Part shown: positions 1 to 64,000 of the stretch, one piece after another
How the letters are laid out: every line of letters starts with the position of its first letter
How positions within the stretch are numbered: the stretch's first letter is position 1
Source of the DNA: Corynebacterium urinipleomorphum
GTDB lineage: Bacteria; Actinomycetota; Actinomycetes; Mycobacteriales; Mycobacteriaceae
Direction of reading: 5' to 3'
DNA: 64,000 bases
NCBI RefSeq assembly: GCF_900155535.1
Contig: NZ_LT706965.1
Coordinates: forward strand, 363,746 to 427,745
Notes under the pieces: generated by a model
The model's input: only the letters and a program-made list of their open reading frames with translations
Told to the model about the DNA's origin: nothing
Database searches by the model: none
Made by a program: the position numbers and the translations under genes

Positions 1-120
1 AGAACACTCCAACCTTTTGTCCGCGCTCCCTTTTCGGCCTTTAGCTGCAAGCTGAAAGCTGCATTTGGGGTGTGATGTTGCCGAGGCAGCGGCTGGGTTT
101 CACTGCGGGACGCCATTGTC

Positions 121-158
121 CGCATAAAATTATTCCTTCGGAATAAATTGCATAACGG
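121..158 (+). promoter_or_regulatory. argC promoter with candidate ArgR operator
   Basis: TAAAAT at 125-130 is a plausible -10 hexamer. It abuts a perfect dyad, TTATTCC-TTC-GGAATAA, at 130-146, followed by AT-rich GAATAAATTGCATA (141-154) that resembles part of an ARG box. An operator over the start site would fit repression by the ArgR encoded downstream. The match to the ARG-box consensus is partial, so this is an inference. Bases 1-120 show no gene. Confidence 0.5.
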
Positions 159-183
159 GGTGCCGGCTGTGTAGCCTGTCGCT

Positions 184-1227
184 ATGAGCTACACAGTCGC
201 AATCGCGGGTGCCACCGGATACGCCGGAGGGGAGATCCTCCGGTTGCTGGTCGGTCACCCGCGTTTTCTCGATGGGACGCTGGAAATCGGAGCGTTGACC
301 GGCAACTCGAATGCCGGCCAGTCCGCCGCTGACGTGCTGCCGCACGTTCCGCAGCTCGCGGACCGCGTCATCGAGGACACCACGGTGGATGTGCTGGCGA
401 AGCACGATGTGGTGTTCCTTGGTCTCCCGCACGGCTTTTCCGCCGAGATCGGCGCGGCGTTGCCGGAGAGCACGCTGGTGCTCGACTGCGCAGCAGATTT
501 CCGCCTCCGCAACGCTGAGGATTGGACTGCATATTACGGGTCTGAGCATGCCGGTTATTGGCCGTACGGCATTCCTGAAATGCCGGGGCACCGGGAGGAG
601 ATCGCGGCGGCCAAGCGCATCGCCGTGCCGGGATGCTTCCCCACGGGGGCGACGCTCGCCGCACTGCCGGCGGCTGCCCGCGGCCTGGTCGAGCCGTCCT
701 TCAACGTCGTCTCGGTCACCGGAGTGTCCGGTGCAGGGAAGAAAGCGAACGCGGATCTGCTCGGCGCGGAAACTATGGGGTCGCTGAAGGCGTACAACAC
801 CGCCGGTAAACACCGCCACACACCGGAAATGGTGCAAAACCTCTCCGAGGTGACCGATGAGAAAGTCACGGTCAGCTTCACCCCGGTGCTGGCACCGCTT
901 CCGCGCGGCATTCTGTCTACAGTGACAGCGCCGCTCAGGGACGGTGTCACAGAGGAGCAGGCCCGGGCCGCCTATGCGGACTTCTACGCGGGCGAGCCGT
1001 TCGTGCGCGTGCTGCCCGCGGGCCGGCAGCCGCAGACCCAGCACGTGGGGGGCAGCAATATGTGCCTCATGCAGGTGGAAGTCGACGAGGGGGCCGGAGT
1101 ACTTCTTGCTACCTCGGTGATCGACAACCTGACCAAGGGGACCGGCGGAGCCGCGGTTCAGTGCATGAATCTCGCGCTCGGGTTCGAGGAGACCGACGGA
1201 CTGCCGCAGGCGGCGGTCGCGCCATAA
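184..1227 (+). CDS. argC: N-acetyl-gamma-glutamyl-phosphate reductase
   Basis: This enzyme reduces N-acetylglutamyl-5-phosphate to the semialdehyde with NADPH, the third step of arginine synthesis in the cytoplasm. The 347-residue protein starts with a Rossmann motif ([10 protein letters not shown], residues 8-17) and holds the family catalytic-cysteine segment VPGCFPTGA near residue 150. The length is normal. It is first in the arg cluster, 27 bases before argJ, behind a candidate ArgR operator. The ribosome-binding site is weak, but ATG 184 gives the family N terminus exactly. Confidence 0.97.
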
Positions 1228-1254
1228 GCTTTTGAGGAAGGTGAGGAACGAAGA

Positions 1255-2415
1255 ATGTCTACAACAGGTGTGACAGCTCCTGCAGGATTCACCGCTGCGG
1301 GCGTCACCGCAGGAATCAAGCAGTCGGGCAAGCCGGACATGGCTCTGGTGGTCAACAACGGCCCACGTTTTGACGCGGCTGCGGTGACCACACGCAACAA
1401 GGTCGTCGCGGCACCCGTGAAGGTGACGCGTGAGGCTTTGGCGACCGGCTCGCTCGCTGCTGTGGTGTACAACTCCGGCAACGCGAACGCCTGCAACGGC
1501 CGCCAGGGAGATGTGGACGCTGTGGAAATGCAGGCGCTGACGGCGCGGCAACTCGGAGTGGATGCGCAGGATGTCGCAGTGTGCTCGACGGGTCTCATCG
1601 GCGATCTGCTGCCGATGGACGTGATCCGCGGCGGAATCGAGAAACTCGGCGCCGACCTCGGCGACAACGGCAGCGCGGCCGCAGAGGCGATCCTGACCAC
1701 TGACCTTGTGTCCAAGGAAGCTGTCGTCCAGCGCGACGGGTGGAGCATCGGCGGCATGGCGAAGGGCGTGGGCATGATGGCTCCGTCGCTGGCGACGATG
1801 CTGGTGTGCATCACCACCGATGCCGTGGTGAGCTCTGCTGTGCTGGATTCCGCTCTGCGCGACGCATCCGGCACGACGTTCAACACCCTCGACATTGATG
1901 GTGCGACCTCCACCAACGACACTGTCGTGGCCATGGCGTCGGGCGCCTCGGGCGTGGAGCCGTCGGCGGAGGATTTCGCCGCGGCGGTCGCCGAGCTGTG
2001 CGAGGAGCTTTCCCGCCAACTGCAAGCGGATGCGGAAGGTGTGACCAAACGAGTAGTCATCACCGTCGAAGGCACGGGTGACAACGAGCAGGCGCTCAAC
2101 GCCGCGCGCACCATCGGCCGGGACAACCTGGTCAAGTGCGCGATGTTCGGTTCCGATCCGAACTGGGGCCGAGTCCTCGCCGCTGTCGGCATGGCGGATG
2201 CGGAAATGGACCCGGAGAAGATCACGGTGTCCTTCAACGGCACCCCGGTGTGCGTGGACAGCACGGGCGCACCGGGCGCACGCGAGGTGGACCTGAGTGG
2301 CGCGGACGTGGAGGTCCTCGTGGACCTAGGCACCGGCGGACCGGGCCGGGCCAGCGTACGCACAACGGACCTGTCCTACTCGTACGTGGAAATCAACTCC
2401 GAGTACTCGACGTAG
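1255..2415 (+). CDS. argJ: bifunctional ornithine acetyltransferase / N-acetylglutamate synthase
   Basis: ArgJ moves the acetyl group from N-acetylornithine to glutamate, which recycles acetyl and releases ornithine. The 386-residue precursor has the self-cleavage site APSLATML, with the new N-terminal nucleophile Thr181, and the conserved DGATSTNDT segment in the beta chain. Purine-rich GAGGAAGGTGAGGAACGAAG lies before ATG 1255. Whether it also works from acetyl-CoA cannot be told from sequence. An ArgJ-type recycling pathway fits the absence of argE and argA here. Confidence 0.97.
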
Positions 2416-2426
2416 GAGCGACGCAC

Positions 2427-3359
2427 ATGAAACTAACTAACCAGGACCGGGCGCACGTTCTCGCCGAGGCGCTGCCGTGGCTGCAGCACTACCGCGACAA
2501 GATCGTGGTGGTGAAGTACGGCGGCAACGCCATGATCGACGACGACCTGAAATCCGCGTTCGCCGCAGACATGGTCTTCCTGCGCACAGTCGGCGCGAAG
2601 CCGGTCGTCGTGCACGGCGGAGGACCGCAGATCACCGCCATGCTGCGGCAGCTCGATCTCGACGGCGGCGAGTTCGTCGGCGGGTTCCGCGTGACTACGC
2701 CGGAGATTCTCGACGTCGTACGTATGGTGCTCTTCGGCCAGGTCGGCCGAGACCTGCTCGGGCGCATCAACTCTCACGGCCCGTACGCGGTGGGCACCTC
2801 CGGTGAAGATGCTGGGCTGTTCACTGCCCAGAAGCGCTACGTCGAGGTCGACGGGGAGAAGAAGGACATCGGTCTTGTCGGCGAGATTGTCGACGTGAAC
2901 CCGTCCGCAGTCATGGACATCATCGAGGCTGGCCGGATTCCGGTGGTGTCCAGCATCGCTCCGGGAACGGACGGGGACGTCTACAACGTGAACGCGGACT
3001 CCGCAGCGGGCGCTCTCGCCTCGGCGCTCGGCGCTGAACGCCTCGTCGTGCTCACCAACGTCGAAGGCCTCTATACCGATTGGCCGAACAAGGATTCCCT
3101 GCTGTCCAAGATCACCCTCAGCGAGCTCGAACGCATGCTGCCGGGGCTGGACTCCGGAATGATCCCGAAGATGGAAGCATGCATGACGGCTGTGCGCGGG
3201 GGAGTCAGTGCATCCCACGTTATCGACGGACGTATCCCGCACGCTGTTCTGCTCGAGCTGCTCACCATGGGCGGCGTGGGCACGATGGTGTTGCCGGACG
3301 ACTACGAGCAATCGAACTATCCCGAAGGAACCGTGTTCAGGAAGGATGATCCGCAGTGA
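2427..3359 (+). CDS. argB: acetylglutamate kinase
   Basis: This kinase phosphorylates N-acetylglutamate with ATP; in corynebacteria it is the arginine-feedback-controlled step. The 310-residue protein shows KYGGNAM (residues 29-35), the substrate loop VVHGGGPQI and a C-terminal SGMIPKMEA segment of the amino-acid kinase fold. ATG 2427 is chosen because TAGGAG, which includes the argJ stop, sits at the right distance and because upstream in-frame sequence is argJ read in another frame. It overlaps argD by 4 bases. Confidence 0.97.
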
Positions 3360-4597
3360 CCGACGCATCGACGACGACTCCGTCCGCAACCTCGATCTCT
3401 GACGCCCCCGCAAGCAACGCCGAAGCGCTGGAGCAGTGGTCGCAGGTGTTCATGAACACCTACGGCACGCCGCAACTCCACCTCGTCAAAGGTGAGGGCG
3501 CGACAGTGACGGACGCGGACGGCAACACCTACGTGGACATGCTCGCCGGGATCGCGGTGAACTCGCTGGGGCACGCGCACCCGGAACTGATCCGCGCAGT
3601 GACGGACCAAGCATCCGCACTCGGACACATTTCCAATTTCTTCGGCTCCAACGCAGCCCTGCAGGCAGCGAACACGCTGCGGGAGAAGATCGGCGATGAC
3701 GACGCGAAGGTCTTCTTTTGCAACTCCGGTGCCGAGGCGAATGAGGCCGCGTTCAAGCTCGCCCGCTTGACCGGGCGCACGAAAGTGCTGACGGCCATCA
3801 ACGGCTTCCACGGCAGGACCATGGGCGCGCTGTCGCTGACCGGCCAGCCCGGCAAACGCGAGCCGTTCGCGCCGCTGGTCCCGGGCGTGGACTACTACCG
3901 CTACGGCGACATCGACCACCTGCGCGAGCTGGTCGAGCAGGACCCGGAGGACGTGGCCGCAATCTTCCTCGAGCCCATCCAGGGCGAGGTCGGCGTCGTT
4001 CCCGCCCCCGAGGGCTTCCTCTTGGCCGTCCGCGAGCTGTGCGATGAGCACGGCATTCTCATGGTGGTCGACGAGGTGCAGACCGGTGTCGGCCGCACCG
4101 GAGCATTCTTCGCGCACACGGAATCGGGTGTGCGGCCCGACATTGTCACCATGGCCAAAGGGCTGGCGGGTGGTATGCCGATCGGCGCCGTGATTGCCAC
4201 TAAGGAGACCGCCGCACTGTTCACCCCGGGGGCCCACGGAACGACTTTCGGCGGAAACCCGATCGCCTGCGCCGCTGCCAACGCTGTGCTGAGTATCGTC
4301 GACGACGCATTCTGCGCTGAGGTGAAGGAGAAGGGCGAGGGGCTGGCACGGGACGTCGATAAGCTGGCTGGCGTCGACCATGTGCGCGGCCGCGGGCTCA
4401 TGCTCGGCGTTGTTCTCACGGAACCTGTGGCGAAGGACGCTGTGCGCGTGGGACTGACGCACGGTGTCATCTTGAACGCGCCGACGGATAACGTCATCCG
4501 TCTCACCCCGCCGCTGGTGATCACGGACGCCGAGCTCGCGCGTGCCGTCGACGCGATCGAAGCGACGCTGAACGAATGCCTTGGGGAGAAGCGATGA
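3356..4597 (+). CDS. argD: acetylornithine aminotransferase
   Basis: This PLP-dependent class III aminotransferase interconverts N-acetylglutamate semialdehyde and N-acetylornithine. The 413-residue protein has the PLP lysine in [13 protein letters not shown] (Lys268), the [12 protein letters not shown] motif and the HGTTFGGNP motif. It starts at GTG 3356 inside the argB stop (GTGA overlap), so translation is probably coupled. The first 25 or so residues are a Thr/Ser/Ala-rich tail outside the conserved fold. Its 3' end overlaps argR directly, where many corynebacteria have argF. Confidence 0.96.
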
Positions 4598-5097
4598 CCG
4601 CACCGAATTCGCGCACAGTGCGCCAGGCGAAGATCCTGTCCATTCTGGATCACACCCGTGTGTCGTCGCAGGTGCAGCTCTCCGAGTTGCTTCTCGACGA
4701 GGGCATCGACATCACACAGGCGACCCTGTCGCGCGACCTGGATGAGCTCGGTGCCCGGAAGGTACGCCCCACCGGCGGCGGGCGTTCCTACTATGCCGTG
4801 GGAGAGGAAGCCCAATCCTTCCAGGCTTCCCCGAAGGGGCCCCGCGACAAGCTGCGCCGCATGCTGGCGGAACTCGTCGTGTCCATCGACCACACCGGCA
4901 ACATCGCCGTGCTGCGCACCCCTGCGGGAGCGGCCCAGTACCTGGCAAGCTACATTGACCGGGTGGCACTGGAAAAAGTGGTGGGCACCATCGCGGGCGA
5001 CGACACTGTGTTCGTCCTCGCGCGCGAACCGCTCACGGGCGCGGACCTCGCCGCTGAATTCATGGGTGAAGTGCAAAACGAGCCCAGTGACGACTGA
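4594..5097 (+). CDS. argR: arginine repressor
   Basis: ArgR is the hexameric, arginine-sensing repressor of arginine genes. The 167-residue protein has an N-terminal winged helix ([17 protein letters not shown], about residues 40-57) and a C-terminal oligomerisation/arginine-binding domain with [11 protein letters not shown] and [15 protein letters not shown] 4594 overlaps the argD stop as ATGA. Being inside the cluster it probably controls, it is likely autoregulated through the argC operator. Confidence 0.96.
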
Positions 5098-5158
5098 CCG
5101 AATAGCTGAATAACCCCAGTACAAACACTGATTGCTGATTGAAGGAGCATTGACTGAC

Positions 5159-7797
<2,639 letters not shown>

Positions 7798-7823
7798 AAC
7801 CCGGCTGTTTCCCCGGTGTTGTC

Positions 7824-7860
7824 ACTGGCTGCTTGAGCTTGGCTCAGCAGCCAGTTTCTC
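7824..7860 (+). terminator. rho-independent terminator of the arg cluster
   Basis: Arms CTGGCTGC-(T)-TGAGC (7825-7838) and GCTCAGCAGCCAG (7842-7854) pair fully except for one bulged T, around a TTG loop, extended by an A-T pair. TTTCTC follows. It lies between argH and the next transcription unit. Confidence 0.85.
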
Positions 7861-7882
7861 TGCGCGCACCCTGTGCGCACCA

Positions 7883-7894
7883 TAAACTGTGCGC
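7883..7894 (+). promoter_or_regulatory. -10 element of the binding-protein/VWA cluster, leaderless type
   Basis: TAAACT at 7883-7888 lies six bases before ATG 7895, and no Shine-Dalgarno sequence is present. This spacing predicts transcription starting at the start codon itself. The right arm of the arg terminator ends 28 bases upstream. Confidence 0.45.
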
Positions 7895-9085
7895 ATGACC
7901 ACAAAACAAGCCACTGGTGGGTCCGGTAGGGGACGCGGATGCTCAGTCATCGTCGGCATTCTCCTAGCGGTGCTGGCTGTCGTTGCCGTGCTCGCAGGCC
8001 GGGGTGTGCTTCCGGGCTTCGGGGGCGACGGCAGTGACGGGAAGGGAAACGGCGCCGGCGGCTTCCGCGCCGGCACCAAGGAAATCCACGGTGTGATCGG
8101 ATCGGAGAAACGCGAATACTTCGAGGACCCCGCAGTGGTGGACCGGTTGAGGGAGCTCGGTTACACGGTGTCCGTGAATACCGCCGGGTCCCGCCGCATT
8201 GCCACGGAGGTGGATCTGGACCAGCAGGACTTCGTGTTCCCGTCCTCGAGTCCGGCCACGCAGAAGGTCACCGACCAGGGCTCGGACTATTCGGTGGACT
8301 ACCCGTTCTTCTCGCCGATGGCGGTGGCCACGTTCCAGCCGATTGTCGACCTGCTTGAGGGCGCTGGGGTGGTGCGCAAGGAGGGGGAGAGCTACGTCCT
8401 CGACGTGAACGCGTACATCGATATGGCTCAATCCGGGAAGCGTTGGCGCGATCTGGGAACTGCGTTCCCGTCGCCGCGCAACGTGCAGATTTCCACGACG
8501 GACATCCGCACCTCCAACTCGGCTGCGATGTTCCTGTCCATCCTCGCCTGGCAATTCGGTGAGCGGGAGCCGGACAAGGCCAACGACGTCGGGTGGCTGA
8601 CCGAGCAGCTCTCACCTTTCTTCACCGGTCAGGGCTACACCCAGTCCTCCTCGGCAGGGCCGTTCAACGACTACTTGAGCCAAGGCATGGGCTCCGCCCC
8701 AATGGTGATGGTCTATGAGGCCCAGTTCCTCGGCGAGAAGATGAAGCCGAATTCGAGGATCAAGGACGACATGGTTCTGGTCCAACTTGACCCGACGGTT
8801 CTGGCCAACCACGGCCTTGTGGGCATCAGTGCGGACGGCAAGGAGCTCGGACGGTTGCTCTCCACCGACGAGACGCTGCAGAAACTCGCCGCGGAGCACG
8901 GCTTCCGTCCGTCGAGTAATGACTACCTGACGCAGGCCCTGCAGGACAAAGGATTCCCGCCGCCGTCGAGCTACGTGTCGTCGGTGGACCCGCCGAACTA
9001 CGACAGGCTGGAAGCACTTATCGACGGCGTGGGAATGCGCTACGGCACTGTACCGCCCCGCAACCAGGAGGAGCAGGAGAAATGA
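7895..9085 (+). CDS. membrane-anchored binding-protein-like protein, unknown ligand
   Basis: The product (396 residues from ATG 7895) has a short basic N terminus, one hydrophobic segment at about residues 16-38 and a Gly/Asp-rich linker. A large extracytoplasmic domain follows that reads like a periplasmic-binding-protein fold (DFVFPSSSPATQ, PFFSPMAVATF). No cysteine follows the membrane segment, so it is a membrane anchor and not a lipoprotein. No transporter subunits adjoin it. Its stop overlaps the ATG of the next gene (ATGA), so the two proteins are probably made together. Function is unknown; the context suggests an envelope sensing role. Confidence 0.75.
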   Translation: MTTKQATGGSGRGRGCSVIVGILLAVLAVVAVLAGRGVLPGFGGDGSDGKGNGAGGFRAGTKEIHGVIGSEKREYFEDPAVVDRLRELGYTVSVNTAGSRRIATEVDLDQQDFVFPSSSPATQKVTDQGSDYSVDYPFFSPMAVATFQPIVDLLEGAGVVRKEGESYVLDVNAYIDMAQSGKRWRDLGTAFPSPRNVQISTTDIRTSNSAAMFLSILAWQFGEREPDKANDVGWLTEQLSPFFTGQGYTQSSSAGPFNDYLSQGMGSAPMVMVYEAQFLGEKMKPNSRIKDDMVLVQLDPTVLANHGLVGISADGKELGRLLSTDETLQKLAAEHGFRPSSNDYLTQALQDKGFPPPSSYVSSVDPPNYDRLEALIDGVGMRYGTVPPRNQEEQEK

Positions 9086-10665
9086 ACAGACTAATTGCGG
9101 TTCTGCTGACCTTGTTGGCCGGTGCCGCCCTGACCGCCTGCGGGACGGACGGCGAAAACGGAGGTTCCGGAAAAGGCGGGGTTTCGGGCTCAGGCGACGC
9201 GCTTAATATCGTCGCCGCCACCGAGCTCAAAGACCTCGAGCCGCTGGTGCAGCAGGCGTCGGAGGAGCTCGGATTCCCCATCAACCTCGAATTCCCCGGT
9301 GGCACCCTGCAGAACTCACAGGACCTCAAGCACGGGCGTTTCGACGGCACGATCGACGCCACCTGGCTGGCAACTAACCGCTACATCGACTTGATCGGTG
9401 CGCGAAACGCTCTGGCCGATGAGACGAAAGTGGCCACCAGTCCGGTCGCCTTCGGTGTTCAAGAGGCGAAGGCGCGTGAGCTCGGATGGGAGACGACGCA
9501 GCCGACGTGGGGCGACTTCGCCGACGCGGCCCGGGAAGGCAAGTTCACGTTCGGCATGACCGACCCTTCCGTGTCCAACTCCGGTTTCTCGGCCCTGGTG
9601 TCGGTGGCCACCGCAATGGCGGACACCGGCTCAGCGCTCACCGACGAGGACATTGAGAAAGTCGGGCCGCGTCTGCACGAGCTCTTCCAAGCGCAGTCGA
9701 TGGTTTCGGGCTCCTCCGGCTGGCTCGCGGATGCCTTCCAGCAGGATCCGGAGAAAGCCGACGCGATTGTCAATTATGAGTCCACCCTGCAGCAGATGCG
9801 GAAGGACGGTGCCGCGATCGCCATCATCGTGCCGGCCGACGGCGTGATCTCCGCCGACTACCCGCTGTCCACGCTTGCGAACCCGGCCCACAAGGATGCA
9901 CCTGAGCAAGTGAAGGCTTTGGCGGATTGGCTGCTCGACCACCAGCAGGAAATGGCTGATTCTTTCCGCCGGCCGGTCGCAGATGTATCGAACATGCCCG
10001 CGGAGCTGTCCGGCCAAACCGTGATCGAGCTGCCGTTCCCCGCCAATTACGACACGGTCAATGCTCTCGTCGACCGATACAACAACGAGTTCCGTAAACG
10101 CGGATCAACAACGTTTGCTTTGGACACATCCGGGTCGATGCAGGGGGAGCGTCTGGAATCGTTGAAGCAGATTATGACATCCTTCGTCGACGGCACTGCG
10201 TCCACTGACATCGGCAACGTCGCTCTCCGCGACGGCGAGCAAGTGACTCTCCAGTCCTTCTCCTCCAAGCCGCACGAGCCGTTCACCGGAACTTTCAGCA
10301 AGAGTGACCCTGGAGTGCAGCAGCAGTTCCAAGGGTATATCGATGGTCTCGTCGCAGGAGGCAAGACAAATATCTACGACACGCTGCTGGAAGCGACAGA
10401 GAAGAGCGACCCGGCCAGCGGCATCAGTTCGATCGTCCTCCTGAGCGATGGAGCGGTCACCGCAGGTAGAAGCTTGGAGCAATTCAAGCGTGAGTACACG
10501 GCGGCCACCGCCACGAAAGGAAGGATTCCCGTCTTCGTCATCTTGTACGGCGAAGCGAGTGAGAAGGACATGAAGGAGGTCGCCGACCTGACCGGCGGCG
10601 CGGTCTTCGATGCGTTGAACGGGGACCTCAGTGAAGCATTCAAGGAGATCCGTGGCTACCAGTAA
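9082..10665 (+). CDS. lipoprotein with fused substrate-binding and von Willebrand A domains
   Basis: The 527-residue protein has a lipoprotein signal peptide with lipobox LTAC (lipidated Cys20) and a Gly-rich linker. An extracellular-solute-binding-like domain follows at about residues 40-335 and a VWA domain at about 342-527. The VWA domain has an intact metal-ion-dependent adhesion site, D348-T-S-G-S352, plus the later segments NIYD and VLLSDGA. Binding-protein plus VWA fusions suggest metal-dependent protein-protein contact gated by ligand. It overlaps both neighbours. The ligand is unknown and no ABC permease or ATPase is nearby. Confidence 0.85.
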   Translation: MNRLIAVLLTLLAGAALTACGTDGENGGSGKGGVSGSGDALNIVAATELKDLEPLVQQASEELGFPINLEFPGGTLQNSQDLKHGRFDGTIDATWLATNRYIDLIGARNALADETKVATSPVAFGVQEAKARELGWETTQPTWGDFADAAREGKFTFGMTDPSVSNSGFSALVSVATAMADTGSALTDEDIEKVGPRLHELFQAQSMVSGSSGWLADAFQQDPEKADAIVNYESTLQQMRKDGAAIAIIVPADGVISADYPLSTLANPAHKDAPEQVKALADWLLDHQQEMADSFRRPVADVSNMPAELSGQTVIELPFPANYDTVNALVDRYNNEFRKRGSTTFALDTSGSMQGERLESLKQIMTSFVDGTASTDIGNVALRDGEQVTLQSFSSKPHEPFTGTFSKSDPGVQQQFQGYIDGLVAGGKTNIYDTLLEATEKSDPASGISSIVLLSDGAVTAGRSLEQFKREYTAATATKGRIPVFVILYGEASEKDMKEVADLTGGAVFDALNGDLSEAFKEIRGYQ

Positions 10666-11299
10666 TCCTTCCAGCCTGACCCCGTCGAAAAGCGGGGGAG
10701 GCGGTAACGGCAATTTCTTCACCTCCCGCAAGAACCTCGTTGGAATGATCCTGGCGGTGCTAGTGATCGCGCTGCACTTGGCTGTTGGTCTCGGCTTCCT
10801 GTGGCCCGTCGCCGCGGTCGCCGCGTGGGGCGCGGGCGTGGCGCTCACACCCGCTCCACGCAACGCGGAGCTGGAAGCACGCAAGCAGCCAATGCTCCCT
10901 GCGCCGATCGATTTGGGGCAAAAGCTCGATGCCTCGCTGGACACATTGAACGGTGCTCACCCGCCCAAGCCCGTCCGTGCACAGGCGAAGGAGATGGAAA
11001 ATAACCTCCGGTTCGTGCTGGCTAACTGGGACGATTTGGAAGCTGCCCCGCAACACCAGCAGACGATTTGGGACATCGTGACCATTTATTTCCCGGATGT
11101 GGTGAAGACGTACTTGGATGCTCCGCAGTACCGCAGCCCGGAAGCCGTTGAGGTGATGACCGGTTCACTGAGCACGCTGACGTCGGCGGCGGAAAAGGTG
11201 AAGCGCGGAATTCTCGACCAGAATTTGCGCGCTATGGACTCGCAGGCTCGCACGCTGCGGGAAGCGTTCGGCGACCTGCCTGGGTTGGACAACACCTGA
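10652..11299 (+). CDS. XpaC-like two-helix membrane protein
   Basis: The product (215 residues from GTG 10652) has a disordered Ser/Gly N terminus, a hydrophobic hairpin at about residues 27-60 and a helical cytoplasmic domain. That domain contains YFPDVVKTYLDAP and a C-terminal LRAMDSQARTLREAF stretch, a layout typical of XpaC-family proteins that often accompany TelA. AAGGAG at 10642-10647 supports GTG 10652, which lies inside the end of the preceding gene. An in-frame GTG at 10631 is less likely. The family assignment rests on pattern only; no TelA gene is in the window. Confidence 0.6.
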   Translation: MATSNPSSLTPSKSGGGGNGNFFTSRKNLVGMILAVLVIALHLAVGLGFLWPVAAVAAWGAGVALTPAPRNAELEARKQPMLPAPIDLGQKLDASLDTLNGAHPPKPVRAQAKEMENNLRFVLANWDDLEAAPQHQQTIWDIVTIYFPDVVKTYLDAPQYRSPEAVEVMTGSLSTLTSAAEKVKRGILDQNLRAMDSQARTLREAFGDLPGLDNT

Positions 11300-11319
11300 A
11301 CAAGGTACGATGAACGACC

Positions 11320-11511
11320 ATGACGGCCGACACACCGACGCTTGACCCGCAGCTTCTGGATATTCTCGCCTGCCCGCAGGACAAGGGGCCGCTCGAGTAT
11401 CTGCACGACGAGCAGCTGCTGCTCAACCGCAGGCTCGGCGTCGCGTACCGCATCGACGACGGCATTCCTGTCCTGCTTATCGACGAAGCCGAGCCGTACC
11501 CCAACGCCTAG
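11320..11511 (+). CDS. Trm112-like / UPF0434 small protein
   Basis: This 63-residue protein has the family N-terminal signature LLDILACPQDKGPL, then YLHDEQLLLNRRLGVAYRID and GIPVLL. Only one cysteine of the usual zinc pair is present (CPQD where many members have CPxC), as is common in bacterial members. Trm112-like proteins act as partners for methyltransferases, but the bacterial role is unclear. TACGAT at 11306-11311 lies eight bases before ATG, which suggests a leaderless transcript. It precedes tyrS. Confidence 0.85.
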   Translation: MTADTPTLDPQLLDILACPQDKGPLEYLHDEQLLLNRRLGVAYRIDDGIPVLLIDEAEPYPNA

Positions 11512-11584
11512 CCCCCCGGCTGGAGCATTGGCCCGGGCGAATTTCCTAACCATCTACGTGAACGAGGCTTGAAAGAACTGCTTT

Positions 11585-12859
11585 ATGGCTGACAGCGCAA
11601 CGATCATCGACGAACTGCAGTGGCGCGGACTGATCAACCAGTCCACCGACTTGGACGCGCTCAAGGAAGCGACCAAGGAGCCGATCACGCTGTATGCCGG
11701 CTTCGACCCGACGGGGCCGTCGCTGCATGCGGGCCACCTCGTTCCTCTGCTGATGCTGCGCCGGTTCCAGGAAGCGGGCCACCGGCCGATCGTGCTGGCA
11801 GGCGGTGCGACCGGCATGATCGGTGACCCGCGCGATGTGGGCGAGCGCACCATGAACACTGCGGACACGGTGAGCGACTGGGCGGAGCGCATCTCCGGCC
11901 AGCTGAAGCGCTTCGTCTCCTTCGAGGGAGAGAATGCGGCGATCCTGGCCAATAACGCAGAGTGGACCAACGAGATGTCCGCGGTGGACTTCCTGCGCGA
12001 CGTGGGCAAGCACTTCTCGCTCGCGACGATGCTGTCGCGCGAAACGGTGAAGCGCCGTCTGGACAACGACGGCATTTCCTACACCGAGTTCTCCTACATG
12101 CTGCTCCAGGCGAATGACTTTGTTCAGCTGCGCCGCCGCCTCGATTGCACGCTGCAGGTCGGCGGCTCCGACCAGTGGGGCAACCTCGTTGCCGGTGTCG
12201 ACTTGAACCGCCGCATGGACGGGGAGTCCGTGCACGCTTTGACGGTGCCGTTGGTCACGGACTCTGAAGGCAAGAAATTCGGTAAATCCACCGGCGGCGG
12301 CTCGCTGTGGCTCGATCCGGAGATGACCAGCCCGTACCGCTGGTACCAGTACTTCGTCAATACCGCCGATGCCGACGTGATCCGTTACTTGCGCTGGTTC
12401 ACCTTCCTGACCAAGGAGGAGCTGGACGAGCTAGAGACCGAGGTGGAGGAGCGCCCGTTCAAGCGCGAGGCCCAGAAGCGCCTCGCACGCGAGATGACGG
12501 ACCTCGTCCACGGCCCCGACGCCACCAAGGCAGTGGAGCTGGCATCCCAGGCATTGTTCGGCCGCGCGGAACTGACCGAATTGGATGAGCCGACGCTCGC
12601 CGCGGCCGTCTCCGAGACGGAGGTCTTCACCGTGGAGCCGGGTGCTCCGCGCACGATTGTCGATTTGCTGGTGGGCACCGGTCTGGTCGATTCCAAGGGT
12701 GCGGCGCGCCGCGCCATCAAGGAGGGCGGCGCTTACGCCAACAACGAGCGCATCGAGTCGGAGGACTGGGAGCCGGCCGAGGAGGATCTGCTGCACGGAA
12801 AGTGGATCGTGCTGCGCCGCGGCAAGAAGAATTTCGCCGGCGTGAAAATAGCCAACTAA
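11585..12859 (+). CDS. tyrS: tyrosyl-tRNA synthetase
   Basis: The enzyme charges tRNA-Tyr. The 424-residue class I synthetase has the HIGH-type motif HAGH (residues 48-51), the KMSKS-type loop KFGKS (231-235), and a C-terminal S4 RNA-binding domain from about residue 355. The length is normal for the bacterial short form. The ribosome-binding site is a weak GAAAG. No T-box leader is seen upstream, which is usual for actinobacteria. Confidence 0.97.
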
Positions 12860-12891
12860 TCATCCGGTAGGCAACAGGGAGGACGTGGAGC

Positions 12892-13872
12892 ATGAGCTAC
12901 GACAACCGCAACAACGACCGCCGGAACGGTGGCGGAGGCAACCGGGGTAACCGCAACCAGGGCGGCGGATACGGCCGCAGGAACGACGACCGGCGCGGCA
13001 ATGAGCGACGCGGCGACGACCGGCGCGACGGTGAGCGCCGCTACAACGATGACCACCGGGGCGGAAACCGCGAGCAGCGGCGCGGCGGGAACGACCGGCG
13101 GGGTGGCGGCGGGTACGACCGCGGTGACCGCCGTGGGGGCAATAAGGTCCGCCACGACCGGTCGAACCCGTACCGCCAGGGCTACCGCGAAGACCGCATG
13201 GCCCAGAAGGAGAATGAACCGGCGATTCCGGACGACATCGATGTCGCCGACCTCGACCCGTCGGTTCTTCAGGATTTGCGGGTGCTGTCCAAGGACAACG
13301 CGGACCGTGTGGCCAAGCACATGATCATGGCTGCCACATGGATGGCGGATGACCCGCAACTGGCGCTCACCCACGCCCGGGCGGCGAAAAACCGTGCGGG
13401 CCGCGTCGGGGTCGTGCGCGAGGCTGCCGGCATCGCCGCATACCACGCTGGCGAATGGAAGGAAGCGCTCTCCGAACTGCGCGCCGCTCGCCGTATTAGC
13501 GGCGGCCCGGGTCTTCTTGCTGTTATGGCGGATGCGGAACGCGGTCTCGGACGTCCGGAGAAGGCGCTCGAGATCGGGCGTAGCCCGGAGGCACGGGACC
13601 TGGACGAGGACTCCCGAATCGAGCTTTCCATCGTCATGGCCGGCGCACGCCATGACATGGGCCAGCACGAGTCCGCGTTGGCGACATTGCAGCAACTCAA
13701 CCCGACGATGAAGGGCGACGGGTTTGAACACATCCGTCTCGCGTACGCCTACGGCGATGCGCTCGCCCAGGTCGGCCGCACGGACGAGGCGCGCCAGTGG
13801 TTCGAGCATGTGTCCAAGGCGGACACAGACGAGCTGACGGATGCCGCGGAGCGGCTCAAGGAATTGAAGTAG
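12892..13872 (+). CDS. TPR-like protein with Arg/Gly/Asn/Asp-rich N-terminal tail
   Basis: Residues 1 to about 105 of this 326-residue protein are low complexity: RGG, DRR, GGGGNRG and GGGYGR repeats, strongly charged and glycine-rich. Residues about 115-326 form paired helices with tetratricopeptide character (ARAAKNRAGRVGVVREAAGIA; AYGDALAQVGRTDEARQWFEH). A TPR gene sits at the same place next to tyrS in Mycobacterium. The tail resembles RNA-binding or condensate-forming RGG regions, but that function is inferred. ATG 12892 is preceded by GGGAGGA. Confidence 0.8.
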   Translation: MSYDNRNNDRRNGGGGNRGNRNQGGGYGRRNDDRRGNERRGDDRRDGERRYNDDHRGGNREQRRGGNDRRGGGGYDRGDRRGGNKVRHDRSNPYRQGYREDRMAQKENEPAIPDDIDVADLDPSVLQDLRVLSKDNADRVAKHMIMAATWMADDPQLALTHARAAKNRAGRVGVVREAAGIAAYHAGEWKEALSELRAARRISGGPGLLAVMADAERGLGRPEKALEIGRSPEARDLDEDSRIELSIVMAGARHDMGQHESALATLQQLNPTMKGDGFEHIRLAYAYGDALAQVGRTDEARQWFEHVSKADTDELTDAAERLKELK

Positions 13873-13889
13873 CGGGGGTCACTGTGGGC

Positions 13890-14888
13890 ATGACTGAGCT
13901 TTTCGACGCCTTGTTGCTCGACCTTGACGGCACCGTGTGGGCTGGCGATACCGCTATCCCGCACGCGGTGGATGCGATCACCGCAGCGCAGCAAGAGGGA
14001 GTGGCACCGGCGTTCATCACCAACAACGCGTCGAAGTCGCCCGATGATGTCGCCGCCAAGCTGCGCGGGATCGGTTTGGATGTCGAGTCCGACGCTGTGA
14101 TGACATCTGCCCAGGCTGCTGTGCAGCTCGCGGCGCAGCATGCGGAACCAGGCTCGGCGATCTTGGTGGTCGGAGCCCCGTCTTTTGTCGACCTTGTCCG
14201 CGAAGCCGGCTTCGTCCCCGTCACTTCCGCAGACGACAACCCGGTGGCTGTTCTGCACGGGCACTCGCCGGACAACGGCTGGAAGCAGCTCTCCGAAGCT
14301 GCTCTAGCCATCCAGCGGGGTGCCACCTACATAGCCAGCAACCTGGATTCGACACTGCCGATGGACCGCGGGTTCATGGTGGGCAACGGCTCGATGGTCG
14401 CGGCCGTGACCAATGCGACGGGCGTGATCCCGGAAGCCGCGGGCAAGCCAGGGCCAGCCATGTTCGAACTGGCGAAGAAGAACCTCGGTGTAAAGAGGCC
14501 GCTCGTTGTCGGAGACCGACTGGACACCGATATCGCAGGTGGAGTAGCTGCGGGAATGGACACGCTGCACGTCCTGACGGGCGTGTCAGGTCCGCACGCG
14601 CTCATCGATGCCCCGGCAGAGCAGCGTCCGACGTTCATTGCGCAGGACATGAGTGTGCTGCTCGACGCCGAGCTTGATCCGGACACTCTACGTCCCAGTG
14701 CACAGGGCGGGTTCACGGCTGTCCGCGAGGGCGGTGCGATTGTCCTCGACGGCGGCGATGAGTCCTCGACTCCGCTGCAGGCACTGCGCACGGTTCTCTC
14801 GGTGGCGTGGGCAGACGGGGGAGAGCGCGGAGACGTCGTCAAGCCTGCGTCGGACGCGGCTCGTGCCGCAACGCAAGCGTGGTGGTGA
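13890..14888 (+). CDS. HAD-superfamily phosphatase, NagD type
   Basis: The 332-residue protein has all HAD motifs: nucleophile loop DLDGTVW (D11, D13), a TNNASKSP second motif and a C-terminal VGDRLDTDIAGG magnesium-binding loop. The C2-type cap between them places it with NagD/p-nitrophenyl phosphatases. The substrate is unknown; mycobacterial homologues at this position act on glycerol phosphate. GGGGGT at 13874-13879 suits ATG 13890; GTG 13884 is an alternative. It lies between the TPR gene and a small gene that it overlaps. Confidence 0.9.
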   Translation: MTELFDALLLDLDGTVWAGDTAIPHAVDAITAAQQEGVAPAFITNNASKSPDDVAAKLRGIGLDVESDAVMTSAQAAVQLAAQHAEPGSAILVVGAPSFVDLVREAGFVPVTSADDNPVAVLHGHSPDNGWKQLSEAALAIQRGATYIASNLDSTLPMDRGFMVGNGSMVAAVTNATGVIPEAAGKPGPAMFELAKKNLGVKRPLVVGDRLDTDIAGGVAAGMDTLHVLTGVSGPHALIDAPAEQRPTFIAQDMSVLLDAELDPDTLRPSAQGGFTAVREGGAIVLDGGDESSTPLQALRTVLSVAWADGGERGDVVKPASDAARAATQAWW

Positions 14889-15082
14889 GCGCGATGATGC
14901 CGGCCCCGAAACCGCACGATCCCCGCACGCCGCAGATCAGCGTCGACGACCTGCGGGAACAGTACGAGCACGCGCTTGTCTCTTCGACAGAGGAGGACAA
15001 CGGGGACGAGTTGGCAGGGGAGCTCGCTAGGTTCGAAGCCGCCTACGGTGTCCTCGCGTCCGCTCTGCAGGACGGGGAGTAG
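14885..15082 (+). CDS. conserved small protein between HAD phosphatase and tlyA
   Basis: This is an uncharacterised protein of about 65 residues with one central acidic helix (DDLREQYEHALV) and a second one (GELARFEAAYGVLASAL). GTG 14885 forms a GTGA overlap with the HAD stop; ATG 14894 or 14897 would be slightly shorter. Mycobacterium has a similar small gene (Rv1693) at the same place, which supports a real gene. No function can be suggested. Confidence 0.7.
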   Translation: MSAMMPAPKPHDPRTPQISVDDLREQYEHALVSSTEEDNGDELAGELARFEAAYGVLASALQDGE

Positions 15083-15085
15083 CTC

Positions 15086-15913
15086 ATGCCGCCTTCGAGA
15101 AGACGGCTCGACGCCGAGCTGGTGCGCCGCAAGATCGCGCGGTCGCGGGAGCAGGCCGTGGAGTGGATCAAGGCGGGCCGCGTCGAAGTCGGCGGCTTTG
15201 TGGCAAAGAAGCCGGCGACCATCGTGGAACCGGATGTGTCCATCAAGGTCGCGCACGCCGACGAGGACGACTGGGCGTCGCGCGGCGCGCACAAACTGCT
15301 CGGTGCTTTGGAGGCCTTCGAACCTCTCGGCCTGAGCGTGGACGGTAAGCGTGCGCTGGACGCCGGGGCATCCACTGGGGGCTTCACCGATGTGCTGCTG
15401 CGCCGCGGCGCCCGAGAGGTCGTTGCCGTGGACGTCGGCTACGGGCAACTCGTGTGGCGCCTGCAGAACGACGAACGCGTGACCGTGCTCGACCGCACCA
15501 ATGTCCGCCACCTCACCCCGGCACTCATGGACGGGCCAGCGGACCTCATGGTGGGCGACCTGTCATTCATCTCCCTCGAACTCGTGCTGCCCGCTATCAC
15601 GGAATGCATGTCTGACGGCGCCGACCTGCTTCCTATGGTCAAACCGCAATTCGAGGTGGGCAAAGATCGTTTGGGAAGCGGCGGCGTGGTGCGCTCACCG
15701 GAGTTGCGGGAAGAAGTCACGCTCGATGTGGCGCGGAAATCGCTCGAGCTCGGGCTGAGTTGTAAGGCCGCCACCGCATCTCCGCTTCCGGGTCCGAGCG
15801 GAAACGTAGAATACTTCCTATGGCTTGTCCGCGACGGAGGTGCGAGCGCCCCGAGCGATGATGAACTAGTCCGGATGATTCACCGGGCGGTAGAGGAAGG
15901 ACCGGAGAACTGA
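15086..15913 (+). CDS. tlyA: TlyA-type 2'-O-methyltransferase of rRNA
   Basis: TlyA methylates riboses of 16S and 23S rRNA in actinobacteria and is needed for capreomycin sensitivity. The 275-residue protein has an N-terminal S4 domain (RRLDAELVRRKIARSREQA) joined to an FtsJ-like methyltransferase domain with the SAM motif DAGASTGGFTDVLL at about residue 91. GGGGAG precedes ATG 15086. Its stop shares bases with the nadK start (TGATG). Confidence 0.95.
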   Translation: MPPSRRRLDAELVRRKIARSREQAVEWIKAGRVEVGGFVAKKPATIVEPDVSIKVAHADEDDWASRGAHKLLGALEAFEPLGLSVDGKRALDAGASTGGFTDVLLRRGAREVVAVDVGYGQLVWRLQNDERVTVLDRTNVRHLTPALMDGPADLMVGDLSFISLELVLPAITECMSDGADLLPMVKPQFEVGKDRLGSGGVVRSPELREEVTLDVARKSLELGLSCKAATASPLPGPSGNVEYFLWLVRDGGASAPSDDELVRMIHRAVEEGPEN

Positions 15914-16917
15914 TGTCCGCAGATGACGCCCACGACGTAGGCGGTGCTGAGGTAGCAGGTGCCGCAGACAACAGCGACCGCGTTGTTCTCCTGGTCCCGC
16001 ACACCCGCCGCGAAGGCAATATCGCGTCCGCCGCGCGTGCGACCGAGCTGCTCTTGGAGGCTGGGCTGACCGTCCGCCTGCTCGGCGACCGGGATGTCCC
16101 GTTCACCGACAACTACCCGTCGCTTGCCGGGTTGGACACGGTGGACCCGGGCCCGGAAGCGGCGAAGGGCTGCGAGCTCGTGCTCGTCCTCGGCGGTGAC
16201 GGTACGTTTCTGGGTGCTGCGGGCATGGCGCGCGAGCAGGACGTCCCCGTACTAGGCATCAACTTGGGCCACATCGGCTTCTTGGCTGAGTGGGAGGAAG
16301 ACAGCCTGGAAACGGCGATCCGCCGTGTCATTGACCGCAATTACCGCGTCGTCGACCGCATGACAATCGACATCACGGTCCACGACTCGAATAATGAACT
16401 CGTGGGGGAGAGCTGGGCTCTTAACGAGGCCAGCCTGGAAAATATCGACCGTAGCGGTGTCCTCGATGCGATCCTCGAAGTGGATTTCCGTCCGGTGAGC
16501 TCCTTTGGCTGCGACGGCGTGCTCATCTCCACACCCACCGGCTCCACCGCTTACGCGTTCTCCGCCGGCGGGCCGATTCTGTGGCCGGAGCTCGACGCTA
16601 TTCTCGTCGTCCCGAACAACGCACACGCCTTGTTCACCACCCCGCTCGTGGTCGCGCCGACCTCCACAGTCGCTGTCGAGTCGTTGATCACCACCACCCA
16701 CGGCAAGGTGGTTCTCGACGGTCTGCGGCAGGTGGACATGCCGCCGGGCTCGCGCCTTGAAGTCGTGCACGGTAGCCGCCCGGTGCGGTTGGTGCGCCTT
16801 GACGACAGCCCCTTCACCGACCGCCTCGTGCGCAAGCTCCATCTTCCGGTCAATGGCTGGCGCGGTCCGGTGGTGGACGACAACAACTCCTATTCCGATT
16901 CCGTGACGCGCCGTTAA
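15913..16917 (+). CDS. nadK: NAD kinase
   Basis: NAD kinase makes NADP from NAD using ATP or polyphosphate. The 334-residue protein has the catalytic GGDGTFL motif (residues 94-100), NLGHIGFLAE, and the NAD-binding TPTGSTAYAFSAGGP segment. The first 20 residues are an acidic, Ala/Gly-rich tail. It is translationally coupled to tlyA and followed by recN, as in Mycobacterium. Confidence 0.96.
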   Translation: MSADDAHDVGGAEVAGAADNSDRVVLLVPHTRREGNIASAARATELLLEAGLTVRLLGDRDVPFTDNYPSLAGLDTVDPGPEAAKGCELVLVLGGDGTFLGAAGMAREQDVPVLGINLGHIGFLAEWEEDSLETAIRRVIDRNYRVVDRMTIDITVHDSNNELVGESWALNEASLENIDRSGVLDAILEVDFRPVSSFGCDGVLISTPTGSTAYAFSAGGPILWPELDAILVVPNNAHALFTTPLVVAPTSTVAVESLITTTHGKVVLDGLRQVDMPPGSRLEVVHGSRPVRLVRLDDSPFTDRLVRKLHLPVNGWRGPVVDDNNSYSDSVTRR

Positions 16918-16973
16918 GCTCGTTCACGTCAGCCGCGTCAACAACGGTTCATCAACGTCGTTCTAAGGTCCGC

Positions 16974-18701
16974 ATGCTCGTAGAAATCTCCATTGACAAC
17001 CTCGGTGTCATCCCGCATTCGCACGTCGAATTCGCCCCCGGGCTCAACGTGCTCACCGGCGAGACGGGCGCAGGTAAAACAATGGTGGTTACGGGTCTTC
17101 GTCTACTCACCGGGGGCCGCGCGGATGCCTCCAAGGTGCGCACCGGAGCCGAACAAGCGAGCGTCGAGGGTGTCTTCAACGCAGATGCTCTGGACAGCGA
17201 GGCGCAAGAACGCATCGCAGAGCTTATCGACGACACTGGGGCATCCACCGACGAGAACGGGGAATACCTTGCTGCCCGTACCGTGAAGTCCACTGGCCGC
17301 TCGCGGGCACACCTCGGTGGACGAACCGTGCCCGCGGCGACGTTGAGCGCGTTCACTGGAGAACTGCTCACCATTCACGGCCAGAATGACCAGCTCCGTC
17401 TTCTCTCGCCGACCGAGCAACTCACTGCTTTGGACTCCTTCGACCCGGCGATCACACCGTTGAAAGAGAGCTACCGTGAGGCGTTCATTGCGTGGCGGAA
17501 AACCAGCAAAGATCTCGAGGAGCGGGTGAATAAGCGCCGCGAGCTGGCCCAAGAGGTGGACCGGCTTACGTTTGCTGTGGGCGAGATCGATGAGGTCGCG
17601 CCCGAGGTCGGGGAAGACACCGAACTGGTCGCAGCTGTCAACCGCCTGCAGGACGTGGACGCTCTGCGCGAGGCGGCGCAGGACGCAGTCGTCGCCATTG
17701 ACGGAGCGGCAGCGGTCGGTGAATTCGGGGCGGAAGATGAGTCCGCGTCGGACCTGGTTGGACGTGCGGCTTCTGCGCTTAGCGGTTCGAGCGACGAGCA
17801 GCTCCGCGCTCTCGGCGGGCAACTGAACGACGTCGCCTCTGTGCTCTCCGATGTCTCGGGCGAGCTGGGGATGTACCTTTCGGAACTACCCAGTGACCCG
17901 GAAGAACTCGAACGCCTCCTGCAACGCCAACAGGAGCTCAAAGGGCTCACACGCAAATACGCCCCGGACATTGCGGGCGTGCTGAAGTGGCGCGACAAAG
18001 CTCAGGCCCGTCTGGAATCCATCGACACATCGGCCGAGGCCCTGGACAAGCTGAAAAAGCAGGTGGCCGAGCACAACAAGGCAATGGTGTCGCGGGCCAA
18101 GAAGCTGACCAAGGCCCGAACAGCTGCAGCGGAAAAACTCCAGGAAGCTGTGACGGAGGAGCTGCGCGGATTGGCTATGCCCAAGGCCAGGTTGACCGTG
18201 AACGTGGATACGCAGGATTACGACCGCGACGGCGCCGATGCTGTGGAACTGCGCTTGGCTCCGAACGACGCACTCGAACCCCAGCCGCTGGCATCCAGCG
18301 CTTCGGGCGGCGAGCTCTCCCGTGTCATGCTCGCGTTAGAAGTGATCCTTTCGGCGCGCCGCGGAGGTGCGACCCTCGTGTTCGACGAGGTGGACGCAGG
18401 CGTCGGAGGCCGCGCCGCCGTCGAGATCGGGCGACGCCTTGCGCGGCTGGCTCTTAACAATCAGGTCATTGTGGTCACACACCTGCCGCAGGTCGCGGCT
18501 TATGCCGACAATCACCTGCACGTGTCCAAGAACGTCGGGGACGAGTCCGTGACCTCTGGTGTACGCCAGCTTTCCCATGATGAGCGAGTGGACGAGCTCG
18601 CTCGCATGCTTGCCGGGATGGACGATTCCGAGTCAGGCCGTGCGCATGCCGCTGAATTGCTTGAGAAAGCAGGGGAGGACGTGGACAGCTTCCGCGCTTA
18701 A
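16974..18701 (+). CDS. recN: DNA repair protein RecN
   Basis: RecN is an SMC-like ATPase acting in double-strand-break repair. The 575-residue protein has Walker A GETGAGKT (residues 29-36) and two long coiled-coil arms. The C-terminal ABC signature is SASGGELSRVMLALE, with Walker B TLVFDEVDAGVGG and the H-loop VVTHLPQVAAYAD. The length is typical. No LexA box is evident in the short upstream gap. Confidence 0.96.
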   Translation: MLVEISIDNLGVIPHSHVEFAPGLNVLTGETGAGKTMVVTGLRLLTGGRADASKVRTGAEQASVEGVFNADALDSEAQERIAELIDDTGASTDENGEYLAARTVKSTGRSRAHLGGRTVPAATLSAFTGELLTIHGQNDQLRLLSPTEQLTALDSFDPAITPLKESYREAFIAWRKTSKDLEERVNKRRELAQEVDRLTFAVGEIDEVAPEVGEDTELVAAVNRLQDVDALREAAQDAVVAIDGAAAVGEFGAEDESASDLVGRAASALSGSSDEQLRALGGQLNDVASVLSDVSGELGMYLSELPSDPEELERLLQRQQELKGLTRKYAPDIAGVLKWRDKAQARLESIDTSAEALDKLKKQVAEHNKAMVSRAKKLTKARTAAAEKLQEAVTEELRGLAMPKARLTVNVDTQDYDRDGADAVELRLAPNDALEPQPLASSASGGELSRVMLALEVILSARRGGATLVFDEVDAGVGGRAAVEIGRRLARLALNNQVIVVTHLPQVAAYADNHLHVSKNVGDESVTSGVRQLSHDERVDELARMLAGMDDSESGRAHAAELLEKAGEDVDSFRA

Positions 18702-18798
18702 GCCGCCACCGACACTCGTGCCGCGTTCTCGTGTTTTCTGTTGCCGGTTCCGCGCGCCTTCACCGATTGTCCTGCGCCGATTGGCAGAATCGTGAGCC

Positions 18799-20133
18799 AT
18801 GAGCTCAACTTCCCGTACCTCCTCCGCCGAGAAGAGCGGCACGAAGGCTTCAACATCCAGTAGCACTAAGGTGACGGCCGGCACCGAGAAGAAGTCTTCC
18901 GACAAGACAGTCACACCCAGTGAGAAAACAGTGGAGAAGTCTGCGAAGAAGCAGGCCGCTTCGGCGATCGCTGAGACGATCACTGGTTCACTGCGTGACT
19001 GCACGCCACAGGGCAAGGGGTTGCGCAAGTTCAACGCTGGTGACATCGCCATTGTCGATTCTCCGGATATGACCCGCCGTGAAGCGCAAGCGTTGGCGGA
19101 TCGGCGTCCCGGCGCGGTGGTCAATATCGCTCAGTTCTCCTCCGGCAATGTGCCTAATTACGGGCCGCAATTGCTCCTGGACGAGGGAATTCCGTTGCTA
19201 GAGAACGCCGGTGCCGCCACCCGCGGTGCTTTCCGCGACGGCAAGAAGGGCTCCGTCACCCCAGACGGTGAGATCATCGCCGGGAAGAAGGCGATCGCCC
19301 AAGCCGATTCGCTGGACCGTACCGCGGCGGACGCGGTTTTCGATGAGTCGCAGCAGCACCTCGTCGACCACATGGAAGCGTATTTTGGCAACACCATCGA
19401 GTTCATCCATACGGAATCGCCTCTGCTTGTCGACGGTGTCGGTGTCCCCGAACTCGGAGATGCCATGGATGGGCGCAAGGTCCTGGTTGTCAGTCCGAAC
19501 ACGGACACCCGTGACCGGGTTGAGCACATGAGGAATTTCATCCGTGAGTTCCAGCCCGTCATCATCGGTGTTGGCAGTGCGGCGGACACGCTGTTGGACC
19601 TCGGGTATTCGTGCGATTTCATCGTCGGTGACCCGGCCGATATCTCAGCTGACAACCTGCGCGGCGATGCTCGTGTGATTCTTCCGGCCGACCCGGACGG
19701 CCACGCGGCGGGCTTGGAGCGCATCCAAGATCTCGGTGTGGGTGCTGTGACATTCCCGGCTGCGACAGATTCCCCGACTGATCTTGCGATCCTGCTCGCC
19801 GTCTTCCACAACGCGGAGACCATTGTCACCATCGGCGACGACGTGGACTTAGACCGCATCTTCGCCGGGTCCGCCGAAGCGACACCTGCCGCGATGCTCA
19901 CCCGCCTCAAGGCCGGCAACCGGATCGTTGACTCCCGCGTGATTGAGAACCTCTACGATAAGTCGTCCTCAGGCGCCGGGATCGCGTGGGCGTGGGCGAT
20001 CCTCGGGCTGCTTGTCGCGGTCGCCACAGTGATCCTCATCGTCGGCCTCATGGGTAACGGTTCCTTCGTGGACAACTTGATCGACACGTGGAACAACTTC
20101 GCCCTGACCGTCCAGAACCTGTTTGCACGCTAA
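18799..20133 (+). CDS. steA: SteA, cell-division regulator of peptidoglycan amidase
   Basis: In Corynebacterium glutamicum SteA and SteB form a complex that controls the cell-separation hydrolase RipA. The 444-residue protein has a Ser/Thr/Lys-rich N-terminal extension of about 60 residues. A soluble domain with a thiamine-pyrophosphokinase-like fold follows (VVNIAQFSSGNVPNYGP; CDFIVGDPADIS), then one transmembrane segment at about residues 395-418. Synteny (recN-steA-steB) supports the name. The long basic tail is of unknown use. Confidence 0.88.
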   Translation: MSSTSRTSSAEKSGTKASTSSSTKVTAGTEKKSSDKTVTPSEKTVEKSAKKQAASAIAETITGSLRDCTPQGKGLRKFNAGDIAIVDSPDMTRREAQALADRRPGAVVNIAQFSSGNVPNYGPQLLLDEGIPLLENAGAATRGAFRDGKKGSVTPDGEIIAGKKAIAQADSLDRTAADAVFDESQQHLVDHMEAYFGNTIEFIHTESPLLVDGVGVPELGDAMDGRKVLVVSPNTDTRDRVEHMRNFIREFQPVIIGVGSAADTLLDLGYSCDFIVGDPADISADNLRGDARVILPADPDGHAAGLERIQDLGVGAVTFPAATDSPTDLAILLAVFHNAETIVTIGDDVDLDRIFAGSAEATPAAMLTRLKAGNRIVDSRVIENLYDKSSSGAGIAWAWAILGLLVAVATVILIVGLMGNGSFVDNLIDTWNNFALTVQNLFAR

Positions 20134-20151
20134 AGGAGGAATCGCTTCACC

Positions 20152-21156
20152 ATGCCTAAGAAGAAGACCGGAGCACCGGGGTGGGTTGCAAGCGGCCTCG
20201 CGTGGGGTATCGCAGGCGGCATTGCGTTGGGTGCCCTTGTGCTTGCACCGTCCATGGCCCCGATTGCCGATAACAGCTTCAACCAGATTGAGGGCAGCTC
20301 ATCCGAGAACGGTGGCGGCGCCAAGGGCGCGAAGGCGAATGAAGAGAGCCAGCGCCAGGTGAACTCCGCGAATGCATTGCTGGCAAATTCGTCGACGGCG
20401 ATTGTCCAGGGTGCGTTGGATCAGCGCCCGTTCATGATTATCCGCACGCCGGATGCGGATCCTGAGGACGTGGAGGTGACTGGTTGGCTGGCCAAGCAGG
20501 CCGGTGGTGTCGCCTCGGGCCAGATCACTCTCACCGACAAATTCCTGTCTTCGGATGGGGCTGACGAGCTTCGCTCGATCATTGCGACTACGCTACCGGC
20601 CGGTGCACAACTTTCCGTGAACAACCAAGAACCGGGTGTTCACGCCGGTGAATCCCTCGGAGCTGCTTTGATGTTCGACCCGAAGGGAGATCAGCCGCTG
20701 GCTACCGTCGAAGACCGTACGGTAGTGCTCCAAGCGCTTCGTGATGCCGGATTCATTGAGTACGCTGACGGAACCATCACGCCGGCACAGGGAATCATCA
20801 TCGTCACCGGAGGTGCCGCTGACGAGGAGGAAGCGAAGGGAACCAAGGACGAGAGCAACGCGTACTCTGCGACGGTTCTCGCCGATTTCGCCCGTGCACT
20901 CGACTCCAAGGGTGACGCAGTAGTGCTCGCCGGCCGCCGTGGGGCGGCGGCAAATAATGGTTCTCTTGCGGTGATTCGTGCGGACGAGAAGTCCAGGGTC
21001 TCTACCGTGGACTCCCTCGATTCGGAGACCGGCCGCATTTCCACGGTGCTCGCGCTCGCCGAGCAGATCGGCGGCGGTTCCGGGGCATACGGCTCAGCAT
21101 CCAACGCGAACGCGGACATGCCGGCACCGAAACCGGCACCCCGCCGCGCGGGTTAA
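20152..21156 (+). CDS. steB: SteB / MctB-family envelope protein
   Basis: The 334-residue protein has one N-terminal transmembrane segment (about residues 10-33) and a long extracytoplasmic domain with a short coiled region. It belongs to the family called copper-transport protein MctB in Mycobacterium and SteB in corynebacteria, where it partners SteA. AAGGAGG at 20133-20139, beginning in the steA stop codon, sets ATG 20152. pyrG, which usually follows, is absent; a Nudix gene comes next. Confidence 0.87.
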   Translation: MPKKKTGAPGWVASGLAWGIAGGIALGALVLAPSMAPIADNSFNQIEGSSSENGGGAKGAKANEESQRQVNSANALLANSSTAIVQGALDQRPFMIIRTPDADPEDVEVTGWLAKQAGGVASGQITLTDKFLSSDGADELRSIIATTLPAGAQLSVNNQEPGVHAGESLGAALMFDPKGDQPLATVEDRTVVLQALRDAGFIEYADGTITPAQGIIIVTGGAADEEEAKGTKDESNAYSATVLADFARALDSKGDAVVLAGRRGAAANNGSLAVIRADEKSRVSTVDSLDSETGRISTVLALAEQIGGGSGAYGSASNANADMPAPKPAPRRAG

Positions 21157-21178
21157 GCCTGGGGCTATCGTGGGCACC

Positions 21179-21871
21179 ATGTCTGAGACCGAAACCTCAT
21201 CCAGCAGCGCAGGCCAGCAGCGGCACGAGTTCGAGGTCGTCGACTCGCAGCTGCTTGTCGACGCCCCGATTCTCGCCCTCCGCCGCGACACCGTCACCAT
21301 GCCGGGCGGGACAACTGCGGACCGTGAGGTTGTCGAGCACTTCGGTGCCGTCGCCGTAGTCGCTGTGGACGGCGACGGACGCATCGCCATGGTTGAGCAG
21401 TACCGCCACACCGTCGGGCGACGCCTTTGGGAACTGCCGGCGGGCCTTCTCGATGTCGCCGGTGAGGATGAGTTGAACACGGCCAAGCGCGAGCTCGTGG
21501 AAGAAGCAGGGCTCGAGGCGCAGGACTGGTCTGTCCTCGTCGATTTGGTCACCTCGCCCGGTTTCGCGGAGGAGGCGGTCCGGGTCTTCCTGGCTACCGG
21601 TATCAGCGAAACGGAGCGGCCGGAAGCCGTGGATGAGGAAGCCGACATGGACTTCGCGTGGGTGCCGTTAGAGGAGGCCCGGAGAGGCGTCATGTCAGGA
21701 CGCATCGCCAACTCCATCGCCATTGCGGGCATTCTCGCGGCATCGGAGGTGCTTGCAGGTCGCGCGGAAGCACGCAGTACCGCCACGCCGTTCGACCTGC
21801 GGCCGACGCACATGGCGGACAGACGGCGTGAGCAGGGTGTCGCACCCGACATGAAGAAGATCAAGAAGTAA
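21179..21871 (+). CDS. Nudix hydrolase, ADP-ribose pyrophosphatase type
   Basis: This enzyme probably hydrolyses ADP-ribose to AMP and ribose 5-phosphate. The 230-residue protein has the Nudix box starting [12 protein letters not shown] and ending RELVEEAGL, with the one-residue insertion seen in mycobacterial ADP-ribose pyrophosphatase. TATCGT at 21166-21171 lies seven bases before ATG 21179 with no ribosome-binding site, so the message may be leaderless. The in-frame sequence upstream of that ATG is steB read in another frame. Confidence 0.9.
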
Positions 21872-21875
21872 GTCC

Positions 21876-22781
21876 GTGGACGCACGAACGGTCGGCCAGC
21901 TGTGGCTCGACCACCTCGCTGTCGAGCGCGGCGTCTCCGCGAACACGCTGAGTAATTACTGTCGCGACGTGGAGCGGTACCTCAACTGGCTGGAAGCCGC
22001 GGGCACAACGGAGCTGGGCGAGGTCACCTCGACAGATCTCGAGGACTATGTGGCGGATCTGCGCCGCGGGGATAAGGGGCGGAAAGGTCTTGCGGCGTCG
22101 TCGGCAAGCCGGGCTCTGGTCGTCGCGCGCGGATTGCACAAATTCGCGGTGAGCGAAGGCGTGGTCGCGGCAGATGTCGCCGCCGCGGTGTCGCCGCCGA
22201 AACTCGGGGAGAAGCTGCCGGACACGCTCAGCATCGAGGAAGTGGGCATGCTTCTCGACGCCTGCCCGGACGATACCCCCACCCACCTGCGCGACAAGGC
22301 GCTCCTCGAGGTGCTCTACGCCACCGGAGCGCGTATCTCGGAGGTTCTCGCACTGGTTGTCGACGATATTGCGGAGACCCGCGACTTCATCAAAGTCACC
22401 GGCAAGGGCGACAAGCAGCGCATCGTTCCAGTGGGTGGAGCCGCACGGCGGGCACTTGAGGCGTACCTGGTCCGCGGCCGCCCAGCCCTAGCGGCTGGAA
22501 AGTCCCACGCCGTCTTTCTGAACAAAAGGGGAGGCGCATTGTCGCGGCAAAGCGCCTGGACGATCATCAAGGACGCGGCATCGCGCGCCGGAATCGACAA
22601 AGACATCTCCCCGCACACGATGCGGCACTCGTTTGCCACCCACCTGCTTGAGGGCGGCGCCGACGTCCGCACGGTGCAGGAATTACTGGGACACGCGTCG
22701 GTGACGACGACTCAGATATACACCCACGTCACACCAGAAAACTTGCGTGAAGTGTGGAGCACAGCTCATCCCCGTTCGTGA
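21876..22781 (+). CDS. xerD: tyrosine recombinase XerD
   Basis: XerD resolves chromosome dimers at dif with XerC. The 301-residue protein has an N-terminal SAM-like domain ([20 protein letters not shown]). The catalytic set is Arg in [10 protein letters not shown], Lys in [36 protein letters not shown] and the nucleophile Tyr in IYTHV. The chromosomal position (Nudix-xerD-parA) is the conserved one, so this is the housekeeping recombinase and not a mobile-element integrase. It starts at GTG 21876, five bases after the Nudix stop. Confidence 0.94.
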
Positions 22782-22847
22782 GTGCGGAGGAATCACACCC
22801 GTGTAAGATGACCGTCAACAGCGTTCGCGGGACACAAAGGAGTGGCG

Positions 22848-23717
22848 GTGACGGAGGACGGACTTTTCAGCGCTTCGGAGACGGAGGTCGGGCTGACCGG
22901 CCGGCCGGTGCGCACGCTGCCGCAACCCGCGCCCGTCGATAAGCACGGCCCCGCAACGATCATTTCCATGGTCAACCAGAAGGGCGGCGTGGGTAAGACC
23001 ACCTCGTCGATCAACTTGGGTGCCTGCCTGGCGGAACAGGGCCGGAAGGTCCTGCTGGTGGACCTGGATCCTCAGGGTGCGCTGTCTGCCGGGCTGAATG
23101 TCTCGCACGACGAGGAACAGGTGACGGTCTACGACCTCATGCTGGACAACACGTCCTCGATCCACGCGGCGATCAAGCACACCAACGTCAACGGGCTAGA
23201 CCTGGTGCCGGCGAATATCGATCTGTCAGCGGCGGAGATCCAGCTGGTCAACGAGGTCGGCCGCGAGCAGACGCTCGGCCGCGCTCTGCGCCCGGTGCGC
23301 GGGGAGTACGACTTCATCATTATCGATTGCCAGCCGTCGCTGGGCCTGCTCACGGTCAACGCGTTGGCGTGCTCGCAGGGCGTGATCATCCCGATGGAGT
23401 GCGAATACTTCTCGCTGCGCGGACTCGCCCTGCTCACGGACACTGTGGAGAAGGTGCGCGACCGCATCAACTTCGACCTGGACATCGTGGGCATCCTGGT
23501 GACCATGTTCGACCGCCGCACCACCCACGCGCGCGAGGTCATGGACCGCGTCGTGGAAGTCTTCGGCGACCGCGTCTTCGACACCGTGATCACCCGCACT
23601 GTCCGGTTCCCGGAGACCTCCGTGGCCGGCGAGCCGATCATTACCTGGGCCCCCAATTCGCCCGGCGCGGAACAGTACCGCAACCTCGCCCTCGAGGTCA
23701 TCGAGCGCACCTCCTAG
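22848..23717 (+). CDS. ParA/Soj-family ATPase
   Basis: This ParA-type ATPase has the deviant Walker A KGGVGKTT (residues 45-52 from GTG 22848), Walker A' VDLDPQGAL and Walker B IIIDCQPSLG. It is the second chromosomal ParA homologue that in actinobacteria sits directly before scpA, and may work with the condensin complex. AAAGGAG (22836-22842) favours GTG 22848 over GTG 22842, which it overlaps. TAAGAT at 22804-22809 is a likely -10. Confidence 0.92.
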   Translation: MTEDGLFSASETEVGLTGRPVRTLPQPAPVDKHGPATIISMVNQKGGVGKTTSSINLGACLAEQGRKVLLVDLDPQGALSAGLNVSHDEEQVTVYDLMLDNTSSIHAAIKHTNVNGLDLVPANIDLSAAEIQLVNEVGREQTLGRALRPVRGEYDFIIIDCQPSLGLLTVNALACSQGVIIPMECEYFSLRGLALLTDTVEKVRDRINFDLDIVGILVTMFDRRTTHAREVMDRVVEVFGDRVFDTVITRTVRFPETSVAGEPIITWAPNSPGAEQYRNLALEVIERTS

Positions 23718-23744
23718 TCGCGCCACCGTGCGTGTGACCGATTC

Positions 23745-24593
23745 ATGAGCGCAGCTAAGCCGATCGATCCCCGTGATGCCGCGTACGCGGGGGAGGGGTA
23801 CCAGCCGGAGATCACCGGTTTCACCCTCGTGTTGAACAACTTCGAGGGGCCGTACGATCTGCTGCTCAACTTGATCAGCTCCCGCAAGCTGGACATCACC
23901 GAGGTGGCGCTGGCGGAGGTGACCGATGAATTCATTGCGTACGTGAAGCAGCTGGGGGAGACCGCGGAGCTGGACGAGATCACTGAGTTCTTGGTTACGG
24001 CGGCGACGCTGTTGAATTTGAAGGCGCAGCGCCTGCTTCCGCGGAGCGGGGACGAGGACGAAGAGGACCTTGAGCTGCTGTCCTCGCGCGATCTGCTCTT
24101 CGCGCGCTTGCTGCAGTACCGCGCCTACCAGCAGGTGGCCGACCAGTTCGAACGCTGGCAGGCGGGTGCGCGCCGCCGTTACCCGCGGGCAGTGGGAATG
24201 GAGGAGGCATTCGCCGAGGTGCTCCCGCCCGTTTCGCTCGGTCACACCCCCGGGTCCTTCGCAGAGCTGGCGGCGTCTGTGTTCCGCCCAAAGCCCCCTG
24301 AAGAAGTGGGTGTGGATCACGTTCATGTCCAGGCAGTCTCGGTTCCGGAGCAGGCAGGTAAGCTTCTGGACACTCTTAAACTCGCTGGCCCGGCTCACTG
24401 GCTGACGTTCACGGCGCTGACACGGGACTGCACGCGCTCAATGGAAATCGTGGGGCGGTTCCTCGCCGTGCTGGAACTGTACAAGGCCCACGCGATCGAC
24501 GCGCAGCAGGAAGAAGCCCTTGGCCCGCTGAATATTTCGTGGACGGGCAAGGACGTCGACCCGGCAGTAGTAGCAGCGGCGAACTGGGAATAG
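23745..24593 (+). CDS. scpA: segregation and condensation protein A (kleisin)
   Basis: ScpA bridges the SMC heads in the bacterial condensin. The 282-residue protein has the typical N terminus FTLVLNNFEGPYDLLLNLIS, the ATLLNLKAQRLLP helix and a C-terminal winged-helix part (VGRFLAVLELYKAHAIDAQQ). It is followed by scpB, so the whole non-SMC part of the complex is made from this locus. Confidence 0.95.
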   Translation: MSAAKPIDPRDAAYAGEGYQPEITGFTLVLNNFEGPYDLLLNLISSRKLDITEVALAEVTDEFIAYVKQLGETAELDEITEFLVTAATLLNLKAQRLLPRSGDEDEEDLELLSSRDLLFARLLQYRAYQQVADQFERWQAGARRRYPRAVGMEEAFAEVLPPVSLGHTPGSFAELAASVFRPKPPEEVGVDHVHVQAVSVPEQAGKLLDTLKLAGPAHWLTFTALTRDCTRSMEIVGRFLAVLELYKAHAIDAQQEEALGPLNISWTGKDVDPAVVAAANWE

Positions 24594-24629
24594 CAGGCAG
24601 CAAGAGCAAAACGGTAGGGAGACGGATAA

Positions 24630-25193
24630 ATGAGCGAGCAGGCACCGGTGCCGATGGTGAGCCAATTGCGCTCCCAGGTCGAATCGATCCTCCTGGTCAT
24701 CGACACACCGGCCACAGCCGCCGATATCGCCGGTGCCCTGAACGCCGCCGAGGCGGATATCACCGAGTGCCTGGTGGAGTGGGCCGAAGAACTGAACGAG
24801 CGCGGGTCCGGCATCGACTTGCGGGAAACCGCTGAGGGGTGGCGCCTGTACACCCGCCCGGCCAATGCCGACGCTGTCGAGGCGTTCCTGGTTGACGGCA
24901 CGCACACAAAACTCAGCCGCGCGGCGATGGAGACACTTGCGGTGGTCGCGTACCGCCAGCCGGTGACCCGTGCGCAGGTGGCGGCAGTGCGCGGAGTCAA
25001 TGTCGACGGAGTAATGCGGACGCTGACACTGCGCGGTCTCATCGCCGAAGTCGACCCTGACGCGGCGACTGGTGCACACCGCTACGTGACCACAGAGCTG
25101 TTCTTGGAGCAGCTCGGCATTGATTCGCTCGAGCGTCTGCCGGACTTGGCGCCGCTGCTTCCGGAAGTCGATTCCATCGAAGACGCCTGGTAG
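24630..25193 (+). CDS. scpB: segregation and condensation protein B
   Basis: ScpB dimers bind ScpA and regulate the SMC ATPase. The 187-residue protein consists of two winged-helix domains; LSRAAMETLAVVAYRQPVTR and VMRTLTLRGLIAE are the family signatures. The last 20 residues are acidic. It starts 36 bases after scpA and ends 11 bases before rluB. Confidence 0.95.
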   Translation: MSEQAPVPMVSQLRSQVESILLVIDTPATAADIAGALNAAEADITECLVEWAEELNERGSGIDLRETAEGWRLYTRPANADAVEAFLVDGTHTKLSRAAMETLAVVAYRQPVTRAQVAAVRGVNVDGVMRTLTLRGLIAEVDPDAATGAHRYVTTELFLEQLGIDSLERLPDLAPLLPEVDSIEDAW

Positions 25194-25204
25194 CTTGGGG
25201 GACT

Positions 25205-26212
25205 ATGACCCCACCCGCTCGCCGAGAAGGCACACCGGACAGGAGCAAGGACGAGAAGTTCTTCCTCTCCAACGCGAAACCCGCAAAGCACCAGAACGTC
25301 AGCTTGAGCAAGCGGCGCGAGAACGCCGAGAAGAACGCTGGCACTGCCGACGGCCACGAGGAGCCGCATCCGCTTGCTGATAACTGGTGGGACGAGCGCG
25401 AAGACCCCGTCGCACCGCTGGGCAAGGCTGTGGAGGACGGCACGGGTGAGCGCAACAGCAGCCCGAAAAAGAAGTCCAACGAGGGCATTCGCCTCCAGAA
25501 AGTTCTGGCCCAGGCTGGCGTGGCATCGCGCCGCCACTCCGAGGTGATGATCGACGAGGGCCGCATCGAGGTCAACGGCAAGATCATCCGCCAGCAGGGC
25601 GTGCGCGTGGATCCGAACGTGGACATCATCCGCGTCGACGGCGTGCGCGTGAACGTCAACGAGGAGCACCAGTACTTCGCGCTGAACAAACCCCGCGGCA
25701 TGCACACCACAATGGAGGACGACCTGGGCCGTCCCTGCGTCGGTGACTTAGTCGCTGACCGCGTGGTGTCCGGCCAGCGTCTGTTCCACGTGGGTCGACT
25801 CGACGCGGACACGGAAGGACTGCTTCTGCTCACCAACGACGGCGAGCTGGCAAACCGCCTCATGCACCCGAAGTACGAGGTGTCCAAGACTTACTTAGCC
25901 ACGGTTCTCGGCGAGGCCAAACCGGCGCTTGTGCGTGAACTGAAGAAGGGCGTGGAGCTGGACGACGGCATTGCCAAGGCCGATTATGCGCAGATCGTGG
26001 ACACCTACCAGGGCCAGTCGCTCATCCGCCTCGAGATTCACGAGGGCCGCAAGCACGTGGTTCGCCGCATGCTCAAAGCGGCGGGCTTCCCGGTCCAGCG
26101 CCTCGTGCGCACGAAAGTTCACACAGTTCAGCTTGGTGAGCTGAAGCCCGGCGCCATGCGCGCGTTGAACGAGTCCGAGATGACTGCGCTGTACAAGGCG
26201 GTGGAAATGTAA
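25205..26212 (+). CDS. rluB: 23S rRNA pseudouridine synthase, RluB family
   Basis: This enzyme makes pseudouridine in 23S rRNA helix 90-93. The 335-residue protein has a charged, probably disordered N-terminal extension of about 95 residues, then an S4 domain (RLQKVLAQAGVASRRHSEVM). The RsuA/RluB catalytic domain follows with the aspartate in HVGRLDADTEGLLLLTNDG. The C-terminal EIHEGRKHVVRRM is canonical. TAGCTT ends eight bases before ATG, so it may also be transcribed leaderless within the operon. It overlaps cmk by one base (TAATG). Confidence 0.94.
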   Translation: MTPPARREGTPDRSKDEKFFLSNAKPAKHQNVSLSKRRENAEKNAGTADGHEEPHPLADNWWDEREDPVAPLGKAVEDGTGERNSSPKKKSNEGIRLQKVLAQAGVASRRHSEVMIDEGRIEVNGKIIRQQGVRVDPNVDIIRVDGVRVNVNEEHQYFALNKPRGMHTTMEDDLGRPCVGDLVADRVVSGQRLFHVGRLDADTEGLLLLTNDGELANRLMHPKYEVSKTYLATVLGEAKPALVRELKKGVELDDGIAKADYAQIVDTYQGQSLIRLEIHEGRKHVVRRMLKAAGFPVQRLVRTKVHTVQLGELKPGAMRALNESEMTALYKAVEM

Positions 26213-26943
26213 TGAGCACTGAGAACACCAACTCCGACAACGGGAGTCGTACGTTGTCAAACATGCCGGACGGCGGCCTCATCCTGGCTGTCGACGGCCC
26301 GTCCGGTACGGGTAAATCAACCACGTGCCGCGCGCTGGCGAAGCAGCTGGACGCCAAGTATGTCGACACCGGCGCCATGTACCGGGTGGCCACGCTCGCT
26401 GTGCTGCGCGCGGGCGTCGACCCGCAGGACACCCAAGCAGTGATCGCCGCCACGCGCGACCTTCCGCTGGAGATTTCCGACGACCCAGATTCCACGGATG
26501 TCATCCTCGCGGGTGAGAACGTCGCAGGGGAGATCCGCGGGCGCGAAGTCACACAGAATGTCTCGGCGGTTTCCGCGATCCCGGAGGTGCGCACGAACCT
26601 CGTGGAATTGCAGCGCAAGCTGGCCAGGGACGCGCACCGAGCGATCGTCGAGGGTCGCGACATCGGTACCGTCGTGCTTATCGACGCCCCAGCGAAAGCC
26701 TTCCTCACCGCCTCCCCGGAGGTCCGGGCCACCCGCCGGTACAACCAGGACGTTGCCGCGGGACGCGACGCCGATTACGACACGGTTCTCGCCGACGTGA
26801 TCCGCCGCGATGAACTTGACTCCTCCCGCGCGACGAGCCCGTTGCGCCCGGCGGATGACGCAGAGATCATCGACACGTCCGACATGGACAAAGATGAGGT
26901 GCTAGGCGCATTGATCACGCTCATTGAAAGGAGCGCCCGGTGA
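26212..26943 (+). CDS. cmk: cytidylate kinase
   Basis: The kinase phosphorylates CMP and dCMP. The 243-residue protein has the P-loop GPSGTGKS (residues 29-36), YVDTGAMYR for nucleotide recognition and [10 protein letters not shown]. About 20 polar residues precede the fold. It is coupled to rluB at its start and to der at its stop (GTGA overlap). Its presence contrasts with the absence of pyrG from the same neighbourhood. Confidence 0.96.
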
Positions 26944-28592
26944 CCGATCAGCACGACGCAGGGGCTGGACGCCAGAACGGCGAGGACCTCGGCGAGACCC
27001 AGTTCGAGTACACCCAGTTCAACCCAGACGACTACGAGGGCGAGGTCGTCTCCGAGTACGAGGCCTACGAGCAGGCGTACGAGGACGACCTCTCAGAAGA
27101 GTTCGGCGAAGAGTTCGAGGGCTTCGACGATTCCGAGTTCGGCCCCGCCGACTACGGCGAGCACGATGCCGACGGCGACAGCGACTTCTCTGAGGACTAC
27201 GAGTACACCGACGAGGAATGGGAGGAGATCGGCGAGGCCTTCGGCATCACACCGGACGGCCACGTCGAAGAGGCTCTACCGACGGTCGCTATCGTCGGTC
27301 GCCCAAATGTGGGCAAGTCGACCCTGGTCAACCGCTTCCTTGGACGCCGCGAGGCAGTCGTGGAGGACCACCCGGGTGTGACGCGCGACCGCGTGAGCTA
27401 CCTCGCCGACTGGAACGGCCAGCGCTTCTGGGTGCAGGACACCGGCGGTTGGGACCCGGACGCGAAGGGCATCCATGCCTCGATCGCGCACCAGTCCGAG
27501 GTGGCCATGGAAGACGCCGACGTCATCGTCATGGTCGTCGACGCGCATGTCGGTGTCACGGATTCGGACGCCTTCATGGCGCGCAACCTGCAGCGTTCGC
27601 ATGTCCCTGTGCTGCTCGTGGCCAACAAATTCGAGTCCGAATCCCAGTGGGGCGACGTTGCCGAGTTCTACTCTCTGGGCTTGGGCGACCCGTGGCCGGT
27701 CTCGGCGCTGCACGGGCGCGGCGGCGCGGATGTCCTCGATGAGATCGTCAAAGTCTTCCCGGAAGAGCCGAAAGCGGCTAGCTCGATCACGGAGGGGCCG
27801 CGGCGCGTTGCGCTCGTCGGAAAGCCGAACGTGGGTAAGTCCAGCCTGCTGAACAAGCTGTCCAAGTCCGATCGCGCCGTCGTGGACAATGTCGCGGGCA
27901 CGACAGTCGATCCGGTGGATGAACTGATCCAGCTGGATGAGCGCCTGTGGCGCTTCATCGACACCGCCGGTCTGCGTAAAAAGGTGAAGAACGCGACGGG
28001 GCACGAGTACTACGCGTCACTGCGCACCCGCGGAACGATCGAGGCCGCCGAGGTGTGCGTCGTGCTTATCGACGCCTCCCAGGAAATCACCGAGCAGGAT
28101 CAGCGCGTCATTTCCATGGTGCTCGAAGCCGGCAAGGCGATGGTCATCGCCTTCAACAAGTGGGACCTCATGGACGAGGACCGCCGGTACTACTTTGACC
28201 GGGAATTCGACATGCAGCTCAACCAGCTGCCGTGGGTGTCCAAGATCAACATTTCCGCCGAGACAGGCCGCGGCCTGCACCGTCTGGAAAAGGAGATGGT
28301 CACCGCCCTGGAGAACTGGGATAAGCGCATTTCCACCGGTCAGCTGAACAACTGGATGCGCGAGGCGATCGCGGCGAACCCGCCGCCGATGAAGAATAAC
28401 CGCCTGCCGAAGGTCCTGTTCGCCACAATGGTGAACACCCGTCCTCCGACAATCGTGCTCTTCACCACCGGTTTCCTGGATGGCGGGTACCGCCGCTACC
28501 TGGAGCGCAAATTCCGCGAACAGTTCGGCTACCACGGCACCCCAGTCCGCTTCGCGGTCCGCGTGCGCGAGCGCAACCCGCGCCGCCGCTAG
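26940..28592 (+). CDS. der: GTPase Der (EngA), with acidic N-terminal extension
   Basis: Der is a double-GTPase that matures the 50S subunit. The 550-residue protein has two G domains, with G1 motifs GRPNVGKS (residues 120-127) and GKPNVGKS (294-301), and a C-terminal KH-like domain ending in a basic tail. Before the first G domain is an extension of about 115 residues made mostly of Asp, Glu, Tyr and Phe, making it about 100 residues longer than usual. GTG 26940 is supported by the overlap with the cmk stop. Confidence 0.95.
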
Positions 28593-28617
28593 CGTTTGAG
28601 GAAGTCTCCACCCCACG

Positions 28618-29343
28618 ATGAATGAGAGTTCCAGCCGCCGCATTGCCCGCACCGTTACTGTCGACGGTGTCGAGCGCTCCTACCAGTGTTCCGTACCCGC
28701 CAACGCGGGTGGAGGCGACCCTTTGCCCGTGATTCTGGCCATCCACGGCAAAGGCGACAACGGGCTGGATTTCCTCATCGGCACGAACCTGGGGTCCGCT
28801 AACGCGATTGTCGCCGCCCCCACAGGCCAAGGTCTTGCATGGAGCCCAGCGCCGTACGCCGTCACCACAGTGGAGGAGGACACAGCGCTGATTCATGCCA
28901 TTCTCGACGACATTGCTGTGACATACCCCTTGGATCCCGATCGTATTTACCTCGCTGGTTTCGCCAACGGGGGCGGATTGGTCACCGTCTTGGCGGTCAA
29001 TGAACCCGAGAGATACGCCGGCGTGGCTACAGTTGCCGGTGCGATCCGAACGGACCTCGACGAGATCGCCCATGGTGCACCGATCGACTACCTGAACATT
29101 CACGGCACGTGGGACGACGTCGTACCGTACGCCGGACAAGACCGAGGATCGCTCGGGCTGATCCTTCCAGCTCAGGAAGTCAGCTCCGCTTTTGGGCAGC
29201 GCAACGGCGGTAAGGCCCGCGCCGTCCACATTCCTGTTGAGGGGATGAACCACGAGTGGCCGGCAGGCGTCTGGGCGCGCAACCGCGGAATCGACGTGAC
29301 GGAGGGGATCCTTGACTTCTTCGGCATCGACACCCTCGAATAG
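28618..29343 (+). CDS. esterase-fold protein (LpqC/PHB-depolymerase-like) lacking the catalytic serine
   Basis: The 241-residue protein has the alpha/beta-hydrolase segments ILAIHGKGDNGLDF, APYAVTTVEED, IHGTWDDVVPY and MNHEWPAGVW seen in LpqC-type esterases. At the nucleophile elbow it reads GFANGGG where the family has GxSxG, so Ala116 replaces serine. The paralogue at 30303-31274 keeps GHSNGGG. There is no signal peptide, so it is probably cytoplasmic. The reading frame is intact, which points to a non-catalytic role or recent loss. It ends seven bases from a convergent methyltransferase gene. Confidence 0.75.
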   Translation: MNESSSRRIARTVTVDGVERSYQCSVPANAGGGDPLPVILAIHGKGDNGLDFLIGTNLGSANAIVAAPTGQGLAWSPAPYAVTTVEEDTALIHAILDDIAVTYPLDPDRIYLAGFANGGGLVTVLAVNEPERYAGVATVAGAIRTDLDEIAHGAPIDYLNIHGTWDDVVPYAGQDRGSLGLILPAQEVSSAFGQRNGGKARAVHIPVEGMNHEWPAGVWARNRGIDVTEGILDFFGIDTLE

Positions 29344-29349
29344 CGCTAA

Positions 29350-30150
29350 CTAATTCTCCCCGCTACGGCGGTACAAGAACGCGTCCGTCCGGTAGGGCAG
29401 AGGGATCGGCTGCCCGGGATCGAATCCGAGCCTGTCGTAGAGGTACCAGTTCAAATTGTCGGTGACTTTCTGGCGTGTCGCCTCGTTCGCGCGCAGCCAG
29501 TAGGACCGTGTTCGCGCCAAAGCGAAGAGATGCTCCGGAGTCACTGCCTCAAACCAGCGGGTGCGCAATTCCTTTTCTAGCCGCCACGGAGCATCGACAG
29601 ACGGATAGAAACCTTCACGGTGCACGTCACCAGAATGGCTGATGCGCGACAGGCGAAGCACCCACGGGTGCGAGACATCCAGTGTGTTCCAGCACAGCAT
29701 CAACGCGCCCCCGGGCTTGACCACCCGGTCAGCTTCCGCGCTGGCAGCGGCGGTATCGACCCAGTGCCACGTTTGCGCGCTGACGTAGGCATCGACACAG
29801 CTGTCCGCCACCCCGGTGGCCTCCGCCGTCGCCTGCCAGACGGGTACATCAGGATGGCTGGACCGGAGCACGGAGAGCATGGCTTTAGACGGATCCAGCG
29901 CCCCCACAAACCGCCCCGGCCGCACCAAAGTGGAGGTGAGCTTGCCGGTGCCGGCGCCGACGTCGATAAGCGAATCGGCTTCTGCGATGAGCTCCGCGAC
30001 ATCGCGCGGATACGTCGGGCGCACGTCGTGGTACTCATCGGACCCGAAGGTGAATGCACCCGCCGTGAACGTGCGGGCGGCATCATTGGCGAAACCCGGA
30101 TTCTCCTTGCCGCTCGGCTTGAAATGCCGTGGTTCCGGGTTCCCTGCCAT
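29350..30150 (-). CDS. class I SAM-dependent methyltransferase
   Basis: The 266-residue protein (ATG at 30150) has the SAM-binding motif LIDVGAGTGKLTSTLV, then VGALDPSKAML, and a WHWVDTAAASAEADRVVKPGG motif typical of UbiE/trans-aconitate-type small-molecule methyltransferases. The substrate is unknown. Upstream in-frame sequence to 30357 has no family similarity and lies in the divergent promoter region. It lies between the two esterase-like genes and is transcribed toward the first one. Confidence 0.82.
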   Translation of the reverse strand: MAGNPEPRHFKPSGKENPGFANDAARTFTAGAFTFGSDEYHDVRPTYPRDVAELIAEADSLIDVGAGTGKLTSTLVRPGRFVGALDPSKAMLSVLRSSHPDVPVWQATAEATGVADSCVDAYVSAQTWHWVDTAAASAEADRVVKPGGALMLCWNTLDVSHPWVLRLSRISHSGDVHREGFYPSVDAPWRLEKELRTRWFEAVTPEHLFALARTRSYWLRANEATRQKVTDNLNWYLYDRLGFDPGQPIPLPYRTDAFLYRRSGEN

Positions 30151-30302
30151 GCCGTGCAATCTACCTGGTTTAGGTGACGCGGTGAATTCACTGTGAACGC
30201 TTCCGGCACGCGACGCAAAATGCGCTCGGGACTTATACGATGGCGTAGGTTCGCGTGCGGGCACGTTTCCCGCACTGTTTTGATTGATTGTTCCACCGAA
30301 AG

Positions 30303-31274
30303 ATGACTCGTACCCCCGTGAAACGACGTACACGCACGACCGCCGGCTGCGCGGCACTACTGCTCTCAGTCTCAGCGTTGGGAGCGTGCGGGGAACGCGA
30401 AGAAGACCTTCAGGTGTCTGACGCGGCGAACGAGGTGCGGGAGGAACTCGCCGAAGTGGAAGCCGATTTCTCCGGAGAATCGAGCACGTTCACCCAGACC
30501 ATGAAGGTCGCCGGCCGGGAACGCGAATACCTGGTAACAACCCCGCCGAACGTCGAGGAACGCGAGAACCTTCCTCTCATCTTCGCTTTCCACGGGTACA
30601 AGATGTCCGATGATTCCATGCGGTCGATGACGGAACTCGACAAGGCCAACGCAGTCGTGGTGTACATGCAAGGCGTGAATGATGCGTGGGCTCCCGCACC
30701 GTACGCCGTGACCTCTGGCGACGAGGACCTAGAGTTCTTCGATGCGGTGCGCCAAGAGATGCTGGATAAATACCCGATCAATCCCTCGCGTGTCTTCGCG
30801 GCAGGGCACTCAAATGGAGGTGGTTTCGCGGCGTACACAGCTTGCCATCGCGCCCACCAGCTCACCGGGATCGCTACTGTCTCCGCCGCCTTCTATGACG
30901 AGGTCTTCGAGGGATGTTCGCAGATCCCGACTAAGCAGATAGATTTCCACGGCACGAAGGACAGCATCATCGGCTACGACGGCGGATCCCGCCACGGTGC
31001 AGAATTCGAGCCTGTCGAGGAAGTGATGAACCAGGCGGCTCAGCGCAACTACTGCGAACCCGACCCGGCCGTGGAGCCCCTGACCCGCCCAGGGGAGGAG
31101 TTTGTGTGGGAGGGCTGTGATGCGCAACTACGCCACTACCGCCTCGATGGAAGCGGCCATATTTGGCCCGGGAGCGACAGTGATCAGGGGCCAGGGGAGA
31201 ACACCGCCGACGACTTGGCCACCCGCGAGATCCTCGATTTCTTCGGCATCTCCTCTCACGGGAACTTGGGCTAA
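30303..31274 (+). CDS. lipoprotein esterase, LpqC/PHB-depolymerase-like
   Basis: The 323-residue protein from ATG 30303 has a basic N terminus, a hydrophobic stretch and a lipobox ending LGAC (Cys29), so it should be anchored outside the membrane. The hydrolase domain has LIFAFHGYKMSDDSM, the nucleophile elbow GHSNGGG (Ser170), DFHGTKDSIIGYD and the histidine in DGSGHIWPG: a full triad. Likely substrates are feruloyl or polyhydroxyalkanoate-type esters, but none can be assigned. It resembles the serine-less protein at 28618. Confidence 0.82.
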   Translation: MTRTPVKRRTRTTAGCAALLLSVSALGACGEREEDLQVSDAANEVREELAEVEADFSGESSTFTQTMKVAGREREYLVTTPPNVEERENLPLIFAFHGYKMSDDSMRSMTELDKANAVVVYMQGVNDAWAPAPYAVTSGDEDLEFFDAVRQEMLDKYPINPSRVFAAGHSNGGGFAAYTACHRAHQLTGIATVSAAFYDEVFEGCSQIPTKQIDFHGTKDSIIGYDGGSRHGAEFEPVEEVMNQAAQRNYCEPDPAVEPLTRPGEEFVWEGCDAQLRHYRLDGSGHIWPGSDSDQGPGENTADDLATREILDFFGISSHGNLG

Positions 31275-31312
31275 CAGCTCGTTCCGTTGCCGCCTCAGCG
31301 TTGCTGCCTCCG

Positions 31313-32632
31313 TTACAGCGGAAGCGCGAGCTGCCACGTTCCGTCGATCTTCTGTTTGTAGCCGTACCGCGTCCGTGCCGGTCCTCGCTCAATCTCCTGA
31401 GGCGTGAGTTCATAGTGCCGGGGGAGTCCTTCGCGCCCGTAGGACATCGTGCGGTGGAGCTTCTCAAACGGCCCTGGAATTCCGTGCCGCTCCATGACCC
31501 ATGCCACGAGCAAGGTCACCAGCCACACACCGGTGGCCAAAGCCATTTGTCCGGCGATGGGGAAGTCGTGCCCGATATTGAGAAGGAAGACGGACGTGAG
31601 CGGGAAAAGGATGATGGTTTGCCCTAGGTAACCGGTCATGGACCGTTTACCTAGGGCATTGAAAGCGGCCAGCCAGCCTGGGATCGGTGCACCTTCCGCG
31701 ATACGGCGCTGTACCGGCCGCATCGCCAGCATCACTGCGGCGAGGATGCCCGGACCAGTCAGTCGACCAAACGCTTGGTTGAGAATGGCGAATGCCGGCT
31801 CCCACTCATAGGGGAGCACGCCAATCGACGACAACCCGAACGGGACTCCCACCAAGACGATGACGGCCACCGTCACGGCCACCCACGCCCACAGCCGCAC
31901 CGCGTACCTGTCCACGTCCTCCATGACCCGTTCACGGCCCCAGACGAACCCGAGCAGAATCATCGGGAGGATCGAGATGATCGGGAATGCGTGCCCCGCG
32001 AGAATACCCAGGGCATGACGGATCTGGCCGGTGTAGGTCTGCTCGACGCTGCCGTAGAACAAGTCCATGGTCATCGTCGGGGCACCCGGACCATCGATGA
32101 AGATCATGAGCGCCCCCAAAGCGCACCACACGCACCACAGGCCGAGCAGAACACCGGATACGATCCGCAGGATTCTGTCCCCGCATCCGATCAGCAGCGC
32201 GAGCACCATCCCGCAGATCCCGTAGGCGGTGAGGATATCGCCGGGAAAGAAGAAGATCAGGTGGACGAGGCCGAAACAGAAGAGGAAGAAGTAGCGTTTC
32301 AGCACCACTTTCTTGGCGGCCAGGTTGGTGTAACCGCGCCGCCACAGACTGCCCACGATCATTCCGACGCCCATGCCGAGCAGTACAGAGAACATCGGGA
32401 GTCCGCGAACATGCACGAACATCGCTTGGAAAACGATGAGCACTTTCTCGAGGACACTCGGGTCAGGTCCCGTACCACCGAAGAACCCTGAGTGCGCCGC
32501 GTCATGTGTTGCCAGCCAGTTCGTCGGCACATTCGCCAACGCGATGCCCAGCAGGGCCATGCCCCGGGCCACGTCAGGTGCGACGTAGCGCACCTTGTTC
32601 ATTCCAGCGCCCTGCTGCGTCCGGCTAGCCAT
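31313..32632 (-). CDS. DUF418-family multi-spanning membrane protein
   Basis: The 439-residue protein starts with the family signature VAPDVARGMALLGIALANVP and has about ten hydrophobic segments. The C-terminal DUF418 region contains LGKRSMTGYLGQTIILFPL. Members are YeiB-like inner-membrane proteins of unknown function, possibly acyl-group transfer or transport. AAAGGA lies about eight bases before ATG 32632. Its promoter region abuts the broken alcohol dehydrogenase, so it may have arrived with the deletion there. Confidence 0.8.
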   Translation of the reverse strand: MASRTQQGAGMNKVRYVAPDVARGMALLGIALANVPTNWLATHDAAHSGFFGGTGPDPSVLEKVLIVFQAMFVHVRGLPMFSVLLGMGVGMIVGSLWRRGYTNLAAKKVVLKRYFFLFCFGLVHLIFFFPGDILTAYGICGMVLALLIGCGDRILRIVSGVLLGLWCVWCALGALMIFIDGPGAPTMTMDLFYGSVEQTYTGQIRHALGILAGHAFPIISILPMILLGFVWGRERVMEDVDRYAVRLWAWVAVTVAVIVLVGVPFGLSSIGVLPYEWEPAFAILNQAFGRLTGPGILAAVMLAMRPVQRRIAEGAPIPGWLAAFNALGKRSMTGYLGQTIILFPLTSVFLLNIGHDFPIAGQMALATGVWLVTLLVAWVMERHGIPGPFEKLHRTMSYGREGLPRHYELTPQEIERGPARTRYGYKQKIDGTWQLALPL

Positions 32633-32706
32633 GTCCCCATCCTTTCCCAGAATCCCCTAAAAAGGGGCGATGAAGTGGTATTTTCAAGCAAAACTATACC
32701 GTTTTT

Positions 32707-33261
32707 CCTCGCGTCGCGGAGCGCCGCGCCATGGCAGCACGGCACGGCATCGAGGTCATCGGGGGCAGCGACGAGGAAGTCGTGGAGAAGCTGCGCGAGC
32801 TTACTGACGGCCGCGGGCCCGACTCCGTCGTCGACGCCGTCGGCATGGAAGCGCACGGCTCTCCGGTCGCTGGAACTGCGCAGGCTGCTACCGGTCTGCT
32901 ACCGTCCTCGCTCGGCCGTGCTGCCATGGAGCACGCGGGTGTGGACCGTCTTAGCGCGCTCTACACCGCCATCGACGCTGTGCGACGCGGTGGCACAATC
33001 TCCCTCAGCGGTGTCTACGGCGGTATGAAGGACCCGTTGCCGATGCTCACGCTCTTCGACAAGCAGATCCAGATGCGGATGGGCCAGTGCAACGTGCGCA
33101 ACTGGACCGATGACATCCTCCCGCTGGTCGACGACCCGTCGGATCCCCTCGGCGTCCTCGATCTGAAAACCCACACCGCGCCGCTCGACGACGCCCCCGA
33201 AATGTACGAGAAATTCCAGAAGAAGCAGGACGGCTGCATCAAGGTCGTGCTCAAGCCGTAA
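32707..33261 (+). pseudogene. 5'-truncated zinc-type alcohol/formaldehyde dehydrogenase
   Basis: The frame reads VAERRAMAARHGIEVI, then PDSVVDAVGMEAHG, GGTISLSGVYGG and a normal C terminus with KVVLKP. This is the last 45 percent of a medium-chain zinc alcohol dehydrogenase of about 390 residues. The zinc-binding N-terminal half and the glycine-rich start of the Rossmann fold are missing, and a stop codon lies in frame at about 32665. From ATG 32731 only 176 residues could be made. Deletion probably accompanied insertion of the DUF418 gene upstream. Confidence 0.8.
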
Positions 33262-33298
33262 AGAGGCTCGCTGCTTCATACGCGCTGGACAAAGCAAT

Positions 33299-33354
33299 CG
33301 GCTCTCTGTCCGGCTCTAGTCGGGATTACCGAAAAGATGCTGGACAGAGGGCCG
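33299..33354. repeat. imperfect inverted repeat between the dehydrogenase remnant and tRNA-Pro
   Basis: CGGCTCTCTGTCCGGC (33299-33314) and GCTGGACAGAGGGCCG (33339-33354) are inverted copies with two mismatches around a 24-base loop. There is no T-run directly after either arm, but the tRNA transcript ends in TTTTTT at 33364-33369. It may serve as a bidirectional transcription barrier. Confidence 0.5.
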
Positions 33355-33369
33355 AAACTTTCCAAAAAA

Positions 33370-33446
33370 TGGTCGGGCTGACAGGATTTGAACCTGCGAC
33401 CCCTACACCCCCAGTGTAGTGCGCTGCCAAACTGCGCCACAGCCCG
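33370..33446 (-). tRNA. tRNA-Pro(GGG)
   Basis: On the minus strand a complete cloverleaf is seen: acceptor CGGGCTG paired with CAGCCCG, and a D-arm. The anticodon stem CTACA/TGTAG holds loop CTGGGGG with anticodon GGG, and the T-arm reads GCAGGTTCAAATCCTGT. The discriminator is A and CCA is encoded in the DNA (33370-33372). It reads CCC and CCU. A TAATCT -10 candidate lies about 50 bases upstream at 33496-33501, after a GCATGC-CGGA-GCATGC hairpin (33463-33478). Confidence 0.95.
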
Positions 33447-33551
33447 TTGTTCGTCGTGCGGTGCATGCCGGAGCATGCTCGCGTGGAACTCCGTTAGATT
33501 ACCGCATGGTCGGGTGATTGCTGTAATCGGCTGGTCACGTAAAGTTGCCCC

Positions 33552-35849
33552 ATGGGCAAGTTTGACTGGTTCTGGAAAGCGATGGGCTCGTCCAGCGAGC
33601 GCAACGACAAGAAGTCCAAGGGCATCGTGTCGCAGGCGCACGGCTTAATCGCCGGGTACGAGCAGCGTAGTGACGCGGAATTGGTCGACGCGATCCGGGG
33701 GACAGTGGACAACGGCCAGATCACAGATAAGGCGAATTTCTTGGCCGTGCTCACGGTGGCATCCGCCCGCACGTTGGGCATGACACCGTTCGAGGTTCAG
33801 AATCAGGCGGTGTTGCGCCTGCTGGAAGGCGATGTCATCCAGATGGCCACCGGCGAGGGCAAGACACTCGTCGGCGCGATGGCGGCGACGGGGTTCGCGC
33901 TGACAGGCAAGCGCGTGCATCTCATCACCGTGAACAACTACCTGGCCGCGCGCGACGCGGACTGGATGCGCCCGCTCGTTGAATTCTTCGGGTTGACGGT
34001 CGCGGCGGTGACGGAGTCGTCGACACGCGAAGAGCGCGTGCGGGCCTACCGCAGCGACATCGTCTACGCACCGGTAGCGGAAATCGGCTTCGACCACCTG
34101 CGCGACAACCAGATCACGCACCGCGACCAAACAGTCCAAGTACCCGCGGACGTCGCGCTCGTCGACGAGGCGGACAGCGTGCTTGTCGACGAAGCCTTGG
34201 TTCCCCTCGTCCTCGCCGGCGCCAAGCCGGGGGAGCAGGCGACCGGCCAGATCACGGAGGCGGTCTCCCATCTTGTGGAAGGCACCGACTACACCATTGA
34301 TTCGGACCGCAGGAACGTCTTCCTCACCGACGCCGGTGCAGCGAAAGTGGAGCGCGCGCTGGGCATCGACTCGTTGTACTCCGACGAGAACATCGGCACG
34401 ATCCTGGTACGGGTCAACCTTGCGCTACACGCTAAGGCGCTGCTCATCCGCGACGTCCACTACATCGTGCAGGACGGCAAGATCGACCTGGTCGATGCCT
34501 CCCGCGGCCGCGTCGCCGAGCTGCAGCGCTGGCCGGACGGCCTTCAAGCCGCGGTGGAGTCGAAGGAGGGATTGGACGTTTCCGAAGGCGGACGCATCCT
34601 CGACCAGATCACGCTGCAAGCACTCATGCGCCGCTACCCGATGGTGTGCGGCATGACGGGTACGGCAGTCGAGGCCACCGACCAGCTACGGCAGTTCTAC
34701 GACCTCCACGTCTCCGTCATTGACCGTGCCAAAGAGCTGCGCCGCTTCGACGAAGCCGACCGCATCTACGCCACGATGGAGGAGAAATTCGCGGCGATTG
34801 TCGACGAGATCGCCCACATTCACTCCGCGGGCCAGCCGGTGCTCGTGGGCACCCACGACGTCGCCGAGTCCGAGGCGCTCGCTCAGGCGCTCGAGGAGCG
34901 GGGAATCACCGTCAATGTGCTCAACGCGAAGAACGACGCGGAGGAAGCGCGCATTGTCGCGGAAGCGGGTGATCTCGGCCGCGTGACCGTGTCCACCCAG
35001 ATGGCTGGCCGCGGCACCGACATCCGGCTTGGAGGCGCCGACGAGAGCGACCGGGACGCCGTGGTGGACCTCGGCGGATTGGCCGTCATCGGCACCGCCC
35101 GTCACCGCACCGCGCGCCTGGACAACCAGTTGCGTGGACGCGCGGGACGCCAGGGCGACCCTGGTCTGAGCGTGTTCTTCGTCTCCCTCGAGGACGACAT
35201 TGTCACCGCCGGCGGTGCGGATGAGCGGGTGAGTGCACAACCGGATGCGGACGGCCGGATTGATTCCAAGCGCGTGCAGGACTTCATCGAGCACTGCCAG
35301 CGCGTCACCGAGGGGCAGCTGTTGGAGATCCACGCGCAGACCTGGAAGTACAACCAGTTGCTGGCGGACCACAGGGAGATCGTCGATAAGCGGCGTGCGT
35401 CGCTGCTGGATACCGATCAAGCGTGGCGGGAACTCGCCGAACGCGATCCCGCGCGCGCCGCTGAGCTGGAGGCTCAGGGGGTCGAGCGCGGAGTGCTCGA
35501 GCAGGCTGCACGGGAGATCATGCTGTTCCATCTCGACGACGAATGGTCGGAGCACCTAGCGCTCATGGACGATGTGCGCGAATCGATCCACCTCCGCGCT
35601 ATCGCCCGCGAGACACCGATCACGGAGTTTCACCGCATTGCCGTGAGGGAATTCAAGGAGCTGGCTAACCGCGCCGTCGAGCGCGCCGTGGAGACTTTCG
35701 GCACGGTGCTTATCGACGCCGACGGTGCCCACCTCGCCGACGCCGGCTGGAAACGCCCCAACGCGACGTGGACCTACATGGTCTCCGACAACCCGCTCGC
35801 CGGCGGCGGAAACTCCGTAATATCGGGCATAGCCAGCATTTTCCGCTGA
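33552..35849 (+). CDS. secA2: accessory Sec translocase ATPase SecA2
   Basis: SecA2 is the second SecA of actinobacteria and exports a restricted substrate set. The 765-residue protein has the DEAD motor with Walker A MATGEGKTL (residues 98-106), VALVDEADSVLVDEA and the second nucleotide fold QMAGRGTDIRLGG. It lacks the long C-terminal linker and zinc-binding tail of SecA1, and is shorter, as expected for SecA2. TAAAGT at 33540-33545 lies six bases before ATG 33552, so the message may be leaderless. odhI follows. Confidence 0.94.
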   Translation: MGKFDWFWKAMGSSSERNDKKSKGIVSQAHGLIAGYEQRSDAELVDAIRGTVDNGQITDKANFLAVLTVASARTLGMTPFEVQNQAVLRLLEGDVIQMATGEGKTLVGAMAATGFALTGKRVHLITVNNYLAARDADWMRPLVEFFGLTVAAVTESSTREERVRAYRSDIVYAPVAEIGFDHLRDNQITHRDQTVQVPADVALVDEADSVLVDEALVPLVLAGAKPGEQATGQITEAVSHLVEGTDYTIDSDRRNVFLTDAGAAKVERALGIDSLYSDENIGTILVRVNLALHAKALLIRDVHYIVQDGKIDLVDASRGRVAELQRWPDGLQAAVESKEGLDVSEGGRILDQITLQALMRRYPMVCGMTGTAVEATDQLRQFYDLHVSVIDRAKELRRFDEADRIYATMEEKFAAIVDEIAHIHSAGQPVLVGTHDVAESEALAQALEERGITVNVLNAKNDAEEARIVAEAGDLGRVTVSTQMAGRGTDIRLGGADESDRDAVVDLGGLAVIGTARHRTARLDNQLRGRAGRQGDPGLSVFFVSLEDDIVTAGGADERVSAQPDADGRIDSKRVQDFIEHCQRVTEGQLLEIHAQTWKYNQLLADHREIVDKRRASLLDTDQAWRELAERDPARAAELEAQGVERGVLEQAAREIMLFHLDDEWSEHLALMDDVRESIHLRAIARETPITEFHRIAVREFKELANRAVERAVETFGTVLIDADGAHLADAGWKRPNATWTYMVSDNPLAGGGNSVISGIASIFR

Positions 35850-35957
35850 CGCGGGCGGGCCCCAGAGGTGTCACAACCGCGCGGCGGGGCTAGTTGTCAG
35901 TATGATGATCGTGGACTTAAATTTGGATTTGTATCCGTCAAAACGTCAGGAGAAGAG

Positions 35958-36389
35958 ATGAGCGAGAACACCGGTACACCGGAGGCACAGGTAGAGACCA
36001 CCTCTGTCTTCCGTGCGGATCTTCTGAAAGAGATGGAGACGGGAGCTACCACCGCCTCTGACCACGTCGGCGGAGTCGAGGGCCTGCCAGCTGGCGCGGC
36101 CCTGCTGGTGGTCAAGCGCGGCCCGAATGCGGGCGCACGCTTCCTGCTGGACCAGGACACCACCACGGCTGGGCGCCACCCGGAGGCGGACATCTTCCTC
36201 GACGATGTCACCGTCTCCCGCCGTCACGCCGAGTTCCGCCGCAACGACGGCGAGTTCGAGGTTGTCGATGTCGGATCCCTCAACGGCACCTACGTCAACC
36301 GCGAGCCGCGTAACTCGCAGGCGCTGTCCACCGGCGACGAAATTCAGATCGGTAAATTCCGCCTGGTATTCATCGCAGACGAGGACTAG
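35958..36389 (+). CDS. odhI: OdhI, FHA-domain inhibitor of 2-oxoglutarate dehydrogenase
   Basis: Unphosphorylated OdhI binds the OdhA subunit and inhibits the 2-oxoglutarate dehydrogenase complex; phosphorylation by PknG and other kinases releases it. The 143-residue protein equals the C. glutamicum length and keeps the phosphosites in VETTSVFR (Thr14, Thr15). The FHA domain has GRHPEADIFLDD, VSRRHAEF and SLNGTYVN. AGGAGAAGAG precedes ATG 35958. The in-frame extension to 35868 lies over the promoter (TATGAT at 35901-35906) and is rejected. Confidence 0.96.
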   Translation: MSENTGTPEAQVETTSVFRADLLKEMETGATTASDHVGGVEGLPAGAALLVVKRGPNAGARFLLDQDTTTAGRHPEADIFLDDVTVSRRHAEFRRNDGEFEVVDVGSLNGTYVNREPRNSQALSTGDEIQIGKFRLVFIADED

Positions 36390-36398
36390 CCGCAGCGG

Positions 36399-36454
36399 GC
36401 ATCAACGATTGATGCCACATCCACCCACCGGTGTCGAGAGGGCACCGGTATTTC
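36399..36454 (+). terminator. hairpins after odhI, possible terminator
   Basis: GCATCAA-CGA-TTGATGC (36399-36415) is a perfect hairpin without a T-run. ACCGGTG (36427-36433) pairs with CACCGGT (36443-36449), followed by ATTTCT. The pair may end odhI transcription before ftsR, but the T-tract is weak. Confidence 0.5.
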
Positions 36455-36533
36455 TGCCCCGTTCCCCGAAGACTGGAAATGTTTTCAGGGAAACCCGGGC
36501 ACCGTGAGAACCATTTAGACAGAATTAGACACT

Positions 36534-37271
36534 GTGAGCGCAATCCGGAAGACGAAGCCGAGCAACCAGGCACCCCGCTCGGGCACAAAGACCATGTCGA
36601 TCGGCGTGGTGATCAAGTGCCTCAGCGAGGAATTTCCGGATGTCACCGTGTCTAAAATCCGGTTTCTCGAATCGGAAGGGCTGATCAGCCCGGAACGAAC
36701 GCAGTCAGGTTACCGTCGCTTCACCGAAGCGGACGTGGAGCGGCTGCGCTACATTCTCATCACCCAGCGCGACAATTACTTGCCGCTCAAAGTCATTCGC
36801 GAGCAGCTGGAAGCAATGGATTCCGGCAAAGTCACGGCTGTCATGACCAGTCAGAAGACCGCCGAACCGTTGATTGCGCCGGAGCAGTTCGCGGCTCCTG
36901 CCGCCACGCGCCTCACCGACGAAGATGTCGCCACCCAAGCTGAGTGCACACCTGACGATGTCGCCCAATGCATCGATGCTGGGTTGATCGTTCCGGACGC
37001 TTCCGGTTTGTTCACGGTTGATGATGTTCGTGTTGTCTCCACCGCCGTCTCGCTGACTGAGTTCGGCCTCGACGCCCGGCATCTGAAGCGAATCCGCCAA
37101 TCCGCGAGCCGGCAGGCCGATTTGATCACCCAGGTCACGGATCCGGTTGCTAAATCAGGTCGCGCAGCCGCAAAGCAAGAAGCTGGCGAGATCAGTCAAC
37201 AGATGACCGCGCTTGTCGTGTCGCTGCACGCCGCGCTGGTCAAGAACGAGCTACGCCGTGGCCTTGCCTAG
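36534..37271 (+). CDS. ftsR: MerR-type regulator, FtsR homologue
   Basis: The 245-residue protein has an N-terminal MerR helix-turn-helix (IGVVIKCLSEEF, SKIRFLESEGLISPERTQSG, YRRFTEADVERLRYI) and a C-terminal region of amphipathic helices. The gene between odhI and a DUF151 gene is ftsR in C. glutamicum, an activator of ftsZ. The name rests on synteny and architecture. GTG 36534 has no ribosome-binding site, so it may be leaderless, although the -10 is unclear. Confidence 0.85.
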   Translation: MSAIRKTKPSNQAPRSGTKTMSIGVVIKCLSEEFPDVTVSKIRFLESEGLISPERTQSGYRRFTEADVERLRYILITQRDNYLPLKVIREQLEAMDSGKVTAVMTSQKTAEPLIAPEQFAAPAATRLTDEDVATQAECTPDDVAQCIDAGLIVPDASGLFTVDDVRVVSTAVSLTEFGLDARHLKRIRQSASRQADLITQVTDPVAKSGRAAAKQEAGEISQQMTALVVSLHAALVKNELRRGLA

Positions 37272-37286
37272 AAGCTAACCAGAATC

Positions 37287-37904
37287 ATGAGTACAGTTCC
37301 CGTTTCTTTGTGCGGAGTCTTTCCCGTCGGTCCCGAGAATTTCCTGTGCGCAGTACTTCTCTGGGAAGAGCGCCGGCGCTTTCTTCCCATCTGGCTGTCA
37401 CCCGTGGGCGGAGCCCAGCTCCTCGGCCGGATCGGTGAGTGGGAGCCGACCCGCCCCGATACTCATAACCTGTTAGTAGACATCATTGAGCAGTCCACCG
37501 CCGGCGTGTCTGCCATTGAACTGACCGGTTACTACAACGGTGTCTATATGGCGCAAGTGACCATGGACGATGGAGCCGAATTCGACTGCCGCCCAACCGA
37601 TGCTCTTGTCCTTGCGTTGATGCTGGATATGACCATCGAGGTGGAAGAAGACGTCCTCAACCACGCCTCGCTGTGGCTCAGTGCCGAGGATGCCGCCGAC
37701 TATTTCGATGTTGAGTTCGACTCTGACTTTGCGGATGGGGCAGAGGCATCATCCGAGGGTAACGGCAACTCCGCTAGTGGGGACAAACAGGCGGACCTGG
37801 ACTTTGAGAACCTCATGCGCGAATTGGGTGTCGAAGAAGAGGATCTCGGTTTCGGCGGTACCCCTGATGACGTTGATGCTGACGATGATAGTGAGGGAAA
37901 CTGA
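37287..37904 (+). CDS. bifunctional-nuclease (DUF151) family protein
   Basis: The 205-residue protein has the DUF151 fold over residues 1-135 (FLPIWLSPVGGAQLL; DCRPTDALVLALML). A long acidic tail rich in Asp, Glu and Ser follows, which is specific to actinobacterial members. DUF151 proteins were described as nucleases in plants, but the bacterial activity is not established. It sits between two MerR genes 15 bases after ftsR, so it is probably co-transcribed with ftsR. Confidence 0.85.
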   Translation: MSTVPVSLCGVFPVGPENFLCAVLLWEERRRFLPIWLSPVGGAQLLGRIGEWEPTRPDTHNLLVDIIEQSTAGVSAIELTGYYNGVYMAQVTMDDGAEFDCRPTDALVLALMLDMTIEVEEDVLNHASLWLSAEDAADYFDVEFDSDFADGAEASSEGNGNSASGDKQADLDFENLMRELGVEEEDLGFGGTPDDVDADDDSEGN

Positions 37905-37907
37905 CCC

Positions 37908-37984
37908 TAAAGTTAAAGTTGAGGTTAAAACTTCGGCGTGTTGAACGCTGTGGTCTTGACCGCAGCTTAAGCTTGCCTTTAAAT
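37908..37984 (+). promoter_or_regulatory. promoter of the second merR gene with hexamer repeats upstream
   Basis: TTGACC (37956-37961), a 17-base spacer and TTAAAT (37979-37984) form a good sigma-A promoter. Upstream are four hexamers in phase, TAAAGT, TAAAGT, TGAGGT and TAAAAC (37908-37931), and a hairpin CTGTGGTC-TT-GACCGCAG (37948-37965) that overlaps the -35. The repeats may bind a MerR-family regulator such as the product itself. Confidence 0.55.
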
Positions 37985-38024
37985 AACCACTAGGCACTTT
38001 CCTAAACTTCATGGGAGTAATTAC

Positions 38025-38606
38025 GTGACTTCGATCGATAGCGCCACCGCCGCCGACGGTGCCCAAGCACCGGTCCAGGAGACCCTTTTTGACCTGGGCC
38101 CGTCTGACGAGGTCGGCTACCGCGTCCCGATCGCCTGCCAAGTCGCCGGCATCACCTACCGCCAGCTGGACTACTGGGCACGCACCGATCTGGTCCGCCC
38201 GTCCATCCGCAACGCTACGGGCTCGGGTTCGCAGCGTCTTTACTCCTTCAAGGACATTCTGGTCCTGAAGATTGTCAAGGGTCTGCTGGACACCGGTATC
38301 TCCCTGCAAAACATCCGTCTCGCCGTGGACAAATTGCGTGACCGCGGAATCAACGAGATCTCCGAGATCACCCTCGTCTCCGACGGCACCACCGTGTACG
38401 AATGCCGCAGCAACGATGAGATCATCGACCTTCTCGGCGGCGGTCAGGGCGTCTTCGGTATCGCGGTACCGCAGATCGTGAAGGAACTGACCGGAACGAT
38501 TTCCGCGTTCCCGTCGGAGCGCATTGGTGGCATCTCCGGGGATGAAGGCGACAACGTCGTCGCACTCGACGAACTGGCTGACCGCCGTCGCCGCCGTTCC
38601 TCCTAA
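38025..38606 (+). CDS. MerR-type regulator (Rv1828-like)
   Basis: The 193-residue protein has the MerR winged helix with VPIACQVAGITYRQLDYWARTDLV and GSQRLYSFKDILVLKIVKGLL. A C-terminal helix (LQNIRLAVDKLRDRG) and an effector-like part follow. Its gene position after the DUF151 gene matches the mycobacterial Rv1828 family, which binds DNA as a dimer and lacks the metal-binding cysteines. GGGAG at 38013-38017 sets GTG 38025. A strong terminator follows. Confidence 0.87.
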   Translation: MTSIDSATAADGAQAPVQETLFDLGPSDEVGYRVPIACQVAGITYRQLDYWARTDLVRPSIRNATGSGSQRLYSFKDILVLKIVKGLLDTGISLQNIRLAVDKLRDRGINEISEITLVSDGTTVYECRSNDEIIDLLGGGQGVFGIAVPQIVKELTGTISAFPSERIGGISGDEGDNVVALDELADRRRRRSS

Positions 38607-38659
38607 GACTTCTTGGGGCCACCGGTTGAAGGGTGGTCCACTTTGCTCCCTCTATTTCA

Positions 38660-38693
38660 GGGCGCGGATCCCGATGCGGACCGCGCCCTTTTT
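38660..38693 (+). terminator. rho-independent terminator of the ftsR-merR region
   Basis: GGGCGCGG (38660-38667) and CCGCGCCC (38681-38688) form a perfect stem followed by five T. A smaller GGCCACC/GGTGGTCC hairpin precedes it. The remainder of the gap to 38833 shows nothing recognisable. Confidence 0.9.
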
Positions 38694-38833
38694 CGTGCCC
38701 GGGGCGTTGTCACCTCCGCGTGGTAGATCTCAATGACATGAGCGTCTAATTGCTCGATCATGGCCTGCGGTAACAGCGCACGAGCTCAGCACGGGTGTAA
38801 GACAAATACACCAATCGTGGACGCGGTAACGCT

Positions 38834-40297
38834 CTAAGCGAGACCGGATGCCGCACGGATAGCACCCGTGAGTTCGTCCGCAGCGGAGACATTGGTTGAG
38901 AATTCAGCAGCCTCGCTCAGACCTCTATCGGCCCCGCCCTGTCCGACATGAACGATAGTCAACGATATTTTCTTGTCCCTTGCGGCAGTGAGTGCCTGGA
39001 TTGCTGAATCATCGGAGCTGTCGGCGGTGCCCGAGGTAATGAGCACAATCCGGACCGGTGCCTCTCCCGTTGCTTCCGATTCGACGTAATCCACGGCAGC
39101 GGTGACAGCCTCGCGCGTCAAAGGCTCGCCGTCGTTGATGAATCGGTGGGCTGTACCGGCGACATCGTCAGCGTTACCGGTGAAAGAGATGTTCGCGCGG
39201 TATCCCTGGGTCACGCCAGGAGTGAGTGGGGAAGAGTAATTCCACAGTGCGACGGAGTGACCCGAACTGGTCAAGTCCGCCACTGAGGCATCGATGGCGT
39301 CTGCAGCATCATCGTTGAAGGCTGACATAGCGGCGGAAGTGTCCAGAAGGAACAGCGTGTTTGTTGCTTCACTGGGGGCGCTACCGTTTGAGTCGGTACC
39401 GGCACTGGTGCCGGCCGTGTCGGAGGCACTCTCGGAGCCGGGGATCCGTCGACCACCTTCTGGTACCGCAGCAGCCCACACCCCGTCGGAGAGTTCGCTC
39501 AGGGCTTTTTGGTTCCCGCCGTGAGAGTCCGCAAAGGACGTGCCAGCGTCTTCTGCGAAGTTTTGGGCGGCGCGACTCTGTTCCTCGGTGACATCATCTG
39601 TTGTGGTCAGCGGGATAGCAGAATAAAGCAGTTCGGCACCGTCGAGGGGTGCAAAGGCTATTCCCTCTGGAGCAGAATCCTGAGCGGTCGCGACCACCTT
39701 TTGCGTGGACGCGGAGGCTTCAGAGACGGTTGTGACGCGCTGTTCTTGGAGCGCCGAGATTGCAGAGTCGTCGGAGTCGGCGATCGCGTCGGCAACGATC
39801 GCGGACGCCTCTGGTTGCTCTCCCGTGGGGAAGAGGACATCACTCAAAGCCGGGGTGCCTCCGTCCGTGCTGAGTGATCCACCCGAGACACCGACAACGG
39901 TGGAGTACACGGTAGGGGGCTCGTTCGTCGCTGCGCTGCGGCCGGCTTGGGAGAGCTCCTCCTTCGCCACCGGCGAGAACGGGGCGATGTACACGGCGGC
40001 GTCGTGGAGGGAATCGACGTATTCCGGCTTCACGCAATAGTCGCGGACGACGGGGTTGGTGGCCACATAGGCGTCGATAAGCTGTTGCCCGACTTTCTTG
40101 TTCGCGGCGGCGACGGGAAGAGCGAGATCGCCGGAGACGCACTCGGGCTGGCCGCCAGAGGCTGCATCCGAATCGGAATCATTGTCGCGCATGAAAAACA
40201 CCGTGACTGCAACGAGCAACAGGGCGAGGGCAGCGATGAGCGCGATCAACCCTTTCGACAGGGAATAGTTGTTCTTTCCGGTGGAGTGCCGTCCCAT
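38834..40297 (-). CDS. membrane-anchored binding-protein-like protein with C-terminal VWA domain
   Basis: The 487-residue protein has a basic N terminus, one transmembrane segment (about residues 16-35) and an acidic linker. An extracytoplasmic domain follows with a cysteine pair (PECVSGDL, RDYCVKPE), then a Ser/Gly-rich spacer. The VWA-like domain starts LFLLDTSAAM at about residue 318. The adhesion-site motif is DTSAA, so the second serine is lost and metal binding may be weakened. This is the second binding-protein/VWA architecture in the window after 9082-10665. AAAGGAG precedes ATG 40297. Confidence 0.75.
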   Translation of the reverse strand: MGRHSTGKNNYSLSKGLIALIAALALLLVAVTVFFMRDNDSDSDAASGGQPECVSGDLALPVAAANKKVGQQLIDAYVATNPVVRDYCVKPEYVDSLHDAAVYIAPFSPVAKEELSQAGRSAATNEPPTVYSTVVGVSGGSLSTDGGTPALSDVLFPTGEQPEASAIVADAIADSDDSAISALQEQRVTTVSEASASTQKVVATAQDSAPEGIAFAPLDGAELLYSAIPLTTTDDVTEEQSRAAQNFAEDAGTSFADSHGGNQKALSELSDGVWAAAVPEGGRRIPGSESASDTAGTSAGTDSNGSAPSEATNTLFLLDTSAAMSAFNDDAADAIDASVADLTSSGHSVALWNYSSPLTPGVTQGYRANISFTGNADDVAGTAHRFINDGEPLTREAVTAAVDYVESEATGEAPVRIVLITSGTADSSDDSAIQALTAARDKKISLTIVHVGQGGADRGLSEAAEFSTNVSAADELTGAIRAASGLA

Positions 40298-40336
40298 GAC
40301 CCAGGCTCCTTTCGAGCAGACAACGTCCCCGATAGC

Positions 40337-41212
40337 TTAACCGTTGAGAACGTCTTCGAGGATCGCGACAAGGCGGTGTCGCAAGGGTTCTGCGCGTGCG
40401 GCAAAGGCGCGTTGTCGTGCGACGTACTGCGCTTTCCCTTCCGCCATTTCAATCGGAACGACCCCATACCCGAGGCCGCGGCAATCGTACGGGGAGGCCT
40501 CCATGTCCAGCAGGCGGATATCGCGGGCAAGCTCGAAGCAATCAAGAAGTAACTCGCCCGGCACCAGGGGCCCCATCTTTGCCGCCCACTTGAACAAATC
40601 CATGCCTGCGTGAAGGCATCCGCTTTGCTCGTGGTTCGGTCTTGCCGTGTTTTCCAACACCGTCAAATTCAGCGGTTTGGCGGGCGGGGTGAAGAACCGG
40701 TAGGCGTCGTAATGCGTGCATTTGATGTCGTGAGCTTCAAGGACGTCGTTGGTGCGATCGGTGCCTAGGCGAAGGGGGAGGTCATGGCGAGTTTGACCCT
40801 GGCGGTAGACCATGGCCCACTCGTGCAGGCCAAAGCAATCGAACTGCGTCCGGTTTGTCTGCGTGGCACGTAGCAAGAGCAGGAGATTCTCCATGTCCGT
40901 GCGGCGGTGGGAGAGAAACGCGTGCACATCCGCTGTGACGCTGCCATCGGGGCAAAGGCTGTAATCGCGCCACTGTGCGTGCGGTGAGTCAGCAGCGTCA
41001 TCGAGTACCACTCGCGCGCCTGGGTGCCAGCGCAAGACGTGGGACGGGCGGACCGCGTAATAGTCAAAAAGAAAGTCCCAGATCGGGTGCTTCTCGCCCC
41101 GGGAGCGACGTTTCAAGTGCGGGTCGATCCATATGCGGGCGCGCTCTTCGTGTTGGGCGATGCAATCAGACCATTCCTCGCGGGCGAGCCTGGTAGAAGC
41201 GTCGGTGGGCAT
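40337..41212 (-). CDS. conserved actinobacterial protein, function unknown
   Basis: The 291-residue soluble protein has no membrane segment or signal peptide. Conserved-looking motifs are HPIWDFLFDYYAVRPSHV near the N terminus, CFGLHEWAMVYR in the middle and SPYDCRGLGYGVVPIE near the end. It has many His, Asp and Cys residues that could bind metal. Some annotations call such proteins 3-methyladenine DNA glycosylases, but no glycosylase helix-hairpin-helix is visible. It lies between a CNNM transporter gene (8-base gap) and a VWA gene. Confidence 0.7.
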   Translation of the reverse strand: MPTDASTRLAREEWSDCIAQHEERARIWIDPHLKRRSRGEKHPIWDFLFDYYAVRPSHVLRWHPGARVVLDDAADSPHAQWRDYSLCPDGSVTADVHAFLSHRRTDMENLLLLLRATQTNRTQFDCFGLHEWAMVYRQGQTRHDLPLRLGTDRTNDVLEAHDIKCTHYDAYRFFTPPAKPLNLTVLENTARPNHEQSGCLHAGMDLFKWAAKMGPLVPGELLLDCFELARDIRLLDMEASPYDCRGLGYGVVPIEMAEGKAQYVARQRAFAARAEPLRHRLVAILEDVLNG

Positions 41213-41220
41213 GGTGGAGC

Positions 41221-42273
41221 CTAATCGTCCTCGTGCGTCCAGTCGGACACAGTGCCAACGTATTCCTCGATCAAGTCCTCCAAGGCGAGCACTCCGACCA
41301 GCTCACCGTTATCGCGGACTTGCGCCATGTGGGCGGAGCGGCGGTGCATAGACGTCAGAGCGTCGTCGAGGCTGCCGGAACCGTCGACAATGCTCAACCG
41401 GCGAATGCGGTTCTGCGGGATGACCGGGTTGGCCGCCTCGGATTCGAGCAGGTCCAACACGTCCTTCACATGGATGTAGCCCACCAGCGCGCCTGCGGAT
41501 CCCTCGACGGGAAAGCGGGAGAATCCGGTTTCCTGAACCGCCTTCTCCAACGCCGACAGAGCAATACCGCCGCGGGAATAGGGGATGGTCACGACATCCT
41601 CGATCGGAATCATGACCTCCTTGAAGCTGCGGTGTTCGGAGGAAAGGGCGTTGGCCAGGCGTGCGGTCTCCTCCGCATCCAGCAGGCCTTCCTGCCGCGA
41701 TTCCTGGATCATCGTGGCAAGCTGCTCCTGATCCACCGTGGCATCCAGCTCGTCACGCTGCTCCACGCCGAAGAGGTGAAGCGTGAAGCGGGCGAGCTCG
41801 TTCAATGCGTAGATGAGCGGGCGGGTGAGCTTCACCCACACGTCCATCGCCGGGGTGAGCCACACCGCGAGGGTTTCCGGTCCCGCAATGGAGATATTCT
41901 TCGGAATCATCTCGCCGAAAATGATGTGCAGCACCGTGATGATCAGCAGAGCGATGACAAACGACAGCGGGTGCAGGAGATTCTCCGGTACTCCGAGGCC
42001 CGTGAACGGTGCCTCGAGGAAGTGCGCAATAGCGGGTTCAGCCACTTTGCCCAGGATGAGGGAAGCGATGGTGATACCGAACTGGGCTCCCGCAAGGTAA
42101 ATGGACAGGTGCTCGGTGGCATTCAATGCCCTGCGGGCCCCCGTCTTGCCCTGCGCCAGCATCGACTCGAGCCGGTCTTTGCGTGAGGAGACCAGCGCGA
42201 ACTCTGTGGCCACGAAAAAAGCGTTGGCCAGAAGCAAAACGACGATGAGGAGGGAAGCTACCCAGATACTCAT
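41221..42273 (-). CDS. CNNM/CorC-family membrane transporter, second of a pair
   Basis: The 350-residue protein has an N-terminal DUF21 membrane domain (four hydrophobic segments, NAFFVATEFALVSSRKDRLE) and a CBS pair at about residues 210-340 (VMIPIEDVVTIPYSR). It lacks the C-terminal CorC_HlyC domain of its neighbour. CNNM proteins are linked to magnesium export. ATG 42273 overlaps the stop of the preceding gene as ATGA; the longer GTG start at 42282 is less likely. Confidence 0.87.
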   Translation of the reverse strand: MSIWVASLLIVVLLLANAFFVATEFALVSSRKDRLESMLAQGKTGARRALNATEHLSIYLAGAQFGITIASLILGKVAEPAIAHFLEAPFTGLGVPENLLHPLSFVIALLIITVLHIIFGEMIPKNISIAGPETLAVWLTPAMDVWVKLTRPLIYALNELARFTLHLFGVEQRDELDATVDQEQLATMIQESRQEGLLDAEETARLANALSSEHRSFKEVMIPIEDVVTIPYSRGGIALSALEKAVQETGFSRFPVEGSAGALVGYIHVKDVLDLLESEAANPVIPQNRIRRLSIVDGSGSLDDALTSMHRRSAHMAQVRDNGELVGVLALEDLIEEYVGTVSDWTHEDD

Positions 42274-43652
42274 GCGGACCACCTCGCAGCCTCTTCATCG
42301 GACACGGGCGTGAGGATCGCCTTGTCCAGTCGCCGTCCTTCCATGACGGAGACGCGTGCGAGCCAGCGGCCAGCATTACCGGATTCAAAATCGTCCTGGA
42401 CTTCATTGTCGGGGAGGGGAAGAAGCACCGAGTCTCCAACCTGGGGGACCCGGCCCAAGGCCGACATGATCAAGCCGCCGAGGGTCTCGTACGGGCCGTC
42501 CGGCGCCAGGTAACTCGTCCGCTCCGATAACTCGTCGAGACGGACCAGACCTGAAACTTCCCAGGACGTGCCGAAGCGGTGGAAATCCCGCTCCGACTCG
42601 CGGTCGTCGTACTCGTCGTACACTTCGCCGAGAATCTCCTCGACAACATCCTCGATGGTGACCAAGCCCTGGGTGCCGCCGTACTCGTCGGCGACAAGCA
42701 CCATCTGGGAGCCAGCGGAGCGCACCTGGTTGAGCACGGCGTCGCCATCCAAGGTGCCGGGAACGAAGGAGACAGGTTTGGCCAGCGATCCGAGCAGAGT
42801 CGTAGCTCGCTCGTCCCGCGGAACCGAGAAAGCATCCTTGATGTGCACGAGCCCGACTGTGTCATCCAAGTCGCCGCGTCGGACCGGGAAACGGGAGTGG
42901 CCGGTCTCAATGGCCAACGCAATGAGGTCGCTGACCGTGTCCTCAACGTCGAGGGAATTGACCGTGGAACGGGGGGACATGACCTCCTCTGCGGTGGTCT
43001 CTCCGAATTGGAGCGAGCGGTCAAGCATCTTCGCGGTGGTGGCGTCGAGACCTCCAGCTTCGGCAGAGCTGCGCACCATTGCGCCGAGCTCCGGACCCGA
43101 TCGGGCCGAGGCCAGCTCATCGGCGGGCTCGATACCCAGCTTGCGCACAAACCAGTTCGCGGATGCGTTCAACGCTTTGATGAACCAGGAGAACACTGTG
43201 TTGAATGCGTTGACCGGCGGCACAACGAAGCGGGCAGTTTCCAAGGGTTTGGAAATAGCCACGTTCTTGGGCACCAACTCACCGAACACCATGGACAAGG
43301 TCGTGGCCACGATGAGCGCCAGCACGAGCGCCACCGGGCGCGAGGCGGACTCGGAGAGCCCGACGAGCTCCAGCAGCGGGCCGAAGAACCGGGCGAGCAC
43401 GGGCTCTGCGAGAAAGCCCGTCGCGAGCGTGGTGATGGTGATGCCCAGCTGCGCACCGGACAGTACAAACGAAAGATTGCCGTGGTCGCGCTGAACGGCA
43501 CGGGCGGTCTTATCGCCTTTTTCTTGCACGTGCGCTTCGATCGTGGAGCGTTCGAGGCCGGTCATGGCGAACTCAATTGCCACGAACAAGCCGGTGGATG
43601 CGGTGAGCAGAACGAAGCCGACAAGGGCGAGGATGGAAATCAGTATGTCCAT
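42270..43652 (-). CDS. CNNM/CorC-family membrane transporter, first of a pair
   Basis: The 460-residue protein has DUF21 (STGLFVAIEFAMTGLERSTIEAH is the start), a CBS pair with VMSPRSTVNSLD and VADEYGGTQGLVTIEDVVEE, and a C-terminal CorC_HlyC domain (about residues 365-455). Paired CNNM genes of unequal length are common in actinobacteria and may form heterodimers. It begins six bases after the DEAD-box helicase stop. Confidence 0.9.
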   Translation of the reverse strand: MDILISILALVGFVLLTASTGLFVAIEFAMTGLERSTIEAHVQEKGDKTARAVQRDHGNLSFVLSGAQLGITITTLATGFLAEPVLARFFGPLLELVGLSESASRPVALVLALIVATTLSMVFGELVPKNVAISKPLETARFVVPPVNAFNTVFSWFIKALNASANWFVRKLGIEPADELASARSGPELGAMVRSSAEAGGLDATTAKMLDRSLQFGETTAEEVMSPRSTVNSLDVEDTVSDLIALAIETGHSRFPVRRGDLDDTVGLVHIKDAFSVPRDERATTLLGSLAKPVSFVPGTLDGDAVLNQVRSAGSQMVLVADEYGGTQGLVTIEDVVEEILGEVYDEYDDRESERDFHRFGTSWEVSGLVRLDELSERTSYLAPDGPYETLGGLIMSALGRVPQVGDSVLLPLPDNEVQDDFESGNAGRWLARVSVMEGRRLDKAILTPVSDEEAARWSA

Positions 43653-43658
43653 GAGTGG

Positions 43659-44978
43659 TTACGACTCTTTGCGCCTGGAACTCCTTCTGCGGCGGCGCCC
43701 ACCGTTACTGTTGGTGCGAGCAGTGCCCTGTTGCCGCCCGCGCCGCGATCCACCCGAACGCTGGTTGCGCTTCTGAGCGGGTGCCGCGGTCTGGCCCGGC
43801 GGGGGAAGCGGGTCACCGGACGGTTCCCGCGCTCCCGTGATCTTAGCAAGCTCCGTCGACCCTGCGCTAACCTGGACTTTCTCCGCGTCGACCCCTGCCT
43901 TTCGCAGAAGGGTGTCCACGTCTTTCCGTTGCTCGTCCATCACGAGTGTGACAACGGTGCCTTCGGTGCCCGCCCGTGCAGTTCTGCCGGCGCGGTGCAA
44001 GTACGCCTTGTGCTCGGCAGGGGGGTCGATGTGCACGACGAGGGAGACATCGCTGATGTCGATGCCGCGTGCGGCGATATCCGTGGCCACGAGCACCGGT
44101 AACGACCCGTCGGCAAAGCCCTCGATGGCGCGGGTGCGAGCGCCCTGACCCTTGTCACCGTGGATGCCCTGGGCGTTCACGCCGACGCGGCGCAGCTTCT
44201 TCACCTGCCGGTCCACGCCGTGCTTCGTCCGCATGAACATGATGGTCTTTCCCTCGCGGGCGGCGATGAGCGGGACAATCTCATTGCGGGACTCGCGGTC
44301 GCCCACCAGAAGTTGGTAGTGCTCCATTGAATCGACGGCAGCAGCTGCGGGCGCAGTCGAGTGCGTCACGGGATCATCGAGATAGCCCCGCACGAGCTTA
44401 TCGACGTCCCCGTCAAGCGTCGCCGAGAACAGCAGACGCTGGCCGGTGTCCGGTGTGGCGTCGAGAAGCTTGCGCACCTGCGGCAGGAAGCCCATGTCCG
44501 CCATCTGGTCCGCTTCGTCGATCGCCGTGATTGCCACGTCGTCGAAGCTCAACTTGCCTTGGTTAATCAGGTCCTGCGCGCGTCCGGGCGTGGCCACGAG
44601 AACATCGACGGGTGCGGCGAGAGCACGGATGTGATTGTTGATGTTCACGCCACCGACGACCTCAATGACGCGGAGATTCACGGCGGCGGCCGGTTCGTCG
44701 AGGCGTTGGCGGATTTGGGCGGCGAGCTCACGGGTGGGGGCGAGGATGAGGCCCCGTGGACGTCCCGGGCGCGATGGAGCGCCGGCAAGGAGCGCGAGCA
44801 TAGGCAACCCGAAAGTGAAAGTCTTGCCGGAGCCGGTCGGACCGCGGCCGAGGACATCGCGGCCGCTGAGAACAGCCGGAATAGCAGCCTGCTGGATGGG
44901 AAAGGGTTCAGTGATGTTCTGATTGTCCAGCACATCGACGATGGGGCGTGGAAGACCGAGGTCTAAAAAAGAAGGCAC
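43659..44978 (-). CDS. DEAD-box RNA helicase
   Basis: The 439-residue protein has Walker A PTGSGKT, the DEAD motif in AIDEADQMADMGF, SAT and HRAGRTARAG. It ends in a short basic tail of Arg, Gly and Ser (RRRRRSSRRKES). It is RhlE-like, probably acting in RNA folding or ribosome assembly. The start is GTG 44978, with TAGACT seven bases upstream and no ribosome-binding site, so the message is likely leaderless. It heads a minus-strand run of five genes. Confidence 0.92.
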   Translation of the reverse strand: MPSFLDLGLPRPIVDVLDNQNITEPFPIQQAAIPAVLSGRDVLGRGPTGSGKTFTFGLPMLALLAGAPSRPGRPRGLILAPTRELAAQIRQRLDEPAAAVNLRVIEVVGGVNINNHIRALAAPVDVLVATPGRAQDLINQGKLSFDDVAITAIDEADQMADMGFLPQVRKLLDATPDTGQRLLFSATLDGDVDKLVRGYLDDPVTHSTAPAAAAVDSMEHYQLLVGDRESRNEIVPLIAAREGKTIMFMRTKHGVDRQVKKLRRVGVNAQGIHGDKGQGARTRAIEGFADGSLPVLVATDIAARGIDISDVSLVVHIDPPAEHKAYLHRAGRTARAGTEGTVVTLVMDEQRKDVDTLLRKAGVDAEKVQVSAGSTELAKITGAREPSGDPLPPPGQTAAPAQKRNQRSGGSRRGRQQGTARTNSNGGRRRRRSSRRKES

Positions 44979-45011
44979 CGGGGGAAGTCTACCGACCGCC
45001 CCACGGTGCCT
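44963..45011 (-). terminator. gnd terminator containing the helicase promoter and start codon
   Basis: On the minus strand AGGCACCG (45011-45004) pairs with CGGTGCCT (44980-44973), then TCTTTTTT follows. The loop contains TAGACT (44991-44986), a -10 placed seven bases before helicase GTG 44978, and that GTG lies in the right arm. The element therefore ends gnd transcripts and starts helicase transcripts. Confidence 0.65.
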
Positions 45012-45025
45012 GGGTTAACGCAACG

Positions 45026-46483
45026 CTAGTAGGTGATTTCCTCGCGTTCGCCGGACCAAGTGGTGTGGTACGTGCCTTCCATGTCGACGCGCTTGTAGGT
45101 GTGGGCACCGAAGAAGTCGCGCTGGCCCTGGATCAGCGCCGCCGGCAGACGGTCGGAGCGCAGCGAGTCGTAGTAGGAGAGGCTGGAAGCGAAGACCGGG
45201 ATCGGCAGACCCAGCTGGGTGGCGGTGACCACCACGCGGCGCCAGGAATCGATCAATCCGTTCTCCAGCTCGCCGCGGAAGTACGGGTCAAGCAGCAAGG
45301 ACGGCAATTCCGGATCGTTGTTGTACGCCTCGGTAATGCGGTTGAGGAATTTCGCGCGGATGATGCAGCCGCCGCGCCAGATGGTGGCCAAGTCCTGCGG
45401 TTTGAGGCCCCAGCCGTACTCCTGGGAGCCGGCGTTGATTTCGTCGAAACCCTGAGCGTAGGCCACGAGCTTGGAGGCGTAGAGCGCACGACGGACATCC
45501 TCGACGAACTGCTGCTTGTCCACGCCGAGGGACTCGAGCGTGGCCGTTTCGCCTGAAGGCAAGCCAGTCTTCTTGACTGCCTCGCGCTGGGCGAGAGCCG
45601 AGGACAACGCACGTGCGAATACCGCCTCGCCGATACCGGTAGTGGGCACTCCCAGATCCAGCGCTTCCTTGACGGTCCAGCGACCGGTGCCCTTCTGGCC
45701 GGCCGCGTCGACAATGACGTCGATGAAGGGCTTGCCCGTCTTCGCGTCCACCTGGCGCAGAACCTCGGCCGTGATCTCGATGAGGTAAGAATCGAGGTCG
45801 CCCTGGTTCCACTTGGAGAAGATATCCGCAAGTTCAGCTGGCTCGATGCCTGCGGCGTAGCGGAGCAGGTGGTATGCCTCGCCGATGACCTGCATGTCGG
45901 CATACTCGATGCCGTTGTGAACCATCTTGACAAAGTGGCCTGCACCGTCCGGTCCGATGTGCGTCACGCAGGGGACACCGTCGACCTTTGCGGAGATGTC
46001 CTCCAGCAGGGGACCGAGGGTCTCCCAGGACTCCTTCGGTCCGCCCGGCATGATGGACGGGCCGCGCAGCGCGCCCTCCTCGCCGCCAGAGATACCGGCG
46101 CCGACGAAGTGGCGGCCCTTGGCGGCGACTTCCTTCTCGCGGCGGATTGTGTCGGTGAACAGCGAGTTGCCGCCGTCGATGATGATGTCGCCTTCATCCA
46201 TCGCTTCGACGAGCTGGTCGATAACAGCATCAGTCGCCTTGCCCGCCTGCACCATGATCACGGCCTTGCGCGGGCGCTCCAGGGAGGCGACGAAGTCCTC
46301 GATCGTCTCGGACGGAATGAACGACCCTTCGTCGCCGTACTGCTCCATCACCGCGCGGGTCTTTTCAGGCGAGCGGTTGAAGATGGCCACGGTGTGGCCG
46401 CGGGACGCGAAGTTGCGGGCCAGGTTGGAGCCCATGACTGCCATGCCGACAACGCCGATTTGAGCGAGATTCTCATTAGTCAT
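45026..46483 (-). CDS. gnd: 6-phosphogluconate dehydrogenase, decarboxylating
   Basis: The enzyme oxidises 6-phosphogluconate to ribulose 5-phosphate, CO2 and NADPH in the pentose phosphate pathway. The 485-residue protein has GVVGMAVMGSNLARNFASRG, the IDGGNS and GAGISGGEEGA motifs, HIGPDGAGHFVKMVHNGIEYADMQ and a normal C terminus. ATG 46483 is chosen because TATGCT lies seven bases upstream (46496-46491), leaderless-style; the extension to 46495 would run into it. Confidence 0.96.
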   Translation of the reverse strand: MTNENLAQIGVVGMAVMGSNLARNFASRGHTVAIFNRSPEKTRAVMEQYGDEGSFIPSETIEDFVASLERPRKAVIMVQAGKATDAVIDQLVEAMDEGDIIIDGGNSLFTDTIRREKEVAAKGRHFVGAGISGGEEGALRGPSIMPGGPKESWETLGPLLEDISAKVDGVPCVTHIGPDGAGHFVKMVHNGIEYADMQVIGEAYHLLRYAAGIEPAELADIFSKWNQGDLDSYLIEITAEVLRQVDAKTGKPFIDVIVDAAGQKGTGRWTVKEALDLGVPTTGIGEAVFARALSSALAQREAVKKTGLPSGETATLESLGVDKQQFVEDVRRALYASKLVAYAQGFDEINAGSQEYGWGLKPQDLATIWRGGCIIRAKFLNRITEAYNNDPELPSLLLDPYFRGELENGLIDSWRRVVVTATQLGLPIPVFASSLSYYDSLRSDRLPAALIQGQRDFFGAHTYKRVDMEGTYHTTWSGEREEITY

Positions 46484-46591
46484 GCCCAAAAGCATACGCA
46501 GGCCGTCTCGCTGCCCGCAGTGAATATGCCTTGAAATCCAGACTGGTCAATAACCGCACACGGTCTGCTTTTGTTGCTAAAATCACACTTC

Positions 46592-47050
46592 ATGAACGCT
46601 AGTGACGTACAGAACATCGATTTAAGTAAACTCCTGGCCACGGTGAAGGAGCGCCAGCTCAACGAGCAGGAACTTGCCCTCCTCAACGCAAACCACGTGG
46701 AGTTCGACACATTCATCGGTCTACACTTCACCGACTTCGGTCCGGAGCGCATCGCCGCGACGGTGGAGGCTGACCCGCGCCACCACCAGCCGGCAGGCCA
46801 GGTCAACGGCGGCGTGTTCTGTTCCATCGGGGAGAGTATGGGATCCTATGCAGGCTTCGTCGCCGCCGGCGTTCCGGTCGTGGGCATGAACAATAACACC
46901 GACCTCATTCGTCCGGTCACCTCCGGCACGATTGAGGCCGAGGCCATTGCCATCCACGTTGGCCGACGTACCCAGATCTGGCGCATCGAAATGAAGCAGG
47001 ACGGCAAGATCGCGGCTATCACGACCCTGCGCACCATGGTCATGGGGTGA
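46592..47050 (+). CDS. PaaI-type hot-dog thioesterase
   Basis: The 152-residue protein has a hot-dog fold with HHQPAGQVNGGVFCSIGESMGSYAG, where the Asn-Gly-Gly turn and Glu form the family active site, and NNNTDLIRPV. It should hydrolyse acyl- or aryl-CoA; the substrate is unknown. An extended TGCTAAAAT -10 at 46575-46583 lies eight bases before ATG 46592, so the upstream TTG at 46571 is rejected. It is divergent from gnd and convergent with corA. Confidence 0.9.
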   Translation: MNASDVQNIDLSKLLATVKERQLNEQELALLNANHVEFDTFIGLHFTDFGPERIAATVEADPRHHQPAGQVNGGVFCSIGESMGSYAGFVAAGVPVVGMNNNTDLIRPVTSGTIEAEAIAIHVGRRTQIWRIEMKQDGKIAAITTLRTMVMG

Positions 47051-47054
47051 CGGC

Positions 47055-48134
47055 TTAGAGCCAGTGGTTCTTCCGGAACCACCAGTACATGCCCAGGATG
47101 GATCCGAACATGACCAGGAGCACAACGGGGTAGGCGTAGTGCCACCCGAGCTCCGGCATGTACTCGAAGTTCATGCCGTACACGCCGGCGATCATGGTCG
47201 GTAGCGCCGCCATACCGACAACAGCTGAGATCGTGCGCATGTCGCTGTTCTGCTGCATGGAGACCTTGGCCACCGAGGCGTCGAGAAGCGAAGAAAGCCG
47301 CTCGTCGAAGCCAGAGACGTGGTCGCTGACGATCATGGCGTTGTCCTGCACGTCGCGCAGGTAAGAGCGGATCGGCTTGCTCAGCAGGTCCTTGTGCAGC
47401 GTCAACCCTGAACGAAGTGCGGGGCCGAGCGGATCGGTGGCGTGGCGCATCTCCAAGACCTCACGTTTGTACATGTAGATCTTGTCGATGTTGATGAGGT
47501 GCCGCGGCGTGAATACCTCGTTCTCCAGCTCGTCGACGTCGCTGGAGAGGAAGGTGGTGACCTTCATGTAGTTCTCCACGATGTGATCGGCGACCTTCCA
47601 TGCCACCGCGGCGGGGCCGAGAGAAGAGATTTCCTGGTCTTCAATGAGTTCCTGCGTGAGGTTCGGCAATTCGGCATTGTGGCGGATGGTGATGACGAAG
47701 TTGTCGCCGATGAGCATCTGCACTTCACCGGTAGAAATGATCTCGCGGAGGTCGGTGACTTCCTCGTCGTCGCGGTACACCACTGTGCGGATGACAATGA
47801 AGAGCTGCTCGCCGAATCGCTCCACTTTGGGGCGCTGGTGCGCGGCGACAGCGTCCTCGACAATGAGGTCGTGGATGCCGAATTCCTCGGCGACACGCTC
47901 CATCTGCTCGGCGGACGGCTCGCGAAGAGAGAGCCACACGTACCCGTTCTCAGCTTCCTTCACTCGCTCCATAGCGGTGGTGTAATGCATCGATCCCGGA
48001 AGCGCATTACCTTCGACGAACACCCGGCAGAAGTCCACCGAGCGTTCAACCGGAACCGGCACCGGCCGATCAACCTGTTTCTGCCTAGTCTGCGTTTTGG
48101 TCTTGTTACGGGGTAGAGGAAGTTTCGGCGGCAT
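47055..48134 (-). CDS. corA: CorA-type magnesium/cobalt channel
   Basis: CorA forms a pentameric divalent-cation channel. The 359-residue protein has a cytoplasmic funnel domain and a stalk helix with the basic N-terminal tail. Two C-terminal transmembrane segments carry the selectivity signature GMNFEYMPE between them (about residues 323-331), ending in a basic tail. It is convergent with the thioesterase gene, four bases apart. No magnesium riboswitch was recognised in its 265-base upstream gap, which contains a CCCGCCC/GGGCGGG hairpin (48244-48278). Confidence 0.93.
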   Translation of the reverse strand: MPPKLPLPRNKTKTQTRQKQVDRPVPVPVERSVDFCRVFVEGNALPGSMHYTTAMERVKEAENGYVWLSLREPSAEQMERVAEEFGIHDLIVEDAVAAHQRPKVERFGEQLFIVIRTVVYRDDEEVTDLREIISTGEVQMLIGDNFVITIRHNAELPNLTQELIEDQEISSLGPAAVAWKVADHIVENYMKVTTFLSSDVDELENEVFTPRHLINIDKIYMYKREVLEMRHATDPLGPALRSGLTLHKDLLSKPIRSYLRDVQDNAMIVSDHVSGFDERLSSLLDASVAKVSMQQNSDMRTISAVVGMAALPTMIAGVYGMNFEYMPELGWHYAYPVVLLVMFGSILGMYWWFRKNHWL

Positions 48135-48336
48135 AGCGACCCCCTTTTTTCACAGACTCGGCAAACAACCAGTGAGCCTGCGGGGCCCGCGGGAATAATG
48201 CAGGATCCAGACCGACTGGTTTTGAACTAAACAGATCATACGCCCCGCCCGCCGGAAACGCGGTACTGGAAGGGCGGGCCGACTAGCAGTTGGTAGCGAG
48301 GGGAACTGATTTCAGTGCATCCTGCTACTGCACATG

Positions 48337-48373
48337 AAAAACCGGTTGCGGTCCCGAGGTGGGCCGCAACCGG
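48337..48373 (-). terminator. rho-independent terminator of ndh
   Basis: On the minus strand CCGGTTGCGG (48373-48364) pairs with CCGCAACCGG (48351-48342), followed by TTTTT (48341-48337). It lies 27 bases after the ndh stop. The rest of the gap up to 48134 holds the corA upstream region and no gene. Confidence 0.9.
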
Positions 48374-48399
48374 ATCGGATTAGTGAGAGGGGAGATGGA

Positions 48400-49800
48400 T
48401 TAGTTCTCGCCGTTGGTGTCGCGCAGCTCGGAGTATTTCTCGGTGTTGTCGCCGGACTCCTTGGCAAGGTTGAGCAACGCGGTGCGGGCATGCATCTCCT
48501 GGAGGGTCGTGGGCAGGTTGTAGCGCTTCGGGGTGAGCGCGTTGAGGGTCCAGGTGAACATGGACACCACGCGGTTGCGCTTGGACACCAGGAAGGACAC
48601 GTGGACGAGCAGCCACATGATCCAACCGAGGAAGCCGGCTATCTCGACCTTGCCCATCTTCACCACGGCGTGGAAGCGGGACACGATGGCCATGGAACCC
48701 TTGTCAAAGTAGGAGAACGGCTCCCGCTGATCCGGCTCCTGACCATTTTCGACTCCGGCCTTGATCGCCTTAGCGGCGTATTCACCGGACTGGATAGCTA
48801 CCTGAGCCAAGCCAGGCAGCTTATCCAGGTTCATCATGTCGCCGACGACAAACACGTTGCGGTGGTCGCCGACGGAGAGGTCCTTGTTCACCGGAACCTT
48901 GCCGGCACGGTCGACCTCAAGGCCAGCTTGCTCCGCAACCATCTTGCCCAGCGGGGAAGCGGCGACACCGGCGGACCAAATCTTGGTGTACGAGTCGATC
49001 GTGGTCTCTTCCTCGGTCTTCATGTCCTTGTAGGTCACCGAGGTCTCGTCGATGTTGGTCACCATCGCGTTCAGGCGCACGGTGACGCCGATGCGCTCCA
49101 GCTCGCGCTGAGCCTTGCGGCCGAGGCGTTTGCCGAACGGGGGGAGGACCTGGGGTGCGCCGTCGAGAAGAATGATCTTCGCGCTGGAGGGACGGAAGTT
49201 GGAGTATTCGTCGCGGAAGCTGCGGTGCGCCATCTCAGCGACCTGGCCAGCGAGCTCGACACCGGTCGGGCCGGCACCCACGATGACGAAGGTGAGCAGG
49301 CGCTCACGCTCTTCGGGATCCTCGGCGACCTCAGCGCGCTCGAAAGCGGTGACAAGGCGCGAGCGAATCTCGAGGGCATTGTCCAGAGTCTTCAGACCCG
49401 GGGCGAACTCGGCAAAGTGGTCGTTACCGAAATAAGACTGACCGGCGCCGGCGGCGACAATCAGGGAGTCGTACTCGTAGGTGCGGGTGAAGTCGCCCTC
49501 TTCGAACGTGACCGTGTTGTTGTCCAAGTTGATGTCGGTGACATCGCCGCGGACCACATCGGTGTTGTTCTGCTTGTCCAGGATTTGGCGAGTGGAGGAG
49601 GCGATCTCGCCTGTGGAGAGAATGCCGGTAGCCACCTGGTAGAGCAACGGCGGGAAAAGGTGGAAGTTGGTGCGGCTAATCAACGTGACGTCCACGTCGG
49701 TTCCGTCTAGCTCGCGAGCTGCAAAAAGCCCGCCGAAGCCGGAGCCGATGATGACGACGTGATGGCGGTTTCCTGCGGGGCGGTACGGCTTATCCGACAT
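48400..49800 (-). CDS. ndh: type II NADH dehydrogenase
   Basis: This single-subunit, non-proton-pumping flavoenzyme passes electrons from NADH to menaquinone; it is the main NADH dehydrogenase of corynebacteria, which lack complex I. The 466-residue protein has the FAD fold GSGFGG (residues 19-24), a second dinucleotide fold VIVGAGPTGVELAGQVAEM and the quinone-site segments of the family. The C-terminal amphipathic/hydrophobic helices near residue 400 bind the membrane. Confidence 0.95.
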   Translation of the reverse strand: MSDKPYRPAGNRHHVVIIGSGFGGLFAARELDGTDVDVTLISRTNFHLFPPLLYQVATGILSTGEIASSTRQILDKQNNTDVVRGDVTDINLDNNTVTFEEGDFTRTYEYDSLIVAAGAGQSYFGNDHFAEFAPGLKTLDNALEIRSRLVTAFERAEVAEDPEERERLLTFVIVGAGPTGVELAGQVAEMAHRSFRDEYSNFRPSSAKIILLDGAPQVLPPFGKRLGRKAQRELERIGVTVRLNAMVTNIDETSVTYKDMKTEEETTIDSYTKIWSAGVAASPLGKMVAEQAGLEVDRAGKVPVNKDLSVGDHRNVFVVGDMMNLDKLPGLAQVAIQSGEYAAKAIKAGVENGQEPDQREPFSYFDKGSMAIVSRFHAVVKMGKVEIAGFLGWIMWLLVHVSFLVSKRNRVVSMFTWTLNALTPKRYNLPTTLQEMHARTALLNLAKESGDNTEKYSELRDTNGEN

Positions 49801-49919
49801 TTATCTAAACTCCTTGTAGCAATTGCATGCTTATCCGCCATGAGATCATACGCTGGTTTATCTACTCCGCGCGCCGTGGCTCCCATGAGGCGGCTTGCCG
49901 TCGGTCTATGGTAGACGGC

Positions 49920-51236
49920 GTGTCCGACAACCCCGCGATCCCCATGCACTTAGCCACTGTTGACGCCGATCAGTGGCCGAGTATCGCGGTTGTGCCGACA
50001 GGACGGTTGCTGGGCTTGCGCGCACGCCGGGCGGAAGCTCAGTTCGCTTCCGCGTGCTCCCGCGCCGAGCTTGATCTGGACCCGGAAGGAGCCCCGGACC
50101 TCGTGGTCGACCAAGCTGAGGTCTTCGAACGCATTGTAGTCAACGGTTGGATCGGCCTCGCCGAAGGGTTCATGGCAGGAGAGTGGCGTACGGAGACGCC
50201 GGAGGACTTAGTCCACGTCCTGCACAGACTCATCGCCACCGGGTACAGCCCGAAAACACAGTTGAATCAGGGCGCGAGGTTCAGTGGGGGCGAGGTGCCG
50301 CCGGAACTCGTGGAGAAATTCTCTGGGGACGGAATGAGCGCGTTCGCCGGCCATTTCGCTACAGGAGTGCCCACGATGGAGCGGGTTAGCGTTCCATCGC
50401 ATTCGCCGGGCGCAGGGCGTGGAAAAGAACCAAAGAATTATTTCGTTTCCGAGACAAACTATAGCGCTCCGCTTGAAACGGAGAAGCTCGATCTCGGTGA
50501 CGCCCAAGCACGAAGCGTGGGTATGCTTCTCGACGCCGCGGTGGTCCGCCCCGGCACGCACCTCGCCGAATTGCCCTCATCCGGCGGGGCTGTGGCCATC
50601 GGTGCCGCAGCACGCCGTGCGACGGTCGACTCGGTCGTGACCGATCCTGCAGTGGTACACGCCCTGCGGGAGCGTCTCACGTTAGGCGGGGCAGAGGACG
50701 CGGTGCACATCAGCGTCGTCGACAATCTTCCGCGCGACATGAGCCGGCGTAAGGCGCGTTATGATGCCGTCGTGTCCGCCGAGCACCTCGAGACCATGCC
50801 AGCAGCAATGCAGGGTCACTATTTCGCGCTTATCGACGGCCTCTTGGCCCGCTCCGGCCGCGCCGCCCTCCAGACCGTCGTGTCGACGGGGAAGATGAAC
50901 CCGGCGGCAGAAGCCGCCCTGGAATCACTGCGCGCGTATGTCTGGCCGGGGCTGAACTATCAGACGGTCGAGCAGATCCGGAAGACCGTAGATACCCGAA
51001 GCGGCCTCCGTGTCATCGCGGAGACGCACGCGCCCGCGCACCTCGAGCTCTCGTTGAAGCATCAGCGCACCATGTTCCAGAGCCAGCTCCGTGAAGCGGC
51101 TGCCGACGGATTCGACTCCGTGTACCGGCGCCTGTGGATGTGGCAGCTTGCTCTGCGGGAGGCCCTAGCCCGCGAAGGCATGCTCGACGTCGTTCAACTG
51201 ACGCTCACGCACAGGCATCGTCGGGGCGTCCGCTGA
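49920..51236 (+). CDS. degenerate cyclopropane-fatty-acid synthase-like protein
   Basis: The protein (438 residues from GTG 49920) is colinear with cyclopropane/mycolic-acid-type methyltransferases: GLAEGFMAGEW, a helical SAM domain, VWPGLNYQT and MWQLALREA at the C terminus. However, the SAM-binding glycine loop is ELPSSGGAV where the family has ExGxGxG, and the HYDxxNxFF motif is degraded to NYFVSETNYS. Lipid methylation is therefore doubtful. TATGGT at 49907-49912 lies seven bases before GTG 49920; ATG 49908 is also in frame. It is divergent from ndh. Confidence 0.7.
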   Translation: MSDNPAIPMHLATVDADQWPSIAVVPTGRLLGLRARRAEAQFASACSRAELDLDPEGAPDLVVDQAEVFERIVVNGWIGLAEGFMAGEWRTETPEDLVHVLHRLIATGYSPKTQLNQGARFSGGEVPPELVEKFSGDGMSAFAGHFATGVPTMERVSVPSHSPGAGRGKEPKNYFVSETNYSAPLETEKLDLGDAQARSVGMLLDAAVVRPGTHLAELPSSGGAVAIGAAARRATVDSVVTDPAVVHALRERLTLGGAEDAVHISVVDNLPRDMSRRKARYDAVVSAEHLETMPAAMQGHYFALIDGLLARSGRAALQTVVSTGKMNPAAEAALESLRAYVWPGLNYQTVEQIRKTVDTRSGLRVIAETHAPAHLELSLKHQRTMFQSQLREAAADGFDSVYRRLWMWQLALREALAREGMLDVVQLTLTHRHRRGVR

Positions 51237-51309
51237 CTTATCGGTGGAGTTTCAGTCGCAGCGAGGGGGCAGCAGGGCAATCAGCGGGATTCTCCGCCCT
51301 TTGCGTTAC

Positions 51310-51347
51310 TTGACATAATGTACATTATCGGACAAATACCGATATAA
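51310..51347. repeat. overlapping palindromes with a TTGACA box
   Basis: TTGACA (51310-51315) runs into the perfect 14-base palindrome ATAATGTACATTAT (51315-51328). This overlaps a second dyad, TATCGG-ACAAATA-CCGATA (51326-51344). The region lies between two convergent genes, where a protein-coding promoter is not expected. Confidence 0.6.
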
Positions 51348-51351
51348 GGTG

Positions 51352-51379
51352 AAGCGCGAGGCTCAATGCTCCCGCGCTT
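51352..51379. terminator. hairpin between convergent genes
   Basis: AAGCGCG (51352-51358) pairs with CGCGCTT (51373-51379), followed by TCATGG; the T-tract is short. It may end transcripts from either side or a short transcript starting at the TTGACA box upstream. Confidence 0.5.
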
Positions 51380-51400
51380 TCATGGCCTCTTCTCGGGCCG

Positions 51401-52096
51401 TTATTCCTTCTCCAGCTTCAGGCGGATATTCACGTCGCCGTCCTCTGCGATCTTCGCCGCCACGAACTCAGGAGTCTCCACTCCATAGTCGGTCCGTTTG
51501 ATCGGAATGTCTGCGTGCACGATGACGGTGTCTCCGGTTCGCAGCACATTGAACTCCTGCGTGACGGCATTCGTCTGGCCATGAATGGTCAGATCGCCCG
51601 TGAGCGTCACGGTGCCCACGGTGCCGTCCTCCGGGAGCTGAGACACATCGGCAGGTTTGGTCAGAGTGAATGTGGCTTCCGGGTACTGCTCCGCATGAAG
51701 AATCTTCCTGCGCACATTTTCGTCACGCACATCCTTGTCCGTGACGATATTGTCCATGCCCACGGTCACCTCGCCGGCGGTCAAAGAGCCGCCTTCAATA
51801 GTCATCTGACCTTCGACGTCTTGAGTGGAGCCCGATGTGGTCCGCTCGTCGCCAGGCAACAGCTCATGGAACGTGAAACCGGCGGACGTGACGTTCTTGC
51901 CCGGCTTGTGCGAGACGACCCACTGCCCGTCCACGTCTGTCGTCGCGGCCTTAGCCCCGTCCGCGTCGATTCCTTCGGTCTTGATTCCGGGGTGAGACAC
52001 GATGGAGATGAACAACGGGACCAACGCCAGCAACGCCAGCAGGACGATGACAATGGCACCGCCGATGACAATGAGTTTCTGGTTCCGCGTCCGCAT
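51401..52096 (-). CDS. YceI-family lipid-binding-like protein with membrane anchor
   Basis: The 231-residue protein has a basic N terminus and one transmembrane segment (about residues 8-30). An extracytoplasmic YceI beta-barrel follows (DGQWVVSHKPGKNVTSAGF; TLTGDLTIHGQTNAVTQEF), which in this family binds polyisoprenoid or other amphiphilic chains. It may carry an isoprenoid lipid in the envelope; the real ligand is unknown. It lies 62 bases downstream of the zinc-finger gene on the same strand. Confidence 0.87.
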   Translation of the reverse strand: MRTRNQKLIVIGGAIVIVLLALLALVPLFISIVSHPGIKTEGIDADGAKAATTDVDGQWVVSHKPGKNVTSAGFTFHELLPGDERTTSGSTQDVEGQMTIEGGSLTAGEVTVGMDNIVTDKDVRDENVRRKILHAEQYPEATFTLTKPADVSQLPEDGTVGTVTLTGDLTIHGQTNAVTQEFNVLRTGDTVIVHADIPIKRTDYGVETPEFVAAKIAEDGDVNIRLKLEKE

Positions 52097-52158
52097 CAGT
52101 ATCCCTCTCTGCCTGAGTGTCAGCTACCGCGCCGAGGCCACCTCCGGCTCGTGCCGGT

Positions 52159-52479
52159 TCATTGGAGCCTCTCTAGCTTCTTAGCCATGGTAACCAGCTC
52201 ATCGCACAGAGACTGAATCTCGTTTGCGTCAGCACCCTCGTTTGTCGCAATGGCGATGTCCTCTGCGGCGCACCGCAGCTCAAAAAGCTTGTCACGCAAG
52301 GTATTGTCGGATACCCGTCGTGCACCTTCCCGGCTCGCGGACGCTGGGTGCCGCAGCTCGTACGCGCGCTGTTTGCACGAATCGCTGCAGTACTTGCGTG
52401 GACGGCCACGGCCAGGTGTGCGCTGGATTTCCTTGCTGCAGTACTGACATGTCGGCGCCTCAGTAGTCTTCTGGTTCAT
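52159..52479 (-). CDS. small zinc-finger protein with AT-hook-like motif
   Basis: The 106-residue protein has a four-cysteine finger, CQYC near residue 11 and CSDSC near residue 31, and between them the AT-hook-like GRGRPRKY. A helical C-terminal half follows. This suggests nucleic-acid binding, possibly minor-groove DNA contact. It is divergent from rbpA and shares the 130-base promoter region with it. No characterised homologue is recognised. Confidence 0.75.
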   Translation of the reverse strand: MNQKTTEAPTCQYCSKEIQRTPGRGRPRKYCSDSCKQRAYELRHPASASREGARRVSDNTLRDKLFELRCAAEDIAIATNEGADANEIQSLCDELVTMAKKLERLQ

Positions 52480-52519
52480 GATCGCCGTTCATCATATCGA
52501 CGAAGAATGTGCGTGGTGC

Positions 52520-52566
52520 GGAACATACCACGCAGTCAGTGCGTTATTGATGGTGGCCGTTATACT
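52520..52566 (+). promoter_or_regulatory. rbpA promoters: SigH-like element and sigma-A -10
   Basis: GGAAC (52520-52524), an 18-base spacer and GTT (52543-52545) match the SigH/SigR consensus GGAAT/C-N18-GTT. A second candidate, TATACT at 52561-52566, is a good sigma-A -10 with no clear -35. The leader to ATG 52610 contains GAAGGGA as ribosome-binding site. Confidence 0.65.
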
Positions 52567-52609
52567 TTAGGCTCGCGACTGAATTTTTCAACGAAGGGAT
52601 AGATGCAGC

Positions 52610-52993
52610 ATGGCTGATCGGGTGCTACGTGGTAGCCGCATGGGCGCAGTGAGCTACGAGACGGATCGTGACCACGACCTGGCCCCGCGCAGGATGGCAA
52701 AGTACCGCACCCCGAACGGTGAGGTCTATGAAATCCCGTTCGCCGACGACGCCGAGATCCCCGAAGAGTGGCCGTGCAAGAACGGCCAGGTGGGCACCTT
52801 GATCGAGGGCGAAGGCGTCGAGTCTAAGCCGGTCAAGCCCCCGCGCACCCACTGGGACATGCTCCGTGAGCGCCGCAGCCTCGAAGAATTGGATGAGCTG
52901 CTGGAAGAGCGCCTTGAGCAGCTGCGCAAGCGCCGTCGCACCGCAGCGCGCATTGCCAAAGAGCAGAAGGAAGCTCAGGAGAACGGGAACTAG
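52610..52993 (+). CDS. rbpA: RNA polymerase-binding protein RbpA
   Basis: RbpA binds the group 1/2 sigma factor and the RNA polymerase beta' subunit, stabilising open complexes. The 127-residue protein has the N-terminal tail MADRVLRGSRMGAVSYETD and a central fold with MAKYRTPNGEVYEIPFADDA and EWPCKNGQVG. A basic linker and the sigma-binding helix (HWDMLRERRSLEELDELLEE) follow. The length is usual. It is actinobacteria-specific, which confirms the phylum. A strong terminator follows. Confidence 0.96.
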   Translation: MADRVLRGSRMGAVSYETDRDHDLAPRRMAKYRTPNGEVYEIPFADDAEIPEEWPCKNGQVGTLIEGEGVESKPVKPPRTHWDMLRERRSLEELDELLEERLEQLRKRRRTAARIAKEQKEAQENGN

Positions 52994-53048
52994 GCGCTTC
53001 AGTGGCGCTCGCTTGGGCGTCGCTTCCTCACCTCCCTGAGACACACAG

Positions 53049-53082
53049 AAGGCCGGCAGGAACTCTCCCTGCCGGCCTTTTT
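53049..53082 (+). terminator. rho-independent terminator of rbpA
   Basis: GGCCGGCAGG (53051-53060) and CCTGCCGGCC (53068-53077) form a perfect ten-pair stem, followed by TTTTT. It lies between the convergent genes rbpA and ppm1; on the minus strand it has no T-run. Confidence 0.93.
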
Positions 53083-53091
53083 CCGTTCGTT

Positions 53092-54030
53092 CTAGTGGCG
53101 GTTGTTCAGCGCGCGCTGGATCTCGTACTTGGCCAACTTGGCGCCTTCCTCAACCAGGTCGCCGGCGACACCGATCGCGTGGGTGACCTTTCCCGGGATC
53201 TTGTTCACACCGAGCTCATCAAGCTGGTAGCGGCCGAGTCGTGCTAATTCACCAGCCATCTCGGAAGCCTGAGTCGTGCGGCGCTTCCAACCCCACTTGG
53301 TCACCTCGGACAGGGACTCGCCCGCGAAGCTCGCGTCCAGCTTGGATTCGCCGAGTTCGCGGTCGACGAACGTGATCGGCACCTCGCGCACGTCGAAGCC
53401 TTCCTGCACGGCGCGGTCCGCCAAGTCCACCTGGAAGATGTATCCCTTGCGGGACAGACCGTCCAGATCAATCGCCTCAAGCACCTCGCGGCGGAACGCG
53501 CGGTACCCGGCGGTCATGTCCGCCACATCGTCGCCGAGAGCGACAGAGATGTACAGGTTGCCCAGCTTGGACAGCAGGTAACGGTTCTTCGGCCAGTTCA
53601 CGGCTTCGCCGCCGTCGACGTAGCGGGAGCCGATGACGAGGTCCGCCCCTTCGTCGATAGCCGAAAGCAAGCGCGGCAGCTGCTCCGGTGCGTGCGAGCC
53701 GTCGGCATCCATCTGGCACAGGACGGCGTAATCGCGCTCGAGACCCCAGTTGAAGCCCGCGGTGTAGGCCCCCAGCAGCCCGGTCTTCTCCTCGCGGTGA
53801 ATCACGTTGATGTGGTTGTCCTCGGCGGCCATCTCGTCGGCCTTGTCGCCGGTGCCGTCCGGAGAGTTGTCGTCGACGACCAGGATGTCCACGTCCGGGT
53901 TCGACTCGCGCACACGCCCGATGATGAGGGGAAGGTTCTCCACCTCGTTGTATGTCGGGATGATCACCAGAGTCGAGTCGGTCGGTTTCTCTGCCACAGT
54001 GTCTCCGTTTCCTTCAGCTGTGTCGGACAT
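53092..54030 (-). CDS. ppm1: polyprenol monophosphomannose synthase
   Basis: This GT2 glycosyltransferase transfers mannose from GDP-mannose to polyprenol phosphate, the donor for lipoglycan and protein mannosylation. The 312-residue protein (ATG 54030) has TLVIIPTYNEVENLP, the metal-binding DADGSHAPEQ, GSRYVDGGEAVNWP and the typical TAGYRAFRREVL. The extension to 54156 is lnt sequence in another frame. Only two bases separate it from the lnt stop. In Mycobacterium the two activities are fused; here they are separate. Confidence 0.95.
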   Translation of the reverse strand: MSDTAEGNGDTVAEKPTDSTLVIIPTYNEVENLPLIIGRVRESNPDVDILVVDDNSPDGTGDKADEMAAEDNHINVIHREEKTGLLGAYTAGFNWGLERDYAVLCQMDADGSHAPEQLPRLLSAIDEGADLVIGSRYVDGGEAVNWPKNRYLLSKLGNLYISVALGDDVADMTAGYRAFRREVLEAIDLDGLSRKGYIFQVDLADRAVQEGFDVREVPITFVDRELGESKLDASFAGESLSEVTKWGWKRRTTQASEMAGELARLGRYQLDELGVNKIPGKVTHAIGVAGDLVEEGAKLAKYEIQRALNNRH

Positions 54031-54032
54031 AG

Positions 54033-55679
54033 CTAATTCTCGTTGTCGGGCAGCCCGGTGCGGGGCGCCGTTTGATTCCTGTTTGAAGCATACCCCCGCC
54101 GCGCACCCACGCTCGCGGCAAGCATCACGGCCGCACCGCCCAGCGCCAGAAGCCACTGGATGATCTGCCCGTAGCGCACAGCGAAGGTCGTGGAATCACG
54201 CAGCGGAAGATCCTCCACGAGGTAGCCGGGTTCAAAGATCTCCGTGTGCTGGGACACCGAACCGTCCGGGTGAACGATGGCCGACACACCCGAAGTCGCG
54301 GCTACCACCACTGCCCTGTCGGTCTCCATCGCGCGGATCCGGCTCATGGCCAACTGCTGGTAGGTCATGTCGGTGAAGCCGAAGGTGGCGTTGTTCGTCG
54401 GCGTCGTCAGAATCTGGGCGCCTGCCTTGACTGCGTCGCGGTAAGCAGCATCGAAGGCGACCTCGTAGCACGTGGCTACACCGACGATGTGGTCCCCCAT
54501 ACGCACTGTTCCGTTTCCGTCGCCGGGCTTGAAGTCGCCGGCCATGTCCACGTAAGAGGAGAAAATACGGAAGAAGTCGCGCATGGGCATCCATTCGCCG
54601 AAGGGCTGCAGGAAGCGTTTGTGGTGCAGGTCGCCCGCCCCGGTCTCCGGGTCGAAAACGACGGCGGTGTTTCGATCCCCTACCTCGTCTTTAGTGAGCG
54701 TGCCCACAAGGACGGGAGCATCCACGGCATCCACTGCTTCAGTGATCAGGTCGCGCGCTTCCCTATCCCGGAACGGGTTCACGTCCGACGAGTTCTCGGG
54801 CCAGAAGACCAGATCGGGGTGCTCGCCGCTGGCTCCGAGCTCTTTGGTCACGTTGACGTGGTTTGCCAGAACAGCGCGCCGCTGCGCGTTGAAGTCCAGT
54901 CCCATCCGCGGCACGTTGCCCTGAATGGCGGCCACTTTCACTTCCCCCGTGGTGGGCCCTGGTGTGTTGACGGCCAGGCCCGCGAGTAGCGCCAGCCCAA
55001 TCACGATCCCCGGGACTGTGCCCACCGGCACAGCTTGCCGGGCCTTGTCCGGCTGCCGGCCAATCAGGAGAAGAAGGAGCGCCCCAAACGACGCGGCGAG
55101 AAGCACCGCCGCAAAAGTGATCAGGGCGGGCCCACCCCACGGCGCGAAGTTGGCCAACGGGCCGTTGATCTGGCCCCACGCGAGCCGCACCCAGGAAAAG
55201 CCCCCGAAGGGGAACGAAGAGAGCAGGAACTCCACCGCGGAATAGACGAAAGCGAACGCGATGAACCCGAATTTCCATCGGGCCACCAGCACACCGAAGA
55301 TTCCGGTCAGAATCGACCAGAGCGCGAGGGTGATTGAAAGAGCGATCCACGGCAACGCGCCGACGAACTCGCCCACCCACGGCAAGAGCAGAACGTACGC
55401 GCAGAAACCGTGGACAAAGCCGAGCAGAGCTCCCTGCTTACCGCTGGGGCGTCCCTTAGCCTTCTCCCCTACGGCCGGCCACGGAGCCAGGGCGAGATAG
55501 AACAGGGCGATCCCTGCGACACCGGCGGCAGCCACGCCATGCGGTTCGTACGAGAAGTAGACGAGAATCCCGCCTATACCAGCGAGAAGGATGCGCGCGA
55601 TCATTGCGGAACGTGTGGCCCCGGCCTGTGCGCGGGCACGGGTACGGCTACGGGTGCCTTGCGCTAGCGCTGTGGTCAT
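54033..55679 (-). CDS. lnt: apolipoprotein N-acyltransferase
   Basis: Lnt adds the third acyl chain to lipoproteins in the membrane. The 548-residue protein has about seven hydrophobic segments in the first 230 residues and a periplasmic nitrilase-like domain. The catalytic Glu lies in WPENSSD, the Lys in HHKRFLQPFGEW and the Cys in VATCYEVAF, followed by one C-terminal membrane segment. The corynebacterial gene is also called ppm2. It shares an ATGA overlap with fxsA upstream. The lipoproteins at 9082 and 30303 are likely substrates. Confidence 0.94.
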   Translation of the reverse strand: MTTALAQGTRSRTRARAQAGATRSAMIARILLAGIGGILVYFSYEPHGVAAAGVAGIALFYLALAPWPAVGEKAKGRPSGKQGALLGFVHGFCAYVLLLPWVGEFVGALPWIALSITLALWSILTGIFGVLVARWKFGFIAFAFVYSAVEFLLSSFPFGGFSWVRLAWGQINGPLANFAPWGGPALITFAAVLLAASFGALLLLLIGRQPDKARQAVPVGTVPGIVIGLALLAGLAVNTPGPTTGEVKVAAIQGNVPRMGLDFNAQRRAVLANHVNVTKELGASGEHPDLVFWPENSSDVNPFRDREARDLITEAVDAVDAPVLVGTLTKDEVGDRNTAVVFDPETGAGDLHHKRFLQPFGEWMPMRDFFRIFSSYVDMAGDFKPGDGNGTVRMGDHIVGVATCYEVAFDAAYRDAVKAGAQILTTPTNNATFGFTDMTYQQLAMSRIRAMETDRAVVVAATSGVSAIVHPDGSVSQHTEIFEPGYLVEDLPLRDSTTFAVRYGQIIQWLLALGGAAVMLAASVGARRGYASNRNQTAPRTGLPDNEN

Positions 55680-56185
55680 TTCTGCGGATCCCCGAAGTCT
55701 TCCGGGCGGGCGCTGCGGGACCAGTTCTCAATGTCCTCGTCGCTGGGCTCCGGCTCCGCGTCAATCACGGTGCTGCCATCGCCGAATGTGCCGTAAGAGG
55801 TGCTGCGCCGTTTCATGGGAGAGGCGTCGTAGACCTGAACGCCGAAGTCCTCCACGCGTTTGCGCAGCGAGTTGGCCATGGATTTCCGGACCAGTTCGCG
55901 TGTCGGGCGGAGCAGGAGCACGAGCCCTGTCAGCGAGGTGACATAGCCGGGAACGATAGCCAGCGCCCAGCCGGCGGCCACAAGAGCGGTGCCACCAGCG
56001 AACTGCCCGACCGTGCCGTTGCCGGAGGAGGCCCTCTCAAGTTCAGAGCGCAACGCGGGCGACGCGGCGAGGGCACCGATGAGCATGAGAGCGAAGATGC
56101 CCACGAGAGCCCAGCCGACGCCGACGAGCTGGCTCACGCCCCAGAAGGCGAGGGCTTCAATGAGGAAATACGCGAGTATCGGCAT
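55676..56185 (-). CDS. FxsA-family membrane protein
   Basis: The 169-residue protein begins with the FxsA signature (YFLIEALAFWGVSQLVGVGW), has three or four membrane segments and ends in a long charged cytoplasmic tail. In E. coli FxsA counteracts phage T7 exclusion by the F plasmid; the normal role is unknown. It heads the fxsA-lnt-ppm1 operon, with an ATGA overlap to lnt. Confidence 0.88.
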   Translation of the reverse strand: MPILAYFLIEALAFWGVSQLVGVGWALVGIFALMLIGALAASPALRSELERASSGNGTVGQFAGGTALVAAGWALAIVPGYVTSLTGLVLLLRPTRELVRKSMANSLRKRVEDFGVQVYDASPMKRRSTSYGTFGDGSTVIDAEPEPSDEDIENWSRSARPEDFGDPQK

Positions 56186-56213
56186 GGGGCACAGACTACC
56201 TGCCGGTGCGCAT

Positions 56214-56957
56214 CTACCGGGGCATCCGTCGCCAGATGGGTCGTGGCACGCACCGCATCACCCATGCGAGGAGCTGCAGTGAGCGCGGGATCCACACAGT
56301 TCGGCTCCCCTTCCCCATTTCCGCGACGACTGCGTCAGCGACGATGTCCGGTGTGACTGACAACGGCGCGGGTTTCATTCCTTCGGTCATGGAGCCGATG
56401 ACGAATCCCGGGCGGGCGGTGATCAGCGACAGGTTCGTTCCGTGCAGTCGGTCAGCCAGCCCTTGACAGAATGCGTCCAGGCCAGCCTTGGTGGAGCCGT
56501 ACACGTAGTTCGCGCGTCGTGCGCGCCAACCGGCGATCGAGGAGAAAGCGAAGATGTGGCCGCTCGACATGACGTCTGCAAGCACCGTCAGCATGCTCAC
56601 CTGAGCTGTGTAGTCGACCATGGCTATCTGGGCCGCATGCGTCTCGTCGTGCTCGGCGCGTTCCTGGTCGCCGAGGATGCCGAAAGCGACGATCGCCGTC
56701 GTGATCGGACCCGATTCCGCTGCGCGTTCCACGACGACACGGTGGGACGCGAGGTCTACGGCGTCGAATTCGATTGAGCGCACGCTCGCCGCGCCCGCCT
56801 CGAGCATCCGCTTTTCGACGCCTCCCAGCTCCCCCGGCCTCCGTCCCGCCAGCACCACATCGCGGCCGGCGCACAGGCGCACTGCCATTTCCCCGCCGAT
56901 GTCGCTGGTGCCCCCGAGGAGGAGAAGGGTGCCGCGGTCAGTTTCATTGGGTGTCAT
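56214..56957 (-). CDS. short-chain dehydrogenase similar to DprE2
   Basis: The 247-residue SDR has the NAD(P) motif LLLLGGTSDIGG and the catalytic YxxxK in YVYGSTKAGLDAF. It also has features of decaprenylphosphoryl-2-keto-ribose reductase DprE2: IEFDAVDLASH, TTAIVAFGILGDQE, RRANYVYGSTKAG and a C terminus of VPRPIWRRMP type. DprE2 with DprE1 makes arabinose donors for cell-wall arabinan, usually next to dprE1. dprE1 is not here, so this may be a paralogue. It starts nine bases after the M24 peptidase stop. Confidence 0.8.
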   Translation of the reverse strand: MTPNETDRGTLLLLGGTSDIGGEMAVRLCAGRDVVLAGRRPGELGGVEKRMLEAGAASVRSIEFDAVDLASHRVVVERAAESGPITTAIVAFGILGDQERAEHDETHAAQIAMVDYTAQVSMLTVLADVMSSGHIFAFSSIAGWRARRANYVYGSTKAGLDAFCQGLADRLHGTNLSLITARPGFVIGSMTEGMKPAPLSVTPDIVADAVVAEMGKGSRTVWIPRSLQLLAWVMRCVPRPIWRRMPR

Positions 56958-56966
56958 GCCGGAAAA

Positions 56967-58091
56967 TTATATGCGCGCGGTGTTCAGGCGGCGTGCGCCG
57001 TCGTCCTCGAGCACCACGATGTCCTCGATGCGCATGCCCCACTTTCCGGGTATGTAGATGCCGGGCTCGATGGAGAACGCCATGCCCGTCTGCAGCACCG
57101 TTTCGCTGCGCGCGATGATGAACGGCTCTTCGTGCAGTCCGAGTCCGATCCCGTGGCCGAGCCGGTGTGTGAAGTATGTGCCGTATCCGGCTTCGTTGAT
57201 GCGCCCGCGCGCGACGGCATCGAGGTCCCCCGCCGTCATTCCGGGCCGTGCCGCTGCGACAGCATCGGCTTGGGCGCGCCGAAGAGTCTCGTAGGCACGG
57301 GTGAAGCCCCTATCCGCTGCTTCCGCACCGCCGACGACGTAGGTGCGCGTGCAATCGGAGTGGTACCCGGCACCGACGGTGCCGCCGATGTCCACCACCA
57401 CGGGATCACCCACCTCGAGGACCCGGTCGGAGAAATCGTGGTGGGGGTCAGCGCCGTTCGGCCCCGACCCGACGATGATGAAGTCGGTTCGGGAGTGCTC
57501 GCGGAGAATCAATGTGTCGAGTTCCGCAGCGATGTCGCGTTCTGTCCGGCCCGGCTGCAGTAGTTCGGGAACGGCGGCGTGGACACGATCGATCGCGGCA
57601 CCCGCGAACGACAGCTGCTCGATCTCTTCTTGATCCTTCACCATGAAAGCTGCGGCAAGAACCTCTGTCGCCAGAACGATGTCGCCGCAGACATCCTGCA
57701 ACCGGAGCACATGATCGGCAGTGAGCGCGCTGCCCACGGCAATGGGGCCGGTGCCGCATGCTCCCTCCACGAGCGCATAGGGGTTCTCACCGTCGCGCCA
57801 CGTGACCAGTTGGATGCCCGCGGCTTCATTGAGACTGGCCAGCGCAGTCGCATCCGTCGCCGGAGCAATCAATTTCGCATCCCCCACCGGCGGGACCACG
57901 AGTGCGGTGAGGCGTTCGTGGGAAGAGGTCCACGAGCCAGTCAGGTACGCCAGTTCTGGCCCGGTGCCGATGACAGCTCCACCCAGCCCGCGTTCCCGAA
58001 CCTCGTGTTGCACACGTGCGCGGCGGCGAGCGTAGACCCCGGGGGCGAGAATCTCGGGAACGGAAGCAGAGGAATCAGCATGATCGGTCAT
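56967..58091 (-). CDS. M24-family metallopeptidase, Xaa-Pro aminopeptidase/prolidase type
   Basis: The 374-residue protein has an N-terminal creatinase-like domain and a pita-bread catalytic domain. Metal ligands are visible as VVDIGGTVGAGYHSDCTRTY (two Asp), LGHGIGLGLHEEP (His), SIEPGIYIPG (Glu) and RIEDIVVLE (Glu). It should cleave N-terminal residues before proline or split Xaa-Pro dipeptides in the cytoplasm. The start is close to the divergent protease promoter at 58117. Confidence 0.92.
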   Translation of the reverse strand: MTDHADSSASVPEILAPGVYARRRARVQHEVRERGLGGAVIGTGPELAYLTGSWTSSHERLTALVVPPVGDAKLIAPATDATALASLNEAAGIQLVTWRDGENPYALVEGACGTGPIAVGSALTADHVLRLQDVCGDIVLATEVLAAAFMVKDQEEIEQLSFAGAAIDRVHAAVPELLQPGRTERDIAAELDTLILREHSRTDFIIVGSGPNGADPHHDFSDRVLEVGDPVVVDIGGTVGAGYHSDCTRTYVVGGAEAADRGFTRAYETLRRAQADAVAAARPGMTAGDLDAVARGRINEAGYGTYFTHRLGHGIGLGLHEEPFIIARSETVLQTGMAFSIEPGIYIPGKWGMRIEDIVVLEDDGARRLNTARI

Positions 58092-58129
58092 GTCCTCATG
58101 CTAGATCCTCGCCACCTACGATCGGAGCT

Positions 58130-58690
58130 ATGTTTCCCGACGCGCTGGTCCGCCTGTCCGCCCGCCGCGCGTACTGCAGCGGCACCCTTGTAGCGTCGGA
58201 CACGGTGCTCACCTGCGCCCATTTCTTCCGGCATTACCCGGACGGTGTGACGGTGCGCAGCCACCGCGGGAAGATCCGCACGATCACGAGCGTCGATCTG
58301 ATCGACGGCTCCGACATCGCGGTCGTGCGGATCCGGCCGTTCCAGCAGCTCCAGGAGGAGGAGCTGCCTACGGTCGGGGACGTTCCTCGTCCGGGGCAAC
58401 CCACTGTCACTTTCGGCTACGGCGGAAGGGCGAAGCGACTTCAAGCCCGCGACGGAGTGTGGATCACGCGAATGCCGCTGGCGATCTCGCGGACGGGCTC
58501 GCTCGTCCGCCCCGCGGGTGTGGTGTTCAACCGGATACCGGCGATCAAGGGCGACTCGGGAGGACCCGTGCTCGCCGGGGGCAGGGTCGCCGGTGTTCAG
58601 TCGCTGATCGTGGACCCGCTGGGCCGCAACTCGCACTTCGCTGTGGTCAATCTCGTGCCGGCCGGCCTCCGAGAGCAGCTGTGCCGCTAG
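58130..58690 (+). CDS. trypsin-like serine protease without signal peptide
   Basis: The 186-residue protein has a complete triad: His31 in LTCAHFF, Asp62 in GSDIAVVRI and Ser143 in KGDSGGPV. It is a chymotrypsin fold of minimal size. ATG 58130 is only 11 residues before the first strand and no secretion signal precedes it, nor in the in-frame sequence upstream. TACGAT at 58117-58122 lies seven bases before ATG, so the message may be leaderless. Its stop overlaps that of helY (CTAG, tail to tail). Confidence 0.82.
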   Translation: MFPDALVRLSARRAYCSGTLVASDTVLTCAHFFRHYPDGVTVRSHRGKIRTITSVDLIDGSDIAVVRIRPFQQLQEEELPTVGDVPRPGQPTVTFGYGGRAKRLQARDGVWITRMPLAISRTGSLVRPAGVVFNRIPAIKGDSGGPVLAGGRVAGVQSLIVDPLGRNSHFAVVNLVPAGLREQLCR

Positions 58691-61437
58691 TTGCCGATTG
58701 CAACCACGCCGCGGCGGATCGCATCCACGGCGCGTCGGGCGTTGTGCTTGATCTCGTCGGAATATCCGGTCTGGACGATCTGCTCGAGCAGGTCGATGAC
58801 CTGGCGGCACCAGCGCACGAAATCGCCCGGGGTGAGCTCCGCACCGGACTCGGCGGCCGCGGCGAGCGCGTAGCCGAGCGGGGCGCCCGCGGCCCACTGG
58901 TGCAGCGACAGCGCGAACCCCGGGTCCGGGATATTCGTCGGTGGAAGGCGGTGGCGCTGCTCGTCGCTAGCTAATTCGCCGTAGATGCGCTGCGTGGCGT
59001 TCATCGCATCCGCCATCCGGTCGGTCGTGGCTTCGGGGTATCCGCCGGTCGCTTTCCGGTTCTCAAAGACGCACATGGACGCGACCCCGGCGAGCTCCGC
59101 GGGATCAAGCTCGTCCCAGATTCCCCGCTTGAGGCACTGGGCGACAAGCAGGTCGGAGACGTTGTGGATTCGCGCGAGACGTTCGCCTTCCTCGGTGACG
59201 GTGGGTTCGCCGTCGATAAGCTCGACGTAGTCCATTTCCGTGAGCAGCCCGATAATGCGCTCGAACATGCGACCCAGGGTGTCGGTCTGTGTGTCCACAC
59301 TGGCCTGCGCCTTTTGCAGCGCGCGCTCCTCCCGCACGAGGTCCTCGCCGAGGCGGGCGAGCCGCTCGCGCTCGGCCGGGGGCCAGGAGTGGACGGGGTG
59401 GGCACGGATGGCGTCGCGAAGCTGGAGCACGCGCTTCGACGTTCTCGTGCGCGCCTTCTCCTTCAAATTCTTCGGCGCGCGGAAATGCCCGCGGCTGAGT
59501 TCCTGCACCACCTTGCGCGTGTGCCTGCGGGGTTTGTGCGCGACATCGCGCGGGACCTTGATCTGCCCGACCACAACGGGGACGTTGGCGAAGGAAGCTG
59601 CGTCAATGCGCCCCGACCAGCCGCGTTCGGTGGTGATCCAGGGGCGCGGATCGTCCTTCCGCCCCGCGGGCGCGACCACGGCGGCGAGCTCTGGACGGCG
59701 CTTCGACGGCAGCGCAATCACCTCACCGACCTGGAGGCGGCCCAGCACCTTCTGTATCTCCTTGTGGCGCTCGTCGATGGAGTTCTTCTTCGCCTTCTTC
59801 TCTTCCTCGACAAGATCCCGGCGCAGACGCGTGTACTCGACGAGCTGCGCCGCAATATCCCCGTCGGCGTCGTCGAAGCCGAGCTCCTCCACAGCGGCAT
59901 CCAGCTCGGCGCGCAGCTTATCGACGCTCCCCCGCTGCCTCTCAATCTTCCGCACCTCCCCGACAACGCTGCGGTCGGTCTGGAACTGGGCGAAAGACTT
60001 CTCGATGAGCCGGATCGAGTCCTCGAACCCGTTCATCTGCAGCATGTTGATCGCCATGTTGTACCCGGGAGTGAACAGGGAGATGAGCGGGTATGTGCGC
60101 GTGGACGCGAGGCCGGCCACCTGGCGCGGGTCCATCGCCGGTGCCCACTGCACGACAGCGTTACCAATCGAGTCAATCCCGCGGCGGCCCGCGCGTCCCG
60201 TCAGCTGCGTGTACTGCCCTGGGGTGAGGTCCACATGGGCGTCGCCGTTGAACTTGACCATCTTCTCCAGCACGACCGTGCGCGCCGGCATGTTAATGCC
60301 CAACGCGAGGGTCTCGGTGGCGAAGACGACGCGGACGAGCCCCTCGACGAAGAGCTGTTCGACGATGTGCTTGAACGCCGGCAGCATGCCCGCGTGGTGC
60401 GCCGCGAAACCGCGCGACCAGGCAGTCCGAAGCTGCCGGTAGTTGAGCACGTCCAAGTCCTCGTCGGGAATGCCTTCCACGCCCTCGTCGGCGATCTGTT
60501 TGATGCGCTCGGCTTCCTTGGGGCTGGTCAGCTCTTTGCGGGAGCGCAGGCATTGGAACAGTGCGCCGTCGCAGCCCGCGCGGGAGAAAATGAAGACGAT
60601 CGCCGGAAGCATGTCGCGGCCCCGCAACGCCTCCACGACCTCGGGGCGGCCTACCGGGCGGACCCGGTCCTGCGGGCGGCGTTCTCCGCTTCGGCGTCCA
60701 CCGCTGGACCGGGAGCGGAAACCGCGGCCTTCCTCGAAGTCGCGGCGGCCTTCATCCGCACCCGATTCGAGTCTTTCGATGGTGCGCTCGAGGTCGCGGT
60801 TCACTTGGTCGGTGCCGGGCTCGAACAGCGGCATGATTTTGCGCTGCACCATCATGAACTGGTTGAGAGGTACCGGGCGCTTCTCGGAGACGATGACGTC
60901 GGTGTCCCCACGGACCTCATCGAGCCATTCACCGAACTCCTCAGAATTGGACACCGTCGCCGACAGCCCGATGATCCGCGCGGATTCATCGAGGTTGAGG
61001 ATGATCTCCTCCCACACCGCGCCGCGGTCGCGGTCCGCCAGATAGTGGATCTCGTCCATGACCACGTGCGACAAACGGTCTAGCGCCGGCGACTCCGCGT
61101 AGATCATGTTGCGCAAGACCTCGGTGGTCATCACGACGATTTCAGCGTTGCCATTGATACTCGTGTCACCAGTGAGCAGACCGACAGCATCTTCGCCGTG
61201 CTCGGCGACGAGGTCGTGGTACTTCTGGTTGCTCAACGCCTTGATAGGCGTGGTGTAGAAGCATTTCGTGCCGCGCGACAACGCTAGCGAGACAGCGAAC
61301 TCACCCACCACCGTTTTGCCGGAGCCTGTGGGCGCGCAGACAAGCACTCCGCGGTCTGCCTCGACGGCCTCGCAGGCCTCGATCTGGAAATCATCGAGAG
61401 GAAAAGGCTTGCTCACGCGGAACTCATCGAGGTGCAT
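58687..61437 (-). CDS. Ski2-like DEAD/DEAH helicase HelY
   Basis: The 916-residue protein has Walker A APTGSGKTVVGEF, DEIH in VVMDEIHYLADRDRG, SATVSN and the second motor fold GINMPARTVVLEKMVKFNGD with QLTGRAGRRGID. A C-terminal beta-barrel and helical DSHCT domain (about residues 750-916) follows, as in Mtr4/Ski2 RNA helicases; the actinobacterial type is called HelY. RNA unwinding is presumed. ATG 61437 is chosen over GTG 61446. It lies downstream of tatC, as in Mycobacterium. Confidence 0.92.
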   Translation of the reverse strand: MHLDEFRVSKPFPLDDFQIEACEAVEADRGVLVCAPTGSGKTVVGEFAVSLALSRGTKCFYTTPIKALSNQKYHDLVAEHGEDAVGLLTGDTSINGNAEIVVMTTEVLRNMIYAESPALDRLSHVVMDEIHYLADRDRGAVWEEIILNLDESARIIGLSATVSNSEEFGEWLDEVRGDTDVIVSEKRPVPLNQFMMVQRKIMPLFEPGTDQVNRDLERTIERLESGADEGRRDFEEGRGFRSRSSGGRRSGERRPQDRVRPVGRPEVVEALRGRDMLPAIVFIFSRAGCDGALFQCLRSRKELTSPKEAERIKQIADEGVEGIPDEDLDVLNYRQLRTAWSRGFAAHHAGMLPAFKHIVEQLFVEGLVRVVFATETLALGINMPARTVVLEKMVKFNGDAHVDLTPGQYTQLTGRAGRRGIDSIGNAVVQWAPAMDPRQVAGLASTRTYPLISLFTPGYNMAINMLQMNGFEDSIRLIEKSFAQFQTDRSVVGEVRKIERQRGSVDKLRAELDAAVEELGFDDADGDIAAQLVEYTRLRRDLVEEEKKAKKNSIDERHKEIQKVLGRLQVGEVIALPSKRRPELAAVVAPAGRKDDPRPWITTERGWSGRIDAASFANVPVVVGQIKVPRDVAHKPRRHTRKVVQELSRGHFRAPKNLKEKARTRTSKRVLQLRDAIRAHPVHSWPPAERERLARLGEDLVREERALQKAQASVDTQTDTLGRMFERIIGLLTEMDYVELIDGEPTVTEEGERLARIHNVSDLLVAQCLKRGIWDELDPAELAGVASMCVFENRKATGGYPEATTDRMADAMNATQRIYGELASDEQRHRLPPTNIPDPGFALSLHQWAAGAPLGYALAAAAESGAELTPGDFVRWCRQVIDLLEQIVQTGYSDEIKHNARRAVDAIRRGVVAIGN

Positions 61438-61458
61438 GCCCACCACCCTAACGCAGGG

Positions 61459-62526
61459 TTACAGCACGTCGTCGAAGAAGTTCGGTGCCGAAGCGCGAGC
61501 GCGAATAGAACGGTCCTCCGCGGTTCGTTGAGTACCGCCCCCATTGGAAATCAACGTGGGGGCTGCTACTGCTCCAGCACCGCTGATCGGGGATGCCCCC
61601 GCTACTCCGGTGGCGGCACCGATCGGGGCAGGGGCGGCTATGGGGCCGGACGCTTCGTCGTCGTCAAGCGAAGCCCACTCGTTGTTGCGCTTCGCGTTCC
61701 GTTTGTCGTGGATGCGGCAGAACTGGAACGCCATCTCCACGAGCAGACAGAGTGACAAAGCCAGGACGATCATGGAGAACGGGTCCTGGCCCGGTGTGAT
61801 GAACGCGGCGAAGATGAACAGGACGACGATGATGATGCGCCGCTTGTCCTTGACCTGCTCGTAGCGCAGCAAGCCTGCCAGGTTGAGCATGATGATCACG
61901 AGCGGGACCTCGAAGCTCACGCCGAAGATAACGATCAGGGCGAGGACGAAGTTGTAGTACTGCTGGCCCGACAATGCCGCGATCTGATACTCCTGGCCGA
62001 TCGACATCAGGACATAAAGCCCCTGGTCAACGATGAAGTATGCAATGAGCGCGCCTGCCACGAAAAGGGTGACGGCAAACGTGACAAAGCTAAGTGTCCA
62101 TCGCCGTTCATTCTTGTGCAGACCGGGTGTGATGAAGGCCCAAATCTGCTGCAGCCACACTGGCGAAGAGACGACAAGGCCTGCGAGGAATCCCACCTTC
62201 AGGCGCAACATGAACATCTCAAAGGGCGTCGTGGCGATGAGGCGGCACGCACCGTCTGACGTCAAGTCCGCCCGCAGCTCCTCGGGAAGAGAGCAATACG
62301 GCCGGCGGATGATCTCCCCTAAGGGCATGACTGGGCCTGGTGCCCACTGGTACCACACGAAGCCGAAGATAGTCCCGACCACAATGGCCAGCAGCGAGAT
62401 GATCACGCGGCGGCGCAACTCCTGGAGGTGCTCGGTGAGGGACATGATGCCCTCGGGGTCACGCCTGCTGCGCACTCGCTTCCCCGGCGCCCGCTTCGGG
62501 CGCTTTGTAGAAACTGGTTGTCCCAC
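61459..62526 (-). CDS. tatC: twin-arginine translocase subunit TatC
   Basis: TatC recognises twin-arginine signal peptides in folded proteins. The 355-residue protein has six membrane segments with MSLTEHLQELRRRVIIS at the start of the first. It has a basic 27-residue extension in front and a Pro/Ala/Gly-rich cytoplasmic tail of about 70 residues (APIGAATGVAGA), longer than usual. It follows tatA by eight bases. Confidence 0.94.
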   Translation of the reverse strand: MGQPVSTKRPKRAPGKRVRSRRDPEGIMSLTEHLQELRRRVIISLLAIVVGTIFGFVWYQWAPGPVMPLGEIIRRPYCSLPEELRADLTSDGACRLIATTPFEMFMLRLKVGFLAGLVVSSPVWLQQIWAFITPGLHKNERRWTLSFVTFAVTLFVAGALIAYFIVDQGLYVLMSIGQEYQIAALSGQQYYNFVLALIVIFGVSFEVPLVIIMLNLAGLLRYEQVKDKRRIIIVVLFIFAAFITPGQDPFSMIVLALSLCLLVEMAFQFCRIHDKRNAKRNNEWASLDDDEASGPIAAPAPIGAATGVAGASPISGAGAVAAPTLISNGGGTQRTAEDRSIRARASAPNFFDDVL

Positions 62527-62534
62527 GGGCGCGG

Positions 62535-62873
62535 TTAAGCGTTAGGGTTCGTGCCCGGCTGGTTCGGCTGCTGCTGCTGGTTCTGCGGCTGGTTCCAGAA
62601 CCCCTGCTCGACGCTCTGCTGTGCCTGAGTGTTTGCCGGGCCGGAAGTAATTTCGCGCTGCGGTGACGCGGTTTGTGTCGGGTTCTGCTCAGTAACGTTG
62701 GCGGCGGTCTGGTCCTGCGGCTTGCCGTCGTTCTGCATCTCGTTGACCTCGGATTTGAAGATGCGGGCGGAACGACCCACCGACCGTGCCAAGTCGGGAA
62801 GCTTGGATGCGCCGAAAAGCAGCAGGATGACGAAAACGATGAGGAGGATTTCCATTGGGCCAAGATTCGGCAT
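62535..62873 (-). CDS. tatA: twin-arginine translocase subunit TatA
   Basis: TatA oligomers form the export pore. The 112-residue protein has the short transmembrane helix at residues 7-23, the hinge [16 protein letters not shown] and a Gln/Asn/Pro-rich disordered tail. The length fits TatA of actinobacteria. AAAGGA precedes ATG 62873. A third subunit, TatB, is not in the window and is usually encoded elsewhere. Confidence 0.94.
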
Positions 62874-62923
62874 CGGAGGTCCTTTCAGAAGAATATGAGC
62901 ACGATTGAGCGTGACCGCGTTAT

Positions 62924-63871
62924 CTAAGCATAACGCCCGAGCGCTGCCGCGCCGCGAGAGGCGATCTCGTCGGCGATGCGTGGGGGTGATACTACTCGCA
63001 CTCGGTCTCCCTGGCTAAGGCAGAAGCGGATGAGCCAGTCGTCGTTACCGTACGGCATGGTGGCGGGGACCCATTCCGCGTCGGCACCGTCGTCGGGGGT
63101 AGCGGACAGTTCAATGTGCCAGTAGTCGGCCAGCCACGTCGCTTCGGTGCGGATTCGTAGTTCGGCGATGTTTGCCTGCCGGAAGCCGAACGGATCGTCC
63201 GCGTCGTAGCGGACTGTGGGCGCGGGGGTCGACGGCGTGTCCAGAAGTTCGGCGCCGCGGATTCGATCCAGCCGGAATGTCTTTGCGGAACCGTCCTCGA
63301 AGGCGGAGAGGTACGTGTTCCCGTCCCGGTGAAATAGACCCATTGGAGAGACTGTTCGTACCCGTACTGTGTCCGAAGTGGCCGAGTAGTAGGTCAGCTC
63401 CAGCATCCGCCGCTGCGCGAGTGCCTGCGACACCACAGCTTCAGGGCCGGTGGTCTGCGGGTGCTCCGCATCAGGCACACCGGCCGAACGCACCACATCA
63501 CGCAGTTTCTGCGCTGCAGAAGTCACTGCCTGCTGGTCGATGAGGCCCGGCATCGTCTCCAGGGATTCGAGGGTGAGCAGAAGCGCATTCGCCTCCGTCG
63601 GAGTCAGTCGCAGCGGAGTGTTCAGCCCTTGGTCGTCGATCACGGTGACCCCGGTCCACTCGGCAGCCAGATCGATGAGTTCGCCGGGGCCGGTGCCCAC
63701 ACCCGACATCTGCAGTCGGCGCAGGTCCTCCATCACCTCGGCGGGCGTGTGGCCTAAGTCGCGGGCGATCTCCATCGGTGTCGCCTGCGGGTGTTGGTGC
63801 AGGTACGGGATCAGGTTCAGCGCACGCACGAGTGCGGCGAGCTTCTGCGGGCTGTCCTTACGCTCAGTCAT
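62924..63871 (-). CDS. pafC: WYL-domain transcription activator PafC
   Basis: PafB and PafC form a heterodimeric WYL activator that controls DNA-damage genes in mycobacteria. The 315-residue protein has an N-terminal helix-turn-helix ([24 protein letters not shown]), a WYL domain with [21 protein letters not shown] and a WCX C-terminal extension. ATG 63871 overlaps the pafB 3' end; GTG 63874 is one codon longer. No proteasome or pup gene is nearby, as expected for Corynebacterium. Confidence 0.92.
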
Positions 63872-64000
63872 CACTTCCCTTCCGTTCGTGAGCGGAATCC
63901 ACTGCGGCGCTGAGCAGCGCCACCACGTCGGCGCGCACGTCTTCCGGTTCTTCCACCACGACGTGGGGCGCGAAGCTGGCGGCGGTGCGCACGAGCCAAT
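63864..64000 (-). CDS. pafB: PafB WYL-domain regulator, 3' end only
   Basis: The last 45 codons before a TGA at 63864-63866 are visible (VVVEEPEDVRADVVALLSAA), the typical C-terminal WCX end of PafB. The rest lies beyond the window. It overlaps pafC by eight bases, so the two are translated from one message. Confidence 0.8.
   Translation of the reverse strand, partial: WLVRTAASFAPHVVVEEPEDVRADVVALLSAAVDSAHERKGSDD

Follow-up and report, generated by a model that had tools for sequence, protein, structure and literature searches.

The three overlapping genes at positions 7895-11299 of the window (the whole analysed stretch of 64,000 nucleotides from Corynebacterium urinipleomorphum), referred to as g1, g2 and g3, were read in an earlier note as a possible module outside the membrane. 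Our analysis supports an envelope module whose binding domains are extracytoplasmic. We give about an even chance to the explanation that the trio represents those parts of a TelA operon (g1-telA-g2-g3) that lie outside and within the membrane, carried by a lineage that has no telA. The trio is read as a TelA-less variant of this envelope operon because the same genes surround telA elsewhere and the g3 family adjoins TelA.

Gene layout and domain composition

The features of the locus are listed below.

7825-7854, + strand: GC-rich hairpin followed by TTTCTCT, 3' of argH (fold; consensus scan)
7883-7888, + strand: TAAACT, -10-like element (TANNNT), 12 nt upstream of the start codon of g1
7895-9085, + strand: g1, ATG start, 396 aa; membrane-anchored solute-binding-protein homologue
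9082-9085, + strand: ATGA overlap of the g1 stop and the g2 start, 4 nt (sequence)
9082-10665, + strand: g2, 527 aa; lipoprotein with a solute-binding domain fused to a VWA domain (Pfam SBP_bac_8 and VWA)
9139-9141, + strand: Cys20 of g2 in the lipobox LTAC; lipobox pattern in 37/43 g2 rows
9202-10047, + strand: solute-binding domain of g2, residues 41-322 (SBP_bac_11 and SBP_bac_8 matches)
10108-10611, + strand: VWA domain of g2 (Pfam VWA; profile matches VWA structures)
10123-10125, + strand: D348 of the g2 MIDAS; the other MIDAS residues are S350, S352, T429 and D456
10652-10665, + strand: overlap of the g2 end and the g3 start, 14 nt, GTGGCTACCAGTAA (sequence)
10652-11299, + strand: g3, GTG start, 215 aa; membrane protein of the actinobacterial TelA-partner family

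The overlaps of 4 nt (g1/g2) and 14 nt (g2/g3) agree with the earlier description of three overlapping genes. The GTG codon of g3 at 10652 is preceded by AAGGAG. The mechanical ORF list puts the start of g3 at 10631; position 10652 was used here because the g2/g3 junction is conserved. The 14-nt overlap was detected also in other Actinomycetes and in Sphaerotilus, was altered in Deinococcus, and was not found in Variovorax or locus L041 in the junction comparison. The gene order argH-trio-tyrS was identical in all 30 best-scoring Corynebacterium loci, the own locus among them, referring that the trio consists of real genes and not of chance ORFs.

The fold of 7798-7872 resulted in -30.7 kcal/mol with a long stem at 7825-7854, and a terminator-like site with its end at 7854 was determined by the consensus scan; the region held no more sites of this kind than shuffled sequences. 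The hairpin is probably the terminator of argH, which sets the trio apart from the arg cluster. A TANNNT element located 12 or 13 nt upstream of g1 was present in 24 of 26 Corynebacterium loci, compared with a mean of 0.46 and a maximum of 4 in 2000 shuffles. The spacing of this element would fit a leaderless transcript. In locus L058, an amino-acid-permease-like ORF was seen by eye between argH and g1. The gene cg1589 of C. glutamicum might, we presume, adjoin argH.

With Pfam SBP_bac_8, the score of g2 was 27.0 bits (E 4.9e-6; curated cut-off 27), and that of its binding domain alone 28.6 bits. At E <=0.01, SBP_bac_11 and SBP_bac_8 matched 28 (best E 6e-17) and 25 of the 40 g2 domain rows, respectively. 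The PDB profile search with the binding domain (alignment A6) resulted in weak binding-protein matches (best E 0.013), and that with g2 matched VWA structures. The Pfam VWA model matched g2 with E 8e-10, and the MIDAS motif D348-T-S-G-S352 was intact. Every MIDAS residue (DxSxS...T...D) was kept in 42 of the 43 g2 rows, row L106 being out of frame in this alignment. The earlier claim of a lipoprotein with a binding domain fused to an intact VWA site was borne out, as LTAC, SBP_bac_8, VWA and the MIDAS were all present. Due to the lipobox, the VWA domain of g2 is placed outside the cytoplasm.

The hydropathy of g1 revealed a single N-terminal hydrophobic segment at residues 11-44. In the profile-profile comparison of g1 with the g2 binding domain, hhalign gave 98% and E 1.8e-13; judged from these profiles, the two are paralogues. 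No significant Pfam or PDB match of g1 was obtained with its own sequence or its profile, and PDB profile searches with two g1 alignments (A2 and A7) gave no credible solved structure. Weak contact with SBP_bac_11 was detected in only 5 of 38 g1 rows (best E 0.0029). Of the earlier description of g1 as an anchored binding-protein-like protein, the anchor was retained, whereas the binding homology was found through g2 and not through Pfam or PDB. The AlphaFold models, each based on three near-identical rows, had mean pLDDT values of 35.4 (g1) and 39.0 (g2) and were unusable; therefore, the fold assignments rest on profiles.

Occurrence of the trio with and without telA

In Actinomycetes outside Corynebacterium, the same genes were found as the operon g1-telA-g2-g3. 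The gene between g1 and g2 was determined to be telA in the two Actinomycetes tested (E 2e-86 and 7e-88 with PF05816). The position of telA was 45-219 nt upstream of g2 on the same strand in 33 of the 57 g2-bearing genomes (Actinomycetes), and TelA was present anywhere in the genome in 45 of them. This linkage recurs among the Actinomycetes, in the family groups f19, f20 and f21. On the tree of 57 g2 rows (56 different; genomes G599 and G541 included twice), telA adjacency changed at least 7 times, 4 of the changes being forced by starred branches; the tree is a quick one with long branches, and the direction of telA gain or loss is not readable from it. In 28 genomes of the class, TelA was present and full g2 absent, so TelA needs no trio.

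The same four-gene operon was detected on two betaproteobacterial plasmids, of Sphaerotilus and Variovorax, and the trio without telA on a plasmid of Deinococcus taeanensis. The E values for Sphaerotilus, Variovorax and Deinococcus were 3e-113, 2e-83 and 1e-101 with the g1 profile and 1e-25, 2e-24 and 4e-37 with the g3 profile, respectively. The Variovorax operon lies near Wadjet genes, which is a single case.

The comparison of g3 with proteins encoded beside TelA resulted in an hhalign value of 99% with E 7e-19 over 124 columns. Of 21 actinobacterial TelA genes sampled outside g2 operons, 19 have a g3 homologue beside them, and g3 therefore appears to be the usual TelA partner in Actinomycetes. 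Among the named TelA records, that of Curtobacterium has a g3 relative one gene away, and no g3 relative was found near those of Arthrobacter, Vibrio and Methanosphaera. The earlier view that the trio is distinct from TelA/XpaC tellurite loci could not be upheld, since the same three families share an operon with telA elsewhere and the g3 family usually adjoins TelA.

The likeness of g3 to XpaC, which we take to be a two-helix protein, is one of shape and place (a helix hairpin plus a domain, beside telA), not shown as homology. Two hydrophobic segments were determined by hydropathy at residues 23-61, and the further domain looks helical. The PDB profile search with g3 (A3) gave weak matches, mostly coiled-coil (best E 0.077). 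PF10112 (Halogen_Hydrol, the XpaC model) did not match g3 of the window and was not over cut-off with g3 or its scanned TelA-side relatives, nor in any of the 118 genomes of the class; of the g3 rows, 1 of 35 matched with E 0.027. The XpaC-like label given earlier is thus kept for the hydrophobic segments and the gene context and not for the Pfam match.

In agreement with the earlier note, which saw no TelA gene at the locus, TelA (PF05816) had no match in the window or in the whole own genome, and it was not over cut-off in any of the 242 Corynebacterium genomes searched. The retained MIDAS in Corynebacterium lacking TelA would suit a stand-alone adhesion or cell-wall-contact device, with the VWA MIDAS gripping a ligand on a surface or the wall and TelA never part of the function in this lineage; some other VWA proteins do function in adhesion. 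However, the telA linkage repeated in three actinomycete family groups and on two betaproteobacterial plasmids, and the membership of g3 in a family usually adjoining TelA, make this explanation unlikely.

Intact g2 was found in 72 of the 242 Corynebacterium genomes and broken remnants in 5 (G109, G143, G173, G272 and G306), which indicates that the trio is dispensable. Among 44 intact Corynebacterium loci examined, g3 was kept in all and g1 was missing in 6. This patchy presence, the remnants and the loci without g1 would be expected of a decaying relic, drifting out of Corynebacterium after the loss of TelA. In contrast, the reading frames are intact throughout one well-supported clade of Corynebacterium, which has also conserved the MIDAS, the 14-nt junction and the -10 element, and we consider such decay improbable.

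Comparison with transporters and known TelA systems

The scanned neighbours of the trio, from argR to 20130, were argR, argG, argH and tyrS together with genes for a Trm112p-like protein, a TPR protein, a HAD hydrolase, an FtsJ-like protein, NAD kinase, a RecN/SMC-type protein and a SteA-like protein. No ABC transporter (permease or ATPase) was found among them, in agreement with the earlier note. The binding-protein homology of g1 and g2 could also mean that they are orphan binding proteins whose ABC importer is encoded at another site of the genome, and a different TelA operon, of Vibrio, does include an ABC permease subunit. There is, however, little likelihood of this: no ABC transporter was found among the scanned window neighbours, none is annotated for the regions of Sphaerotilus, Variovorax and Deinococcus over a distance of about 9 kb, and a VWA fusion with a TelA-partner protein is no importer set. 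The matching transporter operon that would have refuted the earlier proposal was not found for the trio family among the records examined.

The reading of the trio as a TelA-less variant was compared with known systems. Like the trio, the XpaC-TelA (YaaN) pair of Firmicutes has a partner gene beside TelA, a place filled by the g3 family in Actinomycetes. In contrast, binding-protein/VWA genes are not named with the pair in the source excerpts, and the window differs in lacking TelA and a PF10112 match of g3. In B. subtilis, xpaC-yaaN belongs to the core sigma-W regulon according to an excerpt of PMC3498285. Disruption of the telA/yaaN-like lmo1967 of Listeria increased the susceptibility to nisin 4-fold and to tellurite 2-fold, and the mechanism of TelA is stated for Listeria not to be known (both from excerpts of PMC12791056).

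The PGAP names 'substrate-binding and VWA domain-containing protein' and 'toxic anion resistance protein' denote the same g2 family and its operon partner in Variovorax; these are protein names alone, and the window differs in being without TelA. The former name did not occur in the literature returned for it. The TelA operon of a Vibrio plasmid (L154) similarly encodes a VWA lipoprotein-like product, two annotated binding proteins and a small membrane protein, but its VWA and binding domains are on separate genes, it has OmpA domains besides the permease, and its binding proteins and g3-like protein had no profile homology to the trio families. In the excerpt of PMC7824862, the submembrane components of Ter stress-response systems include TelA and the VWA protein TerF; in contrast, the scan of the genes around the trio found no Ter genes, and the VWA domain of g2 is extracytoplasmic by its lipobox. 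PADLOC anti-phage models did not match g1, g2, g3 or a TelA relative, and the reading as a known defence system was not retained. No description of the g1-telA-g2-g3 operon was found in the open-access literature searched.

Proposed mechanism and significance

The trio is most likely a trans-envelope ligand-sensing complex, and ligand-gated stress sensing would be the most reasonable mechanism. The anchored g1 and the lipid-anchored g2 would act as binding proteins outside the membrane, where their ligand may be a small and probably anionic one. Through its VWA MIDAS, g2 could contact g1 or a different partner in the envelope in a metal-dependent manner, and the helix hairpin of g3 would relay the bound state to the domain of g3 in the cytosol. 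This domain would engage TelA where the operon is complete, whereas in Corynebacterium the receptor half would persist, acting alone on the envelope or with another cytosolic effector. More tentatively, the trio might be an undescribed and widespread receptor that spans the envelope, serves as the sensing half of the TelA systems of several phyla and also works without TelA. The receptor would then have its own output, since versions free of TelA occur naturally in Corynebacterium and Deinococcus.

TelA owes its name to resistance to tellurite or toxic anions. The conserved four-gene operon supplies it with concrete extracytoplasmic partners, namely two binding proteins and a VWA domain, and adds a TelA partner family (g3) that has no Pfam model. 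The natural TelA-less versions make the parts genetically separable. With these partners and versions available, the question of what TelA responds to becomes directly testable.

Organization and transcription of the gene trio

The trio comprises g1, a membrane-anchored binding-protein homologue, g2, a lipoprotein with a binding domain and a VWA domain, and g3, a two-helix membrane protein. The three overlapping envelope genes proposed in the earlier note were confirmed as follows.

7825-7854, + strand: strong hairpin with a T-rich tail after argH (fold of 7798-7872, -30.7 kcal/mol)
7883-7888, + strand: TANNNT, leaderless-type -10 element before g1
7895-9085, + strand: g1, one N-terminal hydrophobic segment by hydropathy
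9082-10665, + strand: g2, lipoprotein with lipobox LTAC and Cys20, SBP_bac_8 and VWA by Pfam
10652-11299, + strand: g3, two hydrophobic segments

The Pfam matches of g2 were 27.0 bits for SBP_bac_8 (cut-off 27) and E 8e-10 for VWA. The scanned genes upstream were argR, argG and argH, and those downstream were Trm112p-like, tyrS, TPR, HAD hydrolase, FtsJ-like, NAD kinase, RecN/SMC-type and SteA-like.

The g1 profile aligned with that of the g2 binding domain over 249 columns (E 1.8e-13); judged by sequence, the two are paralogues, predicted to lie outside the membrane. The g2 motifs SNSG (165-168) and GSSG (210-213) were near-invariant across 43 aligned rows, and every MIDAS residue was found in 42 of them, the remaining row (L106) being out of frame in the alignment. 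By a reading drawn from binding-protein families generally, the SNSG and GSSG loops would suit an anionic ligand.

Of 26 Corynebacterium loci, all but L024 and L036 kept the position of TANNNT (24 loci, compared with a mean of 0.46 and a maximum of 4 in the shuffle control). Since the element precedes the start codon by 12 or 13 nt in these 24 loci, it fits a leaderless g1 mRNA. The trio would form its own transcription unit, separate from argH. In a plain sigma-70 scan no promoter emerged, and terminator-like sites were no more frequent in the scanned region than in shuffles. The end of g2 overlaps the beginning of g3 by 14 nt (consensus GTGGCTACCAGTRA), which suggests translational coupling of the two genes. 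This overlap was present in Corynebacterium, other Actinomycetes and Sphaerotilus, altered in Deinococcus, and absent from Variovorax and L041.

Distribution and absence of TelA in Corynebacterium

The g2 search at E <= 1e-3 matched 84 of 242 Corynebacterium genomes, weak matches to other VWA or binding proteins included. Full-length intact g2 was found in 72/242 genomes and split or remnant g2 in five (G109, G143, G173, G272, G306). In the 44 of 72 intact loci examined (the 30 best-scoring and 14 chosen), g3 was always kept and g1 was also kept in 38, being missing from L041, L042, L044, L045, L046 and L052. The site between argH and tyrS was occupied in all 30 best-scoring loci; in L043 the trio lay between argG and argH instead. 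In G109, a close relative of the species studied, the trio was almost wholly lost, with only g2 and g3 fragments remaining between argH and tyrS (L051, 6022-6427). In L041 (9829-11406) and L042 (10156-11733), g3 was followed by a second, divergent g2 copy whose VWA MIDAS differs at the threonine and at the second aspartate.

No telA was located in the stretch around any of the 44 loci. TelA (PF05816, "toxic anion resistance") had no match in the organism's own genome (99.99% complete) and exceeded the family cut-off in 0/242 Corynebacterium genomes; the single sub-threshold match was in G275 (E 4e-4). Control genomes were positive in both searches. G028, from a different genus of the same family, carried the trio and no TelA.

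Linkage of the trio genes to telA

The g2 profile was run against 394 genomes of the class Actinomycetes and matched 70 at E <= 1e-20. In 20 flanks around class g2 genes, g1 relatives were present and g3 relatives were found in most, the exceptions being L094, L095, L104, L107 and L108. In many of these flanks the gene between g1 and g2 was TelA; the two that were compared with PF05816 gave E 2.2e-86 and 6.7e-88. Genomes G508 (L107, 8149-11003) and G574 (L108, 6461-9111) each carry a second g1-g2 pair that is more distant, and next to this pair g3 was not detected.

When a TelA search of the same 394 genomes was joined with the g2 table, the own genome not being counted, TelA was found anywhere in 45 of 57 g2-bearing genomes and in none of the other 12; in 33/57 it shared the strand of g2 and lay 45-219 nt upstream. 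A further 28 genomes had TelA and no full g2. The co-occurrence gave a Fisher p of 8e-29, uncorrected for kinship of the genomes. In named records, the operon g1-telA-g2-g3 was also detected on Sphaerotilus sulfidivorans and Variovorax plasmids, and g1-g2-g3 without telA on a Deinococcus taeanensis plasmid, the g1 and g3 homology being confirmed by profile in all three regions. The Variovorax operon (L128, 1743-19449) has a flotillin gene on one side and Wadjet genes on the other, which resembles a defence-island setting.

The proposed distinctness from TelA/XpaC loci is therefore not supported, as g1, g2 and g3 surround telA in other Actinomycetes and on two plasmids. The interpretation in the earlier note is partly supported: what stands is a set of envelope proteins with binding domains in a genome without TelA.

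Among 21 class TelA loci sampled outside g2 operons (19 fetched, with L111 and L115), a g3 relative adjoined telA on the same strand in 19 (18 downstream, one upstream), or in 17/19 when L111 and L115, which contributed to the g3 profile, were excluded. It was absent at L134; the one remaining locus, L146, is too close to a contig end to be informative. Against this pattern, in named records outside the sample, no g3 relative was found within the stretch around an Arthrobacter plasmid TelA (L131), or by profile at Vibrio and Methanosphaera TelA loci. The TelA gene of a Curtobacterium plasmid (L132, 4616-8951) has three TerD genes around it and a g3 relative at a distance of one gene, so that a Ter cluster, too, can hold TelA together with a g3-like gene.

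The g3 of the trio aligned with the TelA-side relatives at 99% in hhalign (E 7e-19, 124 columns), several of which, as read from their sequences, apparently have no membrane helices. Pfam assigned no family at its cut-off to the scanned relatives and none matching more than 3 of 35 g3 rows. The g3 family looks like the usual TelA partner in Actinomycetes, filling the place of XpaC in Firmicutes, but g3 was not matched by PF10112, through which alone homology to XpaC was judged. Among Firmicutes, xpaC-yaaN belongs to the core sigma-W regulon of B. subtilis (PMC3498285).

Evolution and proposed role

A quick tree built from 57 g2 rows placed Corynebacterium in a single clade (support 100, starred). 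On this tree, adjacency to telA requires at least seven changes, four of them forced by starred branches. In a close pair, G677 carries telA between g1 and g2; in its sister G566 that interval measures about 180 nt, and the genome has no telA at all. Given how widely g3 accompanies TelA, the simpler reading for Corynebacterium would be that telA was lost. The trio represents a form of the TelA envelope operon that has no TelA.

A separate TelA operon on a Vibrio penaeicida plasmid (NZ_AP025146.1; L154, 826-7034) likewise encodes a VWA lipoprotein-like product and a small membrane protein, together with two annotated binding proteins: an OmpA-fused one labelled phosphate-binding and an NMT1-like one. 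However, VWA is on a separate gene and an ABC permease is present. This is a parallel combination of TelA, binding protein and VWA, supporting the theme, yet in a transporter-like form.

A Listeria telA-like mutant is reported to be more sensitive to nisin and tellurite (PMC12791056), and TelA has been placed in submembrane structures (PMC7824862). No description of the four-gene operon was found in the literature searched, two likely source papers being outside its scope. On the best reading, the trio would be a putative receptor complex spanning the envelope, with TelA as the output in full operons.
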